In this document: positions 1 through 64,000 of the stretch, piece after piece | Layout of the letters: each line of letters begins with the position of its first letter | Numbering within the stretch: the first letter of the stretch is position 1 | Source of the DNA: Halichondria panicea | Lineage: Eukaryota; Porifera; Demospongiae; Suberitida; Halichondriidae | Assembly (NCBI RefSeq): GCF_963675165.1 | Contig: NC_087388.1 | Coordinates: 6,295,651-6,359,650, forward strand | Reading direction: 5' to 3' | DNA length: 64,000 nucleotides | Translations under genes and position numbers: made by a program | Notes under the pieces: generated by a model | Seen by the model: only the letters and a program-made list of their open reading frames with translations | The model's database searches: none | Told to the model about the DNA's origin: nothing

Positions 1-874
1 GAATCGACCACACTCCTGTACAAAATGTCAGAATGTAATGGAGTTTAGGAATGTCAAAAGCCATGAACTAAACGAGTGCCCCAAGAGACAGTACACATGC
101 CCACACTGCAATGAAGCTGGTGTGTATGATGAGAGAACTACTACACATCTAGAAGTCTGCCCTACAGTAGAGATCAAATGCAAAAAATGCTCACTACAGA
201 TCATTCGCTGTGATGAATCTAATCATTCTTTGGATTGCCCAAATGAACCAGTTTGCTGCACATACTACAACATTGGCTGTGCAGAGAAGCCTCTAAGAAA
301 GGATCAAAGTGCACACGAAGAAAACGCTCAGCTTCACCTGTCACTAGCAACTAAAGAAGTCTTGAGATTAAAGAACAAAATACTCGTGAAGAATACACTA
401 ACATTTAAAATGAAAAAGTTTCAAGCACATCAATTGGATAACAAATACTTTTATTATAGCCCTCCTTTCTACACCTCAGGAGCAGGTTACAAGATGTGTA
501 TCCGTGTATATGCCAATGGCTTTGGTGATGCTAAGGGCACTCATGTTACAGTGGGTCCCTTTCTCATGAAGGGGGACAATGATGACTCCTTGTCCTGGCC
601 GTTCACTGGGATAGTCACAATCGAGCTACTCAACCAACTGGAGGATAAGAACCATCTCAAGATAAAAATCAAATTTCTACCAGATAATGTAGCCAGTCAG
701 AGAGTGGTGGATGGTGAGAGAGCAGCAAATGGAAGGGGCTGGGGTAAGTTCATCTCCCACGGTGACCTTGCTCACAAGCCTCTTACAAACACTCAGTACC
801 TCAAAGACGATACTCTAATATTTCAAGTATCTGCAGAAGCTCCTGACTACAAGCCATGGCTGGAGTGTAACTAA
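1..874 (+). CDS. T1: TRAF-like gene, 3' part of exon 2 (subfamily A)
   Basis: The reading frame is open from base 2 and the 5' part lies outside the window. The visible 290 residues hold the second half of the TRAF-type zinc-finger block (Cys/His pairs such as CPHC and the signature DERTTTHLEVCP), a Leu/Lys-rich helical linker, and a full MATH/TRAF-C domain from about base 400 (motifs SGAGYKMCIRVYANG, SWPFTG, LNQLED, TLIFQV) to the stop. The MATH domain normally trimerises and binds receptor tails (family knowledge). The tail ends LECN, shorter than the LECTNCV of most copies. No lesion is visible, but the RING exon and intron cannot be judged. Confidence 0.88.
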   Translation, partial: NRPHSCTKCQNVMEFRNVKSHELNECPKRQYTCPHCNEAGVYDERTTTHLEVCPTVEIKCKKCSLQIIRCDESNHSLDCPNEPVCCTYYNIGCAEKPLRKDQSAHEENAQLHLSLATKEVLRLKNKILVKNTLTFKMKKFQAHQLDNKYFYYSPPFYTSGAGYKMCIRVYANGFGDAKGTHVTVGPFLMKGDNDDSLSWPFTGIVTIELLNQLEDKNHLKIKIKFLPDNVASQRVVDGERAANGRGWGKFISHGDLAHKPLTNTQYLKDDTLIFQVSAEAPDYKPWLECN

Positions 875-1205
875 TTGACTGTAGTTACATTATCATAATT
901 ATACGTGTAGGAAAGTTGAACTAATTAGTGGACCTGACTGACTGTACATGTACTTTCTTTCTATAATTATATAGAATTATGTCATACAGTAGAACCTCGC
1001 TAATCCGAATAGAGCTGGACCAGACCCTATTCGAATACACGGATTAACGGGTGTCATTAATTGATTATGAATATTATTAACGAGGACACTTTTGTACATG
1101 TATTATGATGTTACTGTGGCCAGAAGGGAAGCTGCTAGCTAGAATAGTCAACTTTCTTTCCAATACAGTGAGTCTTGTGAGCTCTCTCTTTGCAGTGGCC
1201 ATTAT

Positions 1206-1409
1206 CTAGATGGGCGTGCCCGTCTCCAGGCCATAAAAGGGGGGTCCTTCTGTGCATTTACTGTAGGAATCAGAGGTTACAAAGAAAATTAGAACCTTAA
1301 TTAACAATCGTGACCAACCTCCTCTGGTACGGGATACAGCAGAACGAATGCTAGATAGGGCTGAACCAGTCCCCCCTTTTTATGGCTGGGGACGGGCACG
1401 CCCATCTAG
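1206..1409. mobile_element. MITE with CTAGATGGGCGTGCCCGTC terminal repeats
   Basis: The inverted arms CTAGATGGGCGTGCCCGTC / GACGGGCACGCCCATCTAG enclose about 204 bp. Flanks CCATTAT (1199-1205) and CCATTGT (1410-1416) look like a 7-bp target duplication with one change. It is nested in the 987-1786 element. Confidence 0.6.
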
Positions 1410-1572
1410 CCATTGTCTTGAGCGAGGTATTGAGCAGTTTATTATTTCTGATTCAGCAATGCAAGGTAGATTGCGCATGCGCAGTAGTCTATTCTACTGA
1501 TAGCCCCTCCTCTTTTTCAGTTTGTCATTTTGTCTGGATTTGTGAGGTTTCGGACTAATTAGAGAAGTTCTA

Positions 1573-1778
1573 CCAAGGGCGTATAAAAGAAGAGAGGGCA
1601 TGCAACTCCACTATTTGTACACGTAGCTAGCAGAGTTCAAACGTGGGCGGAGGAATGTGTGCATTTGCATGAAGTGCAGAAATTTCATTTCATGCACAGT
1701 CATGCACATTCATCCGCCCACGTTTGAACTCTGCTCATATAGGAGTTGCATGCCCTCTCTTCTTTTATACGCCCTTGG
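1573..1778. mobile_element. MITE with CCAAGGGCGTATAAAAG terminal repeats, 5-bp target duplication TTCTA
   Basis: A 206-bp element whose ends (1573 onward and up to 1778) are near-perfect inverted repeats of about 37 bp. Direct repeats TTCTA at 1568-1572 and 1779-1783 are the target duplication. A second inner palindrome (arms around GTTCAAACGTGGGCGGA) fills much of the middle. It interrupts the right terminal repeat of the 987-1786 element. Confidence 0.75.
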
Positions 1779-1786
1779 TTCTACTA

Positions 1787-2199
1787 AGTATCTTCATAGA
1801 TTATAATAAAATAATTATCATATAAACCATGACATTGCTCATGCTGCACACTGAGATGAGTACGAAATAAGTTACTAGCTATATACACATACATGTAATT
1901 ATCAATAATATTATGGCGCATGACTATATAATTAGTACATGCTTGTTACAGGTAATTAAAATGCATGTAATAGCCGCATGCAGGTAACATGCACACACAC
2001 TACTGTGTATCCAGTGATGTGCCCAGAACTTTCAAAGTGGTGGCTATATTTTAAATCCTCAATCTCTCAATCTCAACAACAAAGTTGCCTCTTACAATAA
2101 TTATGGCCTAAGAGGCGGTTTTTATTATAGTATAGTTAGATTATACAGCACCGACCAGTGTGGGCACATCCTTGTAAGAATCCCCACCCACCCACTCAC
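1787..2199. other. intergenic, no recognised feature
   Basis: AT-rich sequence with short runs of TGCATG and CACACA. I see no gene or clear repeat here. Confidence 0.5.
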
Positions 2200-2322
2200 C
2201 TTTATGAGTGTTAGGGTCAGCCCCTCTCTCCAGCAACAGCTCCACCATCTCCTCACGACCTGTGTCACACGCGTGCAATAATGCAGTCCATTCACTGCTC
2301 AGTTGCTCATTCGCATTAAAAC
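2200..2322 (-). pseudogene. orphan ankyrin-repeat exon
   Basis: On the minus strand a 123-nt exon lies between an acceptor (TTTGTACAG) and a donor (GTGAGT), both phase 1. It translates to an ankyrin repeat containing WTALLHACDTGREEM followed by VELLLERGADPN. No start, stop or enough neighbouring exons are present, so it is either an exon of a minus-strand gene that is now mostly lost or a surviving piece of one. Related shards recur through the window. Confidence 0.65.
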
Positions 2323-2650
2323 CTGTACAAATAGCAGATTTTGAACTTTGAATGACCGTAACTTAAGTTCTGTTGGTCCAATTTCAGATATTTTACAATT
2401 TTCTGGCAGCTCAAAGCAAGCTCTTTCAAATGGTGTATTTTTTCAAGGCTGATTTTGACAAAAAAGCGTGGGCTATAGGTGGGGAAAAAGTGAAAATTTG
2501 GGTCCGACCAAAAATATTAAGCTGAATATACCATCTGATAGAGTTTTTTCTCAGCTTTCAGAAAGTCACAACGTCATTGCGATAGGACTAACGGAACTAA
2601 AGTTATGGGTCCAAACAGTTTAACACTGTACAAATACAAAAGTAGCTCAC

Positions 2651-2960
2651 CTGAATCTAGTATAGTATTGCAATGACACTTTCCAGATTACCCCTAGTGT
2701 GACAGCCAATCGAAGCTCCTCCCCTTGTTCCATCAGTCTGCTCTGTATCAAACAAGACACACCCCTTTCTGTACTTTGACCTCGGGTCGTCTCCTCCTGT
2801 AGGGTTTCTGCTTCGAGGGTTGTTCATCTTGGGTTTGTGTGGAAGATTTGGAGAGAATCTGCTCTGCTTGTACTTGATGGTCGTCGGCTGTGTTGCAGCT
2901 GATGATTTGATAGCATCTTGAGTTTTTGTCTCCTCCAGTTTTTAGTCTTATTCAGTTTCA
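2651..2960 (-). pseudogene. second ankyrin-gene exon remnant
   Basis: The minus strand reads toward a GTGAGC donor at 2645-2650. The last part translates as GCHTRGNLESVIAIL, typical of the first half of an ankyrin repeat, but a TACTA duplication adds a TAG just before the donor; without it the reading would continue as AILDSG. The upstream part is Gln/Ser/Lys-rich and not recognisable. It probably belongs to the same dead gene as 2200-2322. Confidence 0.45.
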
Positions 2961-3086
2961 ATGTTGTCAGCTTCGTCTTCTAGTCATCTTAACAGTGTGC
3001 AGCTTTCTTGTAACCTCGCCTAGCTTTTCGTGATTAAAATTTTCTTCAACAAGATCAGCTTGTTCATAAAAATAACTGAATTTTAC

Positions 3087-4625
3087 CATAGATAGTAGAG
3101 GAAGGGGATTGTGAACGAGATCACGTGCGCTATAGATCATACATGAGAGCTGAGGTCTATCCGCGTTAGACCGCGAATTGACTAATTTTGAGCGGGCTAA
3201 AGACTTTTCAGAGTTTTACTCGGTTCTAAAGGTAAGAAACGACTATCTAAGAGCTTTAATGTCAGTAGTAATCTATACTAACAATATTTTGAGCGTTTTA
3301 AGTAATAAGATATACCTGTTGAGCTACAAGTTAGCTATGACTCACCATTTACCTGTTTTTAGCACTGTTTGGGGAGAATCTAGTTTCTGATACACTTTTA
3401 GAAGCTAGTAAGCATATTGGCTGTTTCCTTGACTTGAGCTTTAACAGGATAGCCCCTTTTTTTGATATGTAAGCTTTTTGTTGTTCTCCAGTGTTGTGAA
3501 ATAAGTCGAATGGGGTGCCTTCTTTGTGTGGGGTGTCCTGATCTGACTGTTCACAATTGAAAGTTTTAGTGTGAATTTTCTGATTCTTTTAGCTTTACTC
3601 TATGAGAATAGCTATTACATAGTAGCTGTACTAACTCGAAAGAAGAATTTTTCCTCAATGAAAAAGTGTGAAAATGTCATGTTGCTCTTTTCCCACACAG
3701 GTGTGATTGTAAACAATGGGCATGGGAAGTCAGAAATTGCGTTTTTTTCAGCAAAAGAAAAGCAAGAAGCAGCAGACATCCCCCGTCTGCTCTCATCAGC
3801 CTTTACCTGAGTCGACCAGCAACTCTTGAATCTCTCCACTTCTTGGTTGCCAAGTCAGTGTTGAACTAATTGCCGTCAAGAACGTGCTCACCATTGTCAA
3901 GCTGCCAAGAGTTGATGTCATCGTCACCTCGTGTGTTCAGTGCCAGCTCATTTGGAATTTGTCAGTACGTTCTGAATATACCCTTACACCCCCTCTCTCC
4001 TCATCACTCCAGTTCTTTCAACCTAAGTTACCAGCGTGCTGTGCTATTTTGATTGAGATACATCGATTCCCTGAACTTTTGTGATGAAAATCCTGGCCTT
4101 AAATGTTTAATTAGATTTGTGAAAGCATTACTCTTCTACACTTATTATATAGTTGATCAGGTAAGTTCTGTCAAAAAATTGTTCACGAACCGTTACCCAA
4201 ACGCAAAAGACCGGACTCTGACAACACATTCTGACTCATATCGTTCATAATGTACGTGTATCTTTACAATGTCATAGCTTGTCTGCAGTTCATAATAATG
4301 TTATATAGATGATGAGTTGTCATGGATATTTTATATTGTATAATTGTAGAGCATGAACACATTTCCAGAGTAGAAAGAACCTACAAAAAAAAGAATTTCA
4401 AAACTAAAAGCTTGCATACACACATAGCTCGAGTCCCTACTTCCTTGATATGTCTTCACTAGCAGGAGGGCCCACAGAGGAGGCTGCAACCATACCCAGC
4501 AACACAGATCTATATACTTCCTGTCTACTTCCGGCCATTCTGCTAATGCTTCCGTCTAACACGGACAGTCCATGAAATTGAGTTCACGTGATCTCGTTCA
4601 CAATCCCCTTCCTCTACTATCTATG
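3087..4625. mobile_element. unclassified 1.54-kb inverted-repeat transposon
   Basis: The ends CATAGATAGTAGAGGAAGGG at 3087 and its complement finishing at 4625 form inverted repeats. They are near-identical for about 40 bp (through GAACGAGATCACGTG) and weakly continue to about 90 bp (GTTAGAC). Direct repeats ATTTTAC at 3080-3086 and 4626-4632 are a plausible 7-bp target duplication. Inside are only short ORFs (3178-3390, 3571-3810), which I do not recognise and which may be exons of a decayed gene. Confidence 0.65.
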
Positions 4626-4726
4626 ATTTTACCCCCACAAAAATTACCCACTATTGGGTAGTAGCAGCCACAAAGCATATTCATAAGGCCACCCACACAT
4701 GTAAACCACACCAAGCCATTGTCTAG

Positions 4727-4736
4727 TCACATGATG
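4727..4736 (+). promoter_or_regulatory. M-box-like TCACATGATG upstream of T2
   Basis: TCACATGA is the M-box core bound by MITF/TFE-type bHLH-zip factors in other animals. The block CATTGTCTAGTCACATGATG recurs upstream of most TRAF copies. Here it ends 28 bp before the ATG at 4765. Confidence 0.45.
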
Positions 4737-5107
4737 TCCATTTTGTTACAGTTTGGAACTAAACATGAATGGCCAATTTTCTAGCCTATCACTCAATGAG
4801 GGAGGTTATGACTACAAGTTCATAGAAGAACCTGCAGACTCTCTCAAGTGTCTCATCTGTCTGCTAGTAGTTAGGGAGCCACAACAACATGGCGGCTGTG
4901 GGAAGCTATTCTGTAAGAGCTGCATAACTAAGTACAGGAGGAACGATTGTCCTCACTGCAGACAACCAATTAGAACGTCTCGTAGACATCAGTACGGAGA
5001 AAGTATCTTTAATGATTTCAAAAGTAAGTAATTATTGCGGTGCAAGATTTGTCCATCATTTTGTTACATGCAGCCTGGTAAAATGTATTTTTAGACGGTA
5101 CTAAATG

Positions 5108-5591
5108 CAGTGGTGTATAGCTAGGGGGTGGCAAAAGGACATTTGTCCCCCCTTTTTCTGGATATCTACTATACTTAGACAGAGGAGTATAGGAAGATGT
5201 TTTTGTAAGGGGGTGCTGAGGTGGCCGGAGGCCACTGAAAAATCTGGGGCTTGCCCCCGGAAAATTTTGGCATTTCTACGAATATTTCTACATTCCCAGA
5301 GATAAATTCTGAGCAAATTTGGTATCAGTATCAAAATATACCAAAATAATTAATTCTACGTGTGGATAAAATTGTTTTGCTATATATACTATAGAATCTG
5401 TTAAATCTACGATGTGGTTCATCTAGCTGACCTTTGTACTGTGTACGTAACTATGCTAGTATAGCTAGCTCAGTAATAGCTACTATACTAGCATAGCTGT
5501 TCTAAACTTCATGCATGGAGCAAGTAGGTAAGGTAGCTTGAGATAAGGGGGTGCTCCAGCACCCTGAGCACCCGTGCTTCCTACGCCACTG
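5108..5591. mobile_element. hAT-like short element in the T2 intron
   Basis: The ends CAGTGGTGTA at 5108 and TACGCCACTG at 5591 are inverted repeats of the CAGTGGCGTA kind common in animal hAT MITEs. Flanks TACTAAAT and TACTATAC could be a degraded 8-bp target duplication. No transposase is present. Confidence 0.5.
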
Positions 5592-5763
5592 TACTATACT
5601 ATACTAGCCCTGTCTCGGAGCACCCTTTTTCTTACTGCAGTTAGCTAGCTAGTAGGCAAGCCAAAAATGATTTAGTCTCTAAACTGGGAGCTATATTCGG
5701 TCTAAATCTATAGACTATACTTCTCGTTCTTAGCTGAACTAGCTTCGGATTAGCTTCTATATG

Positions 5764-5974
5764 TACCGTATATAGCGGGTGATTTTCGAGGCACTAACTT
5801 TTTGTGGAGTGCTTAAACTAAAAATTTCGCGGATTTTATTTTCGAGGTTCAAATGTCCACACACCTACAGTAGAGAGGTCTTTCAGTACCAGAAATAAAC
5901 AATGACTTTCGAGATTAGAGGTAAATCCGGGAACACTTAGTGCCACGAAAGAAAATAACCCGCTGTATACAGTA
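5764..5974. mobile_element. MITE family 1 copy (TACCGTATAGCGGGTAATTTTCG type)
   Basis: Palindromic element with ends TACCGTATATAGCGGGTGA and the inverted ACCCGCTGTATACAGTA. It lies in the T2 intron. Related copies occur at 7952, 21410, 31541, 32711, 54537, 61143 and 62702; the TA at both ends suggests a Tc1/mariner-type target. Confidence 0.65.
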
Positions 5975-7813
5975 TCAGCAAACAGCACACCTAACTAGGT
6001 AGAGAAAGTAATTATGACGTCATTATTAAGAGATGTGGCTTCCGGCGCGGCGTGGCTGATACACTTTTTACCCCCTTTCATCCTGGCTATGCCCCTGATT
6101 AATGTGACATAGTGCGGTATAATAATTATTCGCTGTAGTGTTTTCTATATACAGCGTATTTTTGTCCATGTGTATAATTATGTTTTTATAATTATTCTTA
6201 TATATAGGTGACCAAGAGGTAAAGTCTCTGCTAGTATATTGCACGATCAGCTGTGGTTGGAAGGGGGAGCTGTGATCAGTCGAAGATCACGAGAAAAACA
6301 TGTGCGAAAATTCGAAAATCCCGTGCCCGAATGCTTGTAACACAAAGCCTATGAGAAAAAAACTTCAGCTTCATCTTGCGACAGAATGCCTGAGGCGACT
6401 CACAAGCTGTCTAAAGTGTGAGCAAGAGATGGAATATCGAGATCTGGACAACCACATGGCAAGAAAATGCCCCAAGAGACAGTACACATGCCCACACTGT
6501 AGGAAAGCTGGTGTGTATGATGAGAGAACTACTACACATCTGGAAGTCTGTCCTAAAGTAGAGGTCGAGTGTTCCAAGTGCTCACGTTCAGTTTTACGCT
6601 GCCATGAATCAGATCATCCTTCAGTTTGCCCGAATGAACCAGTTTACTGTAAATACTACAGTATCGGCTGTGCAGAGAAGCCTATAAGAAAGGATCTGGC
6701 CATACACGAGGAGAATGCACAGATGCATTTAGCTCTAGCAACAGACAAGATATTGAAATTAAATAACATGCTAGTCATAAAAAACATGCTAATGTTTAAG
6801 ATAAATGGGTTTAAAGAGAAAATCGATAAAGATCTTGAATTTTTAAGCCCAACTTTTCGTACTTCAGAATCAGGCTACAAAATGTGTATCGAAGTGAACA
6901 CCAATGGTTGGAGTGTAGCAAAGGGCACTCATGTTTCAGTGTTTGCCTGTCTCATGAAGGGAGACAATGCATGATGACTCCCTGTCCTGGCCGTTCAACG
7001 GGAGAGTCACATTCGAGCTACTCAACCAACTGGAGGACAAGAACCATCACAGAGAGACAACCACATTCCCAGCAAACAATGAGAGCAGTCTGAGAGTGGT
7101 GGATGATGAAAGAGGGCCGGGATATGGCTGGCGTAAGTTCATCTCCCACACTGACCTCACTCACAAGCCTCGTATAAACATTCAGTACCTTAAAGACGAC
7201 ACTCTAATATTCCGAGTAACTGCAGAAGCTCCTGACTAGAGTGCTAATTGACTGTAGTGATGTTATTAGGACAATTACAATTTTGACAAATTTGTGTCAT
7301 ATTGTCTATAATTATAGTAGTAGTTGATTCACCAACATATACAATAATTATTAGTAACATGTCAAAACCAATACTTTTGTGCATTATGGGCTACCGCATG
7401 ACATATGGATCAATGCTTCATTCCTGCATGCATGTATATAATGTAAGAATTGTAACTGCACAGAAAAGAGCAGGCCTCTATGTGCCTATTATCCAGATGC
7501 ACTTATATAGAGATTAACCACGCCCATGACGTTTCAATGAAGCAAATCTCCATTAGCTATAGCTCTATCGCTTGTCTGCAAGCAGTCTATATATAGAGTC
7601 ATATCTGACAGCAGTAACACAACTACCAGTAGTGAAAGAGACTTAACATCTATAAAGAAGTAATTTAGTATTAACAGCCTAAACTCCATACACACGTACA
7701 CACTTTTTATTTATTGCTTGTACTGGCTATAATTATATTACCTGATCACTGCCGCTACAGTATGCTTATATACTACTATGTTGATGAAACTCACAATCGA
7801 ATATACTAAGTGA

Positions 7814-7885
7814 ACGGTTTTCAAAAGAAAATTTATTAGCCCGCCTTTCGTACCTCAGATCAGGTTACAAGATGTGTGTGGTGTT
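7814..7885 (+). pseudogene. relic of a TRAF-like MATH domain start
   Basis: About 70 bp matches the MATH entry region of T4/T11 (GTGAACGGTTTTCAAAAG, then CCTTTCGTACCTCAGA and GGTTACAAGATGTGT) and then stops. The rest of 7240-8300 holds no gene that I can see apart from the MITE that follows. Confidence 0.6.
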
Positions 7886-7951
7886 TAAGCATGCATGCGA
7901 GCCTACTTCTCCCCATTTTTTCACAAAATGTTTTTTGCACTTGTGATTCAG

Positions 7952-8131
7952 TACCGTACAGCGGGTAATTTTTGTGGGGTAAAATATTCGTTATTTTCCT
8001 GGGCAAGCTGTCCTTCACGAAATTTTAACGTAGGCGTGGCTTATCGGAATGTAGGAATTTTTATTCCCGAAAACCACTGTTTCTCGAGTTGAACGAATTT
8101 TTTACCCACGAAAATTACCCGCTATACGGTA
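7952..8131. mobile_element. MITE family 1 copy
   Basis: The ends TACCGTACAGCGGGTAA and TTACCCGCTATACGGTA are inverted repeats around 180 bp of self-complementary sequence. Confidence 0.7.
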
Positions 8132-8308
8132 TTGACTAGAAACGTTATTCAAAAAGTAACAATCAGCGATAAAATGTAAAAAAACTTCACATTTGAATAA
8201 TCACCACGGTGAAATAGGTAACGATAATTGTTATAGCTATAGCTACATGCATATACACTAATCGACTAACTATACAGTCACGCATGCATGATGCTAGCTC
8301 GCTTTTGT

Positions 8309-9219
8309 TCACTGAGTAGTATGTGCCCTCGTTATCATTGGCTGCTCTTCATTAATGGACACATGACCATCCTCTATACGAGTGTACAAGTCACGTCCTG
8401 GACTGCCCGCTTCTGGGTCAGTGGATAGCCGCGTTTTCTTGAACAGTGGGTGCGATGAAATAACTAACAGGGGAACTAAATTGAAAACAGCTTTAACTTG
8501 GAGGCCGAGTAGGCTCCAGAAAGAATATGCCTCAACAGTAGCACTAAATATTTTGATCCCACTTAACACACTAAGAAGTATCCCGACAGTCAAAGGTATA
8601 GCTCCTAACAGAATAAACAGAGCTTTGTAACATATCTTCTTACGTTTAGTTTTGGAGTTTCCTTTTTTCTTCTCAAGCCATGCTTGTGCACTCAATTGTC
8701 CATAAAGAATCGTTACGGTTATAGCGAGTAAACCTCCTGCTGTTCCAGCTCCATTAATGAAGTCAAATTGAAATTCATAACATTGGATTGCTTCATTGAC
8801 ACCATCGACATCACAACAATGGTCTATTCTTGAATCATTATAGAAACAGTCAATTCCAACCCTACATTCTTCTGTAACCTCGATTATAAAATTCAGCCAG
8901 AAATTGGCTAGTAGAGATATCCATAATGTTATTGTGAATATTCCAACAGCTCGAACATATCCTGGAGTGACTGGGTAATCAAACAAGAAGTACCGCTTCC
9001 TGCCATTCTCAGTTGTTTCACTCTTGAGCCCACCGAGCAAAGTGATGTTAATGATGGCTCTCCACGCTGCTGCTACTGGCTTGTTCAATGACTTTGTGAA
9101 AACTGTGCAGAAACTGGCACTAATAATTGCAATCGGAAAAATGAAATACAGAACGTATACTGGAATATACAGTACATATATATATATAGCACTTCATCAA
9201 ATTCCTTTAGAATGGCCAT
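8309..9219 (-). CDS. multi-pass membrane protein, family not recognised (copy 1, N-terminus frameshifted)
   Basis: The minus-strand frame is open over about 260 residues and shows hydrophobic segments around AVGIFTITLWISLL, INGAGTAGGLLAITVTILYG, ALFILLGAIPLTVGILLSVL and AVFNLVPLLVISSH. With the N-terminal segment seen in copy 2 this makes about five membrane spans. A Cys-rich loop (EECRVGIDCF, then CCDVDG) lies between spans two and three. The natural ATG is at 9217-9219 (MAILKEF), but the (TA)n tract just after it is 2 bp longer than in copy 2 at 35563-36412 and shifts the frame, so the first 40 residues are disconnected. No other in-frame ATG is available before the core. No function is assigned. 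Confidence 0.6.
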
Positions 9220-9424
9220 GATCTTCTTTATATATAGTATAAACTTGGATTCCTCAGCCTCAGTTCCCGCAGATAATAAATTATATAGTATATAATTATA
9301 GCTATAATATTAAGGCAGCATTGGCACTCTTTTATTGGTGCATGCATGTGCATGTGCATGTGCATGTGCATGCATGGATGGTTATAATTGTGCTATTCAT
9401 GCATGATCATTTATTATGATATCC

Positions 9425-9474
9425 CAAAATTTCCTCCCCCATGCACTTCTGCAAAAGTGGGGGAGGAAATTTTG
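9425..9474. repeat. hairpin with 17-bp perfect arms
   Basis: CAAAATTTCCTCCCCCA and TGGGGGAGGAAATTTTG flank a 16-nt loop. In the duplicated block (around 36550-36575) most of one arm and the loop are missing. Its role is unknown. Confidence 0.6.
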
Positions 9475-9897
9475 CTCAATGCCTTTTAAGCCTGTTTATT
9501 ACACATACATGCATGCATGGTAATTTCTGCTGTATAAATGTAAGTATATAACCCCTTGGCATACGTATATATATATATATATATAGTACAAGGATTTTTG
9601 GATTGCCAATTTAATTGTAACTGTCTTATAGGAGGTGAGTCCCCCACCCCAGTCTGGCTGGCTCCATGCACATTATCTCCAAATTCACGGCTCTCCTATG
9701 CACCCATGCACATTCACAGTTATATTAATGAATATTGGCAAGCCGGGCAGAATATACAAGGCCGTACATGTTCCAAAATGCCATAGGGAGGTTATGACTC
9801 AAATGTTTTACAGGAATGTGGGTGCACAGAGAAAAAATTTTATATAGCTATTTTAGCTAAGCTTAACAAACTTAAAATGATTATATACCGTATTGTA

Positions 9898-10134
9898 TAC
9901 CGTATTATAAAAAATTATTATTAGAATGTTTGCGAGCATCAAACATAATTATATGCGAATTTTGCGAGAGTCGATCAATTCGCAATGATAAAATCGCAAA
10001 ACCTAAATTATTACTAGTAAATAACACACGATCCTTGCCAGAATGCAATTGTTAGATCGCAAAGGGTCAAATTTTCTGCTGGTTTGACTCATTCGCAAAG
10101 GTTTTTCACCAGGAAAATATTCTAGTAATACGGG
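9898..10134. mobile_element. MITE family 2 copy (TACCGTATTA type)
   Basis: Self-complementary element with motifs GAATGTTTGCGAGCATC, TTGCGAG and GATCGCAAAGGGTC, ending TCTAGTAATACGG. Sister copies are at 37008-37246 (same duplicated block) and, inverted, in the T9 intron at 33778-33990. Confidence 0.6.
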
Positions 10135-10683
10135 AGCTCTATTATATGCTAACAATGCCCATCAGTGGTACTAGAAAGTGAGAACTACAGAAGCAATAAG
10201 CATGCAATGAGCCATGCAGAAACCACAGTTGTTGCTGCACTTCCTTTATTTCTTTGACTCCTGTCTTAATGTAGCATGCAGGTATATATATAGCAATCAC
10301 GTGCAAGTGGTTTAAATAGGGAACTTTTAGACTTCAAAAATTTTACCATTTTCTGGTGGACTAACGGAACTAAATTTATGGGCCCAAACAGTTTAACACT
10401 GCACAAATACAAAATAGCCATCAGCCTGCTCTGCATGCATGTTCCTGTGGATCTGTATCACACCAAATAATTATGTCAGATGTCAAGTACATTTTAAGTG
10501 ATAAAAACTTATATGCAAAATGTGCAAAATGTATACATGTACTGTCGAACATCAGCATGCATGAATAACAGCGGGCCAAAAAATATTCATACTATGATAT
10601 AGGAGGGCCACCCATGCACATGCATTGTTTGTTTATTCTAAGTAAGCTGTATGCAGAACATATATACTAGTTTGGAACTAAAC
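10135..10683. other. upstream region of T3
   Basis: Sequence shared with 37247-37868 upstream of T10. The M-box block seen before other TRAF copies is absent. Fragments around 10370-10430 match intronic sequence of the dead ankyrin gene near 2570-2640. TGCATGCATG additions relative to the sister copy occur at about 10434-10443 and 10556-10563. Confidence 0.5.
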
Positions 10684-10900
10684 ATGAGTGACCAATTTTA
10701 TAGTATGGCACTGAATGAGGGAGGTTACGACTACAAGTTCATAGAAGAACCTGCAGACTATCTCAAGTGTCTCATCTGTCTGCTAGTAGTTAGGGAGCCA
10801 CAACAACATGGCGGCTGTGGGAAGCTATTCTGTAAGAGCTGTATAACAAAGTACAAAAGGAACGATTGTCCTCACTGCAGACAACCAATAAGGGCATCTG

Positions 10901-11115
10901 CACTGTTAAAACAGGGGTGTATGTTTACACCCTAAAAGGAGTACACTGTACCCTTTAAAAACTACACCCCATAGGGAGTAAATAGTTTACACCCTTATAG
11001 GGTAAATTCTACCATGCAGGGTGTAAACCTTTTAAAAACTACACCCCATGGGAAGTAAAATAATAGTTTACACCCTTATAGGGTAATTATAAATTCTACC
11101 ATGCAGGGTGTAAAT
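10901..11115. repeat. left subterminal repeat array of the transposon
   Basis: Repeated TTTACACCC, CTACACCCCAT and CAGGGTGTAAA units occur in both orientations. A sub-block containing AGTTTACACCCTTATAGGG and CTACCATGCAGGGTGTAAA is present twice. CACTA transposases bind such subterminal motifs (family knowledge). Confidence 0.75.
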
Positions 11116-11272
11116 GTTGATATTCACAATTTGCAAAAAAATTCTTAGAAACACTGATTTGCAGAAATTTAACAAAGAGATTGTGAAAAGAAATGAATAA
11201 ATAAAATGATCAAGACATGTATACTAAGTGCACAGGTGAAAGAGAAATACATGCATGTGATTCAGTTTTACT

Positions 11273-13436
11273 TTACACAGTATCCATTCTCCTAAGTGAT
11301 GTGACCATTTCTATCACATTTGGTGGTGTACGTTGTTTGTCAGTTAGACCAAAAATGTGATGTTGCAAAAGAATAAATGTGGCATACCATTGCTTTGGAT
11401 ATACTACGTCAAAAATGAAATATGAAGCTATCAAATGAATTACTGCACTCTTAAATGTTGAAACTTCACTGATAGATTCGCGTTCCACCATTATGTGGAA
11501 AGACACTTCTTCTGCTGTGGATGAGACGAGAATGTATGGGGAGTTGGTCTTTATTCTTTCACCAACGACAGAGGGGTCATCAGAATTCTGAGAGTAAAAA
11601 ATATGTACGTATAATTAAGCCAATGCTATAAAATCATGCACACTCAGCAAAGAATACACGTAGTTTATAGAATAGGTAAAACAGTCACAATGTAGAATAG
11701 GTACAGTCAGCAAAATAATAATCGAATAGTTCCAGAATAATAGTGTTAAGTTCTATACAAGTTCACAACAACCCACGAACGAATAGTGTTAAGTTCCAGT
11801 TGAAGCCACTGTTACACATAATAATTATTATAGTGCTTACCTCAATAAAGTGAACGAGCATTTCTTTTCGTGACTTTGGTTTGAGCATTTCTGACAACAC
11901 TTGAAGCGTTAGGGCACCTTTATATAATTATAGAAAGAACAGAGTTAATATGAGACAGCCTTACTTTTGATCTCGTCATTGGTTGTCTGATCCATCTTGG
12001 TAAGAATATCTTGGAGTCTTTTTCGGTTGTATGATTCCAATTTGGAGTAGCAAACAATTCGTTTCTGCCAGCAATCCCAATCCTCCACCAGAGTATGAAC
12101 TGGGGTCTTATCCAAGAGTCCAACAAGTTTCTTGAATTCAGACCGGAACTATAATTAATAAATTCCGCTAAAGTTGAAAGGATTGCAATAATTTTATCAC
12201 TCACCACTTTGCGTAGTTTAAGGGAGGGAAACTTCAACAAAACATCAGATGCGAGAGGCTGGTTCTTTTTCAGCCAGTCTCGCCTACCATCAAAGGTCTC
12301 AGATGTCAGCTGCTGGATTATTGCAATATTTCTGTCTCTGCTACGCTTCCCCATTTCCTCCTGAAGCTCGACTGTTTTATCATCAAATGAAGTGTCTTCT
12401 TCTTCGTCTTCTTCTTCCACCCTTCTCCTCTTTGCTGCTGGTTCTTCACTTGCATCAGATTTGTCACTGCGATTTCGTCTCAGAAACTTCATCCTATTCC
12501 GAAGCTTTGTCTTCCATGTAGACTGAAAGATTAAAAAATGCTGTACACAGCTATTAGTGTTAAAGTAATAATTATGTTAGTATACTATACTTACATATCC
12601 AGATAGTCCAAGTTCGTCTTTGAGTGTAGGATGAGTTTGAATGAGCTTCTCACAGACTTTGTCGTAGTGCTTATGCTCTAATTCCTTCGTGTTTACAATG
12701 ATAGCCATAGCCACAGCCTGAATAATTTCAATCCTATGTTTTTTCAGCAGTATGCCAGTTGAAATTGCATTCTCAGTAGATGATGAAAATGATGTAGGAA
12801 CTTGAAAATTGAGATGCCAGTTTGGATCCGGATCTGTACTTGAGGAGGCATCGTTAGGGGAATTGAGAGCAGGTGACTGGGTTTCCTGTGTGCAAAGTAT
12901 AGATAGTATAGTATACTGTAAGACCATAATACACTACACTTACAGGTACACTTACAGGAACAGGCGCCTGAGGAGGGTGGTTTGACTGGGTTCCCTGTAG
13001 ATAGTATAACGAATAGTATAGTACTGTAACATAATACACTACACTTACAGGAACAGGCGCCTGAGGAGGGTGGTTTGACTGGGTTCCCTGTAGATAGTAT
13101 AACGAATAGTATAGTACTGTAACATAATACACTACACTTACAGGAACAGGCGCCTGAGGAGGGTCGTTTGACTGGGTTCCCTGTATAGATAGTTAGCACT
13201 GCATGATGTAAGACTATATACACCATACTTACAGATTTCTCGCTGTCTTGCAGTCTCTTCAGTTTAACTTGATCCCCAATTTTTGGAGCAATCTCCCGTA
13301 GTTGACACGCTGTCATCTCGCAGAAAACTGATCCATCAATATCATTTTCTTGAAATGCACTTATTATCTCCACACTGAAGCCTTTCTCAATGAGAAATGT
13401 GTCTAGATCATCAACACTCAAGCTGGACAATGCCAT
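11273..13436 (-). CDS. transposon-borne SAM-domain protein (SAMD3-like type), multi-exon
   Basis: Spliced minus-strand model: 13436-13233, 13180-13142, 13087-13049, 12994-12956, 12885-12595, 12522-12205, 12148-11965, 11917-11841, 11587-11273. All junctions have GT/AG signals and matching phases, and the frame stays open for about 501 residues. Exon 1 (residues 1-68) is a SAM domain (LSVDDLDTFLIEKGFS, then FQENDIDGSVFCEMT). Next come a Pro-rich stretch from three 39-nt mini-exons, an acidic and basic segment (KRRRVEEEDEEEDT) and a conserved C-terminal part (AVIHLIASYFIFDVVYPKQW, then FILLQHHIFGL). Proteins of this build accompany animal CACTA-like elements as a second ORF (from memory, not checked). 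It is divergently transcribed from the transposase. It shows no lesion, unlike the transposase. Confidence 0.72.
12944..13183 (-). repeat. tandem triplication of a 39-nt mini-exon, 93-bp period
   Basis: Three units, each a 39-nt phase-0 exon coding GTQSNxPPQAPVP with its own CAG acceptor and GTAAGT donor plus 54 bp of intron. The unit nearest the 3' end of the gene has a duplicated donor that could lengthen it in frame by 12 nt. The copies differ by very few bases. Confidence 0.8.
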
Positions 13437-13544
13437 TGTGATAGTACTTCAGTTCTTCTGCAGAGAAGATAGCTACTATAGTGTGAAAACTGCGCGTGTC
13501 TCACCATACGCATGCGCACAGCTGCACATGCACAGTACAAGATG

Positions 13545-13579
13545 TTCTAATAAACGCCCAGAATGGGCGTTTATTAGAA
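13545..13579. promoter_or_regulatory. perfect 16-bp hairpin between divergent transposon genes
   Basis: TTCTAATAAACGCCCA and TGGGCGTTTATTAGAA with a 3-nt loop, lying between the SAM gene start (13436) and the transposase start (13647). A role in the shared promoter or in transposase binding is inferred from position only. Confidence 0.5.
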
Positions 13580-13646
13580 ACCCACTAGAAAGGTGCATTT
13601 TTTAGCTATCTCTCACTGCACTAGCACTAGCACTGTTGTGAGTACA

Positions 13647-16600
13647 ATGGATAGATCTAGTCATTTAAAGCCTTGCCAACTCTGTACTTTCATCTCTACA
13701 TCGTTAAAGGACCTACTTAAGCATATTCGCCTGGTACACTCTCACAGAGCAGGCTTTCGAATTACTTGTTGCCTTAGTGGCTGTCAGAGAATGTTTAGAA
13801 CATTTGGAGTTTTCAGAAATCATGTTTATGCGTATCATACTGATCAAGAAGCTATAGTGTTGGAAAGAGATGAAGATGGTGAAGATGGCTCTGGTGGCTC
13901 TGGTGGTGAAGATGGCTCTAGTGGTGCTGGTGGCTCTGGTGGTGCTGGTGGCTACTCGGGGCTGGGGACTTTGGATTCAAGCACAAGCACATCCGACATG
14001 GACTGTCGAAAGAGAGCTGCTATGATGTGGATACTGAAGGTTCAAGAAAAGTTTCTCCTTCCCCAATCCACAATGGATATGATCACGAAAGATATCACTG
14101 TCTTCATCCAAGACCTCCTCTTAGACCTTGGTGAAGATGTATGTGCCTCCCTCACTGCTAGTGGATGTGACCCTGGTTCTGTTTCTGGATTATTTCACTC
14201 AAGTTCTGCCTATGCGAACCCTTTTGTAGGGGTGGAGTCCCAGCACATGCAGATGAAAATTTGCAGAGAAGTACTTGGAATTGTGGTAAGTATTTGATTT
14301 GTACTGTAGCAGCCAGAATAATAATCATGAATTTTGATTTGTATTTTTTAGGAACCTCACTCGGTGTTACTGGGTACTAAGAAACAGTGGAAGGGCACAG
14401 GGAAAAAGAGAGCATATATCGAGGTTCGAGATGAGATGGTGTATATCCCAATTTTGGAGACTATTCAATCACTTCTGAAGGATCTGAACGTGTTGAAATT
14501 GGTATGTGCAATTTGTTCCTGTGTATGGATTACATGACTTTATTTCTTCTGTAGGTTGAAACTGGCCACAAGTCCACTGATGGGGTCTTGAGGGACTATT
14601 GTGATGGGAACCACTTTTCTTCTCACCGTCTCCACACTCTAGACAGTAATTTCTTGCAGATTTTCTTATATTCAGATGATGTTGAAGTCTGTAATCCTCT
14701 TGGCTCCAGGCGTATCATCCACAAGCTCAGTGAGTTATTTAGGGTGTGTACGTACGTGTACTTAGTACAGTCCTCCTCTTCCTCTTACATGTAGGTTTGT
14801 ACTACTTTGTGCTCGGCAATATCCCACCTATCTTTCGATCAAAGTTGAAGTACATCCAACTTGCTGGTATAGCCAAGACTGAGCATTTGAAAGCCTATGG
14901 TTCCAATGCCATCCTAAAACCCTTGGTTGATGATATCAAGAAACTGGTGAGTCTTTATTGATTGCTGCGTGTGAACTTAACAACATGCCGTTATAATTGT
15001 TAGGAAAATGGGCATATATTCGATGTGAATGGTGTGTTGAAGAAGAAGTATGGAACAGTGTGCGTTGTACCAGCTGATAACTTGGCTGCAAACCTCATGG
15101 GTGGGTTTAAGGAGGGGTCTCGAGCAAACAGGGGTTGTCGTCATTGTCTCGCATTGGAAACTGAGATGAAAACCATTTTTAGAGAATCAGCGTTCACACT
15201 ACGCACTATTGAAGATCATTTAGACAAGTGTTCAAGGCTTGATGTTACTACAACTCAGCGTGAGTATCAGAAGTTATCAACAGAGTACGGTATCAATCAT
15301 GCCTCGCTGCTGAACGAATTGGAGTATTTCAATGTGTGTTCTGGTGGTATTATTCAAGATGTCATGCACGACGTACTCGAAGGTACCCATTGTGTAATGA
15401 ATGTACATGTGTATAGTTTATTGTAGGACGATAACACGTAATATTTAACATGTGCATATAGGTGTTCTTGAATACGAAACAAAGGAGTTACTGATTCATC
15501 ACATTAAAGTGGAAGGGTATTACTCTCTTCAACTGGTGAATCAAAAAATAGCAGCATTGGACCTTGGCTACATGGAGGCAAAAGATCGCCCATCCACTGT
15601 TACCTCTACCACACTTGATGGTGTAGACCACAAGTTGAAACAAAAAGGTATTGAGTGAAAACTACATCGTACTTGTTTAATGTGTGATTATTCTGCAGCC
15701 GTTCAAATGTGGCTTTTGGGACGCTTGCTGCCCCAAATGGTTGGCCATTTAGTACCTGCTGACGATGAGCACTGGTTAAATTTTTTGGATCTTCTTGAGA
15801 TCGTAGATCTACTACTTGCACCTGAGTTGACTGAGGATGAAGCTGTCACCCTAGCTTCAATGATAGCGGATCATCACAATGAATTCAAGCATCTGTATCC
15901 ACGCTCTTCCATCACACCCAAGTTTCATTACCTTGTACATATGCCAAGGTTAATTCTTCAGTAAGTTATATTCTGCATGCATGCATGCTTATTGGCAATT
16001 AACACTACATACGTAGCTTAATGTACCAATTAACACTGTACATATAGATATGGACCTCTTCGTCAGCTATGGACAATGCGATTTGAGGCAAAACATTCCT
16101 ACTTCAAAACGCTTTCACAACATTAGGAAATTTTATCAATCTTCCTCTCACTCTTGCTCGTCGCCACCAGAGACTACAATGCTATAGCTCGTCTGACTTG
16201 ACGAACTATTCATCTCACGTTATAAACACTGGACCAGGTATGTTCGCCACTTTTTTTTCTTTTAACCTGCATACTTGTAATTTGAAAGGTAACATTATGC
16301 TTCCGGAATGTGCACCTGAAGCAGTACGAAAGGAGAAAGGAGAAATTTCGAGGTAAATGTTTTGTCAATAATAATTATTATGATATTCACTATAATTATG
16401 TCAATTCTACAGAGTCAAGTGGGTTGAAGTAAACGGAGTCCTGTACAAAAAACCCTGTGTGTTAGTCTCTTCTGGTACTGGAGATTACCCCGTGTTTGGC
16501 CGTTTAGAAACAATCTATGTTGTCAACTCTAAGAAAGTTTTTTTTGAAGTTCAACTTCTTGAAACAGTCGAGTTTTGTGAACACTTTCATTGCTTTTTGG

Positions 16601-16743
16601 TTCAAATAACTCACACACCTTTTGTTTATGTTTCAAGTGACTCACTATTATCACCAATTCCTCATCACGTGAGGGTACTCCCTGGATCCATTGGTACTCT
16701 TTGTATTGTTCCTTTGCATCATTTTGTAATTGATGAAGTGTAA
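13647..16743 (+). CDS. CACTA-type DDE transposase with N-terminal C2H2 fingers (one frameshift)
   Basis: Spliced model: 13647-14285, 14352-14501, 14555-14729, 14795-14946, 15004-15382, 15462-15647, 15699-15960, 16048-16237, 16290-16352, 16413-16743, about 840 residues, all GT/AG. N-terminal C2H2 fingers (CQLCTFIST...HIRLVH and CCLSGC...HVYAYH) precede a Gly/Ser/Glu linker. The core shows likely catalytic acidic motifs SDDVEVCNPLGS and PADNLA, a CRHC zinc pair, MHDVLEG, and the conserved block KFHYLVHMPRLILQ followed by YGPLRQLWTMRFEAKHSYF. At about 16118-16121 one base appears to be missing (TCACAACATTAGG), giving a TAG; one more base would continue as TLGNFINLPLTLARRHQR, which fits the family. 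The enzyme is therefore probably inactive from this copy. An in-frame upstream ATG exists at 13593. Confidence 0.78.
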
Positions 16744-16786
16744 TTTTTATGTTATGATTATTGTGGCATTGTGTTACTGAAATTGG

Positions 16787-17539
16787 ATGTGCTTTATTTT
16801 AAATAAAAAACTAATTAGCTGGTGCATGCTTAAAATGGAAGATCTTGATGATCAAGTAGTTCCTCAGCTTCAAAGGGTGAAGGTATCAATTTATCCAAAG
16901 TGCTGGGAGAATCAAACCAACTTGGTGCAAACTTTCCTCGTAAAGAAACATTCTGAGGAGTGGGGCCATTTTGTATCAAGAATTCAAGAATCATTGCCGA
17001 ATTCAGTGGTCCATAAAATAGTAAGAATTCAAAACAAGTTCCTCTGGGACAGGTATTCCCTAGAAAAGAAGCTTTTAGAACTAAAGACCGTGAAACTGAC
17101 CAGTAATGAGATTGAAGTGTTTCACGGAAGTGGTAGTGCTGACCCATTCAATGATATAGCCACGAGTGAGCACGGCTTTGACATGCGGCAATCCAAAATT
17201 GGCTTGTGGGGAAGAGCAAACTACTTTTCTACCACAGCCAAATACTCGGACAGCTTTTGTCACAAAACATTTGACACATCGAATAATCGACAAGTTAAGG
17301 AACTAATAATAGCCTACGTTTTATTAGGAGAAATACTGGACCTGGGACGAAATACAAACAACACTCTGACGCTCCCTCCACAGAAAGAAGTAAATTCAGG
17401 AAGTAGGCCATCTACATTTAATGTAACTAACCTTAGGTACGATAGTGTTGCTGGGATTACAAGTGATACTCGAATCTACATGACTTATGATAAGCATAGA
17501 GCTTATCCTTCATATATTGTGCAATATACCACTGACTAA
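16787..17539 (+). CDS. PARP-type ADP-ribosyltransferase domain protein inside the transposon
   Basis: A single open frame of up to 250 residues (ATG at 16787; alternatives at 16826 and 16835) starts 44 bp after the transposase stop, on the same strand. Residues about 74-250 match a PARP catalytic domain of the PARP10/14/15 and TIPARP kind: VHKIVRIQNKFLWDRY at the entrance, the NAD-binding FHGSG (His113), GFDMRQSKIGLWGRANYFS with Tyr146, AKYSDSF, LRYDSV and the final strand AYPSYIVQY. Glu does not seem to occupy the third triad position (Ser242 or a neighbouring Ile), as in mono-ADP-ribosyltransferases; this alignment is tentative. The frame is intact and the ORF has no introns. No macro, WWE or zinc-finger partner domain is present. 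It could be an independent gene or a 3' exon of the transposase transcript. Confidence 0.78.
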   Translation: MCFILNKKLISWCMLKMEDLDDQVVPQLQRVKVSIYPKCWENQTNLVQTFLVKKHSEEWGHFVSRIQESLPNSVVHKIVRIQNKFLWDRYSLEKKLLELKTVKLTSNEIEVFHGSGSADPFNDIATSEHGFDMRQSKIGLWGRANYFSTTAKYSDSFCHKTFDTSNNRQVKELIIAYVLLGEILDLGRNTNNTLTLPPQKEVNSGSRPSTFNVTNLRYDSVAGITSDTRIYMTYDKHRAYPSYIVQYTTD

Positions 17540-17935
17540 GTTTTCATGTGTGATGTGTTACATAATAATAGTGTCATTTATGATGAACAACTCTTATTAA
17601 CACTCGGGGGCCGGGGGGGGATCGATTTGAGCTACATGAAAATGTTTTGATACTTAACAGCTTCAGATCACGATTTTGAACGATAATAATGATGATACAA
17701 ATAATTATAAATAATGAAAAAAGCTGTCGGATAAATAAAAGAGCCATGTTCGATTAGTAAGCGTACATTCCTTGGGACAACTGCCGCTTCATACTCCATC
17801 TAAAGGATAGTTAATAATGAAATTCAGATGTACATACACTTACCTGTAAGATTGAGCCATCTTCCATGTACTTCCATAAGTCTGTACAAGCCTCAGAGTA
17901 AAGAACATTTCAGGAAAAGCCATAATTTTATTATT
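17540..17935. other. transposon 3' non-coding segment
   Basis: AT-rich sequence with a G/C run at 17605-17621 and many AATAAT runs. I see no gene between the PARP ORF and the right subterminal array. Confidence 0.5.
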
Positions 17936-18082
17936 AGCTTACTACCACACAGTGTTTACACCTTTTGCTTTTCTAGTTTACACCTTATGCTGTTGTAATA
18001 TACACCCACCTATTTTTACTCCCCAAACCAGGTCTTCGTTTACACCCTAGTGCATGTTCTATACACCTCATTTTTAACAGTG
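17936..18082. repeat. right subterminal repeat array of the transposon
   Basis: Motifs GTTTACACC, AGTTTACACC, TATACACCCACC and GTTTACACCCTAG repeat before the terminal TTTTTAACAGTG, mirroring the left end. Confidence 0.7.
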
Positions 18083-19408
18083 TGGATACCAGCAATTTGG
18101 GGGAACCATCTTTAACGATTTCAAGAGTGAGTTAAACATGAGCTACACGTAAAAATAATACATATACAGCATTGTATATATATACTATATATAGCTTCGA
18201 TTCCAGACCACTAGCTGAGAAGGGAAAGATGTCTGTCTTCTCATCTATAAATTATATAGTGGCCTGGAATTGATTGAGGCTATATCAAAACATTTCCTGT
18301 AGCTTAAACTATATATATACTCTTAATACTCTAGGTGACCAAGAGGTAAAGTCTCTGCTAGTATACTGCACGACCAGCTGTGGTTGGAAGGGGGAGCTGC
18401 GATCAGTCGAAGATCACGAGAAAAACAAATGCGAAAATACTACTATTCCATGCCCAAATGCTTGCCACGTCACGTTTCTAAGAAAAAATCTTCAGCTTCA
18501 TCTTGAGACAGAATGCCTAAAGCGACTTACAAGCTGCCTAAAGTGTAAGCAAGAGATGGAATATCGAGATCTGGACAACCACATGGCAAGCAAGTGCCCC
18601 AAGAGACAGTACACATGTTCACACTGCAATGAAGCTGGTATGTATGATAAGAGAACTACTATATACACATCTAGAAGTCTGTCCTAAAGTCAAGGTTGAG
18701 TGTTCCAAGTGCTCACGTTCAGTTTTACGCTGTGATGAATCTGACCATCCTTTGGATTGCCCAAATGAACCAGTTTTTTGCAAGTACTACAATATTGGAT
18801 GTGGGGAGAAGCCACTAAGAAAGGATTTGAATAATCACGAGGAAAATGCTCAGCTTCACCTTTCATTAGCAACTGATAAGATATTGAAATTAACTAATAT
18901 GCTAGTCGTAAAAAACATATTAACGTTTAAAATAAATGGGTATAAAGAGAAACAAGATAAAGATCATCAATTTTTAAGCCCAGCATTTCGTACTTCAGAA
19001 TCAGGCTACAAGATGTGCCTGAGAGTTGATGCCAATGGCAGGGGTGATGCTAAGGGCACTCATGTTTCAGTATTTGCCTGTCTCATGAAGGGAGACAATA
19101 ATGACTCCCTGTTCTGGCCGTTCACTGGGACAGCCACAGTCGAGCTACTTAACCAACTGGAGGACAAGAACCATCACAAGGAGACAATTGCATTCCCAGC
19201 AGGCAGAGTGTACACTCAAAGAGTGGTCAGCCGTGAGAGAGGGAGAGGATATGGGTATCCTGAGTTCATCTCCCACGCTGACCTCGCTTACAAGCCTCTT
19301 ACAAACACTCAGTACCTCAAAAACGACACTCTAATATTCCGAGTATTTGCAGAAGCTCCTGACTACAAACCATGGCTGGAGTGTACCAACTGTGTGTATA
19401 GTGCATGA

Positions 19409-20028
19409 CGATATTAACATAGGGCAGTTTTTAAGTTTTGACTAATTGGTGTGGTATTGACTATCAGCTATATAGACTAGTGCTAGAACCTATACATATA
19501 CAATATAGCTATTTATTTACTAATAGTGTGACATTGCCTATAGTAGACTAGTGCTAGAACCTCTATACATATACAATAGCTATATACCTTGTGACAAAAC
19601 CACTACTTTCAATCTTACATTATGGGCTATAATATGACACGAGATCAGTACGTACTCAAGCAGTACAACATTACGACATTAATATTTATTATTGAACTAA
19701 CACTGCATGGCTGCATACCAGATATTTGTACTTCAAAATCAGGCTACAAGCTGTGCGTCTCAGACAGACACAAACAAACTACACTGTATACCTCGCCGCA
19801 CATGCATGCGCTAATTATAAATTTATGTACATACATAGTAGGTGGTCATGGTTGGATGCACTTTAAACTGCATGGCATGTAGCATGACATCCTCTGTTAC
19901 TGTACATTGATCGGTAAATGGTAGGACAAGACGAACTATTGCACACCATTGATCAGACTGAACAGTTAAGGGGGACACGAAACATATTCATGGAGTATAT
20001 AACCACGCATCCAATATTCATTTTCTAG
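19409..20028 (+). other. T3-T4 intergenic region with a MATH motif relic
   Basis: About 45 bp at 19722-19765 still reads ICTSKSGYKLCVSD, a remnant of the MATH motif SESGYKLCLRVD. The same relic sits at about 39612-39655 in the second block. The remainder is AT-rich without genes. Confidence 0.55.
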
Positions 20029-20038
20029 TCACATGATG
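20029..20038 (+). promoter_or_regulatory. M-box-like TCACATGATG upstream of T4
   Basis: Ends 13 bp before the T4 start codon, the closest spacing in the array together with T11. Confidence 0.4.
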
Positions 20039-20051
20039 CTTTTCCAAAAAA

Positions 20052-21371
20052 ATGTCTACATCACTCAATGAGGGAGGTTACGACTACAAGTTCATAGAAA
20101 AACCTGCAGACTCTCTCAAGTGTCTCATCTGTCTGCTAGTAGTTAGGGAGCCACAACAACATGAACTCTTGGTGCGAAGAAGCAACTGTCCTCACTGTAG
20201 AAGACCACTCTTGCAATTGGGGCGATGTACTGTTTTCCACTACCTTAAAAGTGAGTAACATGCGTTAACAGTTATCTATTTAATTATGTTGTCTTAATTG
20301 TAGGTGATCAAGAAGTGGAGTTGCTCTTGGTTCGATGCAAAAAGGTTGCGGATGGAAATGAAAGCTTCGATCACTAGAAGATCACATGCAAAATAAATGT
20401 GGGAATATTCTAGTTCCTTGCCCAAATGGTTGCAACAATGGCTTGACAAGAATCATACGGAAACAAATCAACTTTCATCTTAGTTATAAATGCCCAAATC
20501 GATCATTTTCATGTACAAAATGTCAGAAAGAAATGGAGTTTAGGAATGCCAAAAGCCATGAACTAAACGAGTGCCCCAAGAGACAGTACACATGCCCACA
20601 CTGCAATGAAGCTGGTGCGTATGATGAGAGAACTACTACACATCTGGAAGTCTGTCCTAAAGTAGAGATAACATGCAAAAAATGCTCACTACAAATCTTT
20701 CGTTTTGACAAATCACGACATTTTTTGGATTGCCCAAACGAGCCGGTACGCTGCACATACTACAACATTGGCTGTGAAGAGACTCCGTTAAGAAGAGATT
20801 TGACTAAACACGAGGAAAATGCACAAATGCACTTAACTCTAGCAACAAACAAGATATTGAAACTAACCAACATGCTAGTTGTAAAAAACACGCTAACATT
20901 AAAGTGAGCGGTTTTCAAAAGAAGAAAAAGACAAACTTTCAATTTGTTAGCCCCGCCTTTCGTACCTCAGAGTCAGGTTACAATATGTGTATACGTCTGT
21001 ATGCCAATGGCTACGATGAAGCCAAGGGCACTCATATTACAGTGTTCGCCCATCTCATGAAGGGAGACAATGATGACTCCCTGTCCTGGCCGTTTACTGG
21101 GACAGTCACAATCGAGCTACTCAACCAACTGGAGGATGATAACCACTGCAAGAAGACGCTCACATATTTAGCAGACAGTAAGGGGAGTCAGAGAGTGGTG
21201 AATGGTGAGAGAGGGAGAGGATGGGGCTATCATGACTTCATCTCCCACACTGACCTCGACTACATGTTTCTTACAAACACTCAGTACCTCAAAGACGACA
21301 CTCTAATATTTCGAGTATCTGCAGAAGCTCCTGACTACAAACCATGGCTGGAGTGCACCAACTGTGTGTAG
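20052..21371 (+). pseudogene. T4: TRAF-like pseudogene with a gutted RING (subfamily A)
   Basis: Exon 1 (20052-20250, MSTSLNEGGYDYKFIEKPAD) keeps CLIC and CPHC, but the middle of the RING (GGCGKLFCKVC in T11) is deleted and replaced by ELLVRRSN, removing four zinc ligands. The intron is only 53 bp. In exon 2 (from 20304) a 2-base frame change near TGCAAAAAGGTTGCGG and stops follow at once. The zinc-finger block is open again from 20386 to 20907, where a missing T in ATTAAAG (ATTTAAAG in T11) shifts the frame once more; the MATH domain then reads to 21371. T11 is its twin. Confidence 0.88.
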
Positions 21372-21409
21372 CATTAACAATTATAATCTAATTTTGAATT
21401 CTACATTGT

Positions 21410-21593
21410 TACCGTATAGCGGGTAATTTTCGTTGGGCAAATTTTCATTTAAACGATCAATTTAAATATTTCGTATTTTTAATTTTCGTCACAGCTCAGG
21501 ATATACAGTGACATTGAATCTATTAATTTCTTTTCGTATGATGCTCTTCAATACGAACATTTCTACCATACAAAAATAACGCGCTATGCGGTA
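21410..21593. mobile_element. MITE family 1 copy
   Basis: TACCGTATAGCGGGTAA at one end and GCGCTATGCGGTA at the other, inverted. Located shortly after the T4 stop; T11's downstream sequence lacks it. Confidence 0.65.
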
Positions 21594-23144
21594 TATGACC
21601 ATATAATGTAAGTGGTTCTGACCAATCCCTTTATATGGTTTATATAGTTTACATAAAAGTACACACGCTGTTTTGTATTATAGACTGTGTTGTATGGCTT
21701 CTTAGTTACGAGCACTTGAAAATTCACCGAAATTTACTGCATATTTCAGTGACCCACATACTTTGTAGAGCGAGCATAATGTTTGCCATGAATAATATGA
21801 GACTGAATACAAACTGTATACCACCGTATTCTTTATGATAAATATGGCCTTTTAGGTGCCACGAAAGCATGAAAGGGGGTGGGCACTCGGGCACTCATTA
21901 AAAGGTCAAAGGTCATCGTTGTAACCTTCAATTAAGTGTTAAGGGATAATCAAGAGACCGGCTAATTTATATTACGAAAAGTCTGTGTGGGTGTGTACAA
22001 TCTCAACAACACACGGATTGTGCTAAGAAAGACTCAATATTTATGCCTCGAGGCGTAGCCGCACGAGGGATACGGTAAAGCTGACTGTGTGTGTGTGTGT
22101 CTGTGTGTGTCTGTTCCAGCTGTAACTGCTCAACGGTTGCAATGCGACGAAAGCTAACAGCTTTTATAGGCTTCTAGCCACGTTCTCTTGGATTTTGATT
22201 CGTGGATTTGCAAACTAAAGCTTCTTTCTCGAGTTATGGCTAGTTTGACTCACATTGAAGGCTGTTGCAGTCTCTTCAGAATCTTTCATAGCATCATCTG
22301 TCCGCACAAACTGACTATTCAACATATGCGTTAATAGCCTTGCACTAAAGCGCTAGCTTTTTGTTAGCTACAATACTCATAAAATATCTGTTAAAACAGC
22401 TAGCTAGCTAGCATGCAGTAGCCATTTGTGAAATTGATCTCTTTGGACACACCCTTTAATTATTCCTTTGGATGTAATGCGCATGCGCGCTCATTCCCCA
22501 TGTGTGAGAAATAATATCCAAGATCCAGATCAGATCCTCCTGGCAGAATTATCTTTGTCTTGAAGGCCTGGTAAGCCACAAAACACTACCATATAACAAT
22601 ATAGATAACAATATGCATGTACACAGGTCTTTTCTTCTTAGATATTATATTATACACTGAACTACAGATCCTGGAAGAATCAATTTTCTTCTTTCTTGAG
22701 GTCCTAGTAAGCCACATAATACAACAATAGATGCATGTAAATAAGTCTTTTATTCTCAGTAGATAAGCTAACTTTAATATAAAATTCATTATAGAAACTA
22801 ATATAACACTCTTAAGACTATTAAATACTTTTCAGCGAAAGCAAAAACATGGTGAGAGGCGTTAGCACAGCGCCAGCTTGAACACTAGTAGCAATAGCAG
22901 GCCACAAAATATATTAAATTTCACAAACACACAAAAATGCAGTCACACAATGTGTCTATTCAGTTTAGTAATTAAAGTTTCTAGCGTATCAATCAAAGAG
23001 GCCGAGGCTATAATATTATTGGAAGCACTAGCTTCAAATTAAAAATTAAATCACTGCATGAAATCCATTGTACTTAAAGCTATAAGAAAAGAGACTGAGT
23101 GTGTGAACACTAATTATTCATAGGGAAGCCAAAGATCTGTCTAA
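21594..23144. other. T4-T5 intergenic region with an exon-1 relic
   Basis: 22043-22110 carries a repeat edge (GCCTCGAGGCGTAGCCGCAC leading into (GT)n) that appears inverted at 48605-48666. 22905-23015 aligns with the start of T12 exon 1 (TATTCAGTTT, TTTCTAGCGTATCAATCAA, GAGGCCGA) and then decays, so an older TRAF exon 1 stood here. 22610-22790 has short duplicated segments around CTTTTCTTCTTAGATA. No intact gene. Confidence 0.5.
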
Positions 23145-23154
23145 TCACATGATG
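23145..23154 (+). promoter_or_regulatory. M-box-like TCACATGATG upstream of T5
   Basis: 34 bp before the T5 ATG, within CTAATCACATGATGTCAG. Confidence 0.42.
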
Positions 23155-23188
23155 TCAGTAGTGTCAGTTTGTGAGACACAAAGCATGC

Positions 23189-24639
23189 ATGGCACAGTTG
23201 AGAAAAAATAAACGGTTGGACCCATCACTGAATGAGGGAGGTTATGACTACAAGTTCATAGAAGAACCTGCAGACTCTCTCAAGTGTCTCATCTGTCTGC
23301 TAGTAGTTAGGGAGCCACAACAACATGGCGGCTGTGGGAAGCTATTCTGTAAAGTGTGTATTAACAAGCACACGGTCTTTAGCATTGTCTGTCCAAATTG
23401 CAGACAGCCATTAAATAACTCAAATGGCTTTCCAACCATCTTCAATGATTTCAGAAGTAAGTGGTTAGACTATAATCATGTGTGGAAAACAGTTAATATA
23501 AATACTTCCTTTATAACCAGAAAGAAGAGATACATTATGAGTGTACTCACAACCATAAACACTGCACACACGCACATGCACATGCAGGTGATCAAGAGGT
23601 CAAGTCTCTAATGGTGTACTGCAACACTGCTTGCGGTTGGAAAGGAGAGCTGGGATCTCTCGATAATCATAAGCAGAAAGACTGTGAGAATTCAGTAGTC
23701 TTTTGCGAAAACAATTGTGGTGAAACAAATATAAGTCGAAAGAATCTCCAGGCCCATCTCGAGTCCAAGTGTCCTAATCGACTACACAAATGCCCTGACT
23801 GTGGTGCAAACAACCAGTACAAAAACCACCAACTTCATACCAAATTACATTGCCCCAAGCGATTGCATTCTTGTGTTCATTGTGGTGAAAACGGCTGCTT
23901 TGATGAGCGTACTTCTACACATTTGGAGGTTTGTCCCAATATGAAAATTGCATGTAAAAAGTGCACACAACGTATCCTGCGCTGCCAGCTGCCAACTCAC
24001 CCAAAAAAATGTATGTTTCAACCAGTGCCCTGTAAATATTCTAAAGTCGGGTGTAAAGTTCGGCCTCTACGCAAAGACCTCAAGAAGCACGAGGAAGATG
24101 ACCAACTACACCTTCGAGTTACTACAGAAACAGTGCTCGAACTAAAGAAAATACTTCCCAAACCCGTTACCCCAGTGACCTTCAGAGTCACAGATTTTGA
24201 CAAGAGCAAAACAGACAATGATGTAATCTACAGTCCTTCGTTCTACACTTCCAAAAATGGGTACAAAATGTGTTTAAGAATTTATGTCAACGGCAATAGT
24301 ACTGGCAAGGGCACACATGTCTCTGTGTTCACATGCCTTTTGATAGGTGAATATGACGACTACCTGACCTGGCCGTTCACTGGGACATTTACCATTGAGC
24401 TTCTAAATCAGTTAGAGAATCAGAACCATCACCATGAGATGCTTACAATACCAGCAGACAAATTCAGTGAAAAGGTTTTGAAAGAAGAGAGAAGAGGACG
24501 GGGATATCCTGAATTTATCTCACACACAGACCTAGCCAAACAGTCGCAGTGCCAGTACCTCAAAGATAACACTTTGATTTTTCGAGTATCTGTAGTAAAT
24601 GTACCAGATTACAAACAACATCTTGAATGTATTAACTAA
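23189..24639 (+). CDS. T5: TRAF-like protein, RING + zinc fingers + MATH (subfamily B)
   Basis: Exons 23189-23456 and 23588-24639 join in phase 1 (codon A|GT, Ser) to give 439 residues. The N-terminus MAQLRKNKRLDPSLNEGG differs from other copies because the usual ATG region has diverged; 23189 is the first in-frame ATG. RING ligands: CLIC, HGGCGKLFC, KVC and CPNC. The zinc-finger block has repeated Cys/His groups (CGWKGEL, CPDCGANNQYKNH, CVHCGENGCFDERTSTH, CKYSKVGC). The MATH domain covers roughly the last 150 residues and ends DYKQHLECIN, a tail shared only with T7 and the T17 fragment. Predicted cytoplasmic E3/adaptor; the frame is intact. Confidence 0.88.
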
Positions 24640-25035
24640 TGCTTTATGTACACGTTTATTATCTTACAATCAGTGAAGTATTTATGGGGGTGATGGTGGA
24701 TAATACTTACATTTTATACGTCACATGTCAAGCACATTATAACAAAAAGAAGTTCGTAGAATAACCTGCAGACTCTCTTCAGTGTATTATCTGTCTGCTA
24801 GTAGCATAACATGAACGATATTGGACTATAATTATTTGGTGTGGGGGTGTGTGTGTGTGTGGGGGGGGTGGGGGTGTGTGTGTGTGCATGTGTGCATATG
24901 TGTGGAAGGAGGGACAATACAAGCAACAGTCATGCAGGTACCTTAATGATTTATTAACGGACATTATGAATAGTAGGACAAAGCATTCCTAGGGCCACCC
25001 ACACGCCACACCAAGCCAAGCCATTAGACGTCTAG
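24640..25035 (+). other. T5-T6 intergenic region with an exon-1 relic and (TG)n
   Basis: 24750-24812 is a piece of RING exon 1 (AGTTCGTAGAATAACCTGCA, then TCTGTCTGCTAGTAG) with nothing around it, a dead exon. 24838-24895 is an impure TG/GGGGTG microsatellite also found before T19. Confidence 0.6.
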
Positions 25036-25045
25036 TCACATGATG
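25036..25045 (+). promoter_or_regulatory. M-box-like TCACATGATG upstream of T6
   Basis: 60 bp before the conserved ATG, in TCTAGTCACATGATGTTTAT. Confidence 0.42.
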
Positions 25046-25105
25046 TTTATTTTGTAATTTTGTTTGTCTTTTAATGGTCTAAGTAGCTGTACAGACCGTT
25101 TAAAC

Positions 25106-26598
25106 ATGTTTGGCCAATTTTCTAGCGCATCATTGAATGAGGGAGGTTACGACTACAAGTTTATAGAAGAACCTGCAGACTCTCTCAAGTGTCTCATCTG
25201 TCTGCTAGTAGTTAGGGAGCCACAACAACATGGCGGCTGTGGGAAGCTATTCTGTAAAGTGTGTATTGACAAGCACACACTCCTAAGAGATACTTGTCCA
25301 CACTGCAGGCAGCCATTAAATAACTCAAATGGCTTTCCAACCATCTTCAATGATTTCAGAAGTAAGTGGTTAGTTATTAAACAGTTAGAACTTCAATCCT
25401 TTGCGGGAACTGTATATAAATCAAAGCTTTACCACAGTATAATAAATGGGTATGTAGTACTGGATAGTGTGTCAAACACCCTGTACATGTATGAACGTAC
25501 TCATCACCATAAACACTGCACACACGCACAGGTGATCAAGAAGTCAAGTCTCTAATGGTGTACTGCAGCACTGCTTGCAGTTGGAAAGGAGAGCTGAGAT
25601 CACTCGATAATCACAAGCAAAAAGACTGTGAGAACACAGTAGTCTTTTGCGAAAACAATTGTGGTGAAATAAATATGATTCGAAAGAATCTCAAGGCCCA
25701 CCTCGAGTCCAAGTGTCCTAATCGACTACACAAATGCCCTGACTGTGGTGCAAACAACCAGTACAAAAACCACCAACTTCATACCAAATTACATTGCCCC
25801 AAGCGATTGCATTCTTGTGTTCATTGTGGTGAAAACGGCTGCTTTGATGAGCGTACTTCTACACATTTGGAGGTTTGTCCCAAGATGAAAATTGCGTGTA
25901 AAAAGTGCACACAACGTATCCTGCGCTGCCAGCTGCCAACTCATCCAAAAGAATGCACGTTTGAACCAGTGCCCTGTAAATATGCTGCAGTCGGGTGCAA
26001 AGTTTGGCCTCTACGCAAAGACGTCAAGAAGCACGAGGAAAATTACCAACTTCACCTCCAAGTTACCATAGAAACAGTGCTCGAGCTTAAGAAAATGCTT
26101 CCCAAACCAGTTGTCCCAGTTACATACCGAGTTACAGATTTTGACAAACACAAAAAGGCCAATCGTATAGTCCACAGTCCTCCGTTCTACATTTCCACAA
26201 CTGGGTACAAAATGTGCTTAAGAATAGATGCCAACGGTAATGATACTGGTGAAGGCACACATGTCTCTGTGTTCACATGTCTTTTGGCAGGAGAATATGA
26301 TGACTACCTGGCCTGGCCGTTCGTTGGGATGGTTACGATCAAGCTTCTAAATCAGCTAGAGAATCAGAGCCATTATCTAAAAACGTACAAAATACCAGCA
26401 GACAATGAAGCCAGTCAGAGAGTGGTGGATGGTAAGAGAGGACCGGGATATGGCCACCTTAAGTTCACTTCCCATGCTGACCTCGCTCACAAGCCTCGTG
26501 AAAACATTCAGTACCTCAAAGACGACACTCTAATATTCCGAGTATCTGCAGAAGCTCCTGACTACAAGCCGTGGCTGGAGTGTACCGACTGTGTGTAG
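25106..26598 (+). CDS. T6: TRAF-like protein, RING + zinc fingers + MATH (subfamily B)
   Basis: Exons 25106-25361 and 25532-26598 give 440 residues. An upstream in-frame ATG at 25064 would add 14 residues, but the conserved start is MFGQFSSASLNEGG. RING C29, C32, H42, C45, C50, C53, C64, C67, with Lys47 where canonical RINGs have the fourth ligand His. Zinc fingers are subfamily B. The MATH domain carries NQLENQSHYLKTYKIP and the tail PDYKPWLECTDCV, so its C-terminal quarter is of the type common to both subfamilies. The sequence from about 25380 onward is repeated at 45088 (T13), where lesions have accumulated; this copy is whole. Confidence 0.9.
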
Positions 26599-27197
26599 TA
26601 ACTTTATTACATAGGACAGCTAAAGTTTGAACTAATGATATTGCCTATAGTATAGTATATAGTTGACCAACGTGTACAATATATCATGTCAAAACCAGTA
26701 CTGTCATACATTATGGGCTATAACATGTCCTACCTCCTCTGGACAATCACTACCTAGCCTGTATACAAACAATGACATGCTATTGTTCAACTAACAAAGA
26801 ATGCACAACTGAAGTGGTAGACATGCACATGAACAAGCGGTCAATATTATGTCCCAGTATTTTATTTATTTAGGATAACGATTATTTAAGTATTGCATAC
26901 TGCTCTAAACCTACCACATACTTCAGGGACGTACTATATACATACATGTATGCATGTACTAAAGTCCATTTGTGTTGAGAATGGACCTGAAACTTTATTG
27001 GTACCTGCATGTTCTGGATGGAAAATGCTGTATGATCAAACTACACATTATTGGAAAGGTCTCTTTCTAAGTTTTCATAAAATCATAAAAATGTTGACAT
27101 TAGATCTACGAAATTTAAGTTACGGCTGTTAAAATAATACACACCCTTTTAACTGTCCTTGTATGGTACTAAGCAATCTTTTTCCATGCTCACTCAC
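26599..27197. other. T6-T7 intergenic region, duplicated at 46293-46891
   Basis: Almost identical to the region after T13, including the blocks CATACATTATGGGCTATAAC and AGTCCATTTGTGTTGAGAAT. 26970-27150 resembles intronic sequence of the dead ankyrin gene (GTTACGGCTGTTAAAATAAT). No TRAF exon. Confidence 0.5.
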
Positions 27198-27307
27198 CTA
27201 TCATATCTTTGCCCCCTTGTTGAGTAGGAGTCTGGCATATGAGACGAAGCCCTCCCTCCGAGTCACACTCTTGTGAGCACACACCGCCATCAGAGCCATG
27301 TAGTAGT
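27198..27307 (-). pseudogene. ankyrin-repeat exon fragment, minus strand
   Basis: Between an acceptor CACACACAG and a donor GTGAGT the minus strand reads MALMAVCAHKSVTRREGF, then YARLLLNKGAKI, an ankyrin repeat, and then meets stops (ATATGATAG), where the 31949 and 61316 copies read KVNTYDR. One of five such shards that sit downstream of TRAF genes. Confidence 0.6.
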
Positions 27308-27485
27308 CTGTGTGTGTATATGAGGATGGGTGGGGGTGGGCAATCAGCACAAGTATAATTATACGTAACTTGTATGTAGCAGGCTACAAAACATAATAAT
27401 TTATACTTACTAAAGCAAGTACTTCCCATTGTCAAGGGCTTATAATCTCTTTATAAGACCTTGCCATTGTCTATATATAGTAAAG

Positions 27486-27495
27486 TCACATGATG
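27486..27495 (+). promoter_or_regulatory. M-box-like TCACATGATG upstream of T7
   Basis: 45 bp before the T7 ATG, in AAAGTCACATGATGCATGTC. Confidence 0.38.
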
Positions 27496-27540
27496 CATGT
27501 CTATTAAGTACATGTAAGTATAGCTGTACAGTTACTAAAC

Positions 27541-29384
27541 ATGAATGGCCTATCACGTGCACTCAATGAGGGGGTTACGACTACAAGTTCATAGAAGAAC
27601 CTGCAGACTCTCTCATCTGTCTGCTAGTACTGAGTTAGGGAGCCACAACAACATGGCGGCTGTGGGAAGCTATTCTGTAAAGTGTGTATTGACAAGCACA
27701 CACTCCTAAGAGATACCTGCTGTCCACACTGCATGCAGGCAGCCATTAAATAACTCAAATGGCTTTCCAACCATCTTCAATGATTTCAGAAGTAAGTGGT
27801 GTGGAAAAAGTTAAGCTCATGGCCGTACTACAATACATAAGCTTGTATTATATGGTACAATTATTATGTACATGCAGTTGAGCCGAGCACCTGGTGCCCA
27901 CCCCCCCAACTCATCCAGATGGCTGAATATTCGGATATCAGAATGACTCATAAATAAGCCAGCCACATGCATGCACCTATCAATAATTCAAGTAGCGTTT
28001 GCATATGCATGCAAAATCAGCTAACGATCAATCTCTGACAAATGTATATAGTCTTGGACATAATGCATCAATAGACATAACAATTAAGGTAGCAAGCTAT
28101 GCTGTATATAATTATAGGCTATAAGCTAGCTGAAGTGTTTATATAGCTACTTCTGCTAATCAGCAACGCAAAAAAGTTCCAATGTGCATATGCGAGTCAG
28201 GTGTTTTCTGTGAACATCATCAAATCTTTCATCCAAGATTTTGGATGATGGGGTTCGGAAAATCGAGGCTCAACTGTAGTAGAGTTATATAAAACACCCT
28301 ATTAACATACGTTCAACCCTATACCATAAGGCGATCGAGAGGTCAAGTCTCTAATGGTGTACTGCAGCACTGCTTGCGGTTGGAAAGGAGAGCTGGGATC
28401 ACTCGATCATCATAAGCAGAAAGACTGTGAGAACACAGTAGTCTTTTGCGAAAACAATTGTGGTGAAATAAATATGTAAGTCGGAAGAATCTCCAGGCCC
28501 ACCTCGAGTCCAAGTGTCCTAATCGACTACACAAATGCCCAGACTGTGGTGCAAACAACCAGTACAAAAACCACCAACTTCATACCAAATTACATTGCCC
28601 CAAGCGATTGCATTGTTGTGTTCATTGTGGTGAAAACGGCTGCTTTGATGAGCGTACTTCTACACATTTGGAGGTTTGTCCCAAGATAATGATTGCATGT
28701 AAAAAGTGCACACAACGTATCCTGCGCTGCCAGCTACCAACTCATTTAAACGAATGCAAGTTTGAACCAGTGCCCTGCAAATACGCTAAAGTAGGGTGCA
28801 AAGTTCGGCCTCTACGCAAAGACCTCAAGAAGCATGAGGAAAATTACCAACTTCACCTCCAAGTTACCACAGAAACAGTGCTTGAGCTAAAGAAAATGCT
28901 TCCCAAACCCGTTACCTCAGTTACCTTCAGAGTCACAGATTTTAACAAGCACAAAACAGACAATGATATAGTCTACGGTCCTGTGTTCTACACTTCCACA
29001 AATGGGTATAAAATGTGCTTAAGAATAGATGCCAACGGAAGTAGCACTGGCGAAGGCACACATATCTCTGCATATATTTGCTTTTTGGCAGGTGAATACG
29101 ATGACTACCTGACCTGGCCGTTTACTGGGACGGTTACCATCGAGCTTCTAAATAGGATAGAGGATCAGAACCATCACCAGCTGTCGTTTAAAATGCCAGC
29201 ATACGAATTAAGTGACAGGGTTTTGGACTCAGAGAAGAGGGACAGTCGGGGATATCCCACATTCATCTCACACACAGACCTAGCCAAACATTCCCAGTGC
29301 CAGTACCTCAAAGATGATACTCTGATTGTTCGAGTATCTGTAGAAGTACCAGACTACAAACAATACCTTGAGTGTATCAACTAA
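27541..29384 (+). pseudogene. T7: TRAF-like pseudogene (subfamily B)
   Basis: Exon 1 (27541-27791, MNGLSRALNEG) loses one G in GAGGGGGTTACG and shifts frame before the RING. It also has a 9-bp loss around the first CLIC ligands, a 4-bp gain (CTAGTACTGAGTTAGG) and a CATG insertion at 27732-27735. The intron is about 540 bp, AT-rich and without features. Exon 2 starts at 28331, where the usual GTGATC is GCGATC. A TA inserted into AATATGAGTCGG creates ATGTAAG and stops the frame at about 28474. The rest (28608-29384) is an open zinc-finger/MATH frame ending DYKQYLECIN. T14 descends from the same copy by duplication. Confidence 0.87.
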
Positions 29385-29564
29385 TGTTTATAATTATGCA
29401 TGTATACGTGTACATACAAATTTTCTTTGTGATATTTATATCACATGACTGAGTATATTTGTGGGGGTGGTCGTAGTATACTTATACATGTACGTACGTC
29501 TTATATATATTATATGTCAGATGTCAAATGCATTGAAAAGTCAATAGACGATTAATTAGTGTAC

Positions 29565-31010
29565 AACTTTGTGGTAGAACCTGCGGACTCTCTAAAGTGT
29601 CTCATCTGTCTGCCAGTAGTTAGGGAGCCACAACAACATGGCGGCTGTGGGAAGCTATATTCTGTAAAGTGTGTATTGGAATGTACAGGAGGAACGATTG
29701 TCCTCATTGCAGACAACCAATAAGGGCATCTGGTTACCAGCAATTCGGGGGAACCATCTTTAACGATTTCAAGAGTGAGTTAAACATGAGCTAGTAAGTG
29801 TACATAATTATACACAACATTGTACTTTATACGAAATAGCTAAGCCACTATAGTAAAAGGGGTAATGAAAGGTATTTTTAAGCGGCTTGGAATCGAGGCC
29901 TATCAGAACATTTTCTGTGTCTTTTAACAAGTTTTTTTCCTCTACATGCATAGGTGATCAAGAGGTGAAGTCTCTGCTAGTATACTGCACAACCAGCTGT
30001 GGTTGGCAGGGGGAGCTACGATCAATCGAAGATCATAAGAAAAACATGTGCGAAAATACTGAAATCCCATGCCCAAATGCTTGCATGTAACACAAAGCCT
30101 ATGAGAAAAAATCTTCAGCTTCATCTTGAGACAGAATGCCTAAAGCGACTCACAAGCTCCCTAAAGTGTACGCAAGAGATAGAGTATCGAGATCTGGACA
30201 ACCACATGGCAAGAAAATTCCCCAAGAGACAGTACACATGCCCACACTGCAATGAAGCTGGTGTGTATATGATGAGAGAACTACTACACATCTAGAAGTC
30301 TGTCCTAAAGTAGAGGTCCCGTGTTATAAATGCTCGGGTACATTTTCTTGCTGCGATGAATCAAGTCATCCAGTATTTTGCCCTAATGAACCAGTTCAAT
30401 GCAAGTACTACAGTATCGGCTGTGCAGAGAAGCCTCTAAGAAAGGATAAGAGTACGCACGAAAAAAATGCACAGCTTCACCTTTCACTAGAAACAGAAGA
30501 GTTATTGAGGCTAAAGAAAGCACAGTGCTGGAAAAATGCTCTAACATTCAGAATAAAAAACTACAAGGTACTCGAATTAGAAGGAAAATATTTTTATAGC
30601 CCTCCCTTCTTAACTTCAGCATCAGGCTACAAGATGTGTATACGTGTTGATACTGGTAAAGGCACTCATGTTTCAGTGTATGCCTATCTCATGAAGGGAG
30701 ACAATGATGACTCCTTGTCCTGGCCATTCACTGGGAGAGTTACATTTGAGCTACTCAACCAACTGGAGGATGATAACCATCACAAGGAGACAACCACATT
30801 CGCAGCAGACAGTGTTTCCAGTCAGAGGGTGGTGGATCGTGAGAGAGGGGGGAAAGGACGGGCCCGGACTAAGTTCATCTCCCACGCTGACCTCGATTAC
30901 AATGTTGATAAGAAAACTCAGTACCTCAAAGGCGACACTCTATAATATTCCGAGTATCTGCAGAAGCTCCTGACTACAAGCCATGGCTAGAGTGCACCAA
31001 CTGTGTGTAG
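29565..31010 (+). pseudogene. T8: TRAF-like pseudogene (subfamily A)
   Basis: Exon 1 (about 29565-29774) lacks the start codon and NEGGYDYKF part, and has an AT insertion in AAGCTATATTCTG inside the RING. Exon 2 starts at 29954 (DQEVKSLLVYC). A CATG insertion at 30084-30087 changes GCTTGTAACAC to GCTTGCATGTAAC and makes a TAA. A zinc ligand is lost (KFPKRQ for KCPKRQ) near 30217. An AT insertion at about 30267 (GTGTATATGATG) and a TA insertion at about 30941 (CTCTATAATATTCC) shift the frame again. The MATH core stays readable (30505-30945). There are more independent micro-insertions here than in any other copy. Confidence 0.88.
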
Positions 31011-31205
31011 TGACGATATTACAGGACAATTACTAATTTGTGTGACATTGCCTATAATAGTATAGCTGAGCCAACGCATATAATAATTATATAGTACTTT
31101 CATACATTATGGGCAACATCTAGCAATGACATGTTATTTGAACGAATAACACAGGCTGCACACTCAGATGAGCAATTAATAAGCTAGATTTCAAATAGTA
31201 CCAAT
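31011..31205. other. T8 3' flank
   Basis: Shares the downstream blocks of other copies (GACGATATTACAGGACAATT, TACATTATGGGC). No gene. Confidence 0.5.
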
Positions 31206-31532
31206 TACCGTACTTATTCGATTTAAAGCGACACTTCTAAATAATTACGAAGCCAGAGGTCGTTTCTTTTGGAGGTTGAAAAATTATGTTGAAGTCCTGG
31301 TGTCGCATATTTAGAGGGTCGCATCTAATTGGAGGTTATTCTACTATCCTCGATTAAAGGCCGCTTAAATTGCATTGTTTCTTGCGGCCTGGAATCGAGG
31401 CTGTGGTTTGACCTCTATTTAGAATGCGACATAAAAAAATAATTGTCAACGCTGCAGTCGCTACTTTTAGAGGTCAGAAAATTGGAAAAGATTGAGGGTG
31501 TCGCATATTTGGAGGGTCGCTTAAGTACGGTA
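31206..31532. mobile_element. MITE family 3 (TACCGTACTTA ends)
   Basis: TACCGTACTTATTCGATTTA at the left is mirrored by TCGCTTAAGTACGGTA at the right, and internal GGAGGGTCGCAT blocks repeat in opposite orientations. About 327 bp, no ORF. Confidence 0.65.
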
Positions 31533-31540
31533 AGACGTAG

Positions 31541-31750
31541 TACCGTATAGCGGGTAATTTTGGTGGGGAAAAATATTCGTGGTTTTCGTGGTTGGAGGTC
31601 TGACCACGAATATTTTACCCACGAATAAAGCGACCTTGCCTACCTTTACCTGCAGTGCAAGCTCCAACCACGAAAATATTACCCACGAAATCTCTCAATA
31701 TTGCTGAACCACGAATACTTTGTCCCCTGAAAATTATCCGCTATACGGTA
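31541..31750. mobile_element. MITE family 1 copy, best preserved
   Basis: TACCGTATAGCGGGTAATTT at 31541 and ATCCGCTATACGGTA at 31750, with a palindromic interior built of ACCACGAAT / ATTCGTGGT units. It lies 8 bp from MITE family 3. Confidence 0.75.
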
Positions 31751-31948
31751 TAATTATAGCACCATGAACTTGCCTCATAAACAACGTACAATATACACCA
31801 TAAACACATGTTGTACTGAGGGAGAAAACATATAGAATACCGTATAATTGTTCAACCATGTTCTTCGAATTCAGTAATTATGGCTGTTGAAAAATTCGAA
31901 CCCTCCTTGGGAAATTGTAGAATGGCATGTAGCCAAAAAATTTTTCAC

Positions 31949-32058
31949 CTGTCGTATGTGTTGACCTTTGCCCCCTTGTTGAGTAGGAGTCTGGCACATG
32001 AGACGAGGCCCTCCCTCCGAGTCACACTACACTTGTGAGCACAGAGCCGTGTAGTAGT
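31949..32058 (-). pseudogene. ankyrin-repeat exon fragment, minus strand
   Basis: Contains LLLNKGAKVNTYDR with a GTGAAA donor, but a block around the first Cys (CACCGCCATC in other copies) is missing. Confidence 0.55.
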
Positions 32059-32302
32059 CTGTGTGTGGGTGGGTGTGGGTAAAAATTTTGTCCTCACGAA
32101 AATAATATTAAATCGCAAAAATACTCACAAATAATTGGATATTGCATTAAAACCGCCATGATAATTTCACAACTTGAGTAAGAATTAGCAGAATGAGCTG
32201 AACAGTGAAATCGCAAACAAATCTATCTGTGAAAATATGCTACCTTAAGGTACCCGCTATATAGGGCCACCCATGCACACACCACACCACACCATTGTCT
32301 AG

Positions 32303-32312
32303 TCACATGATA
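32303..32312 (+). promoter_or_regulatory. M-box-like TCACATGATA upstream of T9
   Basis: 127 bp before the T9 ATG; a second TCACATG lies at about 32398, within 40 bp of the ATG. Confidence 0.4.
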
Positions 32313-32439
32313 TCTATTGTGTTTCTCTATATAAGTACGTGTATAGCTGCACAGTTATTATAATCTCTTTATAAGCCTTTGACATTGTCTAGTGAAGTCA
32401 CATGTAAGTAGCTAGCTGCACAGTTAGTTTATACTAAAC

Positions 32440-35070
32440 ATGTTTGGACAATTTTCCAGCCTATCACTCAATGAGGGAGGTTACGACTACAAGTTCATAG
32501 AAGAACCTGCAGACTCTCTCAAGTGTCTCATCTGTCTGCTAGTAGTTAGGGAGCCACAACAACATGGCGGCTGTGGGAAGCTATTCTGTAAAGTGTGTAT
32601 TGACAAGCACACGGCCTTTAGCATTGTCTGTCCACACTGTAGAGGACCACTCTTGAAATTGGGGCAATCTACCCTTTTTTCTGACCTTAGAAGTGAGTAA
32701 ATAAATGATTTACCGTATACAGTATAGCGGGTAATTTTTGTGGGGTAAAGAATTCATTCAACTCGAAAACGATGTTTTTGTGAGTATCCATGCCTATGTT
32801 TTCGTGGGTAAAAATTTCATGGAGGTCAGCTTGCCACGAAATTACCTGCAGGTAGCTATAAACATTCTCTCAACTATTTGACTTACTCTCATTTAGCAGT
32901 AATAAAAATGAAAAAATCAGCATTACTCCAAAAAATAATATGCATTTTTGTTCAATGTTTGGGGTATCAGATTAGGAAGCCTCATTTTTAAGTGCTGTCT
33001 TCACTGAGCATGTACTGTTCAGGCAATATTTTTAAACCATGTCGCAATAATATTCAATAAATTATTTTTAGATGCTCTTAAATAATAATAGTTTTGTGGG
33101 ACCTTGTTTGTTTGGGTGGTGAATAAAACACAAATTTGTGGATGCAACAAAAATGACCCAGGAACAATATTTAGTGACGTAGCAAAAATTAATGTGTGGG
33201 ACCCTTGTTTGACAAGGGTCCCACACGTGGGTCCATGGTTTGCGAGAAGGTCCAAAGTGGGTCTCTTGTTTGACAAGGGTCCCACACGTGGGTCCATGGT
33301 TTGCGAGAAGGTCCAAAGTGGGCCTCTTGTTTGACAAGGGTCCCACACGTGGGTCCATGGTTTGCGAGAAGGTCCAAAGTGGGTCCCTTGTTTGACATGG
33401 GTCTCATTAATTAAATGTGATAAGTGTTTTATACAATATGCTATGCCTTGTGAACCCCTAGTTCCAGGTACATTCTGATACCATACATTCTATAGACCCT
33501 TGGTCTAAAGAGTAACTGAAATTGTGGGGACTCAATATTGACCTCCTTATTTCCTGACGAGAAAATACCCAGAAATTTGTTAGATTCCGTAAAAAAACAA
33601 ACAGAGAATAGTCAAAATAGTTGAGAGAGTGTTTATACTGTAGTGTGAAATTTCGCTATTTGGCGCTCCAGAGCCCTCAGCAGAAAGTTTTTTGGGTTCT
33701 GGTGAATGCCAGGAAACCACACCCACCAATACCTGTGCGTGGCCAGTTTTAATTTTTATGCTAACTGCTCTGTAAAATACCGTATTACTAGAATATTTTG
33801 CTGGTGAAAAACTTTTGCAAATGAGCCAAACCAGCAGAAAATTTGACCCTTTGCGATCTAACAATTGCGTTCTGGCAAGGATCGTGTGTATTTACTTAGG
33901 TTTTGCGGATTTTATTGTTGCGAATTGATCAACCATCGCAAAGTTTGCAAAATGTTTGATGCTCGTAAAACATTCTAGTCATACGATATGCTAAAACTTT
34001 GTTTTGTACATGTAGGTGAGCAGGAAGTAAATTCTCTGCTGGTTCGATGTCCAACGTCTTGTGAATGGAACGGAGAGCTTCGATCACTAGAACACCATAT
34101 GCAAAAGGACTGTGGTAACACTTTAGTTCCTTGCCCCAAAAATTGCAAGATAAAAATCATATGGAACAAAATCGATTATCACCTTGCTTTTAAATGCCTA
34201 AATCGACCACATTCGTGTACAAAATGTCAGAAGCAAATGGAGTTTAGGAATGTCAAAAATCATGAATTAAACGAGTGCCCCAAGAGACAGTACACATGCC
34301 CACACTGCAATGAAGCTGGTGTGTATGATGAGAGAACTACTACACATCTAGAAGCCTGTCCTAAAGTCAAGATCGAGTGTTCCAAGTGCTTGGTTAAAAT
34401 TTCTCGCTGTGACCAAGCAGGCCATGTTTTAGCTTGCCCGAGTGAACCAGTACGCTGCAAGTACTACAATATTGGTTGTGCAGAGAAGCCTTTAAGAAAG
34501 AAACTGACAAGACACGAGGAGAATGCACAGATGCATCTAGCTTTAGCAGCAGACAAGATATTAAAACTAACTAACATGCTCGTTGTAAAAAACACGCTAA
34601 AACTTAAAATAAAGGATTTTAAGGAGAAAAAAGATAAAGTTTTAAGCCCAGATTTTCATACTTCAGAATTGGGCTACAAGTTGTGCTTGAGAGTTGATCC
34701 CAATGACAGTGGTGCTGGTGAGGGTACTCATGTTGCAGTGTATGCCTGTCTCATGAAGGGAGACAATGATGACTCCCTGTCCTGGCCGTTCACTGGGACA
34801 GTCACAATCGAGCTACTCAACCAACTGGAGGACAAGAACCATCACAAGATGACAATCACATTCCCAGCAGATAATGTGGTCAGCCAGAGAGTGGTGGAGC
34901 GTGAGAGAGGGGAGGGAGGATATGGCTACCGTAAATTCATCTCCCACGCTGACCTCGCTCACAAGCCTCTTACAAACACTCAGTACCTCAAAGACGACAC
35001 TCTAATATTTCGAGTATCTGCAGAAGCTCCTGACTACAAGCCATGGCTGGAGTGTAGCAAGTGTGTTTAG
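32440..35070 (+). CDS. T9: TRAF-like protein with a long, repeat-filled intron (subfamily A)
   Basis: Exons 32440-32692 and 34016-35070 give 435 residues. MFGQFSSLSLNEGG opens the protein. The RING has CLIC, HGGCGKLFC, KVC, CPHC; exon 1 ends LFSDLRS, the variant shared with T4 and T11. Exon 2 begins EQEVNSLLVRCPTSCEW. Zinc fingers are subfamily A (CTKCQKQMEF, CPHCNEAGVYDERTTTH, CKYYNIGC), then a helical linker (LKLTNMLVVKNTLKLKIKDF) and a MATH domain ending PDYKPWLECSKCV. The 1,323-bp intron holds half of a MITE, a 61-bp minisatellite and a family 2 MITE, unlike the 34-210 bp introns of most sisters. The frame is intact. Confidence 0.89.
32711..32860. mobile_element. MITE family 1, truncated copy in the T9 intron
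   Basis: The left end TACCGTATACAGTATAGCGG and about 100 bp of interior are present; the right terminal repeat is missing. Confidence 0.5.
33195..33405. repeat. 61-bp minisatellite with an embedded hairpin, T9 intron
   Basis: GTTTGAC recurs at 33207, 33268, 33329 and 33390, an exact 61-bp spacing, with units over 95% alike by eye. The first unit boundary forms a hairpin, TGTGGGACCCTTG / CAAGGGTCCCACA with a 5-nt loop. It is not a CRISPR: there are no unique spacers. Confidence 0.85.
33778..33990. mobile_element. MITE family 2 copy in the T9 intron
   Basis: TACCGTATTACTAGAATATT at the left, GAAAATTTGACCCTTTGCGA inside and ACATTCTAGTCATACG at the right; inverted relative to the 9898 and 37008 copies. 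Confidence 0.6.
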
Positions 35071-35562
35071 TGACTTTATATTGCAGGACTAATTAGTGTG
35101 ATATTTCCTATAGTAGACTATAGTGCTAGAACCTTTATACATATACAATAGGTATATACCTCGTGTCAAAACCATTACTTTCAATCTTACATTTAATCTT
35201 ACATTATGGGCTATAACATGACACGAGATCAGTACGTACTCAAGCAATATGGCAATGATATGTTATTGTTGAACTAACACAGGCTGTATACAAAAGTGAT
35301 TAAGATGTCAAGTACAGATATTTGTACTGGCTACTAACATCATTCAACATTATCCAAAATGTAACAATCAGCGATAAAATGTAAAAAAACTTCACATTTG
35401 GCCATTGTGAATTAATAGGTAAATAACAATAACGATAATTGTTATAGCTATAGCTACATGCATATACACTACTCGACTAACTATACAGTCACGCATGCAT
35501 GATGCTAGCTCGCTTTTGTTCACTGAGTAGTATGTGCCCTCGTTATCATTGGCTGCTCTTCA
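35071..35562. other. T9 3' flank and left end of the second duplicated block
   Basis: From about 35362 (AACAATCAGCGATAAAATG) the sequence repeats 8158 onward, marking the start of homology between the two large blocks. No gene. Confidence 0.6.
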
Positions 35563-36412
35563 TTAATGGACACATGACCATCCTCTATACGAGTCAAGTC
35601 CTGGACTGCCCGCTTCTGGGTCAGTGGATAGCCGCGTTTTCGTGAACAGTGGATGCGATGAAATAATTAACAGGGGAAATAAATTGAAAAAAGTTTGACA
35701 TAGGAGGCTGAGTTGGCTCCAGAAAGAATATGCCTCACCAGCACTAATCGCACTTAACACACTAAGAAGTATCACGACAGTCAAAGGTATAACTCCTAAC
35801 AGAATAAACAGAGCTTTGTAAGTCATCTTCTTAAGTTTAGTTTTGGATTTTCCTTTTTTCTTCTCAAGCCATGCTTGTGCACTCAATTGTCCATAAAGAA
35901 TCGTTACGGTTATAGCGAGTAAACCTCCTGCTGTTCCAGCTCCATTAATGAAGTCAAATTGAAATTCAAAACATTGGATTGTTTCATTGATACCATCGAC
36001 ATCACAACAATGCATGGCCTATTCTTGAACTCTTATAGAAACAGTCAATTCCAACCCTACATTCTTCTGTAACCGTGATTATAAAATTTAGCCAGAAAGT
36101 GGCTAGCAGAGATAGCCATAATGCTATTGCGAATATTCCAATAGCTCGAACATATCCTGGAGTGACTGGGTAATCAAACAAGAAGTACCGCTTCCTGCCA
36201 TTCTCAGTTGTTTCACTCTTGAGCCCACCGAGCAAAGTGATGTTAATGATGGCTCTCCACGCTGCTGCTACTGGCTTGTTCAATGACTTTGTGAAAACTG
36301 TGTAGACACTGGCACTAACAATTGCAAGCGGAAAAATGAAATACAAAACGTATACTGGAATATACAGTACACATATATATAGCTCTTCGTTAAATTCCTT
36401 TAGAATGGCCAT
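35563..36412 (-). pseudogene. multi-pass membrane protein gene, copy 2, frameshifted
   Basis: The start MAILKEFNEELYICVLYIP at 36412 is intact here and adds the first membrane span (VYVLYFIFPLAIVSASVYTVF), lost from frame in copy 1. A CATG insertion at 36013-36016 (ACAATGCATGGCC against ACAATGGTC at 8818-8826) shifts the frame inside the Cys-rich loop. A loss of about 8 bp near 35593 (CGAGTCAAGTCC) changes the C-terminus. The rest is very similar to copy 1. The two copies are damaged at different places. Confidence 0.8.
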
Positions 36413-37007
36413 GATCTTCTTTATATAGTATAAACTAATTGGATTCCTCAGCCTCAGATAATAAATTATAGTATAGCTATATACATGTATATTAGGCAGC
36501 ATTGGCACTCTTTTATTGGTGCATCAGTATGGTTATAATTATGCTATTCATGATATCCCAAAATTTCCTCCCCACTTTTGCTCAATGCCATTGTTTATTA
36601 CACATGCATACATGCATGGTTGTGGTAATTTATGCTGTATAATTGTAATTAAGTAATCCCTTGGCATACGTATATATATATAGTACAAAGAATTTTGGAT
36701 TACTGTACATACATCGTGCTGGCTATATTGCCAATTTGTAACTGTCTTATGAGGTGAGTCCCCCACCCTAGTCTGGCTGGCTCCACATAGTCTCCAAATT
36801 CACGGCTCTCCTATGCACCCATGCACATTCACAGTTATATTAATGAATATTGGCAAGCCGGGCAAAATATACAAGGCCGTATATGTTCCAAAATGCCAGA
36901 GGGAGGTTATGACTCAAATGTTTTACAGGAATGTGGGTGCACAGAGAAAAAAATTAATATATATATAGCTATTTTAGCTAAGCTTTAACAAACTTAAAAT
37001 GATTGTA
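36413..37007. other. intergenic, duplicated from 9220-9897
   Basis: Matches the region upstream of copy 1, but without the (TGCATG)n run at 9340-9376 and with one arm of the 9425-9474 hairpin lost. A (TA)n tract lies near 36671. Confidence 0.5.
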
Positions 37008-37246
37008 TACCGTATTATAAAAAATTATTATTAGAATGTTTGCGAGCATCAAACATAATTATATGCGAATTTTGCGAGAGTCGATCAATTCGCAATGACA
37101 AAATCGCAAAACCTAAATTATTACTAGTAAATACACACAATTAATCCTTGCCAGAATGCAATTGTTAGATCGCAAAGGGTCAAATTTTCTGCTGGTTTGG
37201 CTCATTCGCAAAGGTTTTTCACCAGCAAAATATTTTAGTAATACGG
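37008..37246. mobile_element. MITE family 2 copy
   Basis: Ends TACCGTATTATAAAAAATTA and TTTTAGTAATACGG. It is the orthologue, by block duplication, of 9898-10134. Confidence 0.6.
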
Positions 37247-37868
37247 GAGCTCTATTATATGCTAACAATGCCCATCAGTGGTACTAGAAAGTGAGAACTA
37301 GAAGCAATAAGCAATGAGCCATGCAGAAACCACAAACTATATGAGTTGTTGCTGCACTTCCTTTATTTCTTTGACTCCTGTCTTAATGTAGCATGCAGGT
37401 ATATATATATAGCAATCACATGCAAGTGGTTTAAATAGGGAACTTTTAGACTTCAAAAATTTCGTCATTTTCTGGTATAGCTCAAAGTGATGGGGGAAAG
37501 AAAAGTGGGTTCTACCCAAAAAATATTGAGCTGAATATACCATCTGATAGAGAAAATCACAACGTCATTGCGATATTCCCTTATAGTGAGAGCCAATCCA
37601 AGCTCTTCCCCTTGTTCCATCAGCCTGCTCTGTTCCTGTGGATCCGTATCAACAAATAATTATGTCAGATGTCAAGTACATTTTAAGCGATAAAAACTTA
37701 TATGCAAAATGTGCAAAATGTATACATGTATACTGTTGAACATCATGAATAACAGCGGGCCAAAAAATATTCATACTATGATAGGAGGGCCACCCATGCA
37801 CATCATTGTTTGTTTATTCTAATTAAGTAAGCTGTATGCAGTATAATTAACATAGTTTGGAACTAAAC
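37247..37868. other. upstream region of T10
   Basis: Sister of 10135-10683. No M-box; the CATTGTCTAGTCACATGATG block is missing between CATGCACATCATTG and the start region. Confidence 0.5.
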
Positions 37869-39393
37869 ATGTCTGGCCAATTTTCTAGCCTATCACTGAA
37901 TGAGGGAGGTTATGACTACAAGTTCATAGAAGAACCTGCAGACTCTCTCAAGTGTCTCATTTGTCTGCTAGTAGTTAGGGAGCCACAACAACATGGCGGC
38001 TGTGGGAAGCTATTCTGTAAGAGCTGTATAACTAAGTACAGGAGGAACGATTGTCCTCACTGCAGACAACCAATCAGGGCATCTGGTTACCAGCAATTTG
38101 GGGGAACCATCTTTAACGATTTCAAGAGTGAGTTAAACATGAGCTACACGTAATCATATACAGCATTGTATATATATACATCACATCATTATATAGCTTC
38201 GATTCCAGGCCACTAGCTGAGAAGGGAAAGATGTCTGTCTTCTCATCTATAAATTATATAGTGGCCTGGAATTGATTGAGGCTATATCAAAACATTTCCT
38301 GTAGCTTAAACTATATACTCTTAATACTCTAGGTGACCAAGAGGTAAAGTCTCTGCTAGTATACTGCACGACCAGCTGTGGTTGGCAGGGGGAGCTGCGA
38401 TCAGTCGAAAATCACGAGAAGAACAAATGCGAAAATAGTACTATTTTATGCCCAAATGCTTGCCACGTCACGTTTCTAAGAAAAAATCTTCAGCTTCATC
38501 TTGAGACAGAATGCCTAAAGCGACTTACAAGCTGCCTAAAGTGTGAGCAAGAGATGGAATATCGAGATCTGGACAACCACATGGCAAGCGAGTGCCCCAA
38601 GAGACAGTACACATGCCCACACTGCAATGAAGCTGGTGTGTATGATGAGAGAACTACTACACATCTGGAAGTCTGTCCTAAAGTAGAGGTCGAGTGTTCG
38701 AAGTGCTCACGTTTAGTTTTACGCTGTGATGAATCTGATCATCCTTTGGATTGCCTGAATGAACCAGTTTTTTGCAAGTACTACAATATTGGATGTGGAG
38801 AGAAGCCACTAAGAAAAGATTTGACTAATCACGAGGAAAATGCTCAGCTTCACCTTTCATTAGCAACTGATAAGATATTGAAATTAACTAATATGCTAGT
38901 CGTAAAAAACATACTAACGTTTAAAATAAATGGGTATAAAGAGAAACAAGATAAAGATCATCAATTTTTAAGCCCAGCATTTCGTACTTCAGAATCAGGC
39001 TACAAGATGTGCCTGAGAGTTGATGCCAATGGCAGGGGTGATGCTAAGGGCACTCATGTTTCAGTATTTGCCTGTCTCATGAAGGGAGACAATGATGACT
39101 CCCTGTTCTGGCCGTTCACTGGGACAGCCACAGTCGAGCTACTTAACCAACTGGAGGACAAGAACCATCACAAGGAGACAATTGCATTCCCAGCAGGCAG
39201 AGTGTACACTCAAAGAGTGGTCAGCCGTGAGAGAGGGAGAGGATATGGGTATCCTGAGTTCATCTCCCACGCTGACCTCGCTCACAAGCCTCTTACAAAC
39301 ACTCAGTACCTCAAAAACGACACTCTAATATTTCGAGTATCTGCAGAAGCTCCTGACTACAAGCCATGGCTGGAGTGTACCAAGTGTGTTTAG
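37869..39393 (+). CDS. T10: TRAF-like protein, intact twin of T3 (subfamily A)
   Basis: Exons 37869-38127 and 38333-39393 give 439 residues: MSGQFSSLSLNEGG, then RING ligands C29, C32, H42, C45, C50, C53, C62, C65 with Lys47 in the usual His place. Exon 1 ends GYQQFGGTIFNDFK, the stretch split by the transposon in T3. The zinc-finger block opens DQEVKSLLVYCTTSCGW and includes CPNACHVTFLRKN, CLKCEQEMEYRDLDNH, CPHCNEAGVYDERTTTH and CKYYNIGC. MATH motifs: SESGYKMCLRVDANG, FWPFTG, LNQLED, TLIFRV; tail LECTKCV. The 205-bp intron contains a hairpin (GATTCCAGGCCACTA / TAGTGGCCTGGAATT), also present in T3. No lesions. Confidence 0.91.
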
Positions 39394-39920
39394 TGACTTT
39401 ATTACATAGGGCAGGACTAATTGTGTGATATTGCCTATAGTAGACTAGTGCTAGAACCTCTATACATATTATACAGTAGCTATATACCTCGTGTCAAAAC
39501 CATTAGTTTCAATCTTACATTATGGGCTATAACATGACACAAGATCAGTACGTACTCAAGCAGTACAACATTACGACATATTATTGTTGAACTAACACTG
39601 CATGGCTGCACACCAGATATTTGTACTTCAAAATCAGGCTACAAGCTGTGCGTCTCAGACAGACACAAAACTATACCGTGTATACCTCGCTGCACATGCG
39701 CTAATTATAAATTTATTGTACATACATAGTAGGTGGTCATGGTTGGATGCACTTCAAACTGCATGCATGTAGCATGACATCCTCTGTTACTGTACATCGA
39801 TCGGTAAATGGTAGGACAAGACAAACTATTGCGCAACATTGATCAGACTGAACAGTTAAGGGTGGGGACACGAAACATATTCATGGAGTAATAACCACGC
39901 ATCCAATATTCATTTTCTAG
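39394..39920 (+). other. T10-T11 intergenic region with a MATH relic
   Basis: Sister of 19409-20028, with the same GYKLCVSD relic at about 39612-39655. No gene. Confidence 0.5.
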
Positions 39921-39930
39921 TCACATGATG
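39921..39930 (+). promoter_or_regulatory. M-box-like TCACATGATG upstream of T11
   Basis: 13 bp before the T11 ATG, as in its twin T4. Confidence 0.4.
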
Positions 39931-39943
39931 CTTTTCAAAAAAA

Positions 39944-41274
39944 ATGTCTACATCACTCAATGAGGGAGGTTACGACTACAAGTTCATAGAAGAACCTGCA
40001 GACTCTCTCAAGTGTCTCATCTGTCTGCTAGTAGTTAGGGAGCCACAACAACATGGCGGCTGTGGGAAGCTATTCTGTAAAGTGTGTATTGACAAGCACA
40101 AGACCCTCAGAAATGGCTGTCCACACTGTAGAAGACCACTATTGCAAATGGGGCAATCTACCATTTTCCCTGACCTTAGAAGTGAGTAAAATCATTATAT
40201 CATGCTGTCTTGTAGGTGAGCAGGAAGTGAAGTCTCTGTTGGTTCATTGTCCAACAGCCTGTGAATGGAATGGAGAGCTCCGATCAATCAAAAACCACAT
40301 GCAAAAAGACTGTGGGAATATTCTAGTTCGTTGCCCAAATAGTTGCAACAATGGCTTGACGAAAACAAATCAATTTTCACCTTCGTTATAAATGCTCAAA
40401 TCGACCACATTCATGTACAAAATGTCGGAAACAAGTAGAGTTTAGGAATGCCAAAAGCCATAAACTAAACGAGTGCCCCAAGAGACAGTACACATGCCCA
40501 CACTGCAATGAAGCTGGTGTGTATGATGAGAGAACTACTGCACATCTGGAAGTCTGTCCTAGAGTAGAGATAACATGCAAAAAATGCTCACTACAAATAT
40601 TTCGCTGTGACGAGTCAAGACATTTTTTGGATTGCCCAAACGAACCGGTACGCTGCACATACTACAACATTGGCTGTGCAGAGAAGCCATTAAGAAAGGA
40701 TCTGACTAAACACGAGGATAATGCACAGATGCATCTAGTTTTAGCAACAGACAAGATATTAAAATTAACTAACACACTAGTTGTAAAAAACACGCTAACA
40801 TTTAAAGTGAACAGTTTTAAAAAGAAGAGACTCTCAAACTTTCAATTTGTTAGCCCCGCCTTTCGTACCTCAGAGTCAGGCTACAAGATGTGTATACGTG
40901 TGTATGCCAATGGCTACGATGAAGCCAAGGGCACTCATATTACAGTATTTGCCTATCTCATGAAGGGAGAAAATGATGACTCCCTGTCCTGGCCGTTTAC
41001 TGGGACAGTCACAATCAAGCTACTCAACCAACTGGAGGACGATAACCATTGCAAGACAACGCTCACATATCTAGCAGAGGATGGGGTCAGTCAGAGAGTG
41101 GTGGACGGTGAAAGAGGGAGAGGGTGGGGCTATCATGACTTCATCTCCCACACTGAACTCGACTACAAGTTTCTTACAAACTGTCAGTACCTTAAAGACG
41201 ACACTCTAATATTCCGAGTATCTGCAGAAGCTCCTGACTACAAACCATGGCTGGAGTGTACTCACTGTGTGTAG
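39944..41274 (+). pseudogene. T11: TRAF-like gene with one frameshift and a 34-bp intron (subfamily A)
   Basis: Exon 1 (39944-40181) starts MSTSLNEGGYDYKF and has a complete RING ending IFPDLRS. The intron, if real, is just 34 bp (40182-40215, GTGAGT to TGTAG). Exon 2 (40216-41274) reads EQEVKSLLVHCPTACEW until an 11-bp deletion near 40365 (TTGACGAAAACAAATC; T4 has TTGACAAGAATCATACGG in that place) shifts the frame to a TAA at 40389-40391. The rest of the zinc fingers and the MATH domain read on in the new frame to 41274, tail LECTHCV. This single lesion is the only one found, so loss looks recent. Confidence 0.85.
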
Positions 41275-41982
41275 CTAACAACATTATCAAGCTACATGTA
41301 TACGGTACTATGACCACAATGTGGGTGGTTCTGATAAATTCCAATCCCTCTCTTTCTTTATGTACGTAGTTTACATAAGTACATGCACACGCTGTTTCGT
41401 AACCCAATTTTAGATTTATGTGTTGTATACGGCTTCTTTACAAGCACTTGAAAATTCACCGAAATTTACACATTTCAATCAGTGATCCATATACTTCGTA
41501 TATAACTTTTGCCATGAAAGGGGTGGGTACTCATTAAAGGGTGAAAGTACAGCATGGGAATGAGGCCTTGGTGATGGGCATAATGGACCTGCAGACCCTC
41601 TCCCTTGAAACATTGGAACTTCGATCACTATAATTATTATTGTTGTATGAACTACCTGGACTGTACATGTTACTCCATTATGTTTAATTACTCTTTAAGG
41701 GATAATTAGCACGTGACAAAACGAGAGCACAGATTATACCTAATTTATACAACGGACATTACAAATACTCTGTGAGGGTGTCACGGTGGATAATCTCAAC
41801 AGCACACGGATTGTACAGGGTTCAAAAGAACGCTCAACCAGCTCAACCTTCCAACGCTTTTTGTTGAAGTGCAAAGATTCTGCGAACCTGTATGACTGTG
41901 GACTGTGGACTGTGGTAACATCAATATTATTATAGCAACAGCAGGCCAAAAAATATATTCATAGGAGGAATCCCACAAACAA
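41275..41982. other. T11-T12 intergenic region
   Basis: 41300-41530 and 41690-41770 match the T4 downstream region (21600-21960). No gene or element recognised. Confidence 0.5.
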
Positions 41983-41992
41983 TCACATGATG
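41983..41992 (+). promoter_or_regulatory. M-box-like TCACATGATG upstream of T12
   Basis: 29 bp before the ATG at 42022. Confidence 0.4.
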
Positions 41993-42021
41993 CATGTGTC
42001 TATATTCAGTTTTGAGACAAG

Positions 42022-44045
42022 ATGTTTAGCGTAGTTTCTAGACTATCAATCAACAAGGCCGAAGGAGGCTACGACTACAAGTTCATAGAAGGACCTGCGG
42101 ACTATCTCAAGTGTCTCATCTGTCTGCTAGTAGTTATGCACCTATCAATGCAAATCCCCACCCACCCCCTCACGGGAGAGGGTGGGGATTTGTAAGTCAT
42201 TTGCAAAATAACTTCCTACTTGGGGGCAGGGCTTTTGTCAATCCGTATATTCAAGGATACAAGAATCAGTATACTACAATATGTGTTTCTTCTTTTTCTT
42301 TGTGACCTCCAATGCCACGGTATATAGAGCTAGTAGTCTCGAATACCCGTCTCAACCCTCAAGCTTTTAGGTTGAGGCGGGTATTCGAGACTATAGAGCT
42401 AGTGTGTATACGCATATGCTAGTCATTGTTCTTGGATATATAGACCCTAGTTTGTGCTTAATAGTATGGAGAAGAAGGTGGTTGTGTCTTTTGTAGGTGT
42501 GTAGTAGAGAGGTGCACATTGTGAACCATTCTTTTTATTATTAATATTGTTGAATCCCCTGTGTGGGGGGATAGTCTTTTGTAGTGCTATGGACATGCAT
42601 TTGTACAAAGAGGTGTTCCCTGGGGGAGTGTCTTTGTAACTCCCCTATTGACAAATCCCCACCCTATCCCGTGAGGGGGGGGGGTGGGGATTTGCATTGA
42701 TAGGTGCATTAGGGAGCCACAACAACATGGCGGCTGTGGGAAGCTATTCTGTAAAATGTGTATTGACAAGCACACAGTCTTAAGAAATACCTGTCCACAC
42801 TGCAGGCAGCCATTAAATAACTCAAATGGCTTTCCAACAATCTTCAATGATTTCAGAAGTAAATGGTTGGACTTTAATAATTATGGAAAACAGTACACTA
42901 TAAGAACTTCATTCTTCATTTAATATAATCCTTCGGAACTTAACTGTAGATCTTATTACCATAAACACTGTACAAACACAGGTGATCAAGAGGTCAAGTC
43001 TCTAATGGTGTACTGCAGCACTGCTTGCGGTTGGAAAGGAGAGCTGAGATCACTCGATAATCACAAGCAGAAAGACTGTGAGAACACATTAGTCTTTTGT
43101 GAAAACAATTGTGGTGCAATAAACATTTTTCAGAAGAATCTCAAGATCCACCTCGAGTCCAAGTGTCCTAATCGACTACACAAATGCCCTGACTGTGGTG
43201 CTAACAACCAGTACAAAAACCACCAACTTCATACCAAATTACATTGCCCCAAGCGATCGTATTCTTGTGTTCATTGTGGTGAAAACGGCTGCTTTGATGA
43301 GCGTACTTCTACACATTTGGAGGTTTGTCCTAAGATGAAAATTGTGTGTAAAAAGTGCTTACGATCTATCCTGCGCTGCCAGCTGCCAACTCATCCAAAA
43401 GAATGTACGTTTGAACCAGTGCCCTGTAAATATGCTGAAGTTGGGTGCAAAGTTCGGCCTCTACGCAAAGACCTTAAGAAGCACGAGGAAAATTACCAAC
43501 TTCACCTCCAAGTTACCACAGAAACAGTGCTCGAGCTAAAAAAAATGCTTCCCAAACCTGTTGCCCCAGTTACCTTCAGAGTTACAGAATTTGACAAGCG
43601 CAAAACAGACAATGATGTAATCTACAGTCCTTCGTTCTACACTTCCACAAATGGGTACAAAATGTGCTTAAGAATAGATGCCAACGGTAATGGCACTGGC
43701 AAAGGCACACACGTCTCTGTGTTTACTTGCCTCATGGCAGGAGAATATGATGACTACCTGACCTGGCCGTTCACTGGGACAATCACAATCGAGCTACTCA
43801 ACCAACTGGAGGACGATAACCATCTCAAAAGGACAACCCCATTCCCAGCAGACGCTGATGTCAGTGAGAGAGTGATGAAGCGTGAGAGAGGGGAAGGATA
43901 CGGCTGGCCACAGTTCACCTCCCACACCGACCTTGCTCTTAAGCTTGCAAACATTCAGTACCTCAAAGACGACACTCTAATATTCCGAGTATCTGCAGAA
44001 GCTCCTGACTACAAACCATGGCTGGAGTGCACCAACTGTGTGTAG
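42022..44045 (+). pseudogene. T12: TRAF-like gene with a MITE inside the RING exon (subfamily B)
   Basis: Exon 1 opens MFSVVSRLSINKAEGGYDYK, a divergent N-terminus, reads through the first RING pair (CLICLLVV) and is broken at 42136 by a 572-bp transposon. It resumes at 42712 (REPQQHGGCGKLFCKMC, CPHC) and ends at 42858 with donor GTAAAT. Unspliced, the insertion brings a TAA within about 20 codons. Exon 2 (42982-44045) is fully open, from DQEVKSLMVYC through subfamily-B fingers to a MATH domain with tail LECTNCV. An RNA starting inside or after the element could still make a RING-less protein (speculation). Confidence 0.87.
42137..42708. mobile_element. 572-bp MITE in T12 exon 1, target duplication TTA
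   Basis: TGCACCTATCAATGCAAATC at the left and its complement ending GATAGGTGCA at the right are inverted repeats of about 33 bp. TTA at 42134-42136 and 42709-42711 is the 3-bp target duplication, and the uninterrupted sequence GTAGTTAGGGAGCC in all sister genes confirms the boundaries. A TTA target fits PIF/Harbinger-type elements (inference). Inside is a second long hairpin at about 42325-42402 (TAGTCTCGAATACCCG / CGGGTATTCGAGACTA). No transposase. Confidence 0.85.
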
Positions 44046-44459
44046 TGGCTTTATTACATAGGACAGTTAAAGTTGTGATAACGTGACATTGCCTATAACA
44101 TATAGTAGTGTACAATATATCGTGTCAAAACCAGTACTTTCATACATTATGGGCTATATAACATGTCCTACCTCCTCTGAGAAATCACTACCTAGCCTAT
44201 ATGCAAACATACACGTACTAAAGTCCATTTGTGTTGAGAATGGACCTGAAACTTATGGTGCCCGCATAATTATTATTCTGGATGGAAAATGCTGGATGAG
44301 CAAACTACACGTCATTGGAAGGGTCTCTTTCTAAGTTTTCATAAAAGTGTTGACATTAGATCAACGGAATTTAAGTTACGGCAGTTAAAATAATACACGC
44401 TCTTTTAACTGTTCTTGTATATATTATATTATGCAATCTTTTTCCATGCATATACTCAC
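44046..44459. other. T12 3' flank
   Basis: Resembles the T6 and T13 downstream regions (CATACATTATGGGCTATA, AAAGTCCATTTGTGTTGAGA). No gene. Confidence 0.5.
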
Positions 44460-44575
44460 CTATCATATCTTTGCCCCCTTGTTGAGTATAGGAGTCTGCA
44501 TGGCACAGGAGACGAGGCCCTCCCTCCGAGTCACACTCTTGTGAGCACACACCGCCATCAGAGCCATGTAGTAGT
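44460..44575 (-). pseudogene. ankyrin-repeat exon fragment, minus strand
   Basis: Same shard as 27198-27307, with extra TA and CATG insertions (GAGTATAGGAGTCTGCATGG) that shift its frame. Confidence 0.55.
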
Positions 44576-44743
44576 CTGTGTGTGTGTGTGTGTATGAGGG
44601 TGGGTGGGCAATCAGCACAAGTATATACGTAACGTGTACATCGTCAATACTAGCAGGCTACAAAACATAATAATTCATACTTATACTAAAGCAAGTACTT
44701 CAAGGGCTTATAATCTCGTTGCCATTGTCTATATATAGTGAAG

Positions 44744-44753
44744 TCACATGATG
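44744..44753 (+). promoter_or_regulatory. M-box-like TCACATGATG upstream of T13
   Basis: 47 bp before the ATG at 44801, in the same context as T7 and T14. Confidence 0.38.
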
Positions 44754-44800
44754 CATGTCTATATTAAGTACATGTAAGTATAGCTGTACAGTTACTAAAC

Positions 44801-46292
44801 ATGAATGGCCTATCAAGTGCACTCAATGAGGGAGGTTACGACTACAAGTTCATAGAAGAACCTGCAGACTCTCTCAAGTGTCTCATCTGTCTGCTAGTAG
44901 TTGGGGAGCCATAACAACATGGCAGCTGTGGGAAGCTATTCTGTAAAGTGTGTATTGACAAGCACAAGACCCTCAAAAAGGACTGTCCACACTGCAGGAA
45001 GCCATTAAATAACTCAAATGGCTTTCCAACCATCTTCAATGATTTCAGAAGTAAGTGGTTAGACTTTAATTATTAATACGTGGAAAACAGTTAGGACTTC
45101 AATCCTTTGCGGGTATAAATCAAAGCTTTACCATAGTATAATAAATGGGTATGTAGTACTGGATAGTGTGTCAAACACCCTGTACATGTATGAACGTACT
45201 CATTACCATAAACACTGCACACACGCACAGGTGATCAAGAGGTCAAGTCTCTAATGGTGTACTGCAGCACTGCTTGCGGTTGGAAAGGAGAGCTGAGATC
45301 ACTCGATAATCACAAGCAAAAAGACTGTGCATGAGAACACAGTAGTCTTTTGCGAAAACAATTGTGGTGAAATAAATATGATTCGAAAGAATCTCCAGGC
45401 CCACCTCGAGTCCAAGTGTCCTAATCGACTACACAAATGCCCTGACTGTGGTGCAAACAACCAGTACAAAAACCACCAACTTCATACCAAATTACATTGC
45501 CCCAAACGATTGCATTGTTGTGTTCATTGTGGTGAAAACGGCTGCTTTGATTCACATTTGGAGATTTGTCCCAAGATGAAAATTGCGTGTAAAAAGTGCA
45601 CACAACGTATCCTGCGCTGCCAGCTGCCAACTCATCCAAAAGAATGCACGTTTGAACCAGTGCCCTGTAAATATGCTGCAGTCGGGTGCAAAGTTCGGCC
45701 TCTACGCAAAGACGTCAAGAAGCACGAGGAAAATTACCAACTTCACCTCCAAGTTACCATAGAAACAGTGCTCGAGCTTAAGAAAATGTTTCCCAAACCA
45801 GTTGTCCCAGTTACATACCAAGTTACAGATTTTGACAAACACAAAAAGGCCAATCGTATAGTCCACAGTCCTCCGTTCTACACTTCCACAACTGGGTACA
45901 AAATGTGCTTAAGAATAGATGCCAACGGTAATGATACTGGTGAAGGCACACATGTCTCTGTGTTCACATGTCTTTTGGCAGGAGAATATGATGACTACCT
46001 GGCCTGGCCGTTCGTTGGGACGGTTACGATCAAGCTTCTAAATCAGCTAGAGAATCAGAGCCATTATCTAAAAACGTACAAAATACCAGCAGACAATGAA
46101 GCCAGTCAGAGAGTGGTGGATGGTGAGAGAGGACCGGGATATGGCCACCTTAAGTTCACTTCCCATGCTGACCTCGCTCACAAGCCTCGTGAAAACATTC
46201 AGTACCTCAAAGACGACACTCTAATATTCCGAGATCTGCATGCAGAAGCTCCTGACTACAAGCCGTGGCTGGAGTGTACCGACTGTGTGTAG
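44801..46292 (+). pseudogene. T13: TRAF-like pseudogene (subfamily B)
   Basis: Exon 1 (44801-45050, MNGLSSALNEGGYDYKF) has a TAA at 44912-44914 (CCATAACAA for CCACAACAA), stopping inside the RING. Exon 2 (45231-46292) carries a CATG insertion at 45330-45333 (GACTGTGCATGAGAAC) that shifts the frame after the first zinc finger. There is an in-frame 12-bp loss removing ERTS of the DERTSTH finger. Near the end a 1-bp loss plus a CATG insertion (GAGATCTGCATGCAGAAG) together add one residue and keep the frame (FRDLHAEAPDY). Its downstream 1.7 kb is nearly identical to that of T6. Confidence 0.87.
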
Positions 46293-46891
46293 TAACTTTA
46301 TTACATAGGACAGCTAAAGTTTGAACTAATGATATTGCCTATAGTATAGTATATAGTTGACCAACGTGTACAATATATCATGTCAAAACCAGTACTGTCA
46401 TACATTATGGGCTATAACATGTCCTACCTCCTCTGGACAATCACTACCTAGCCTGTATACAAACAATGACATGCTATTGTTCAACTAACAAAGAATGCAC
46501 AACTGAAGTGGTAGACATGCACATGAACAAGCGGTCAATATTATGTCCCAGTATTTTATTTATTTAGGATAACGATTATTTAAGTATTGCATACTGCTCT
46601 AAACCTACCACATACTTCAGGGACGTACTATATACATACATGTATGCATGTACTAAAGTCCATTTGTGTTGAGAATGGACCTGAAACTTTATTGGTACCT
46701 GCATGTTCTGGATGGAAAATGCTGTATGATCAAACTACACATTATTGGAAAGGTCTCTTTCTAAGTTTTCATAAAATCATAAAAATGTTGACATTAGATC
46801 TACGAAATTTAAGTTACGGCTGTTAAAATAATACACACCCTTTTAACTGTCCTTGTATGGTACTAAGCAATCTTTTTCCATGCTCACTCAC

Positions 46892-47000
46892 CTATCATAT
46901 CTTTGCCCCTTGTTGAGTAGGAGTCTGGCATATGAGACGAAGCCCTCCCTCCGAGTCACACTCTTGTGAGCACACACCGCCATCAGAGCCATGTAGTAGT
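46892..47000 (-). pseudogene. ankyrin-repeat exon fragment, minus strand
   Basis: Near-identical to 27198-27307 through the block duplication, one C shorter in GCCCCTTG. Confidence 0.58.
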
Positions 47001-47178
47001 CTGTGTGTGTATATGAGGATGGGTGGGGGTGGGCAATCAGCACAAGTATAATTATACGTAACTTGTATGTAGCAGGCTACAAAACATAATAATTTATACT
47101 TACTAAAGCAAGTACTTCCCATTGTCAAGGGCTTATAATCTCTTTATAAGACCTTGCCATTGTCTATGTATAGTAAAG

Positions 47179-47188
47179 TCACATGATG
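47179..47188 (+). promoter_or_regulatory. M-box-like TCACATGATG upstream of T14
   Basis: 45 bp before the ATG at 47234. Confidence 0.36.
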
Positions 47189-47233
47189 CATGTCTATTAA
47201 GTACATGTAAGTATAGCTGTACAGTTACTAAAC

Positions 47234-48546
47234 ATGAATAGCCTATCACGTGCACTCAATGAGGGGGTTACGACTACAAGTTCATAAAAGAACCTGCAGA
47301 CTCTCTTAAGTGTGCCATCTGTCTGCTAGTAGTTAGGGAGCCACAACAACATGGCGGCTGTGGGAAGCTATTCTGTAAAGTGTGTATTGACAAGCACACA
47401 CTCCTAAGAGATACCTGCTGTCCACACTGCATGCAGGCAGCCATTAAATAACTCAAATGGCTTTCCAACCATCTTCAATGATTTCAGAAGTAAGTGGTGT
47501 GGAAAAAGTTAAGCTCATGGCCGTACTACAATACATAAGCTTGTATTATATGGTACAATTATTATGTATATGCAGTTGAGCCGAGTACCTGGTGCCCACC
47601 CCCCCAACTCATCCAGATGGCTGAATATTCGGATATCAGAATGACTCATAAATAAGCCAGCCACATGCATGCACCTATCAATAATTCAAGTAGCGTTTGC
47701 ATATGCATGCAAAATCAGCTAACGATCAATCTCTGACAAATGTATATAGTCTTGGACATAATGCATCAATAGACATAACAAGGTAGCAAGCTATGCTGTA
47801 TATAATTATAGGCTATAAGCTAGCTGAAGTGTTTATAGCTGCTTCTGCTAATCAGCAACACAAACAAGTTTCAACCAATGCGCATGTGCGAGTCAGGTGT
47901 TTTCTGTGAACATCATCAAATCTTTCATCCGAGATTTCGAAGGATTGGGGTTCGGAAAGTCAAGGCTCAACTGTAGTAGAGTTACCTATTATATACATAA
48001 GTGTATACACATGTACCTCAACCCTATACCATAAGGTGATCAAGAGGTCAAGTCTCTAATGGTTACAGTTGCCCCAGTTACATGCAGAGTTGCAGATTTT
48101 AACAAGTGCAAAACAGACAATGATGTAATCTACAGTCCTTCGTTCTACACTTCCACAAATGGGTATAAAATGTGCTTGAGAATAGATGCCAACGGTAATG
48201 GCACTGGCAATGGAACACACGTCTCTGTGTTCACTTGCCTCATGGTAGGTGAATATGATGACTACCTGACCTGGCCCTTCACCGGGAAAGTCACAATCGA
48301 GCTACTCAATCAACTGGAGGATAAGAACCATCACAAAGACATTTCCAGCAGAACTTGTGGCTAGCCAGAGAGTGGTGGACAGTGAGAGGGGGAGGATGGG
48401 GCTACCATAAGTACATCTCCCACACTGACCTCGCTCACAAGCCTCGTAAAAACATTCAGTACCTCAAAGACGACACTCTAATATTTCGAGTCTCTGCAGA
48501 AGCTCCTGACTACAAGCCATGGCTGGAGTGTACTCACTTTGTGTAG
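47234..48546 (+). pseudogene. T14: TRAF-like pseudogene lacking all zinc fingers (subfamily B)
   Basis: Exon 1 (47234-47489) shares with T7 the one-base loss in GAGGGGGTTACG and the CATG insertion near 47430. The intron (47490-48035) matches the T7 intron closely. Exon 2 starts at 48036 (DQEVKSLMV) and jumps directly, in frame, to TVAPVTCRVADF of the linker/MATH: about 0.55 kb with the whole zinc-finger block is gone. An 8-bp loss near 48337 (CACAAAGACATTTCC) shifts the MATH frame; the tail is open again from 48355 and ends LECTHFV. Confidence 0.87.
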
Positions 48547-48590
48547 TTATTTATATAGTCATGTAGGACAGTTAAAGTTTTGACTAATAT

Positions 48591-48591
<1 letters not shown>

Positions 48592-48627
<36 letters not shown>

Positions 48628-48666
48628 CAGCTTTACCATATCCCTCGTGCGGCTACGCCTCGAGGC
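48592..48666. repeat. (AC)n microsatellite plus repeat edge
   Basis: About 34 bp of AC leads into GTCAGCTTTACCATATCCCT and CGGCTACGCCTCGAGGC, the inverse of 22043-22110. It is absent from the otherwise similar flank after T15. Confidence 0.65.
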
Positions 48667-48906
48667 ATAATTATTGCCTAGAATTATAGCCTGTATATAG
48701 TTACTGTAGTTGCACCTATACCTGCATATACAATTATATCATGTCAAAATCATTATGGGCTATAACATGACAGTACATATATAAGAGCAATACCTACTCA
48801 AGCAACACTTATGTACATATGTGTAGCCTATACACTGAAACAATTAATGACATGTAACAGTTATTGTTCAAAGAGCACATGAGATGAGTACTCTATAAGC
48901 ACTGTC

Positions 48907-49209
48907 AAGAGTTCATTAGAAAGAGTACGCAACTCCACTTATAACCGTAGTGGGCGTTTCTTCTAACCTACGTTGCAACCACATGCTGTTGTATAAACTA
49001 ATTTGCAATGAATAACTTATAGTGACGATTGTGATAATTATATATCACTAATTTACAACTGCCAGTAGGAAAGACAATGAGCTACTAACCATTGCCTTTC
49101 CTGCTAGTTGCGGTTACAACATGCAGCTAGAGTATCTGTGACGTAGGTCTGGAGGAATGCTTTTTGTGTACAGTCTATTGGAGTTGCGTACTCTTCCTAA
49201 TGAACTCTT
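48907..49209. mobile_element. MITE family 4 copy (AAGAGTTCATTAG ends)
   Basis: AAGAGTTCATTAGAAAGAGT at the left and CTCTTCCTAATGAACTCTT at the right are inverted, enclosing TACGCAACTCCA / TGGAGTTGCGTA. The interior has a hairpin around AGGAAAGACAATGAGCTACT. No ORF. Confidence 0.7.
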
Positions 49210-49522
49210 AATTGGCACTGTATTGTTGTTCATAACTAACCACATATATAGACGTATACAATATCAGAGATGTCTGTATACACACAACACATTAATTCCA
49301 AGCTAAGCGAGGCTTTAATCTCACGGTCACATTGAGATTTTGGCCAGATCATTCGCAATGTATCTTTCTGGGCTTGGATTAACGAAATTCAAGTTAGTAC
49401 TCTTTACGGGAAATTGTGCTCACGTGTCATAATTATTATTAACATGTATTTAACGGACATTATAAATAGTAGGACAAAGCATTCCTAGGGCCACCCACAC
49501 ACCACACCAAGCCATTGTCTAG
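49210..49522. other. T15 upstream, shared with T16 upstream
   Basis: 48.6-49.6 kb and 51.1-52.1 kb are tandem copies of the same spacer. No gene. Confidence 0.5.
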
Positions 49523-49532
49523 TCACATGATG
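49523..49532 (+). promoter_or_regulatory. M-box-like TCACATGATG upstream of T15
   Basis: 93 bp before the ATG, in CATTGTCTAGTCACATGATG. Confidence 0.42.
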
Positions 49533-49625
49533 TTTGTTTATTGTGTTTGTCTAAAATTTTGTTTGTCTATATTAATGGTCTAAGTAGCTGTATACAGTTA
49601 GTTTGTTAGTTTGGAATTATAAAAC

Positions 49626-51110
49626 ATGTTTGGCCAGTTTTCTAGCCCATCACTGAATGAAGGAGGTTATGACTACAAGTTCATAGAAGAACCTGCGGAC
49701 TCTCTCAAGTGTCTCATCTGTCTGCTAGTAGTTAGGGAGCCACAACAACATAGCGGCTGTGGGAAGCTATTCTGTAAAGTGTGTATTGACAAGCACACAC
49801 TCCTAAGAAATACCTGTCCACATTGCAGGCAGCCATTAAATAACTCAAATGGCTTTCCAACCATCTTCAATGATTTCAGAAGTAAGTGGTATAGATCAAA
49901 GCTTTCCCGGTGAAAATGATGTGCTAAAACAATAATAATTATTATATACTGTGTAACATACGTGTACATGTATGCACTCCTATTATTACCATAAACACGG
50001 CATACACGCACAGGTGATCAAGAGGTCAAGTCTCTAATGGTGTACTGCAACACTGCTTGCGGTTGGAAAGGAGAGCTGGGATCACTCGATAATCATAAGC
50101 AGAAAGAATGTGAGAACTCAGTAGTCTTTTGCGAAAACAATTGTGGTGAAATAATTATTATTCGAAAGAATCTTAAGGCTCATCTTGAGTCCAAGTGTCC
50201 TAATCGACTACACAAATGCCCTCACTGTGGTGCAAACAACCAGTACAAAAACCACCAAGTTCATACCAAACTACATTGCCCCAAGCGATTGCATTGTTGT
50301 GTTCATTGTGGTGAAAACGGCTGCTTTGATGAGCGTACTTCTACACATTTGGAAGTTTGTCCCAAGAAGAAAATTGTGTGTAAAAAGTGCACACAACGTA
50401 TCCTGCGCTGCCAACTTGCAACTCATCCAAAAGAATGCACGTTTCAACCAGTGCCCTGTAAATATGCTGCAGTCGGGTGCAAAGTTCGGCCTCTACGCAA
50501 AGACCTCAAGAAGCACGAGGAAGATTATCAACTTCACCTCCAAGTTACCACAGAAACAGTGCTCGAGCTAAAGAAAATGCTTCCCAAACCAGTTGCCCCG
50601 GTTACAGTTGCCCCAGTTACAGTTTCCCCAGTTACATGCAGAGTTGCAGATTTTGACAAGTGCAAAACAGACAATGATGTAATCTACAGTCCTTCGTTTT
50701 ACACTTCCACAAATGGGTACAAAATGTGCTTAAGAATAGATGCCAACGGTAAGGGCACTGGCAATGGAACACACGTCTCTGTGTTCACTTTCCTCATGGT
50801 AGGTGAACATGATGACTACCTGACCTGGCCCTTCACCGGGAAAGTCACAATCGAGCTACTCAACCAACTGGAGGACAACAATCATCACAAAGAGACAAAT
50901 ACATTTCCAGCAGAACTTGTGGCTAGCCAAAGAGTGGTGGATGGTGAGAGGGGGGTAGGAAGGGGCTACCATAAGTACATCTCCCACGCTGACCTCGCTC
51001 ACAAGCCTCGTAAAAACACTCAGTACCTCAAAAACGACACTCTAATATTTCGAGTCTCTGCAGAAGCTCCTGACTACAAGCCATGGCTGGAGTGTACTCA
51101 CTTTGTGTAG
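49626..51110 (+). CDS. T15: TRAF-like protein (subfamily B) with an expanded PVTVA linker
   Basis: Exons 49626-49881 and 50014-51110 give 450 residues. MFGQFSSPSLNEGG opens it; the RING reads QQHSGCGKLFC (Ser for the usual Gly) and CPHC, with ligands kept. Subfamily-B zinc fingers follow (CPHCGANNQYKNH, CVHCGENGCFDERTSTH, CKYAAVGC). Between the helical linker and the MATH domain a 15-bp unit coding VAPVT/VSPVT occurs three times, against two in T16 and one in T12. The MATH tail is LECTHFV. Frame intact; the twin is T16. Confidence 0.9.
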
Positions 51111-51397
51111 TTAATTATATAGTCATGTGGGACAGTTAAAGTTTTGTTATTTCCTAGAATTATAGCCTGTATATAGTTACTGTAGTTGCACCTATACTTG
51201 CATATAGTTATACACAATTATATCATGTCAAAATTAAACCATTCATTATGCTATAACATGACAGTATACATGTAAGAGCAATACCTACTCAAGCAACACC
51301 TATATATGTACACGTAGCCTATACACTGAAACAATTAATGATATGTAACAGTTATTGTTCAAAGAGCACATGAGATGAGTACTCTATAAGCACTGTC

Positions 51398-51697
51398 AAG
51401 AGTTCATTAGAAAAAGTACGCAACTCCACTTAAAACCATAGTGGGTGTTTCTTCCAACCTACGTCGCAACCACATGCTGTTGTATAAACTAATTTGCAAT
51501 GAATAACTTATAGTGACGATTGTATATCACTAATTTACAACTGCCAGTAAGAAAGGCAATGAGTTACTAACCATTGCCTTTCCTGCTAGTTGCGGTTACA
51601 ACAGCTAGAGTATCTATGACGTAGGTCTGGAGGAATACTTTTTGAGTATACAGTCTATCAGTCTATTGGAGTTGCATACTCTTCCTAATGAACTCTT
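51398..51697. mobile_element. MITE family 4 copy, duplicated with T15-T16
   Basis: Same ends as the 48907 copy and at the same distance from the next TRAF gene, so it was copied with the gene rather than inserted anew. Confidence 0.7.
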
Positions 51698-52007
51698 AAT
51701 TGGCACTGTATTGCTGTTCATAACTAACCACATATATAGACGTACACAATATCAGAGATGTCTGTATACACACAACACATTAATTCCAAGCTAAGCGAGG
51801 CTTTAATCTCACGGTCACATTGAGATTTTGGCCAGATCATTCGCAACGTATCTTTCTGGGCTTGGATTAATGGAATTCAAGTTAGTACTCTTTACGGGAA
51901 ATTGTACTCAAGTGTCGTATAGGCATAATTAGTATTAACGGACATTATAAATAGTAGGACAAAGCATTCCTAAAGCCACCCACACACCACACTAAGCCAT
52001 TGTCTAG

Positions 52008-52017
52008 TCACATGATG
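52008..52017 (+). promoter_or_regulatory. M-box-like TCACATGATG upstream of T16
   Basis: 90 bp before the T16 ATG. Confidence 0.42.
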
Positions 52018-52107
52018 TTTGTTTATTGTGTTTGTCTAAAATTTTATTTGTCTATATTAATGGTCTAAGTAGCTGTATACAGTTAGTTTGTTAGTTTGGA
52101 ACTAAAC

Positions 52108-53569
52108 ATGTTTGGCCAGTTTTCTAGCCCATCACTGAATGAAGGAGGTTATGACTACAAGTTCATAAAAGAACCTGCAGACTCTCTCAAGTGTCTCATC
52201 TGTCTGCTAGTAGTTAGGGAGCCACAACAACATGGCGGCTGTGGGAAGCTATTCTGTAAAGTGTGTATTGACAAGCACACAGTCCTAAAAAACACCTGTC
52301 CACATTGCAGGCAGCCATTAAATAACTCAAATGGCTTTCCAACCATCTTCAATGATTTCAGAAGTAAGTGGTATATAGATCAAAAGCTTTCCCAGTGTAA
52401 ATTATGAATAGTGTGTTAAAAAAATAAATTATATACATATACCTGTACCTGCATGCATGCATACATCACCCCTACAAACACATACAGGTGATCAAGAGGT
52501 CAAGTCTCTAATGGTGTACTGCAGCACTGCTTGCGGTTGGAAAGGAGAGCTGGGATCACTCGATAATCACAAGCAGAAAGACTGTGAGAACACAGTAGTC
52601 TTTTGCGAAAACAATTGTGGTGAAATAAATATGATTCGAAAGAATCTCCAGGCCCATCTCGAGTCCAAGTGTCCTAATCGACTACACAAATGCCCTCACT
52701 GTGATGCAAACAACCAGTACAAAAACCACCAACTTCATACCAAATTACATTGCCCCAAACGATTGCATTGTTGTGTTCATTGTGGTGAAAACGGCTGCTT
52801 TGATGAGCGTACTTCTACACATTTGGAGGTTTGTCCCAAGATGAAAATTGCCTGTAAAAAGTGCACACAACGTATCCTGCGCTGCCAGCTGCCAACTCAT
52901 CCAAAAGAATGTACGTTTCAACCAGTGCCCTGCAAATATGCTGAAGTTGGGTGCAAAGTTCACCCTCTACGCAAAGACCTCAAGAAGCATGAGGAAGATT
53001 ACCAACTTCACCTCCAAGTTACCACAGAAACAGTGCTTGAGCTAAAGAAAATGCTTTCCAAACCAGTTGTCCCAGTTACAGTTGCCCCAGTTACATGCAG
53101 AGTTGCAGATTTTGTTAAGCGCAAAACAGACAATGATGTAATCTACAGTCCTTCGTTCTACACTTCCACAAATGGGTACAAAATGTGCTTAAGAATAAAT
53201 GCCAACGGAAATAGCACTGGCGAAGGCACACACGTCTCTGTGTTCACTTGCCTCATGGTAGGTAAATATGATGACTACCTGACCTGGCCGTTCACTGGGA
53301 CAGTCACAATCGACCTACTCAACCAACGGGAGGACAACAATCATCACAATTGGACAATCACATTCCCAGCAGAACTTGTGGCTAGCCAGAAAGTGGTGGA
53401 TGGTGAGAGGGGGGTAGGAAGGGGCCACCATAAATTCATCTCTCACACCAACCTCGCTCGCAAGCCTCGTAAAAACATTCAGTACCTCAAAGACGACACT
53501 CTAATATTCCGAGTATCTGCAGAAGCTCCTGACTACAAACAATGGCTGGAGTGTACTCACTTTGTATAG
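52108..53569 (+). CDS. T16: TRAF-like protein (subfamily B)
   Basis: Exons 52108-52363 and 52488-53569 give 445 residues. MFGQFSSPSLNEGGYDYKF, then FIKEPAD (Lys for Glu), RING CLIC, HGGCGKLFC, KVC, CPHC. Zinc fingers as in T15 but CPHCDANNQYKNH. Linker with two PVTVA units; MATH with FTGTVTIDLLNQREDNN and tail PDYKQWLECTHFV. Intact. It and T15, with their shared 1-kb spacers, are the clearest recent tandem gene pair in the window. Confidence 0.9.
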
Positions 53570-53653
53570 TTATATAATCATGTGTTGGAAGTACAGTTAT
53601 AGTTTTGACTAGTTTGTTTCATAATTATTGCCTATCATTTTATAGCCTGTATA
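53570..53653. other. T16 3' flank
   Basis: Short spacer similar to the T15 3' flank. Confidence 0.4.
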
Positions 53654-54074
53654 CAGTAGACTCTCGCTATTCCGGCTCTCTGAAGTACGGCCACCTCGAT
53701 ATACCGGCCATTTGGTTTGGCACGGAATGCTAGCTATATATTTACTGCACAAAACTCACCCTGAAGTACGGCCACTCGCTATTCCGTTTACCGGCCAGTG
53801 CTGGCTGTCCCAAACAAGGTTTTCAATGTAATTTTATTACGGCCTGATATGACGTTTTGGGTGTGGTTTAGCAAATAAAATTGGATTACACTTAAATAGA
53901 GAACAGAATGATTCATTATCCTACATTATCCTCGAGACAACAACCGCAAAAGTAGTCATTAGATTCGAGGTAAGGTCGTTTTTAAGCCGCGGCTATTTCC
54001 TGAGCTGCAACCACCTCGCTATTCCGGCCAAGCTGCATGGTCCCAAGGGTGACCGGATTAACGAGAGTCTACTG
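53654..54074. mobile_element. Tigger/pogo-like MITE, 421 bp, TA target
   Basis: CAGTAGACTCTCGCTATTCC at the left and CCGGATTAACGAGAGTCTACTG at the right, flanked by TA on both sides. Inner CCGGCC / GGCCGG and TTCCGG units repeat. The termini resemble those of pogo/Tigger elements; no ORF. Confidence 0.75.
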
Positions 54075-54536
54075 TAGTTACTGTAGTTGCACCTACGTGC
54101 ATATAGTTATGTATAATTATGTCCATTCATTATGGGATATAACATGACGGTATATATAAGAGCAACACCTGGCCTGCAAACAATGACATTATTACTGTTC
54201 AATGAGTAGAATTGTAGTAGAGTGGGAATGGAGTAAACTATAGAGTAGGATACAGCTAGTATACAATGGGTAGTAATCGTATCAGTATATAGAACGCCAG
54301 TAGTTGCTTTTGAGACCAAATCTATACCACTGTTTTGAAGAACCTATAAGAAAGAACGTGACTCTTTGGTATTATCTACCAGATAGCAATATGCACAATG
54401 ATAGCACATGCACGTACACTGAGATATATATGAGTACTAACAAGAGTTCATGCAAACAGTGCGTGACCAACACAACGTCACGTACCACAGTAGTACATCT
54501 ATATTAAAGAGCACTATACGATCATTGAAAGATATG
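54075..54536. other. intergenic, no gene seen
   Basis: AT-rich; the first 100 bp resemble the T15 3' flank (GTTGCACCTA, TATAACATGAC). Confidence 0.4.
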
Positions 54537-54735
54537 TACCGTATAGCGGGTAATTTCGGGAGCCAAAATATTCGTGGTTGAGCAATATTGAGTCATTTCG
54601 TGGGTAATATTTTCGTGGTTGCTGCTTACACTGCAGGTAAAGGTAGGCAAGGTCGCTTCATTCGTTGGTAAAACATTCATGATCAGACCTACAACCACGA
54701 AAACCACAAATATTTTGCTCCACGAAAATTACCCT
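54537..54735. mobile_element. MITE family 1 copy, right end cut
   Basis: TACCGTATAGCGGGTAATTT at 54537; the right end stops at ACGAAAATTACCC without the ATACGGTA part and abuts the T17 fragment. Confidence 0.6.
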
Positions 54736-54741
54736 AATGGA

Positions 54742-55007
54742 CCATTCGAATGATGGGACATTTACCATTGAGCTTCTAAATTAGATAGAGAATCAGAACC
54801 ATCACCATGAGATGCTCACAATACCAGCAGACGAATTCAGTGACAGGGTTTTGTACTCTGAGAGAAGAGGACGGGTAAATTTATCTCACACACAGACCTA
54901 GCTAAACAGTCTCAGTGCCAGTACCTCAAAGATGACACTCTGACTTTCAGAGTATCTGTAGTAGAAGTATACCAGAATACAAACAATACCTTGAGTGTAT
55001 CAACTAA
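54742..55007 (+). pseudogene. T17: fragment of a TRAF-like MATH domain
   Basis: Matches the last 260 bp of T5/T7 (TTTACCATTGAGCTTCTAAA, CAGACGAATTCAGTGACAGG, and the ending TTGAGTGTATCAACTAA). It contains a stop in the first lines (CTAAATTAGATAGAG), a deletion in GGACGGGTAAATTTATC and other shifts. No zinc-finger or RING part precedes it. Confidence 0.8.
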
Positions 55008-55194
55008 TGCTTTATATATGTATACGTGTACCAACTTTTCGTAGTGATACTATATATCACATGACTGAGTATTTGTGGGGGTGGTGGCAGATATTTAGTA
55101 CTTACATGTATATACGTCTTATATACGTTAGATGTCAAGTGCATTTTCAAGTCAATATAGGCAAGTATACATGTACTGTCGAACATTATGAACA

Positions 55195-56154
55195 GGCCAT
55201 TTGCAAAAGAACTGTAGGAAAACTTTAGTTCCTTGCCCAAATGGTTGCAACAATGGCTCAACGAGAATCATAAGAAAAAATAATCATGCAATTATCATCA
55301 TGGTTTTAAATGCCCAAATCGCGATTATTATCACGTACAAAATGTCAGAAGCAAATGGAGTTTAGGAATGCCAAAAGCCATGAACTAAACGAGTGCCACA
55401 AGAGACAGTACACATGCCCACACTGCAATGAAGTTAGTGTGTATGATGAGAGAACTATACTACACACGTAAGAGTCTGTCATATAAGTCCAGGTCTCGTG
55501 TCCTAAATGTTTTTGTGCAGTTTTTCGATGCAACACATCTGGCCATCCTTAATTTAGTTTGCCCAAGTGAACCAGTCGTACTGCAAGTACTGCAATATTG
55601 GTTGCGAAGAGAAAACTCTGAGAAACTAGAAAATGCTCAGCTCTCACTATAGCAACTAAAGAGGTCTTGAGACTGAATATGAAAACTACACTAACATTTA
55701 GGTTACAATAATTATAATGAAAAAAACTTTACCATTTTATACCTCAGCATCAGGGTATATAAGCTTTGTGCCTGTGTGTGTGCCAATGCATAGTAGTGGT
55801 GTGGTGATGGTACTCATGTTTCAGTGTATGCCTTTCCTCATGAAGGGAGACAATTATGATGACTCCCTGTCCTGGCCGTTCAATGGGAGGGTCACAATCG
55901 AGCTACTCAACCAACTGGAGCACAAGAACCATCACAAGTGGACAATCCCATTCCCAGCAGACGATGTAGTCAGTGAGAGAGTGGTGGATGGTGAGAGAGG
56001 GTTAGGATATGGTCGGCGACAGTTCATCTCCCACGCTGACCTCGCTCACAAGCCTCGTAAAAACATTCAGTACCTCAAAGACGATACTCTAGTATTTCAA
56101 GTATCTACAGAAGCTCCAGACTACAAGCCGTGGCGTGTATACTGTACATTATAG
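55195..56154 (+). pseudogene. T18: degraded TRAF-like pseudogene, no RING exon (subfamily A)
   Basis: Starts inside the zinc-finger block (TTTGCAAAAGAACTGTAGG, then CCAAATGGTTGCAACAATGG as in T4). TA insertions (AGAACTATACTACACACG, CTGTCATATAAGTCC) and several one- and two-base changes break the finger region. The MATH domain from 55717 to 56154 is mostly open (SWPFNGRVTIELLNQLEHKN, TLVFQV) but its tail is lost (YKPWRVYCTL). The oldest-looking copy of the array. Confidence 0.82.
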
Positions 56155-56429
56155 TGGTGTTATTAATACAAATATAGGACAAATTATAATTATCATGTTA
56201 AAACTATATAGTACATGTATTAATATAAGTTATAAGAGCAGTGGCTGAGAAAGGTAAATGCATCTGTCTTATATACTACATGCATGCATGTATATAATTT
56301 ATCGATCTCTATAATATTTCGCTGATTTAATGTTTGTGTCAAAAATACGTTTACCTTAATAAGCCGCTCATGGTCTCGAGGCTACCTCCTATATGTAGAA
56401 CCATGCATGGTACCAGCAAAACATCAAAA

Positions 56430-56760
56430 GAACTGGCATACATTTCTCTGGTACGGCCCCACCTGGAGTACTGCTCACCAGTCTGGAATCCCCACCAAAA
56501 GAAATACATACAAGAACTAGAAAAGGTACAGAAACGAGCTGCAAGGTAGACGGGTGGTGTTCGCTAGGACAGCTCCACTAACAGCTGGACAGAAGAATAT
56601 AACACCTCATCAATAAAAGGACATACTTGGACTGTTATCAGACATTTAGAATAATCAATGGTTTGGACTGCATTGACTTTCAAGACTACTTCAAACAGAA
56701 CAAGAGTTATAACCTCGATCAGATCAAACTCTTTATTACTCAATCCGACAAGCATTAATG
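56430..56760 (+). mobile_element. non-LTR retrotransposon fragment (C-terminal reverse transcriptase)
   Basis: 56434-56549 reads AYISLVRPHLEYCSPVWNPH followed by KYIQELEKVQKRAAR, the conserved end of LINE reverse transcriptases. After a TAG, further family-like sequence (motifs like NGLDCIDFQDYFKQN in another frame) continues to about 56755. 5' truncated and frameshifted. Confidence 0.8.
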
Positions 56761-56779
56761 CATTTAATTTCAGAGCCGT

Positions 56780-56787
<8 letters not shown>

Positions 56788-56865
<78 letters not shown>

Positions 56866-56866
56866 A
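56788..56866. repeat. (TG)n microsatellite, about 78 bp
   Basis: Nearly pure GT dinucleotides, followed by TGCATGTGTGCATATGTGTG as at 24880-24902. The spacer to T19 is shared with the T5-T6 spacer (GGAAGGAGGGACAATACAAG). Confidence 0.9.
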
Positions 56867-57118
56867 TGTGTGCATATGTGTGGAAGGAGGGACAATACAA
56901 GCAACAGTCAGACCTTAATGATGTATTAACGGACATTATGAATAGTATAGGACAAAGCATTTCTAGGGCCACCCACACACCACACCTTATTTTGTTTGTC
57001 GTTTGTCTATGGTCTACTTGGCAAACACCAAAGAGACTCCCACATATCAATCGTCAGGTCTTCTGGTAATGTTTAGTATAGCTGTACAGACCGTTAGTTG
57101 GTTAGTTTGGAATTAAAC

Positions 57119-58649
57119 ATGTTTGGCCAATTTTCTAGCCTATCACTGAATGAGGGAGGTTATGACTACAAGTTCATAGAAGAACCTGCAGACTATCTCA
57201 AGTGTCTCATCTGTCTGCTAGTAGTTAGGGAGCCACAACAACATGGCGGCTGTGGGAAGCTATTCTGTAAAGTGTGTATTGACAAGCACAAGACCCTCAG
57301 AAAGGACTGTCCACACTGCAGGCAGCCATTAAATAACTCAAATGGCTTTCCAACCATCTTCAATGATTTCAGAAGTAAGTGGTTGGACTTTAATAATTAA
57401 TACGTGAAAAACAGTTAGTACTTCATTTAATATAATCCTTTGCGGGAACTGTATATAAATCAAAGCTTTACCACAGTATAATAAATGGGTATGTAGTACT
57501 GGATAGTGTGTCCTATACATGTAAGAACCTATATACTTATTACCACAAACAAACACTGTAAAAATATATATGAATTATACAGGTGATCAGGAGGTCAAGT
57601 CTCTAACGGTGTACTGCAGCACTGCTTGCGGTTGGAAAGGAGAGCTGGGATCACTTGATCATCATAAGCAGAAAGACTGTGAGAACACAGTAGTCTTTTG
57701 CGAAAACAATTGTGGTGAAATAAATATGAGTCGGAAGAATCTCAAGGCCCATCTCGAGTCCGAGTGTCCTAATCGACTACACAAATGCCCTCACTGTGGT
57801 GCTAACAACCAGTACAAAAACCACCCACTTCATACCAAATTACATTGCCCCAAGCGATTGCATTGTTGTGTTCATTGTGGTGAAAACGGCTGCTTTGATG
57901 AGCGTACTTCTACACATTTGGAGGTGTGTCCTAAGATGAAAATTGCGTGTAAAAAGTGCTTACGATATATTTTGCGCTGCCAACTCACAGCTCATCCAAA
58001 AGAATGTATGTTTAAACCAGTGCCCTGCAAATATGCTGATGTCGGGTGCAAAGTTCGGCCTCTACGCAAAGACCTCAAGAAGCACGAGGAAAATTACCAA
58101 CTTCACCTCCAAGTTACCACAGAAACAGTGCTTGAGCTAAAGAAAATGCTTCCCAAACCCGTTACCCCAGTTACCTTCAGAATCACAGATTTTGACGAGC
58201 ACAAAAAGGCCAATCGTATATTCTACAGTCCTTTGTTCTACACTTCCACAAATGGGTACAAAATGTGCTTAAGAATAGATGCCAACGGTAATGGCACTGG
58301 CAAAGGAACACATGTCTCTGTGTTTACTTGCCTCATGGTAGGTGAATATGATGACTACCTGACCTGGCCATTTACTGGGACAGTTACCATTGAGCTACTC
58401 AACCAACTGGAGGACGATAATCATCTCAAAAGTACAACCCCATTCCCAGCAAATGATGATGTCAGTGAGAGAGTGGTGGATAATGAGAGAGGGGCATGGT
58501 GGGGCTGGCCACAGTTCACCTCCCACGCTGACCTCGCTCACAAGCCTCGTAAAAACATTCAGTACCTCAAAGACGACACTCTAATATTCCGAGTATCTGC
58601 AGAAGCTCCTGATTACAAGCCATGGTTGGAATGTACCAACTGTGTGTAG
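57119..58649 (+). CDS. T19: TRAF-like protein (subfamily B)
   Basis: Exons 57119-57374 and 57583-58649 give 440 residues. Start MFGQFSSLSLNEGG; RING with EEPADYLKCLIC, HGGCGKLFC, KVC and CPHC, exon 1 ending IFNDFRS. Fingers: CPHCGANNQYKNH, CVHCGENGCFDERTSTH, CKKCLRYILRC, CKYADVGC. MATH with LNQLEDDNHLKSTTPFP and tail LECTNCV, closest to T12 in this part. No M-box block is found upstream, where a spacer shared with 24.9 kb is followed by unrelated sequence. Intact. Confidence 0.9.
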
Positions 58650-59371
58650 TGATGTTATTACATAGGACAGTGAAAGTTTTAACTAATGTGATAACGTGAT
58701 ATTGCATGCCTTTATATCCTGTTGCTACGTTGTTGCCAAGTGCAATATGCATGCAGCATAATGCACTGCTGAAAGTCATATTGCACTGACCGCAAAGTCA
58801 TAATACACTAACCAAAAAACGCCCCTCTGGCATTAGACAGACAATTAAATTAAATATTATGTCATGAGAAGTAACAAGTATCAAAGTAAGTCCAGCCATG
58901 TAGGAATGTTCAACACTGCTGGAGTTTCTTCTTTGCAACCATGCAGGTTTTAAAATTGTTCAAGGTTCATTTTGTGGAAGATTCTGTGTTCCTAGACCTA
59001 GTCCTCAACCTCATGATGCATGTCAATTCTGCTTCACCATAGCATTAGAAGCAGCTCTTTTTGCTGGGAGCTTGAGCTGTTTTACTGCAGTGTAGAGGCG
59101 AGCTTCTTTGGCTTGGTTGTGAGGCCGAGGGTAGACCACCGTACCATGGAGGGCTGTTCGAGCAGCAGTTACACTGAGTAGAGGGGTGGGGCTGTTTTGC
59201 AGTAGTTTCAGCGTTGGAACTCCAACAATTTTGTGTCAAGCCATTCGTCGGTCATGCCAATCTTATACGCTGCATATACTGGCGTCTAGAAGAGAGAAGA
59301 GATAGAGCTGTGTCTAGAGTTGTCTTTGTCATCTTTTTGTGCAGTTTATATATTGTTACTAAGACAGTGTT
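58650..59371. other. T19-T20 spacer; foreign sequence replaces the usual T20 promoter
   Basis: After about 150 bp of normal T19 3' flank, 58800-59385 shows no similarity by eye to any other spacer in the window. It is less AT-rich, with motifs such as GGCTTGGTTGTGAGGCCGAG. Homology to other TRAF genes starts abruptly at AGCCCATCAC (59396). It may be a transposon end or another gene's 5' region; I cannot tell. Confidence 0.5.
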
Positions 59372-60855
59372 ATGTTGCTATGCCCTCGGGATATAAGCCC
59401 ATCACTCAATGAAGGAGGTTATGACTACAAGTTCATAGAAGAACCTGCAGACTCTCTCAAGTGTCTCATCTGTCTGCTAGTAGTTAGGGAGCCACAACAA
59501 CATGGCGGCTGTGGGAAGCTATTCTGTAAAGTGTGTATTGACAAGCACACACTCCTAAGAAATACTTGTCCACACTGCAGGCAGCCTTTAAATAACTCAA
59601 ATGGGTTTCCAACCATCTTCAATGATTTCAGAAGTAAGTATAGATCAAAGCTTTCCAGGTGAAAATTATTATAGAGCGCTTGCATGTGTACAATTGCATG
59701 TGTAACATATGTACATGCATGCAGTATAATATACAACTACAAATACTATATAGAAACACAGGTGATCAAGAGGTCAAGTCTCTAATAGTGTACTGCAGCA
59801 CTGATAATCACAAGCAGAAAGACTGTGAGAACACGTTACTCCTCCTTTGCGAAAACAATTGTGGTGCAATAAACATTTTTCGGAAGAATCTCAAGGTCCA
59901 TCTCGAGTCCAAGTGTCCTAATCGACTACACAAATGCCCTGACTGTGGTGCAAACAACCAGTACAAAAACCACCAAGTTCATACCAAATTACATTGCCCC
60001 AAGCGATTGCATTCTTGTGTTCATTGTGGTGAAAACGGCTGCTTTAATGAGCGTACTTCTACACATTTGGAGGTTTGTCCCAAGATGAAAATTGCGTGTA
60101 AAAAGTGCACACAGCGTATCCTGCGCTGCCAGCTGCCAACTCATCCAAAAGAATGCACGTTTGAACCAGTGCCCTGCAAATATGCTGAAGTCGGGTGCAA
60201 ATTGCGGCCTCTACGTAAAGACCTCAAGAAGCATGAGGATGATCTCCAACTTCACCTTCAAGTTACCATAGAAACAGTGCTCGAGCTAAAGAAAATGTTT
60301 CCCAAACCAGTTACTCCAGTTACAATCCGAATTACAGATTTTGACAAGCACAAAACGGCCAATTGTATAGTCCACAGTTCTCCGTTCTACACGTCCACAA
60401 ATTGGTACAAAATGTGCTTAAGAATAGATGCTAACGGTAATGACACTGGCGAAGGCACACATGTCTCTGTGTTCATATGCCTCATGGTAGGTAAATACGA
60501 AGACTACCTGACCTGGCCATTTACTGTGACGGTTACCATCAAGCTTCTAAATCAGTTAGAAAATCAGAGCCATTATCTAAAAACGGTCAAAATACCAGTA
60601 GACAATGAAGCCAGTCAGAGAGTGGTTGATGGTGATAGAGGGCCGGGATATGGCCACCTTAAGTTCATCTCCTACGCTGACATTGCTCACAAGCCGCGTA
60701 AAAACATTCAGTACCTCAAAGATGACACTCTAATATTTCGAGTATCTGCAGAAGCTCCCGACTACAAGCCATGGCTGGAGTGTACTCACTTTGTGTATAC
60801 TAGTGGCGTTATTACATATAGGACAGCTAAAGTTTTAACTAATGTGATAACATGA
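59372..60855 (+). CDS. T20: TRAF-like protein with new N-terminus and extended C-terminus (subfamily B)
   Basis: Exons 59372-59633 and 59762-60855 keep one open frame of 451 residues. The usual start is lost by recombination at 59390-59396; an ATG at 59372 supplies MLLCPRDISPSLNEGG. The RING is complete. Exon 2 has an in-frame 33-bp deletion just after DQEVKSLIVYCST that removes CGWKGELGSL and one zinc-ligand Cys, and a 3-bp gain (LLLLCENN). At the C-terminus the TAG after THFV is displaced by a TACTA insertion, adding YTSGVITYRTAKVLTNVIT. Possibly functional but unusual at three places; expression without the common promoter is doubtful. Confidence 0.78.
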
Positions 60856-61315
60856 TATTGCCTATATAGTCTAGTATATAGTTGACCTACGTGTACAATA
60901 TATCGTATCAAAACCAGTACTTTCATACATTATGGGTTATAACATGTCCTACCTCCTCTGGGCAGTCACTATCTAGCCTGTATACAAACAATGACATGCT
61001 ATTGTTCAACTAACAAAGACTGCACAACTGAAGTGGTGTACATGAACATGAACATGCATGAACAAGCAGTCAAATATTATGTCCCAGTATACAGGATAAC
61101 GATTATGTAACTACTGTATTATACTGCTCTAAACCTATCACATACCGTATAGCGGGTATATTCGAGGGTACAGATTTTATTTTTTATTTTACAGATTTTA
61201 TAGATCAACGGAATTAAAGTTACGGCTGTTGAAATAATACACACCCCTTTAACTGTCCTTATACTTATATATAGGGAAATAGTATAACTTAGCAAACAGT
61301 TACATATTCTCTCAC
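60856..61315. other. T20 3' flank
   Basis: Similar to 26600-27140. A MITE family 1 left end (TACCGTATAGCGGGTATATT) sits at 61143 without its right half. No gene. Confidence 0.5.
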
Positions 61316-61430
61316 CTGTCGTAGGTGTTGACCTTTGCCCCCTTGTTGAGTATATTATGAGTGTAGCACATGACACGAGGCCCTCCCTCCGAGTCACACT
61401 CTTGTGAGCACACACGCACTGCCATCAGAG
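61316..61430 (-). pseudogene. ankyrin-repeat exon fragment, minus strand
   Basis: Ends with the intact ankyrin tail AKVNTYDR before a GTGAGA donor; a TATTA gain inside GTTGAGTATATTATGAGTG shifts the frame in the LLLNKG part. Confidence 0.55.
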
Positions 61431-61817
61431 CTGTGTATAGTATATATAGTGCTGTGTGGGGGGTGTGCATGTGTGTGGAGGGGGAGGGATATAATCAGCA
61501 CAAAACAAGAGCACAGATTAGACCTAATGTATATATCCGGGACATTATGAATAGTAGCGAGCCATAAACACGATTACTTCCGTTGTCAATTATGGCTTAT
61601 ATAGCTTATAAAATTATGACGAGCTGCGGCCCGAGGGCATTATGTTGCTCCAGTGTAATTGCCATGTTGCAGGAGGGCGCCTGCAATAACTATATAACTT
61701 ATATAATTGCCCAATGACGTCAAACTCTTCTGATTGGTCAAGTTTTTCTATAGACTTGTGTTGAATTCAATAGTTTTGCCGAATTCCATAGTAGACTTCG
61801 AGGTATTGGGTGGAATC
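61431..61817. other. intergenic, no gene seen
   Basis: Shares CAAGAGCACAGATTA and GGACATTATGAATAGTAG with 41720-41765 and 24955-24975. No coding sequence recognised. Confidence 0.4.
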
Positions 61818-62090
61818 AAGAGTTCTTTAGGAAGAGTACGCAACTCCACTTAAAACCGTAGTGGGTGCTTCTTCCAACCTACGTCGCAACCATATGCTGT
61901 TGTATAAACTGTGAAATCAAATTTGCAATAAATAACATAGTGATCATTATCACTAATTTACAACTGCCAGTAGGAAAGGCAATGAATATAATTTTATTCA
62001 TTGCCTTTCCTAGTATCTGTGACGTAGGTCAGGAAGAATGCCTTTTGTGTACAGTCTATTGGAGTTGCGTACTCTTCCTAATGAACTCTT
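61818..62090. mobile_element. MITE family 4 copy
   Basis: AAGAGTTCTTTAGGAAGAGT at the left and ACTCTTCCTAATGAACTCTT at the right; the third copy of this family, independent of the T15/T16 pair. Confidence 0.7.
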
Positions 62091-62314
62091 GGTGGAACGG
62101 TGGGGCAAGTCAAAAAGCATATTTCACCACTGCATTTACACACAGTGCAACATGCGGGCCCTATGTTCTCGCAGTGCAATGGTATAGTGATGCAACAGGC
62201 CATGTGCATATACAGAGCACTGGAATGTGAGCACTGGAATGTTTTGATCTACACGCTCACTCACCGCATGAGAATGGGTAACAAGATATCTTAATTGCTA
62301 TTGTCTAGTGTGAG

Positions 62315-62324
62315 TCACATGATG
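62315..62324 (+). promoter_or_regulatory. M-box-like TCACATGATG upstream of T21
   Basis: 57 bp before the ATG, in CTAGTGTGAGTCACATGATG. Confidence 0.4.
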
Positions 62325-62381
62325 TTATAATATAACTAGAACTGCATGTTTACATACAGTTGTACCTATAGTTAGGTAAAC

Positions 62382-64000
62382 ATGAATGGTAGCCCATCAC
62401 TGAATGAGGGAGGTTACGACTACAAGTTCGTAGAAGAACCTGCAAACTCTCTCAAGTGTCTCATCTGTCTGCTAGTAGTTAGGGAGCCACAACAACATGG
62501 CGGCTGTGGGAAGCTATTCTGCAAGAGCTGCATTGACAAGCACACACTCCTAAGAAATACCTGCTGTCCACACTGCAGGCAGCCATTAAATAACTCAAAT
62601 GGCTTTTCAACCATCTTCAATGATTTCAGAAGTAAGTGGTATAGACCAAAGCTTTCCCGGTGTAAATTATGAATAGTGTGCTCAGTAAAACAATAATTGT
62701 ATACTGCATAGCGGGTAATTTTCGGGGGACAAAATATTTGTGGTTCAGCAGTATTGAGACATTTCGTGGGTAATATTTTTGTAGTTGGAGCTTGCACTGC
62801 AGGTAAAGGTAGGCAAGGTCGCTTCATTCGTGGGTAAAATATTCGTGGTCAGACCTTCAACTACGAAAACCACGAATATTTGCCCCACGAATTACAACCA
62901 TAAACACTGCACACACGCACAGGTAATCAAGAGGTCAAGTCTCTAATGGTGTACTGCAGCACTGCTTGCGGTTGGAAAGGAGAGCTGGGATCACTCGATC
63001 ATCATAAGCAGAAAGACTGTGAGAACAAAGTAGTCTTTTGCGAAAACAATTGTGGTGCAATAAATATTATTCAAAAGAATCTTAAGGCCCATCTCGAGTC
63101 CAAGTGTCCTAATCGACTACACAAATGCTCTCACTGTGGTGCTAACAATCAGTACAAAAACCACCAACTTCATACCAAATTACATTGCCCCAAGCGATTG
63201 CATTGTTGTGTTCATTGTGGTGAAAACGGCTGCTTTGATGAGCGTACTTCTACACATTTGAAGGTTTGTCCTAAGATGAAAATTGCCTGTAAAAAGTGCA
63301 CACAACGTATCCTGCGCTGCCAGCTGCCAACTCATCCAAAAGAATGTACGTTTGAACCAGTGCCCTGTAAATATGCTGAAGTTGGGTGCAAAGTGCAACT
63401 TCTACGCAAACACCTCAAGAAGCATGAGGAAAATTACCAACTTCACCTCCAAGTTATCACAGAAACAGTGCTTGAGCTAAAGAAAATGCTTCCCAAACAA
63501 GTTGCCCCAGTTACCTTCAGAGTCACAGATTTTGACAAGCGCAAAACGGACAATGATGTAATATACAGTCCTTCGTTTTATACTTCTACAAATGGGTACA
63601 AAATGTGCTTAAGAATAGATGCCAACGGAAATAGCACTGGCAAAGGCACACATGTTTCTGTGTACACTTGCCTCATGGCAGGTGAATATGATGACTACCT
63701 GACCTGGCCGTTCACTGGGAGGGTCACAATCAAGATACTCAACCAACTGGAGGACAAGAACCATCACAAGAAGACAACTACTGTAACATTCCCAGCAGAC
63801 GATGATGTCAGTCAGAGAGTGTGGAACGTGAGAGAGGGGCAGGGTGGGGCTACTTTAAGTTCATCTCCCACGCTGACCTCGCTCACAAGCCTCTTACAAA
63901 CACTCAGTACCTCAAAGACGACACTCTAATAATTCGAGTATCTGCAGAAGCTCCCGACTACAAGCCATGGCTGGAGTGTACCATTAGCAACTGTGTGTAT
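62382..64000 (+). pseudogene. T21: TRAF-like gene with a late frameshift, cut by the window end (subfamily B)
   Basis: Exon 1 (62382-62631) starts MNGSPSLNEGGYDYKF and has a RING with FCKSC and an extra Cys (RNTCCPHC) from a 3-bp gain. Exon 2 (from 62923) opens NQEVKSLMVYC; the acceptor is followed by GTAATC instead of GTGATC. Zinc fingers are intact (CSHCGANNQYKNH, CVHCGENGCFDERTSTH, CKYAEVGC). In the MATH domain one base is missing near 63818 (GAGAGTGTGGAACGTGAG), so the frame ends at 63929 with a foreign tail (VREGQGGATLS) in place of the last 60 residues; the old frame remains readable to the window end. A whole protein of about 418 residues lacking half the MATH domain is predicted. Confidence 0.8.
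62702..62893. mobile_element. MITE family 1 copy in the T21 intron
   Basis: TACTGCATAGCGGGTAATTT at the left and CGAATATTTGCCCCACGAATTAC at the right around the same ATTTCGTGGGTAATATTTT core as other copies; the right terminal repeat is incomplete. Confidence 0.6.

Follow-up and report, generated by a model that had tools for sequence, protein, structure and literature searches.

A CACTA-like DNA transposon of the sponge Halichondria panicea with a PARP catalytic domain beside its transposase

A CACTA-like DNA transposon of 7,182 bp (10901-18082) interrupts the RING exon of a TRAF-like gene in Halichondria panicea and carries an intact PARP catalytic domain behind its transposase gene. We regard it as a three-gene animal CACTA-like element with a catalytic domain that was captured from a PARP14-like gene and has been kept as an accessory enzyme, and give this reading a probability of roughly 0.55. 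A selected accessory enzyme is the most likely role of the PARP, and its main rival is a PARP that is merely carried along. An intact PARP domain that recurs at one and the same position in several transposon copies would point to the use of ADP-ribosylation by mobile DNA itself. Even as a passenger, the PARP would make this an animal CACTA-like element in which a whole enzyme domain accompanies the element's transposase. Positions refer to the window, which is the whole stretch of 64,000 nucleotides that was analysed (C12:6295651-6359650), and the genome searches covered 131 Mb in 39 contigs. The features of the element are collected in Table 1.

Table 1. Features of the transposon and its insertion site, in window positions
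Feature	Position	Strand	Basis
TSD, left copy, TG	10899..10900	.	Empty-site join with a single TG restores the TRAF-like RING exon
Left TIR, CACTGTTAAAA...GGTGTAT	10901..10922	+	Inverted-repeat match, empty site, end pattern elsewhere in the genome
SAM-like protein gene, multi-exon, start 13436, likely stop 11273-11275	11273..13436	-	Frames, splice-site-like motifs
Inverted repeat, 16 bp perfect, 3-base loop	13545..13579	.	In the 210-bp divergent intergenic region between SAM-like gene and transposase
Transposase gene, ten exons, nine GT-AG introns	13647..16743	+	Frames, splice sites, relatives in the genome
AATAAA between transposase stop and PARP start	16802..16807	+	Sequence motif
PARP catalytic-domain ORF, 234 aa, one open frame	16835..17539	+	PF00644 E 4.7e-13, 49.5 bits, cut-off 26.7
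AATAAA downstream of PARP	17734..17739	+	Sequence motif
Right TIR, ...TTTTTAACAGTG	18061..18082	-	Inverted-repeat match, empty site, end pattern in the genome
TSD, right copy, TG	18083..18084	.	Empty-site test

If the flanks of the element are joined with one TG, they form an open RING exon (...CPHCRQPIRASGYQQFGGTIFNDFK...) that matches the uninterrupted paralogues at 37877-38141 and 29562-29788 of the window, with no indel at the junction and one substitution beside it. Therefore, this is a genuine insertion with exact borders. The initial annotation had set the ends of the element by inverted repeats and a target duplication, and the empty site, which contains no PARP, agrees with both, the duplication being just 2 bp long. 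The left terminal repeat matches the right end perfectly over 11 bp, and over 22 bp with three mismatches. Terminal repeats of CACTA/EnSpm elements start with CACTA, beside which CACTG is accepted, and CACTGTTAAAA is found at both ends of this element. The TG duplication, backed by the empty site, falls within the 2-3 bp of CACTA/EnSpm elements, and 2-bp duplications are reported for animal CACTA relatives in passages of PMC1636069. The 21-base end pattern, allowing at most two mismatches, has 97 matches in the genome (58 forward, 39 reverse) compared to 14 for the reversed control, and several of these, judged by eye, face each other in pairs at distances of 1.2-2 kb, as non-autonomous relatives would. 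The same terminal repeat is also found in two wider facing pairs, C1:13638714-13645142 (6.4 kb) and C12:3217993-3226939 (8.9 kb), which are possible long relatives; among the matches listed, none to PARP or transposase lies within them.

The transposase had been described as frameshifted, and the break turns out to be a single 1-bp shift in exon 8 near 16120, while the remaining frames chain through the nine introns, whose splice sites were judged by eye. The alignment of the protein with L036, a member of a related family with an uninterrupted frame of 643 aa, reaches the end of the protein, and the N terminus has a weak C2H2 match under the cut-off. Transposase_21 gave no Pfam match in the four transposase pieces of the window and weak matches in two of the 12 relatives or pieces scanned (best E 0.007; L036 with 15.3 bits against a cut-off of 28.6). 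In addition, one weak relative (L058) is located about 30 bp from a PF02992 match. Because Transposase_21 is reached only weakly, the element is called CACTA-like. A Pack-CACTA element holds a captured gene fragment within an element without its own transposase, and to our knowledge no Pack-CACTA element has a transposase of its own; here a transposase gene is present, though frameshifted.

The frame behind the transposase is a PARP catalytic domain that passes the profile search with PF00644 (Table 1), covering profile positions 24-198 of 199. The open frame with PARP motifs between the element ends is present as first described. Its triad, H97-Y130-I214, aligns with the triad of PARP12. In this enzyme family, H-Y with a hydrophobic third residue in place of H-Y-E marks the mono-transferases, and the triad found here is of this type. 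The nearest solved structures in the PDB are PARP12 (E 1.3e-17) and then PARP15/PARP14, with which the element PARP shares the catalytic domain and the order of its motifs. In contrast to these proteins it stands alone with 234 aa, is encoded by a transposon, and gave no Pfam match to macro, WWE or zinc-finger domains, whereas WWE domains over the cut-off are present in three of the seven host PARP proteins or part-proteins scanned, one of which also has a macro domain. The frame also spans the linker that directly precedes the catalytic domain in host proteins (W..Q and ..EW), which would be expected of a piece excised from a larger protein. The first in-frame ATG is at 16787, but the ATG that is conserved in all four copies covering this region is the one at 16835, and L070, the copy on C2, has a 2-bp deletion between the two positions. 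The PARP had been placed 44 bp behind the transposase on the same strand; the strand is the same, but the conserved ATG follows the transposase stop at 16743 by 91 bp. The AATAAA at 16802 could be a poly(A) signal for the transposase transcript and, together with the motif at 17734, would permit separate transcripts of transposase and PARP. We also considered whether the PARP might be a C-terminal transposase exon and rejected this, because the transposase ends where L036 ends and the PARP starts with a conserved ATG of its own. The PARP of the window copy is probably catalytically competent.

The PARP belongs to the element in every copy in which its place could be inspected. The copy on C2 (L070) is co-linear with the window over 11218-17610 with many gaps, and its PARP (96% protein identity to the window PARP) likewise follows the transposase, in unchanged order and orientation. 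Its segment corresponding to 17632-17993 is inverted. A relic on C15 (L071) matches 16685-17739 and thus contains the transposase end, the spacer, PARP remains with a broken frame, and the DNA behind, and a relic on C1 (L075) preserves the spacer with some of the transposase tail before it and the first PARP codons behind it, after which it is rearranged. Of seven loci fetched, these three reach the junction between transposase and PARP and four do not (L072, L073, L074, and L076). With the window itself, four copies cover the junction, and the PARP is there in all four. No copy that reaches the junction without a PARP was found among the best-scoring candidates of the genome, although others may exist, and among the 39 listed pieces matching the whole element only those of the window, C2, and C15 cover it. 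The initial annotation had named, as the mark of a nested insertion, other full-length copies that all lack the frame together with a PARP flanked by its own insertion boundaries; instead, L070 and the two relics have kept the junction with the PARP. It had also proposed to look for the PARP inside the same terminal repeats elsewhere, and here the answer is divided: the PARP is at the same junction in other copies, but both terminal repeats have been kept in the window copy only. That the PARP is integral cargo of the element is very probable.

Among 26 transposase matches in the genome, three, which belong to the window and C2 copies, are located within 10 kb of a listed PARP match (distances taken by eye; the PARP remnant of L075 is too short to appear among the listed PARP matches). 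Therefore, the PARP is a mark of this lineage rather than of the transposase family at large. A related transposase with 40% identity has open frames of 636-643 aa and equal scores in six copies (C1:2194486, C1:3042329, C5:2586198, C8:526512, C11:2503121, and C11:2510923), and this family has probably been active recently. Among the matches listed, no PARP match lies within 10 kb of any of the six, and the PARP is thus not needed for transposition in general.

If the PARP were a neutral passenger, a fragment captured once by transduplication and since then merely carried, its open frame in two copies would reflect nothing but their youth. We consider this possible, at somewhat better than one chance in three. 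The window copy and L070 differ by 142 substitutions in 5,288 aligned bases (about 2.7%), and L070 has 62 deletions (1,153 bp) and 21 insertions (103 bp). All five indels within the PARP are multiples of three, compared to 16 of 33 in the transposase exons (Fisher p 0.04), eight of 28 outside the coding exons (p 0.005 against the PARP), and four of 12 in the SAM-like exons; for the transposase exons against elsewhere p is 0.09. This tally stems from one MAFFT alignment, in which five indels crossing exon edges were left out (three SAM, two transposase). The dN/dS of the PARP is 0.29 in a protein-guided codon alignment or 0.33 (binomial p 0.02), and that of the transposase is 0.80 (p 0.33). The changes in the PARP are few, however, with 9.5 synonymous and 10.5 other ones in the alignment giving 0.29, and the ratio is low because dS is higher in the PARP (0.056 versus 0.023) and not because of dN, which is 0.018 in both genes. 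The equal dN fits a passenger, as do the loss of a conserved motif in L070 and the broken frame of one relic. In the PARP of L070, six residues (GEILDL) of a conserved stretch are missing, including a glycine invariant in the host proteins, and another three are lost downstream; of the 42 columns that are invariant in eight host PARPs it retains 32. Because of these losses it may be inactive. Furthermore, gene fragments captured by plant DNA transposons are usually non-functional according to passages of PMC13317346. On the other hand, the in-frame indels speak against a passenger, and the window PARP keeps 34 of the 42 invariant columns at 33-39% identity to the eight host proteins. A complete catalytic domain with a full triad and this many columns at less than 40% identity is unlike a random fragment, unless it came from a distant unsampled donor. 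These columns are the stronger and older hint of selection, though part of that history may predate the capture. The indels and dN/dS values are suggestive of selection on the PARP but not strong, and together they give moderate support to a PARP frame that would have been under selection while the elements moved. The initial annotation had taken the intact PARP as a hint of selection and had proposed dN/dS among copies as a check: the ratio of the PARP is indeed below that of the transposase and the indels are in frame, but the gap lies in dS, dN is equal, and the numbers are small.

Concerning the origin of the PARP, the best host matches are two genes on C16 and one on C15, with 39-41% identity in the genome search and 37-39% in the comparison made for the trees, and the alignment reveals ANYF, GFDMR, and MTYD as common to these genes and the element PARP. 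In trees without PARP12 the element PARP groups with the C16/C15 genes (support 58/40 and 67/73), and in the tree with PARP12 it joins PARP12 by long branches (58/78). The phylogeny against host PARPs that had been suggested therefore yields groupings but no firm placement. A recent capture from a present host PARP, as the initial annotation had considered, is rejected: the best host identity is 38.7-41%, and the PARP was already there before at least four of the copies split. A PARP14-like gene was likely its source, though the trees give no firm placement of the donor; this may have been a gene of this host lineage, or the PARP may have arrived with the element from another animal. In the latter case the element would have come by horizontal transfer and its PARP would reflect that other donor, which is compatible with either an accessory enzyme or a passenger. 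The lack of a close host donor (best paralogue 38.7-41%), the few copies, and the long branch without firm placement would fit such a transfer. However, the motifs shared with the C16/C15 genes and at least two decayed relics, which suggest a long residence, do not, and we give it about one chance in four. Relatives were also looked for in prokaryote genome contigs (13 pattern matches) and viral contigs (43), collections unsuited to an animal element, and none passed tblastn. The host PARP matches themselves are repeated in clusters at C15:691-770 kb and C13:153-204 kb, some with internal stops.

It could be imagined that the host has taken over the PARP of the immobile C2 copy, given that the match of L070 ends short of both terminal repeats and its transposase is broken while its PARP frame is open. 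Such a domestication is improbable, however: the PARP of L070 has lost part of the conserved stretch, and about 2.7% substitutions from the window are too little to reveal long retention after immobilisation. That the PARP is a nested insertion or an ordinary host gene adjoining the element, for which nothing speaks beyond the separate ORF and the AATAAA between the genes, is rejected for this genome with hardly any residual probability, since the same junction is common to four copies at four genomic places and the empty site is without a PARP.

If the PARP is a kept accessory enzyme, the element lineage would have acquired the catalytic domain, before its present copies diverged, from a PARP14-like gene of some animal host, and the PARP would have moved with the element since its capture. 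Translation would begin at the ATG of the PARP itself, on a separate transcript or with the PARP as a downstream frame of the transposase unit. Given the H-Y-I triad and no reader or targeting domains it would be an active mono-ADP-ribosyltransferase, and because it is without reader domains it would act in trans. Its targets would be host proteins or the transposase, and the element would profit from this action. Candidate effects would be a blunting of host silencing or of antiviral-type PARP signalling, or a biased repair of excision breaks. Passages of PMC8195603, citing Daugherty 2014, implicate host PARP14-type proteins in antiviral responses, but a role of the element PARP in host defence or repair is speculation. 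Whether the PARP has been retained because it helps the element is, in our estimate, a matter of even chances. A more specific proposal is tentative, and we would sooner doubt than believe it: the PARP would work in trans as part of the lineage's own equipment, either by mono-ADP-ribosylating proteins of host defence or repair or by competing with antiviral PARPs of the host, and would thereby let the element move or escape silencing. If this were true, it would amount to a counter-defence of transposons in eukaryotes that relies on NAD chemistry.

Host enzyme domains in transposons are already known, and a PARP in such an element was not found in the literature searched. Among the matches listed, no title or abstract opening describes a PARP inside a DNA transposon, most subscription journals and Repbase reports being outside this scope, and the passages of PMC8195603 and PMC10136691 report none. 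The KIU (Kaonashi) genes, in the passages of PMC13317346, encode an Ulp1 protease domain in plant Mutator-like elements. As here, a host-type enzyme domain recurs as one of three coding genes in a group of DNA transposons, but the domain is Ulp1 in plant Mutator-like elements and not an ADP-ribosyltransferase in an animal CACTA-like one. Plant Pack-CACTA and other gene-capturing CACTA elements, treated in part of the same paper, hold captured gene pieces and resemble the present element in their CACTA-type ends with host sequence inside. However, these are mostly gene fragments, whereas here the catalytic ORF is complete, accompanies a transposase of the element itself, and occupies the same position in several copies. 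SmTRC1, as far as described in the excerpts of PMC1636069, is an animal CACTA-related transposon with a Transposase_21 domain, ends starting with CCC, and spliced transcripts. It shares with our element the 2-bp direct repeats at the ends, the animal host, and spliced transcripts, which here are inferred from splice sites, but differs in the Transposase_21 domain that is weakly reached here and in its CCC instead of CACTG ends, and no PARP was found in the SmTRC1 passages of that paper. The TRADD-N conflict genes of marine animals, some of which are fused to Mutator/Mule-like cut-and-paste transposons (PMC8195603, in part), likewise join immunity-type animal genes to DNA transposons, and PARP-14-like ART domains are present in the same gene families; however, neither a PARP inside a transposon nor a CACTA-like element is described in those passages. 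Finally, VANC of plant VANDAL elements is a sequence-specific anti-silencing factor (PMC5735166, PMC10398659). As an accessory transposon protein countering host control it might be an analogue of the element PARP, which however is an ADP-ribosyltransferase and not a plant sequence-specific factor.

The third gene of the element encodes a SAM-like protein with weak Pfam SAM matches (best E 0.0035) under the cut-off, and its exon chain is inferred. Between 12947 and 13225 this gene contains a 93-bp unit repeated three times with two identical copies, and the unit seems to comprise one small exon and its intron. The inverted repeat between the SAM-like gene and the transposase is possibly regulatory. 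Near the right terminus there is a short minus-strand frame (17814-17909) with a splice-donor-like end. The right end itself (17822-18082) is 97% alike in L076 on C11, which has no PARP match ahead of it. The TRAF-like genes form a tandem array at 4773-62637 of the window, in which RING exon matches begin at 19 places including the interrupted one, and the transposon has disrupted one member of this array. The old copies of the element (L070, L071, and L075, the last two judged by eye) decay chiefly by many small deletions, accompanied by short local duplications and inversions and by few substitutions, and this mode of decay looks unusual.
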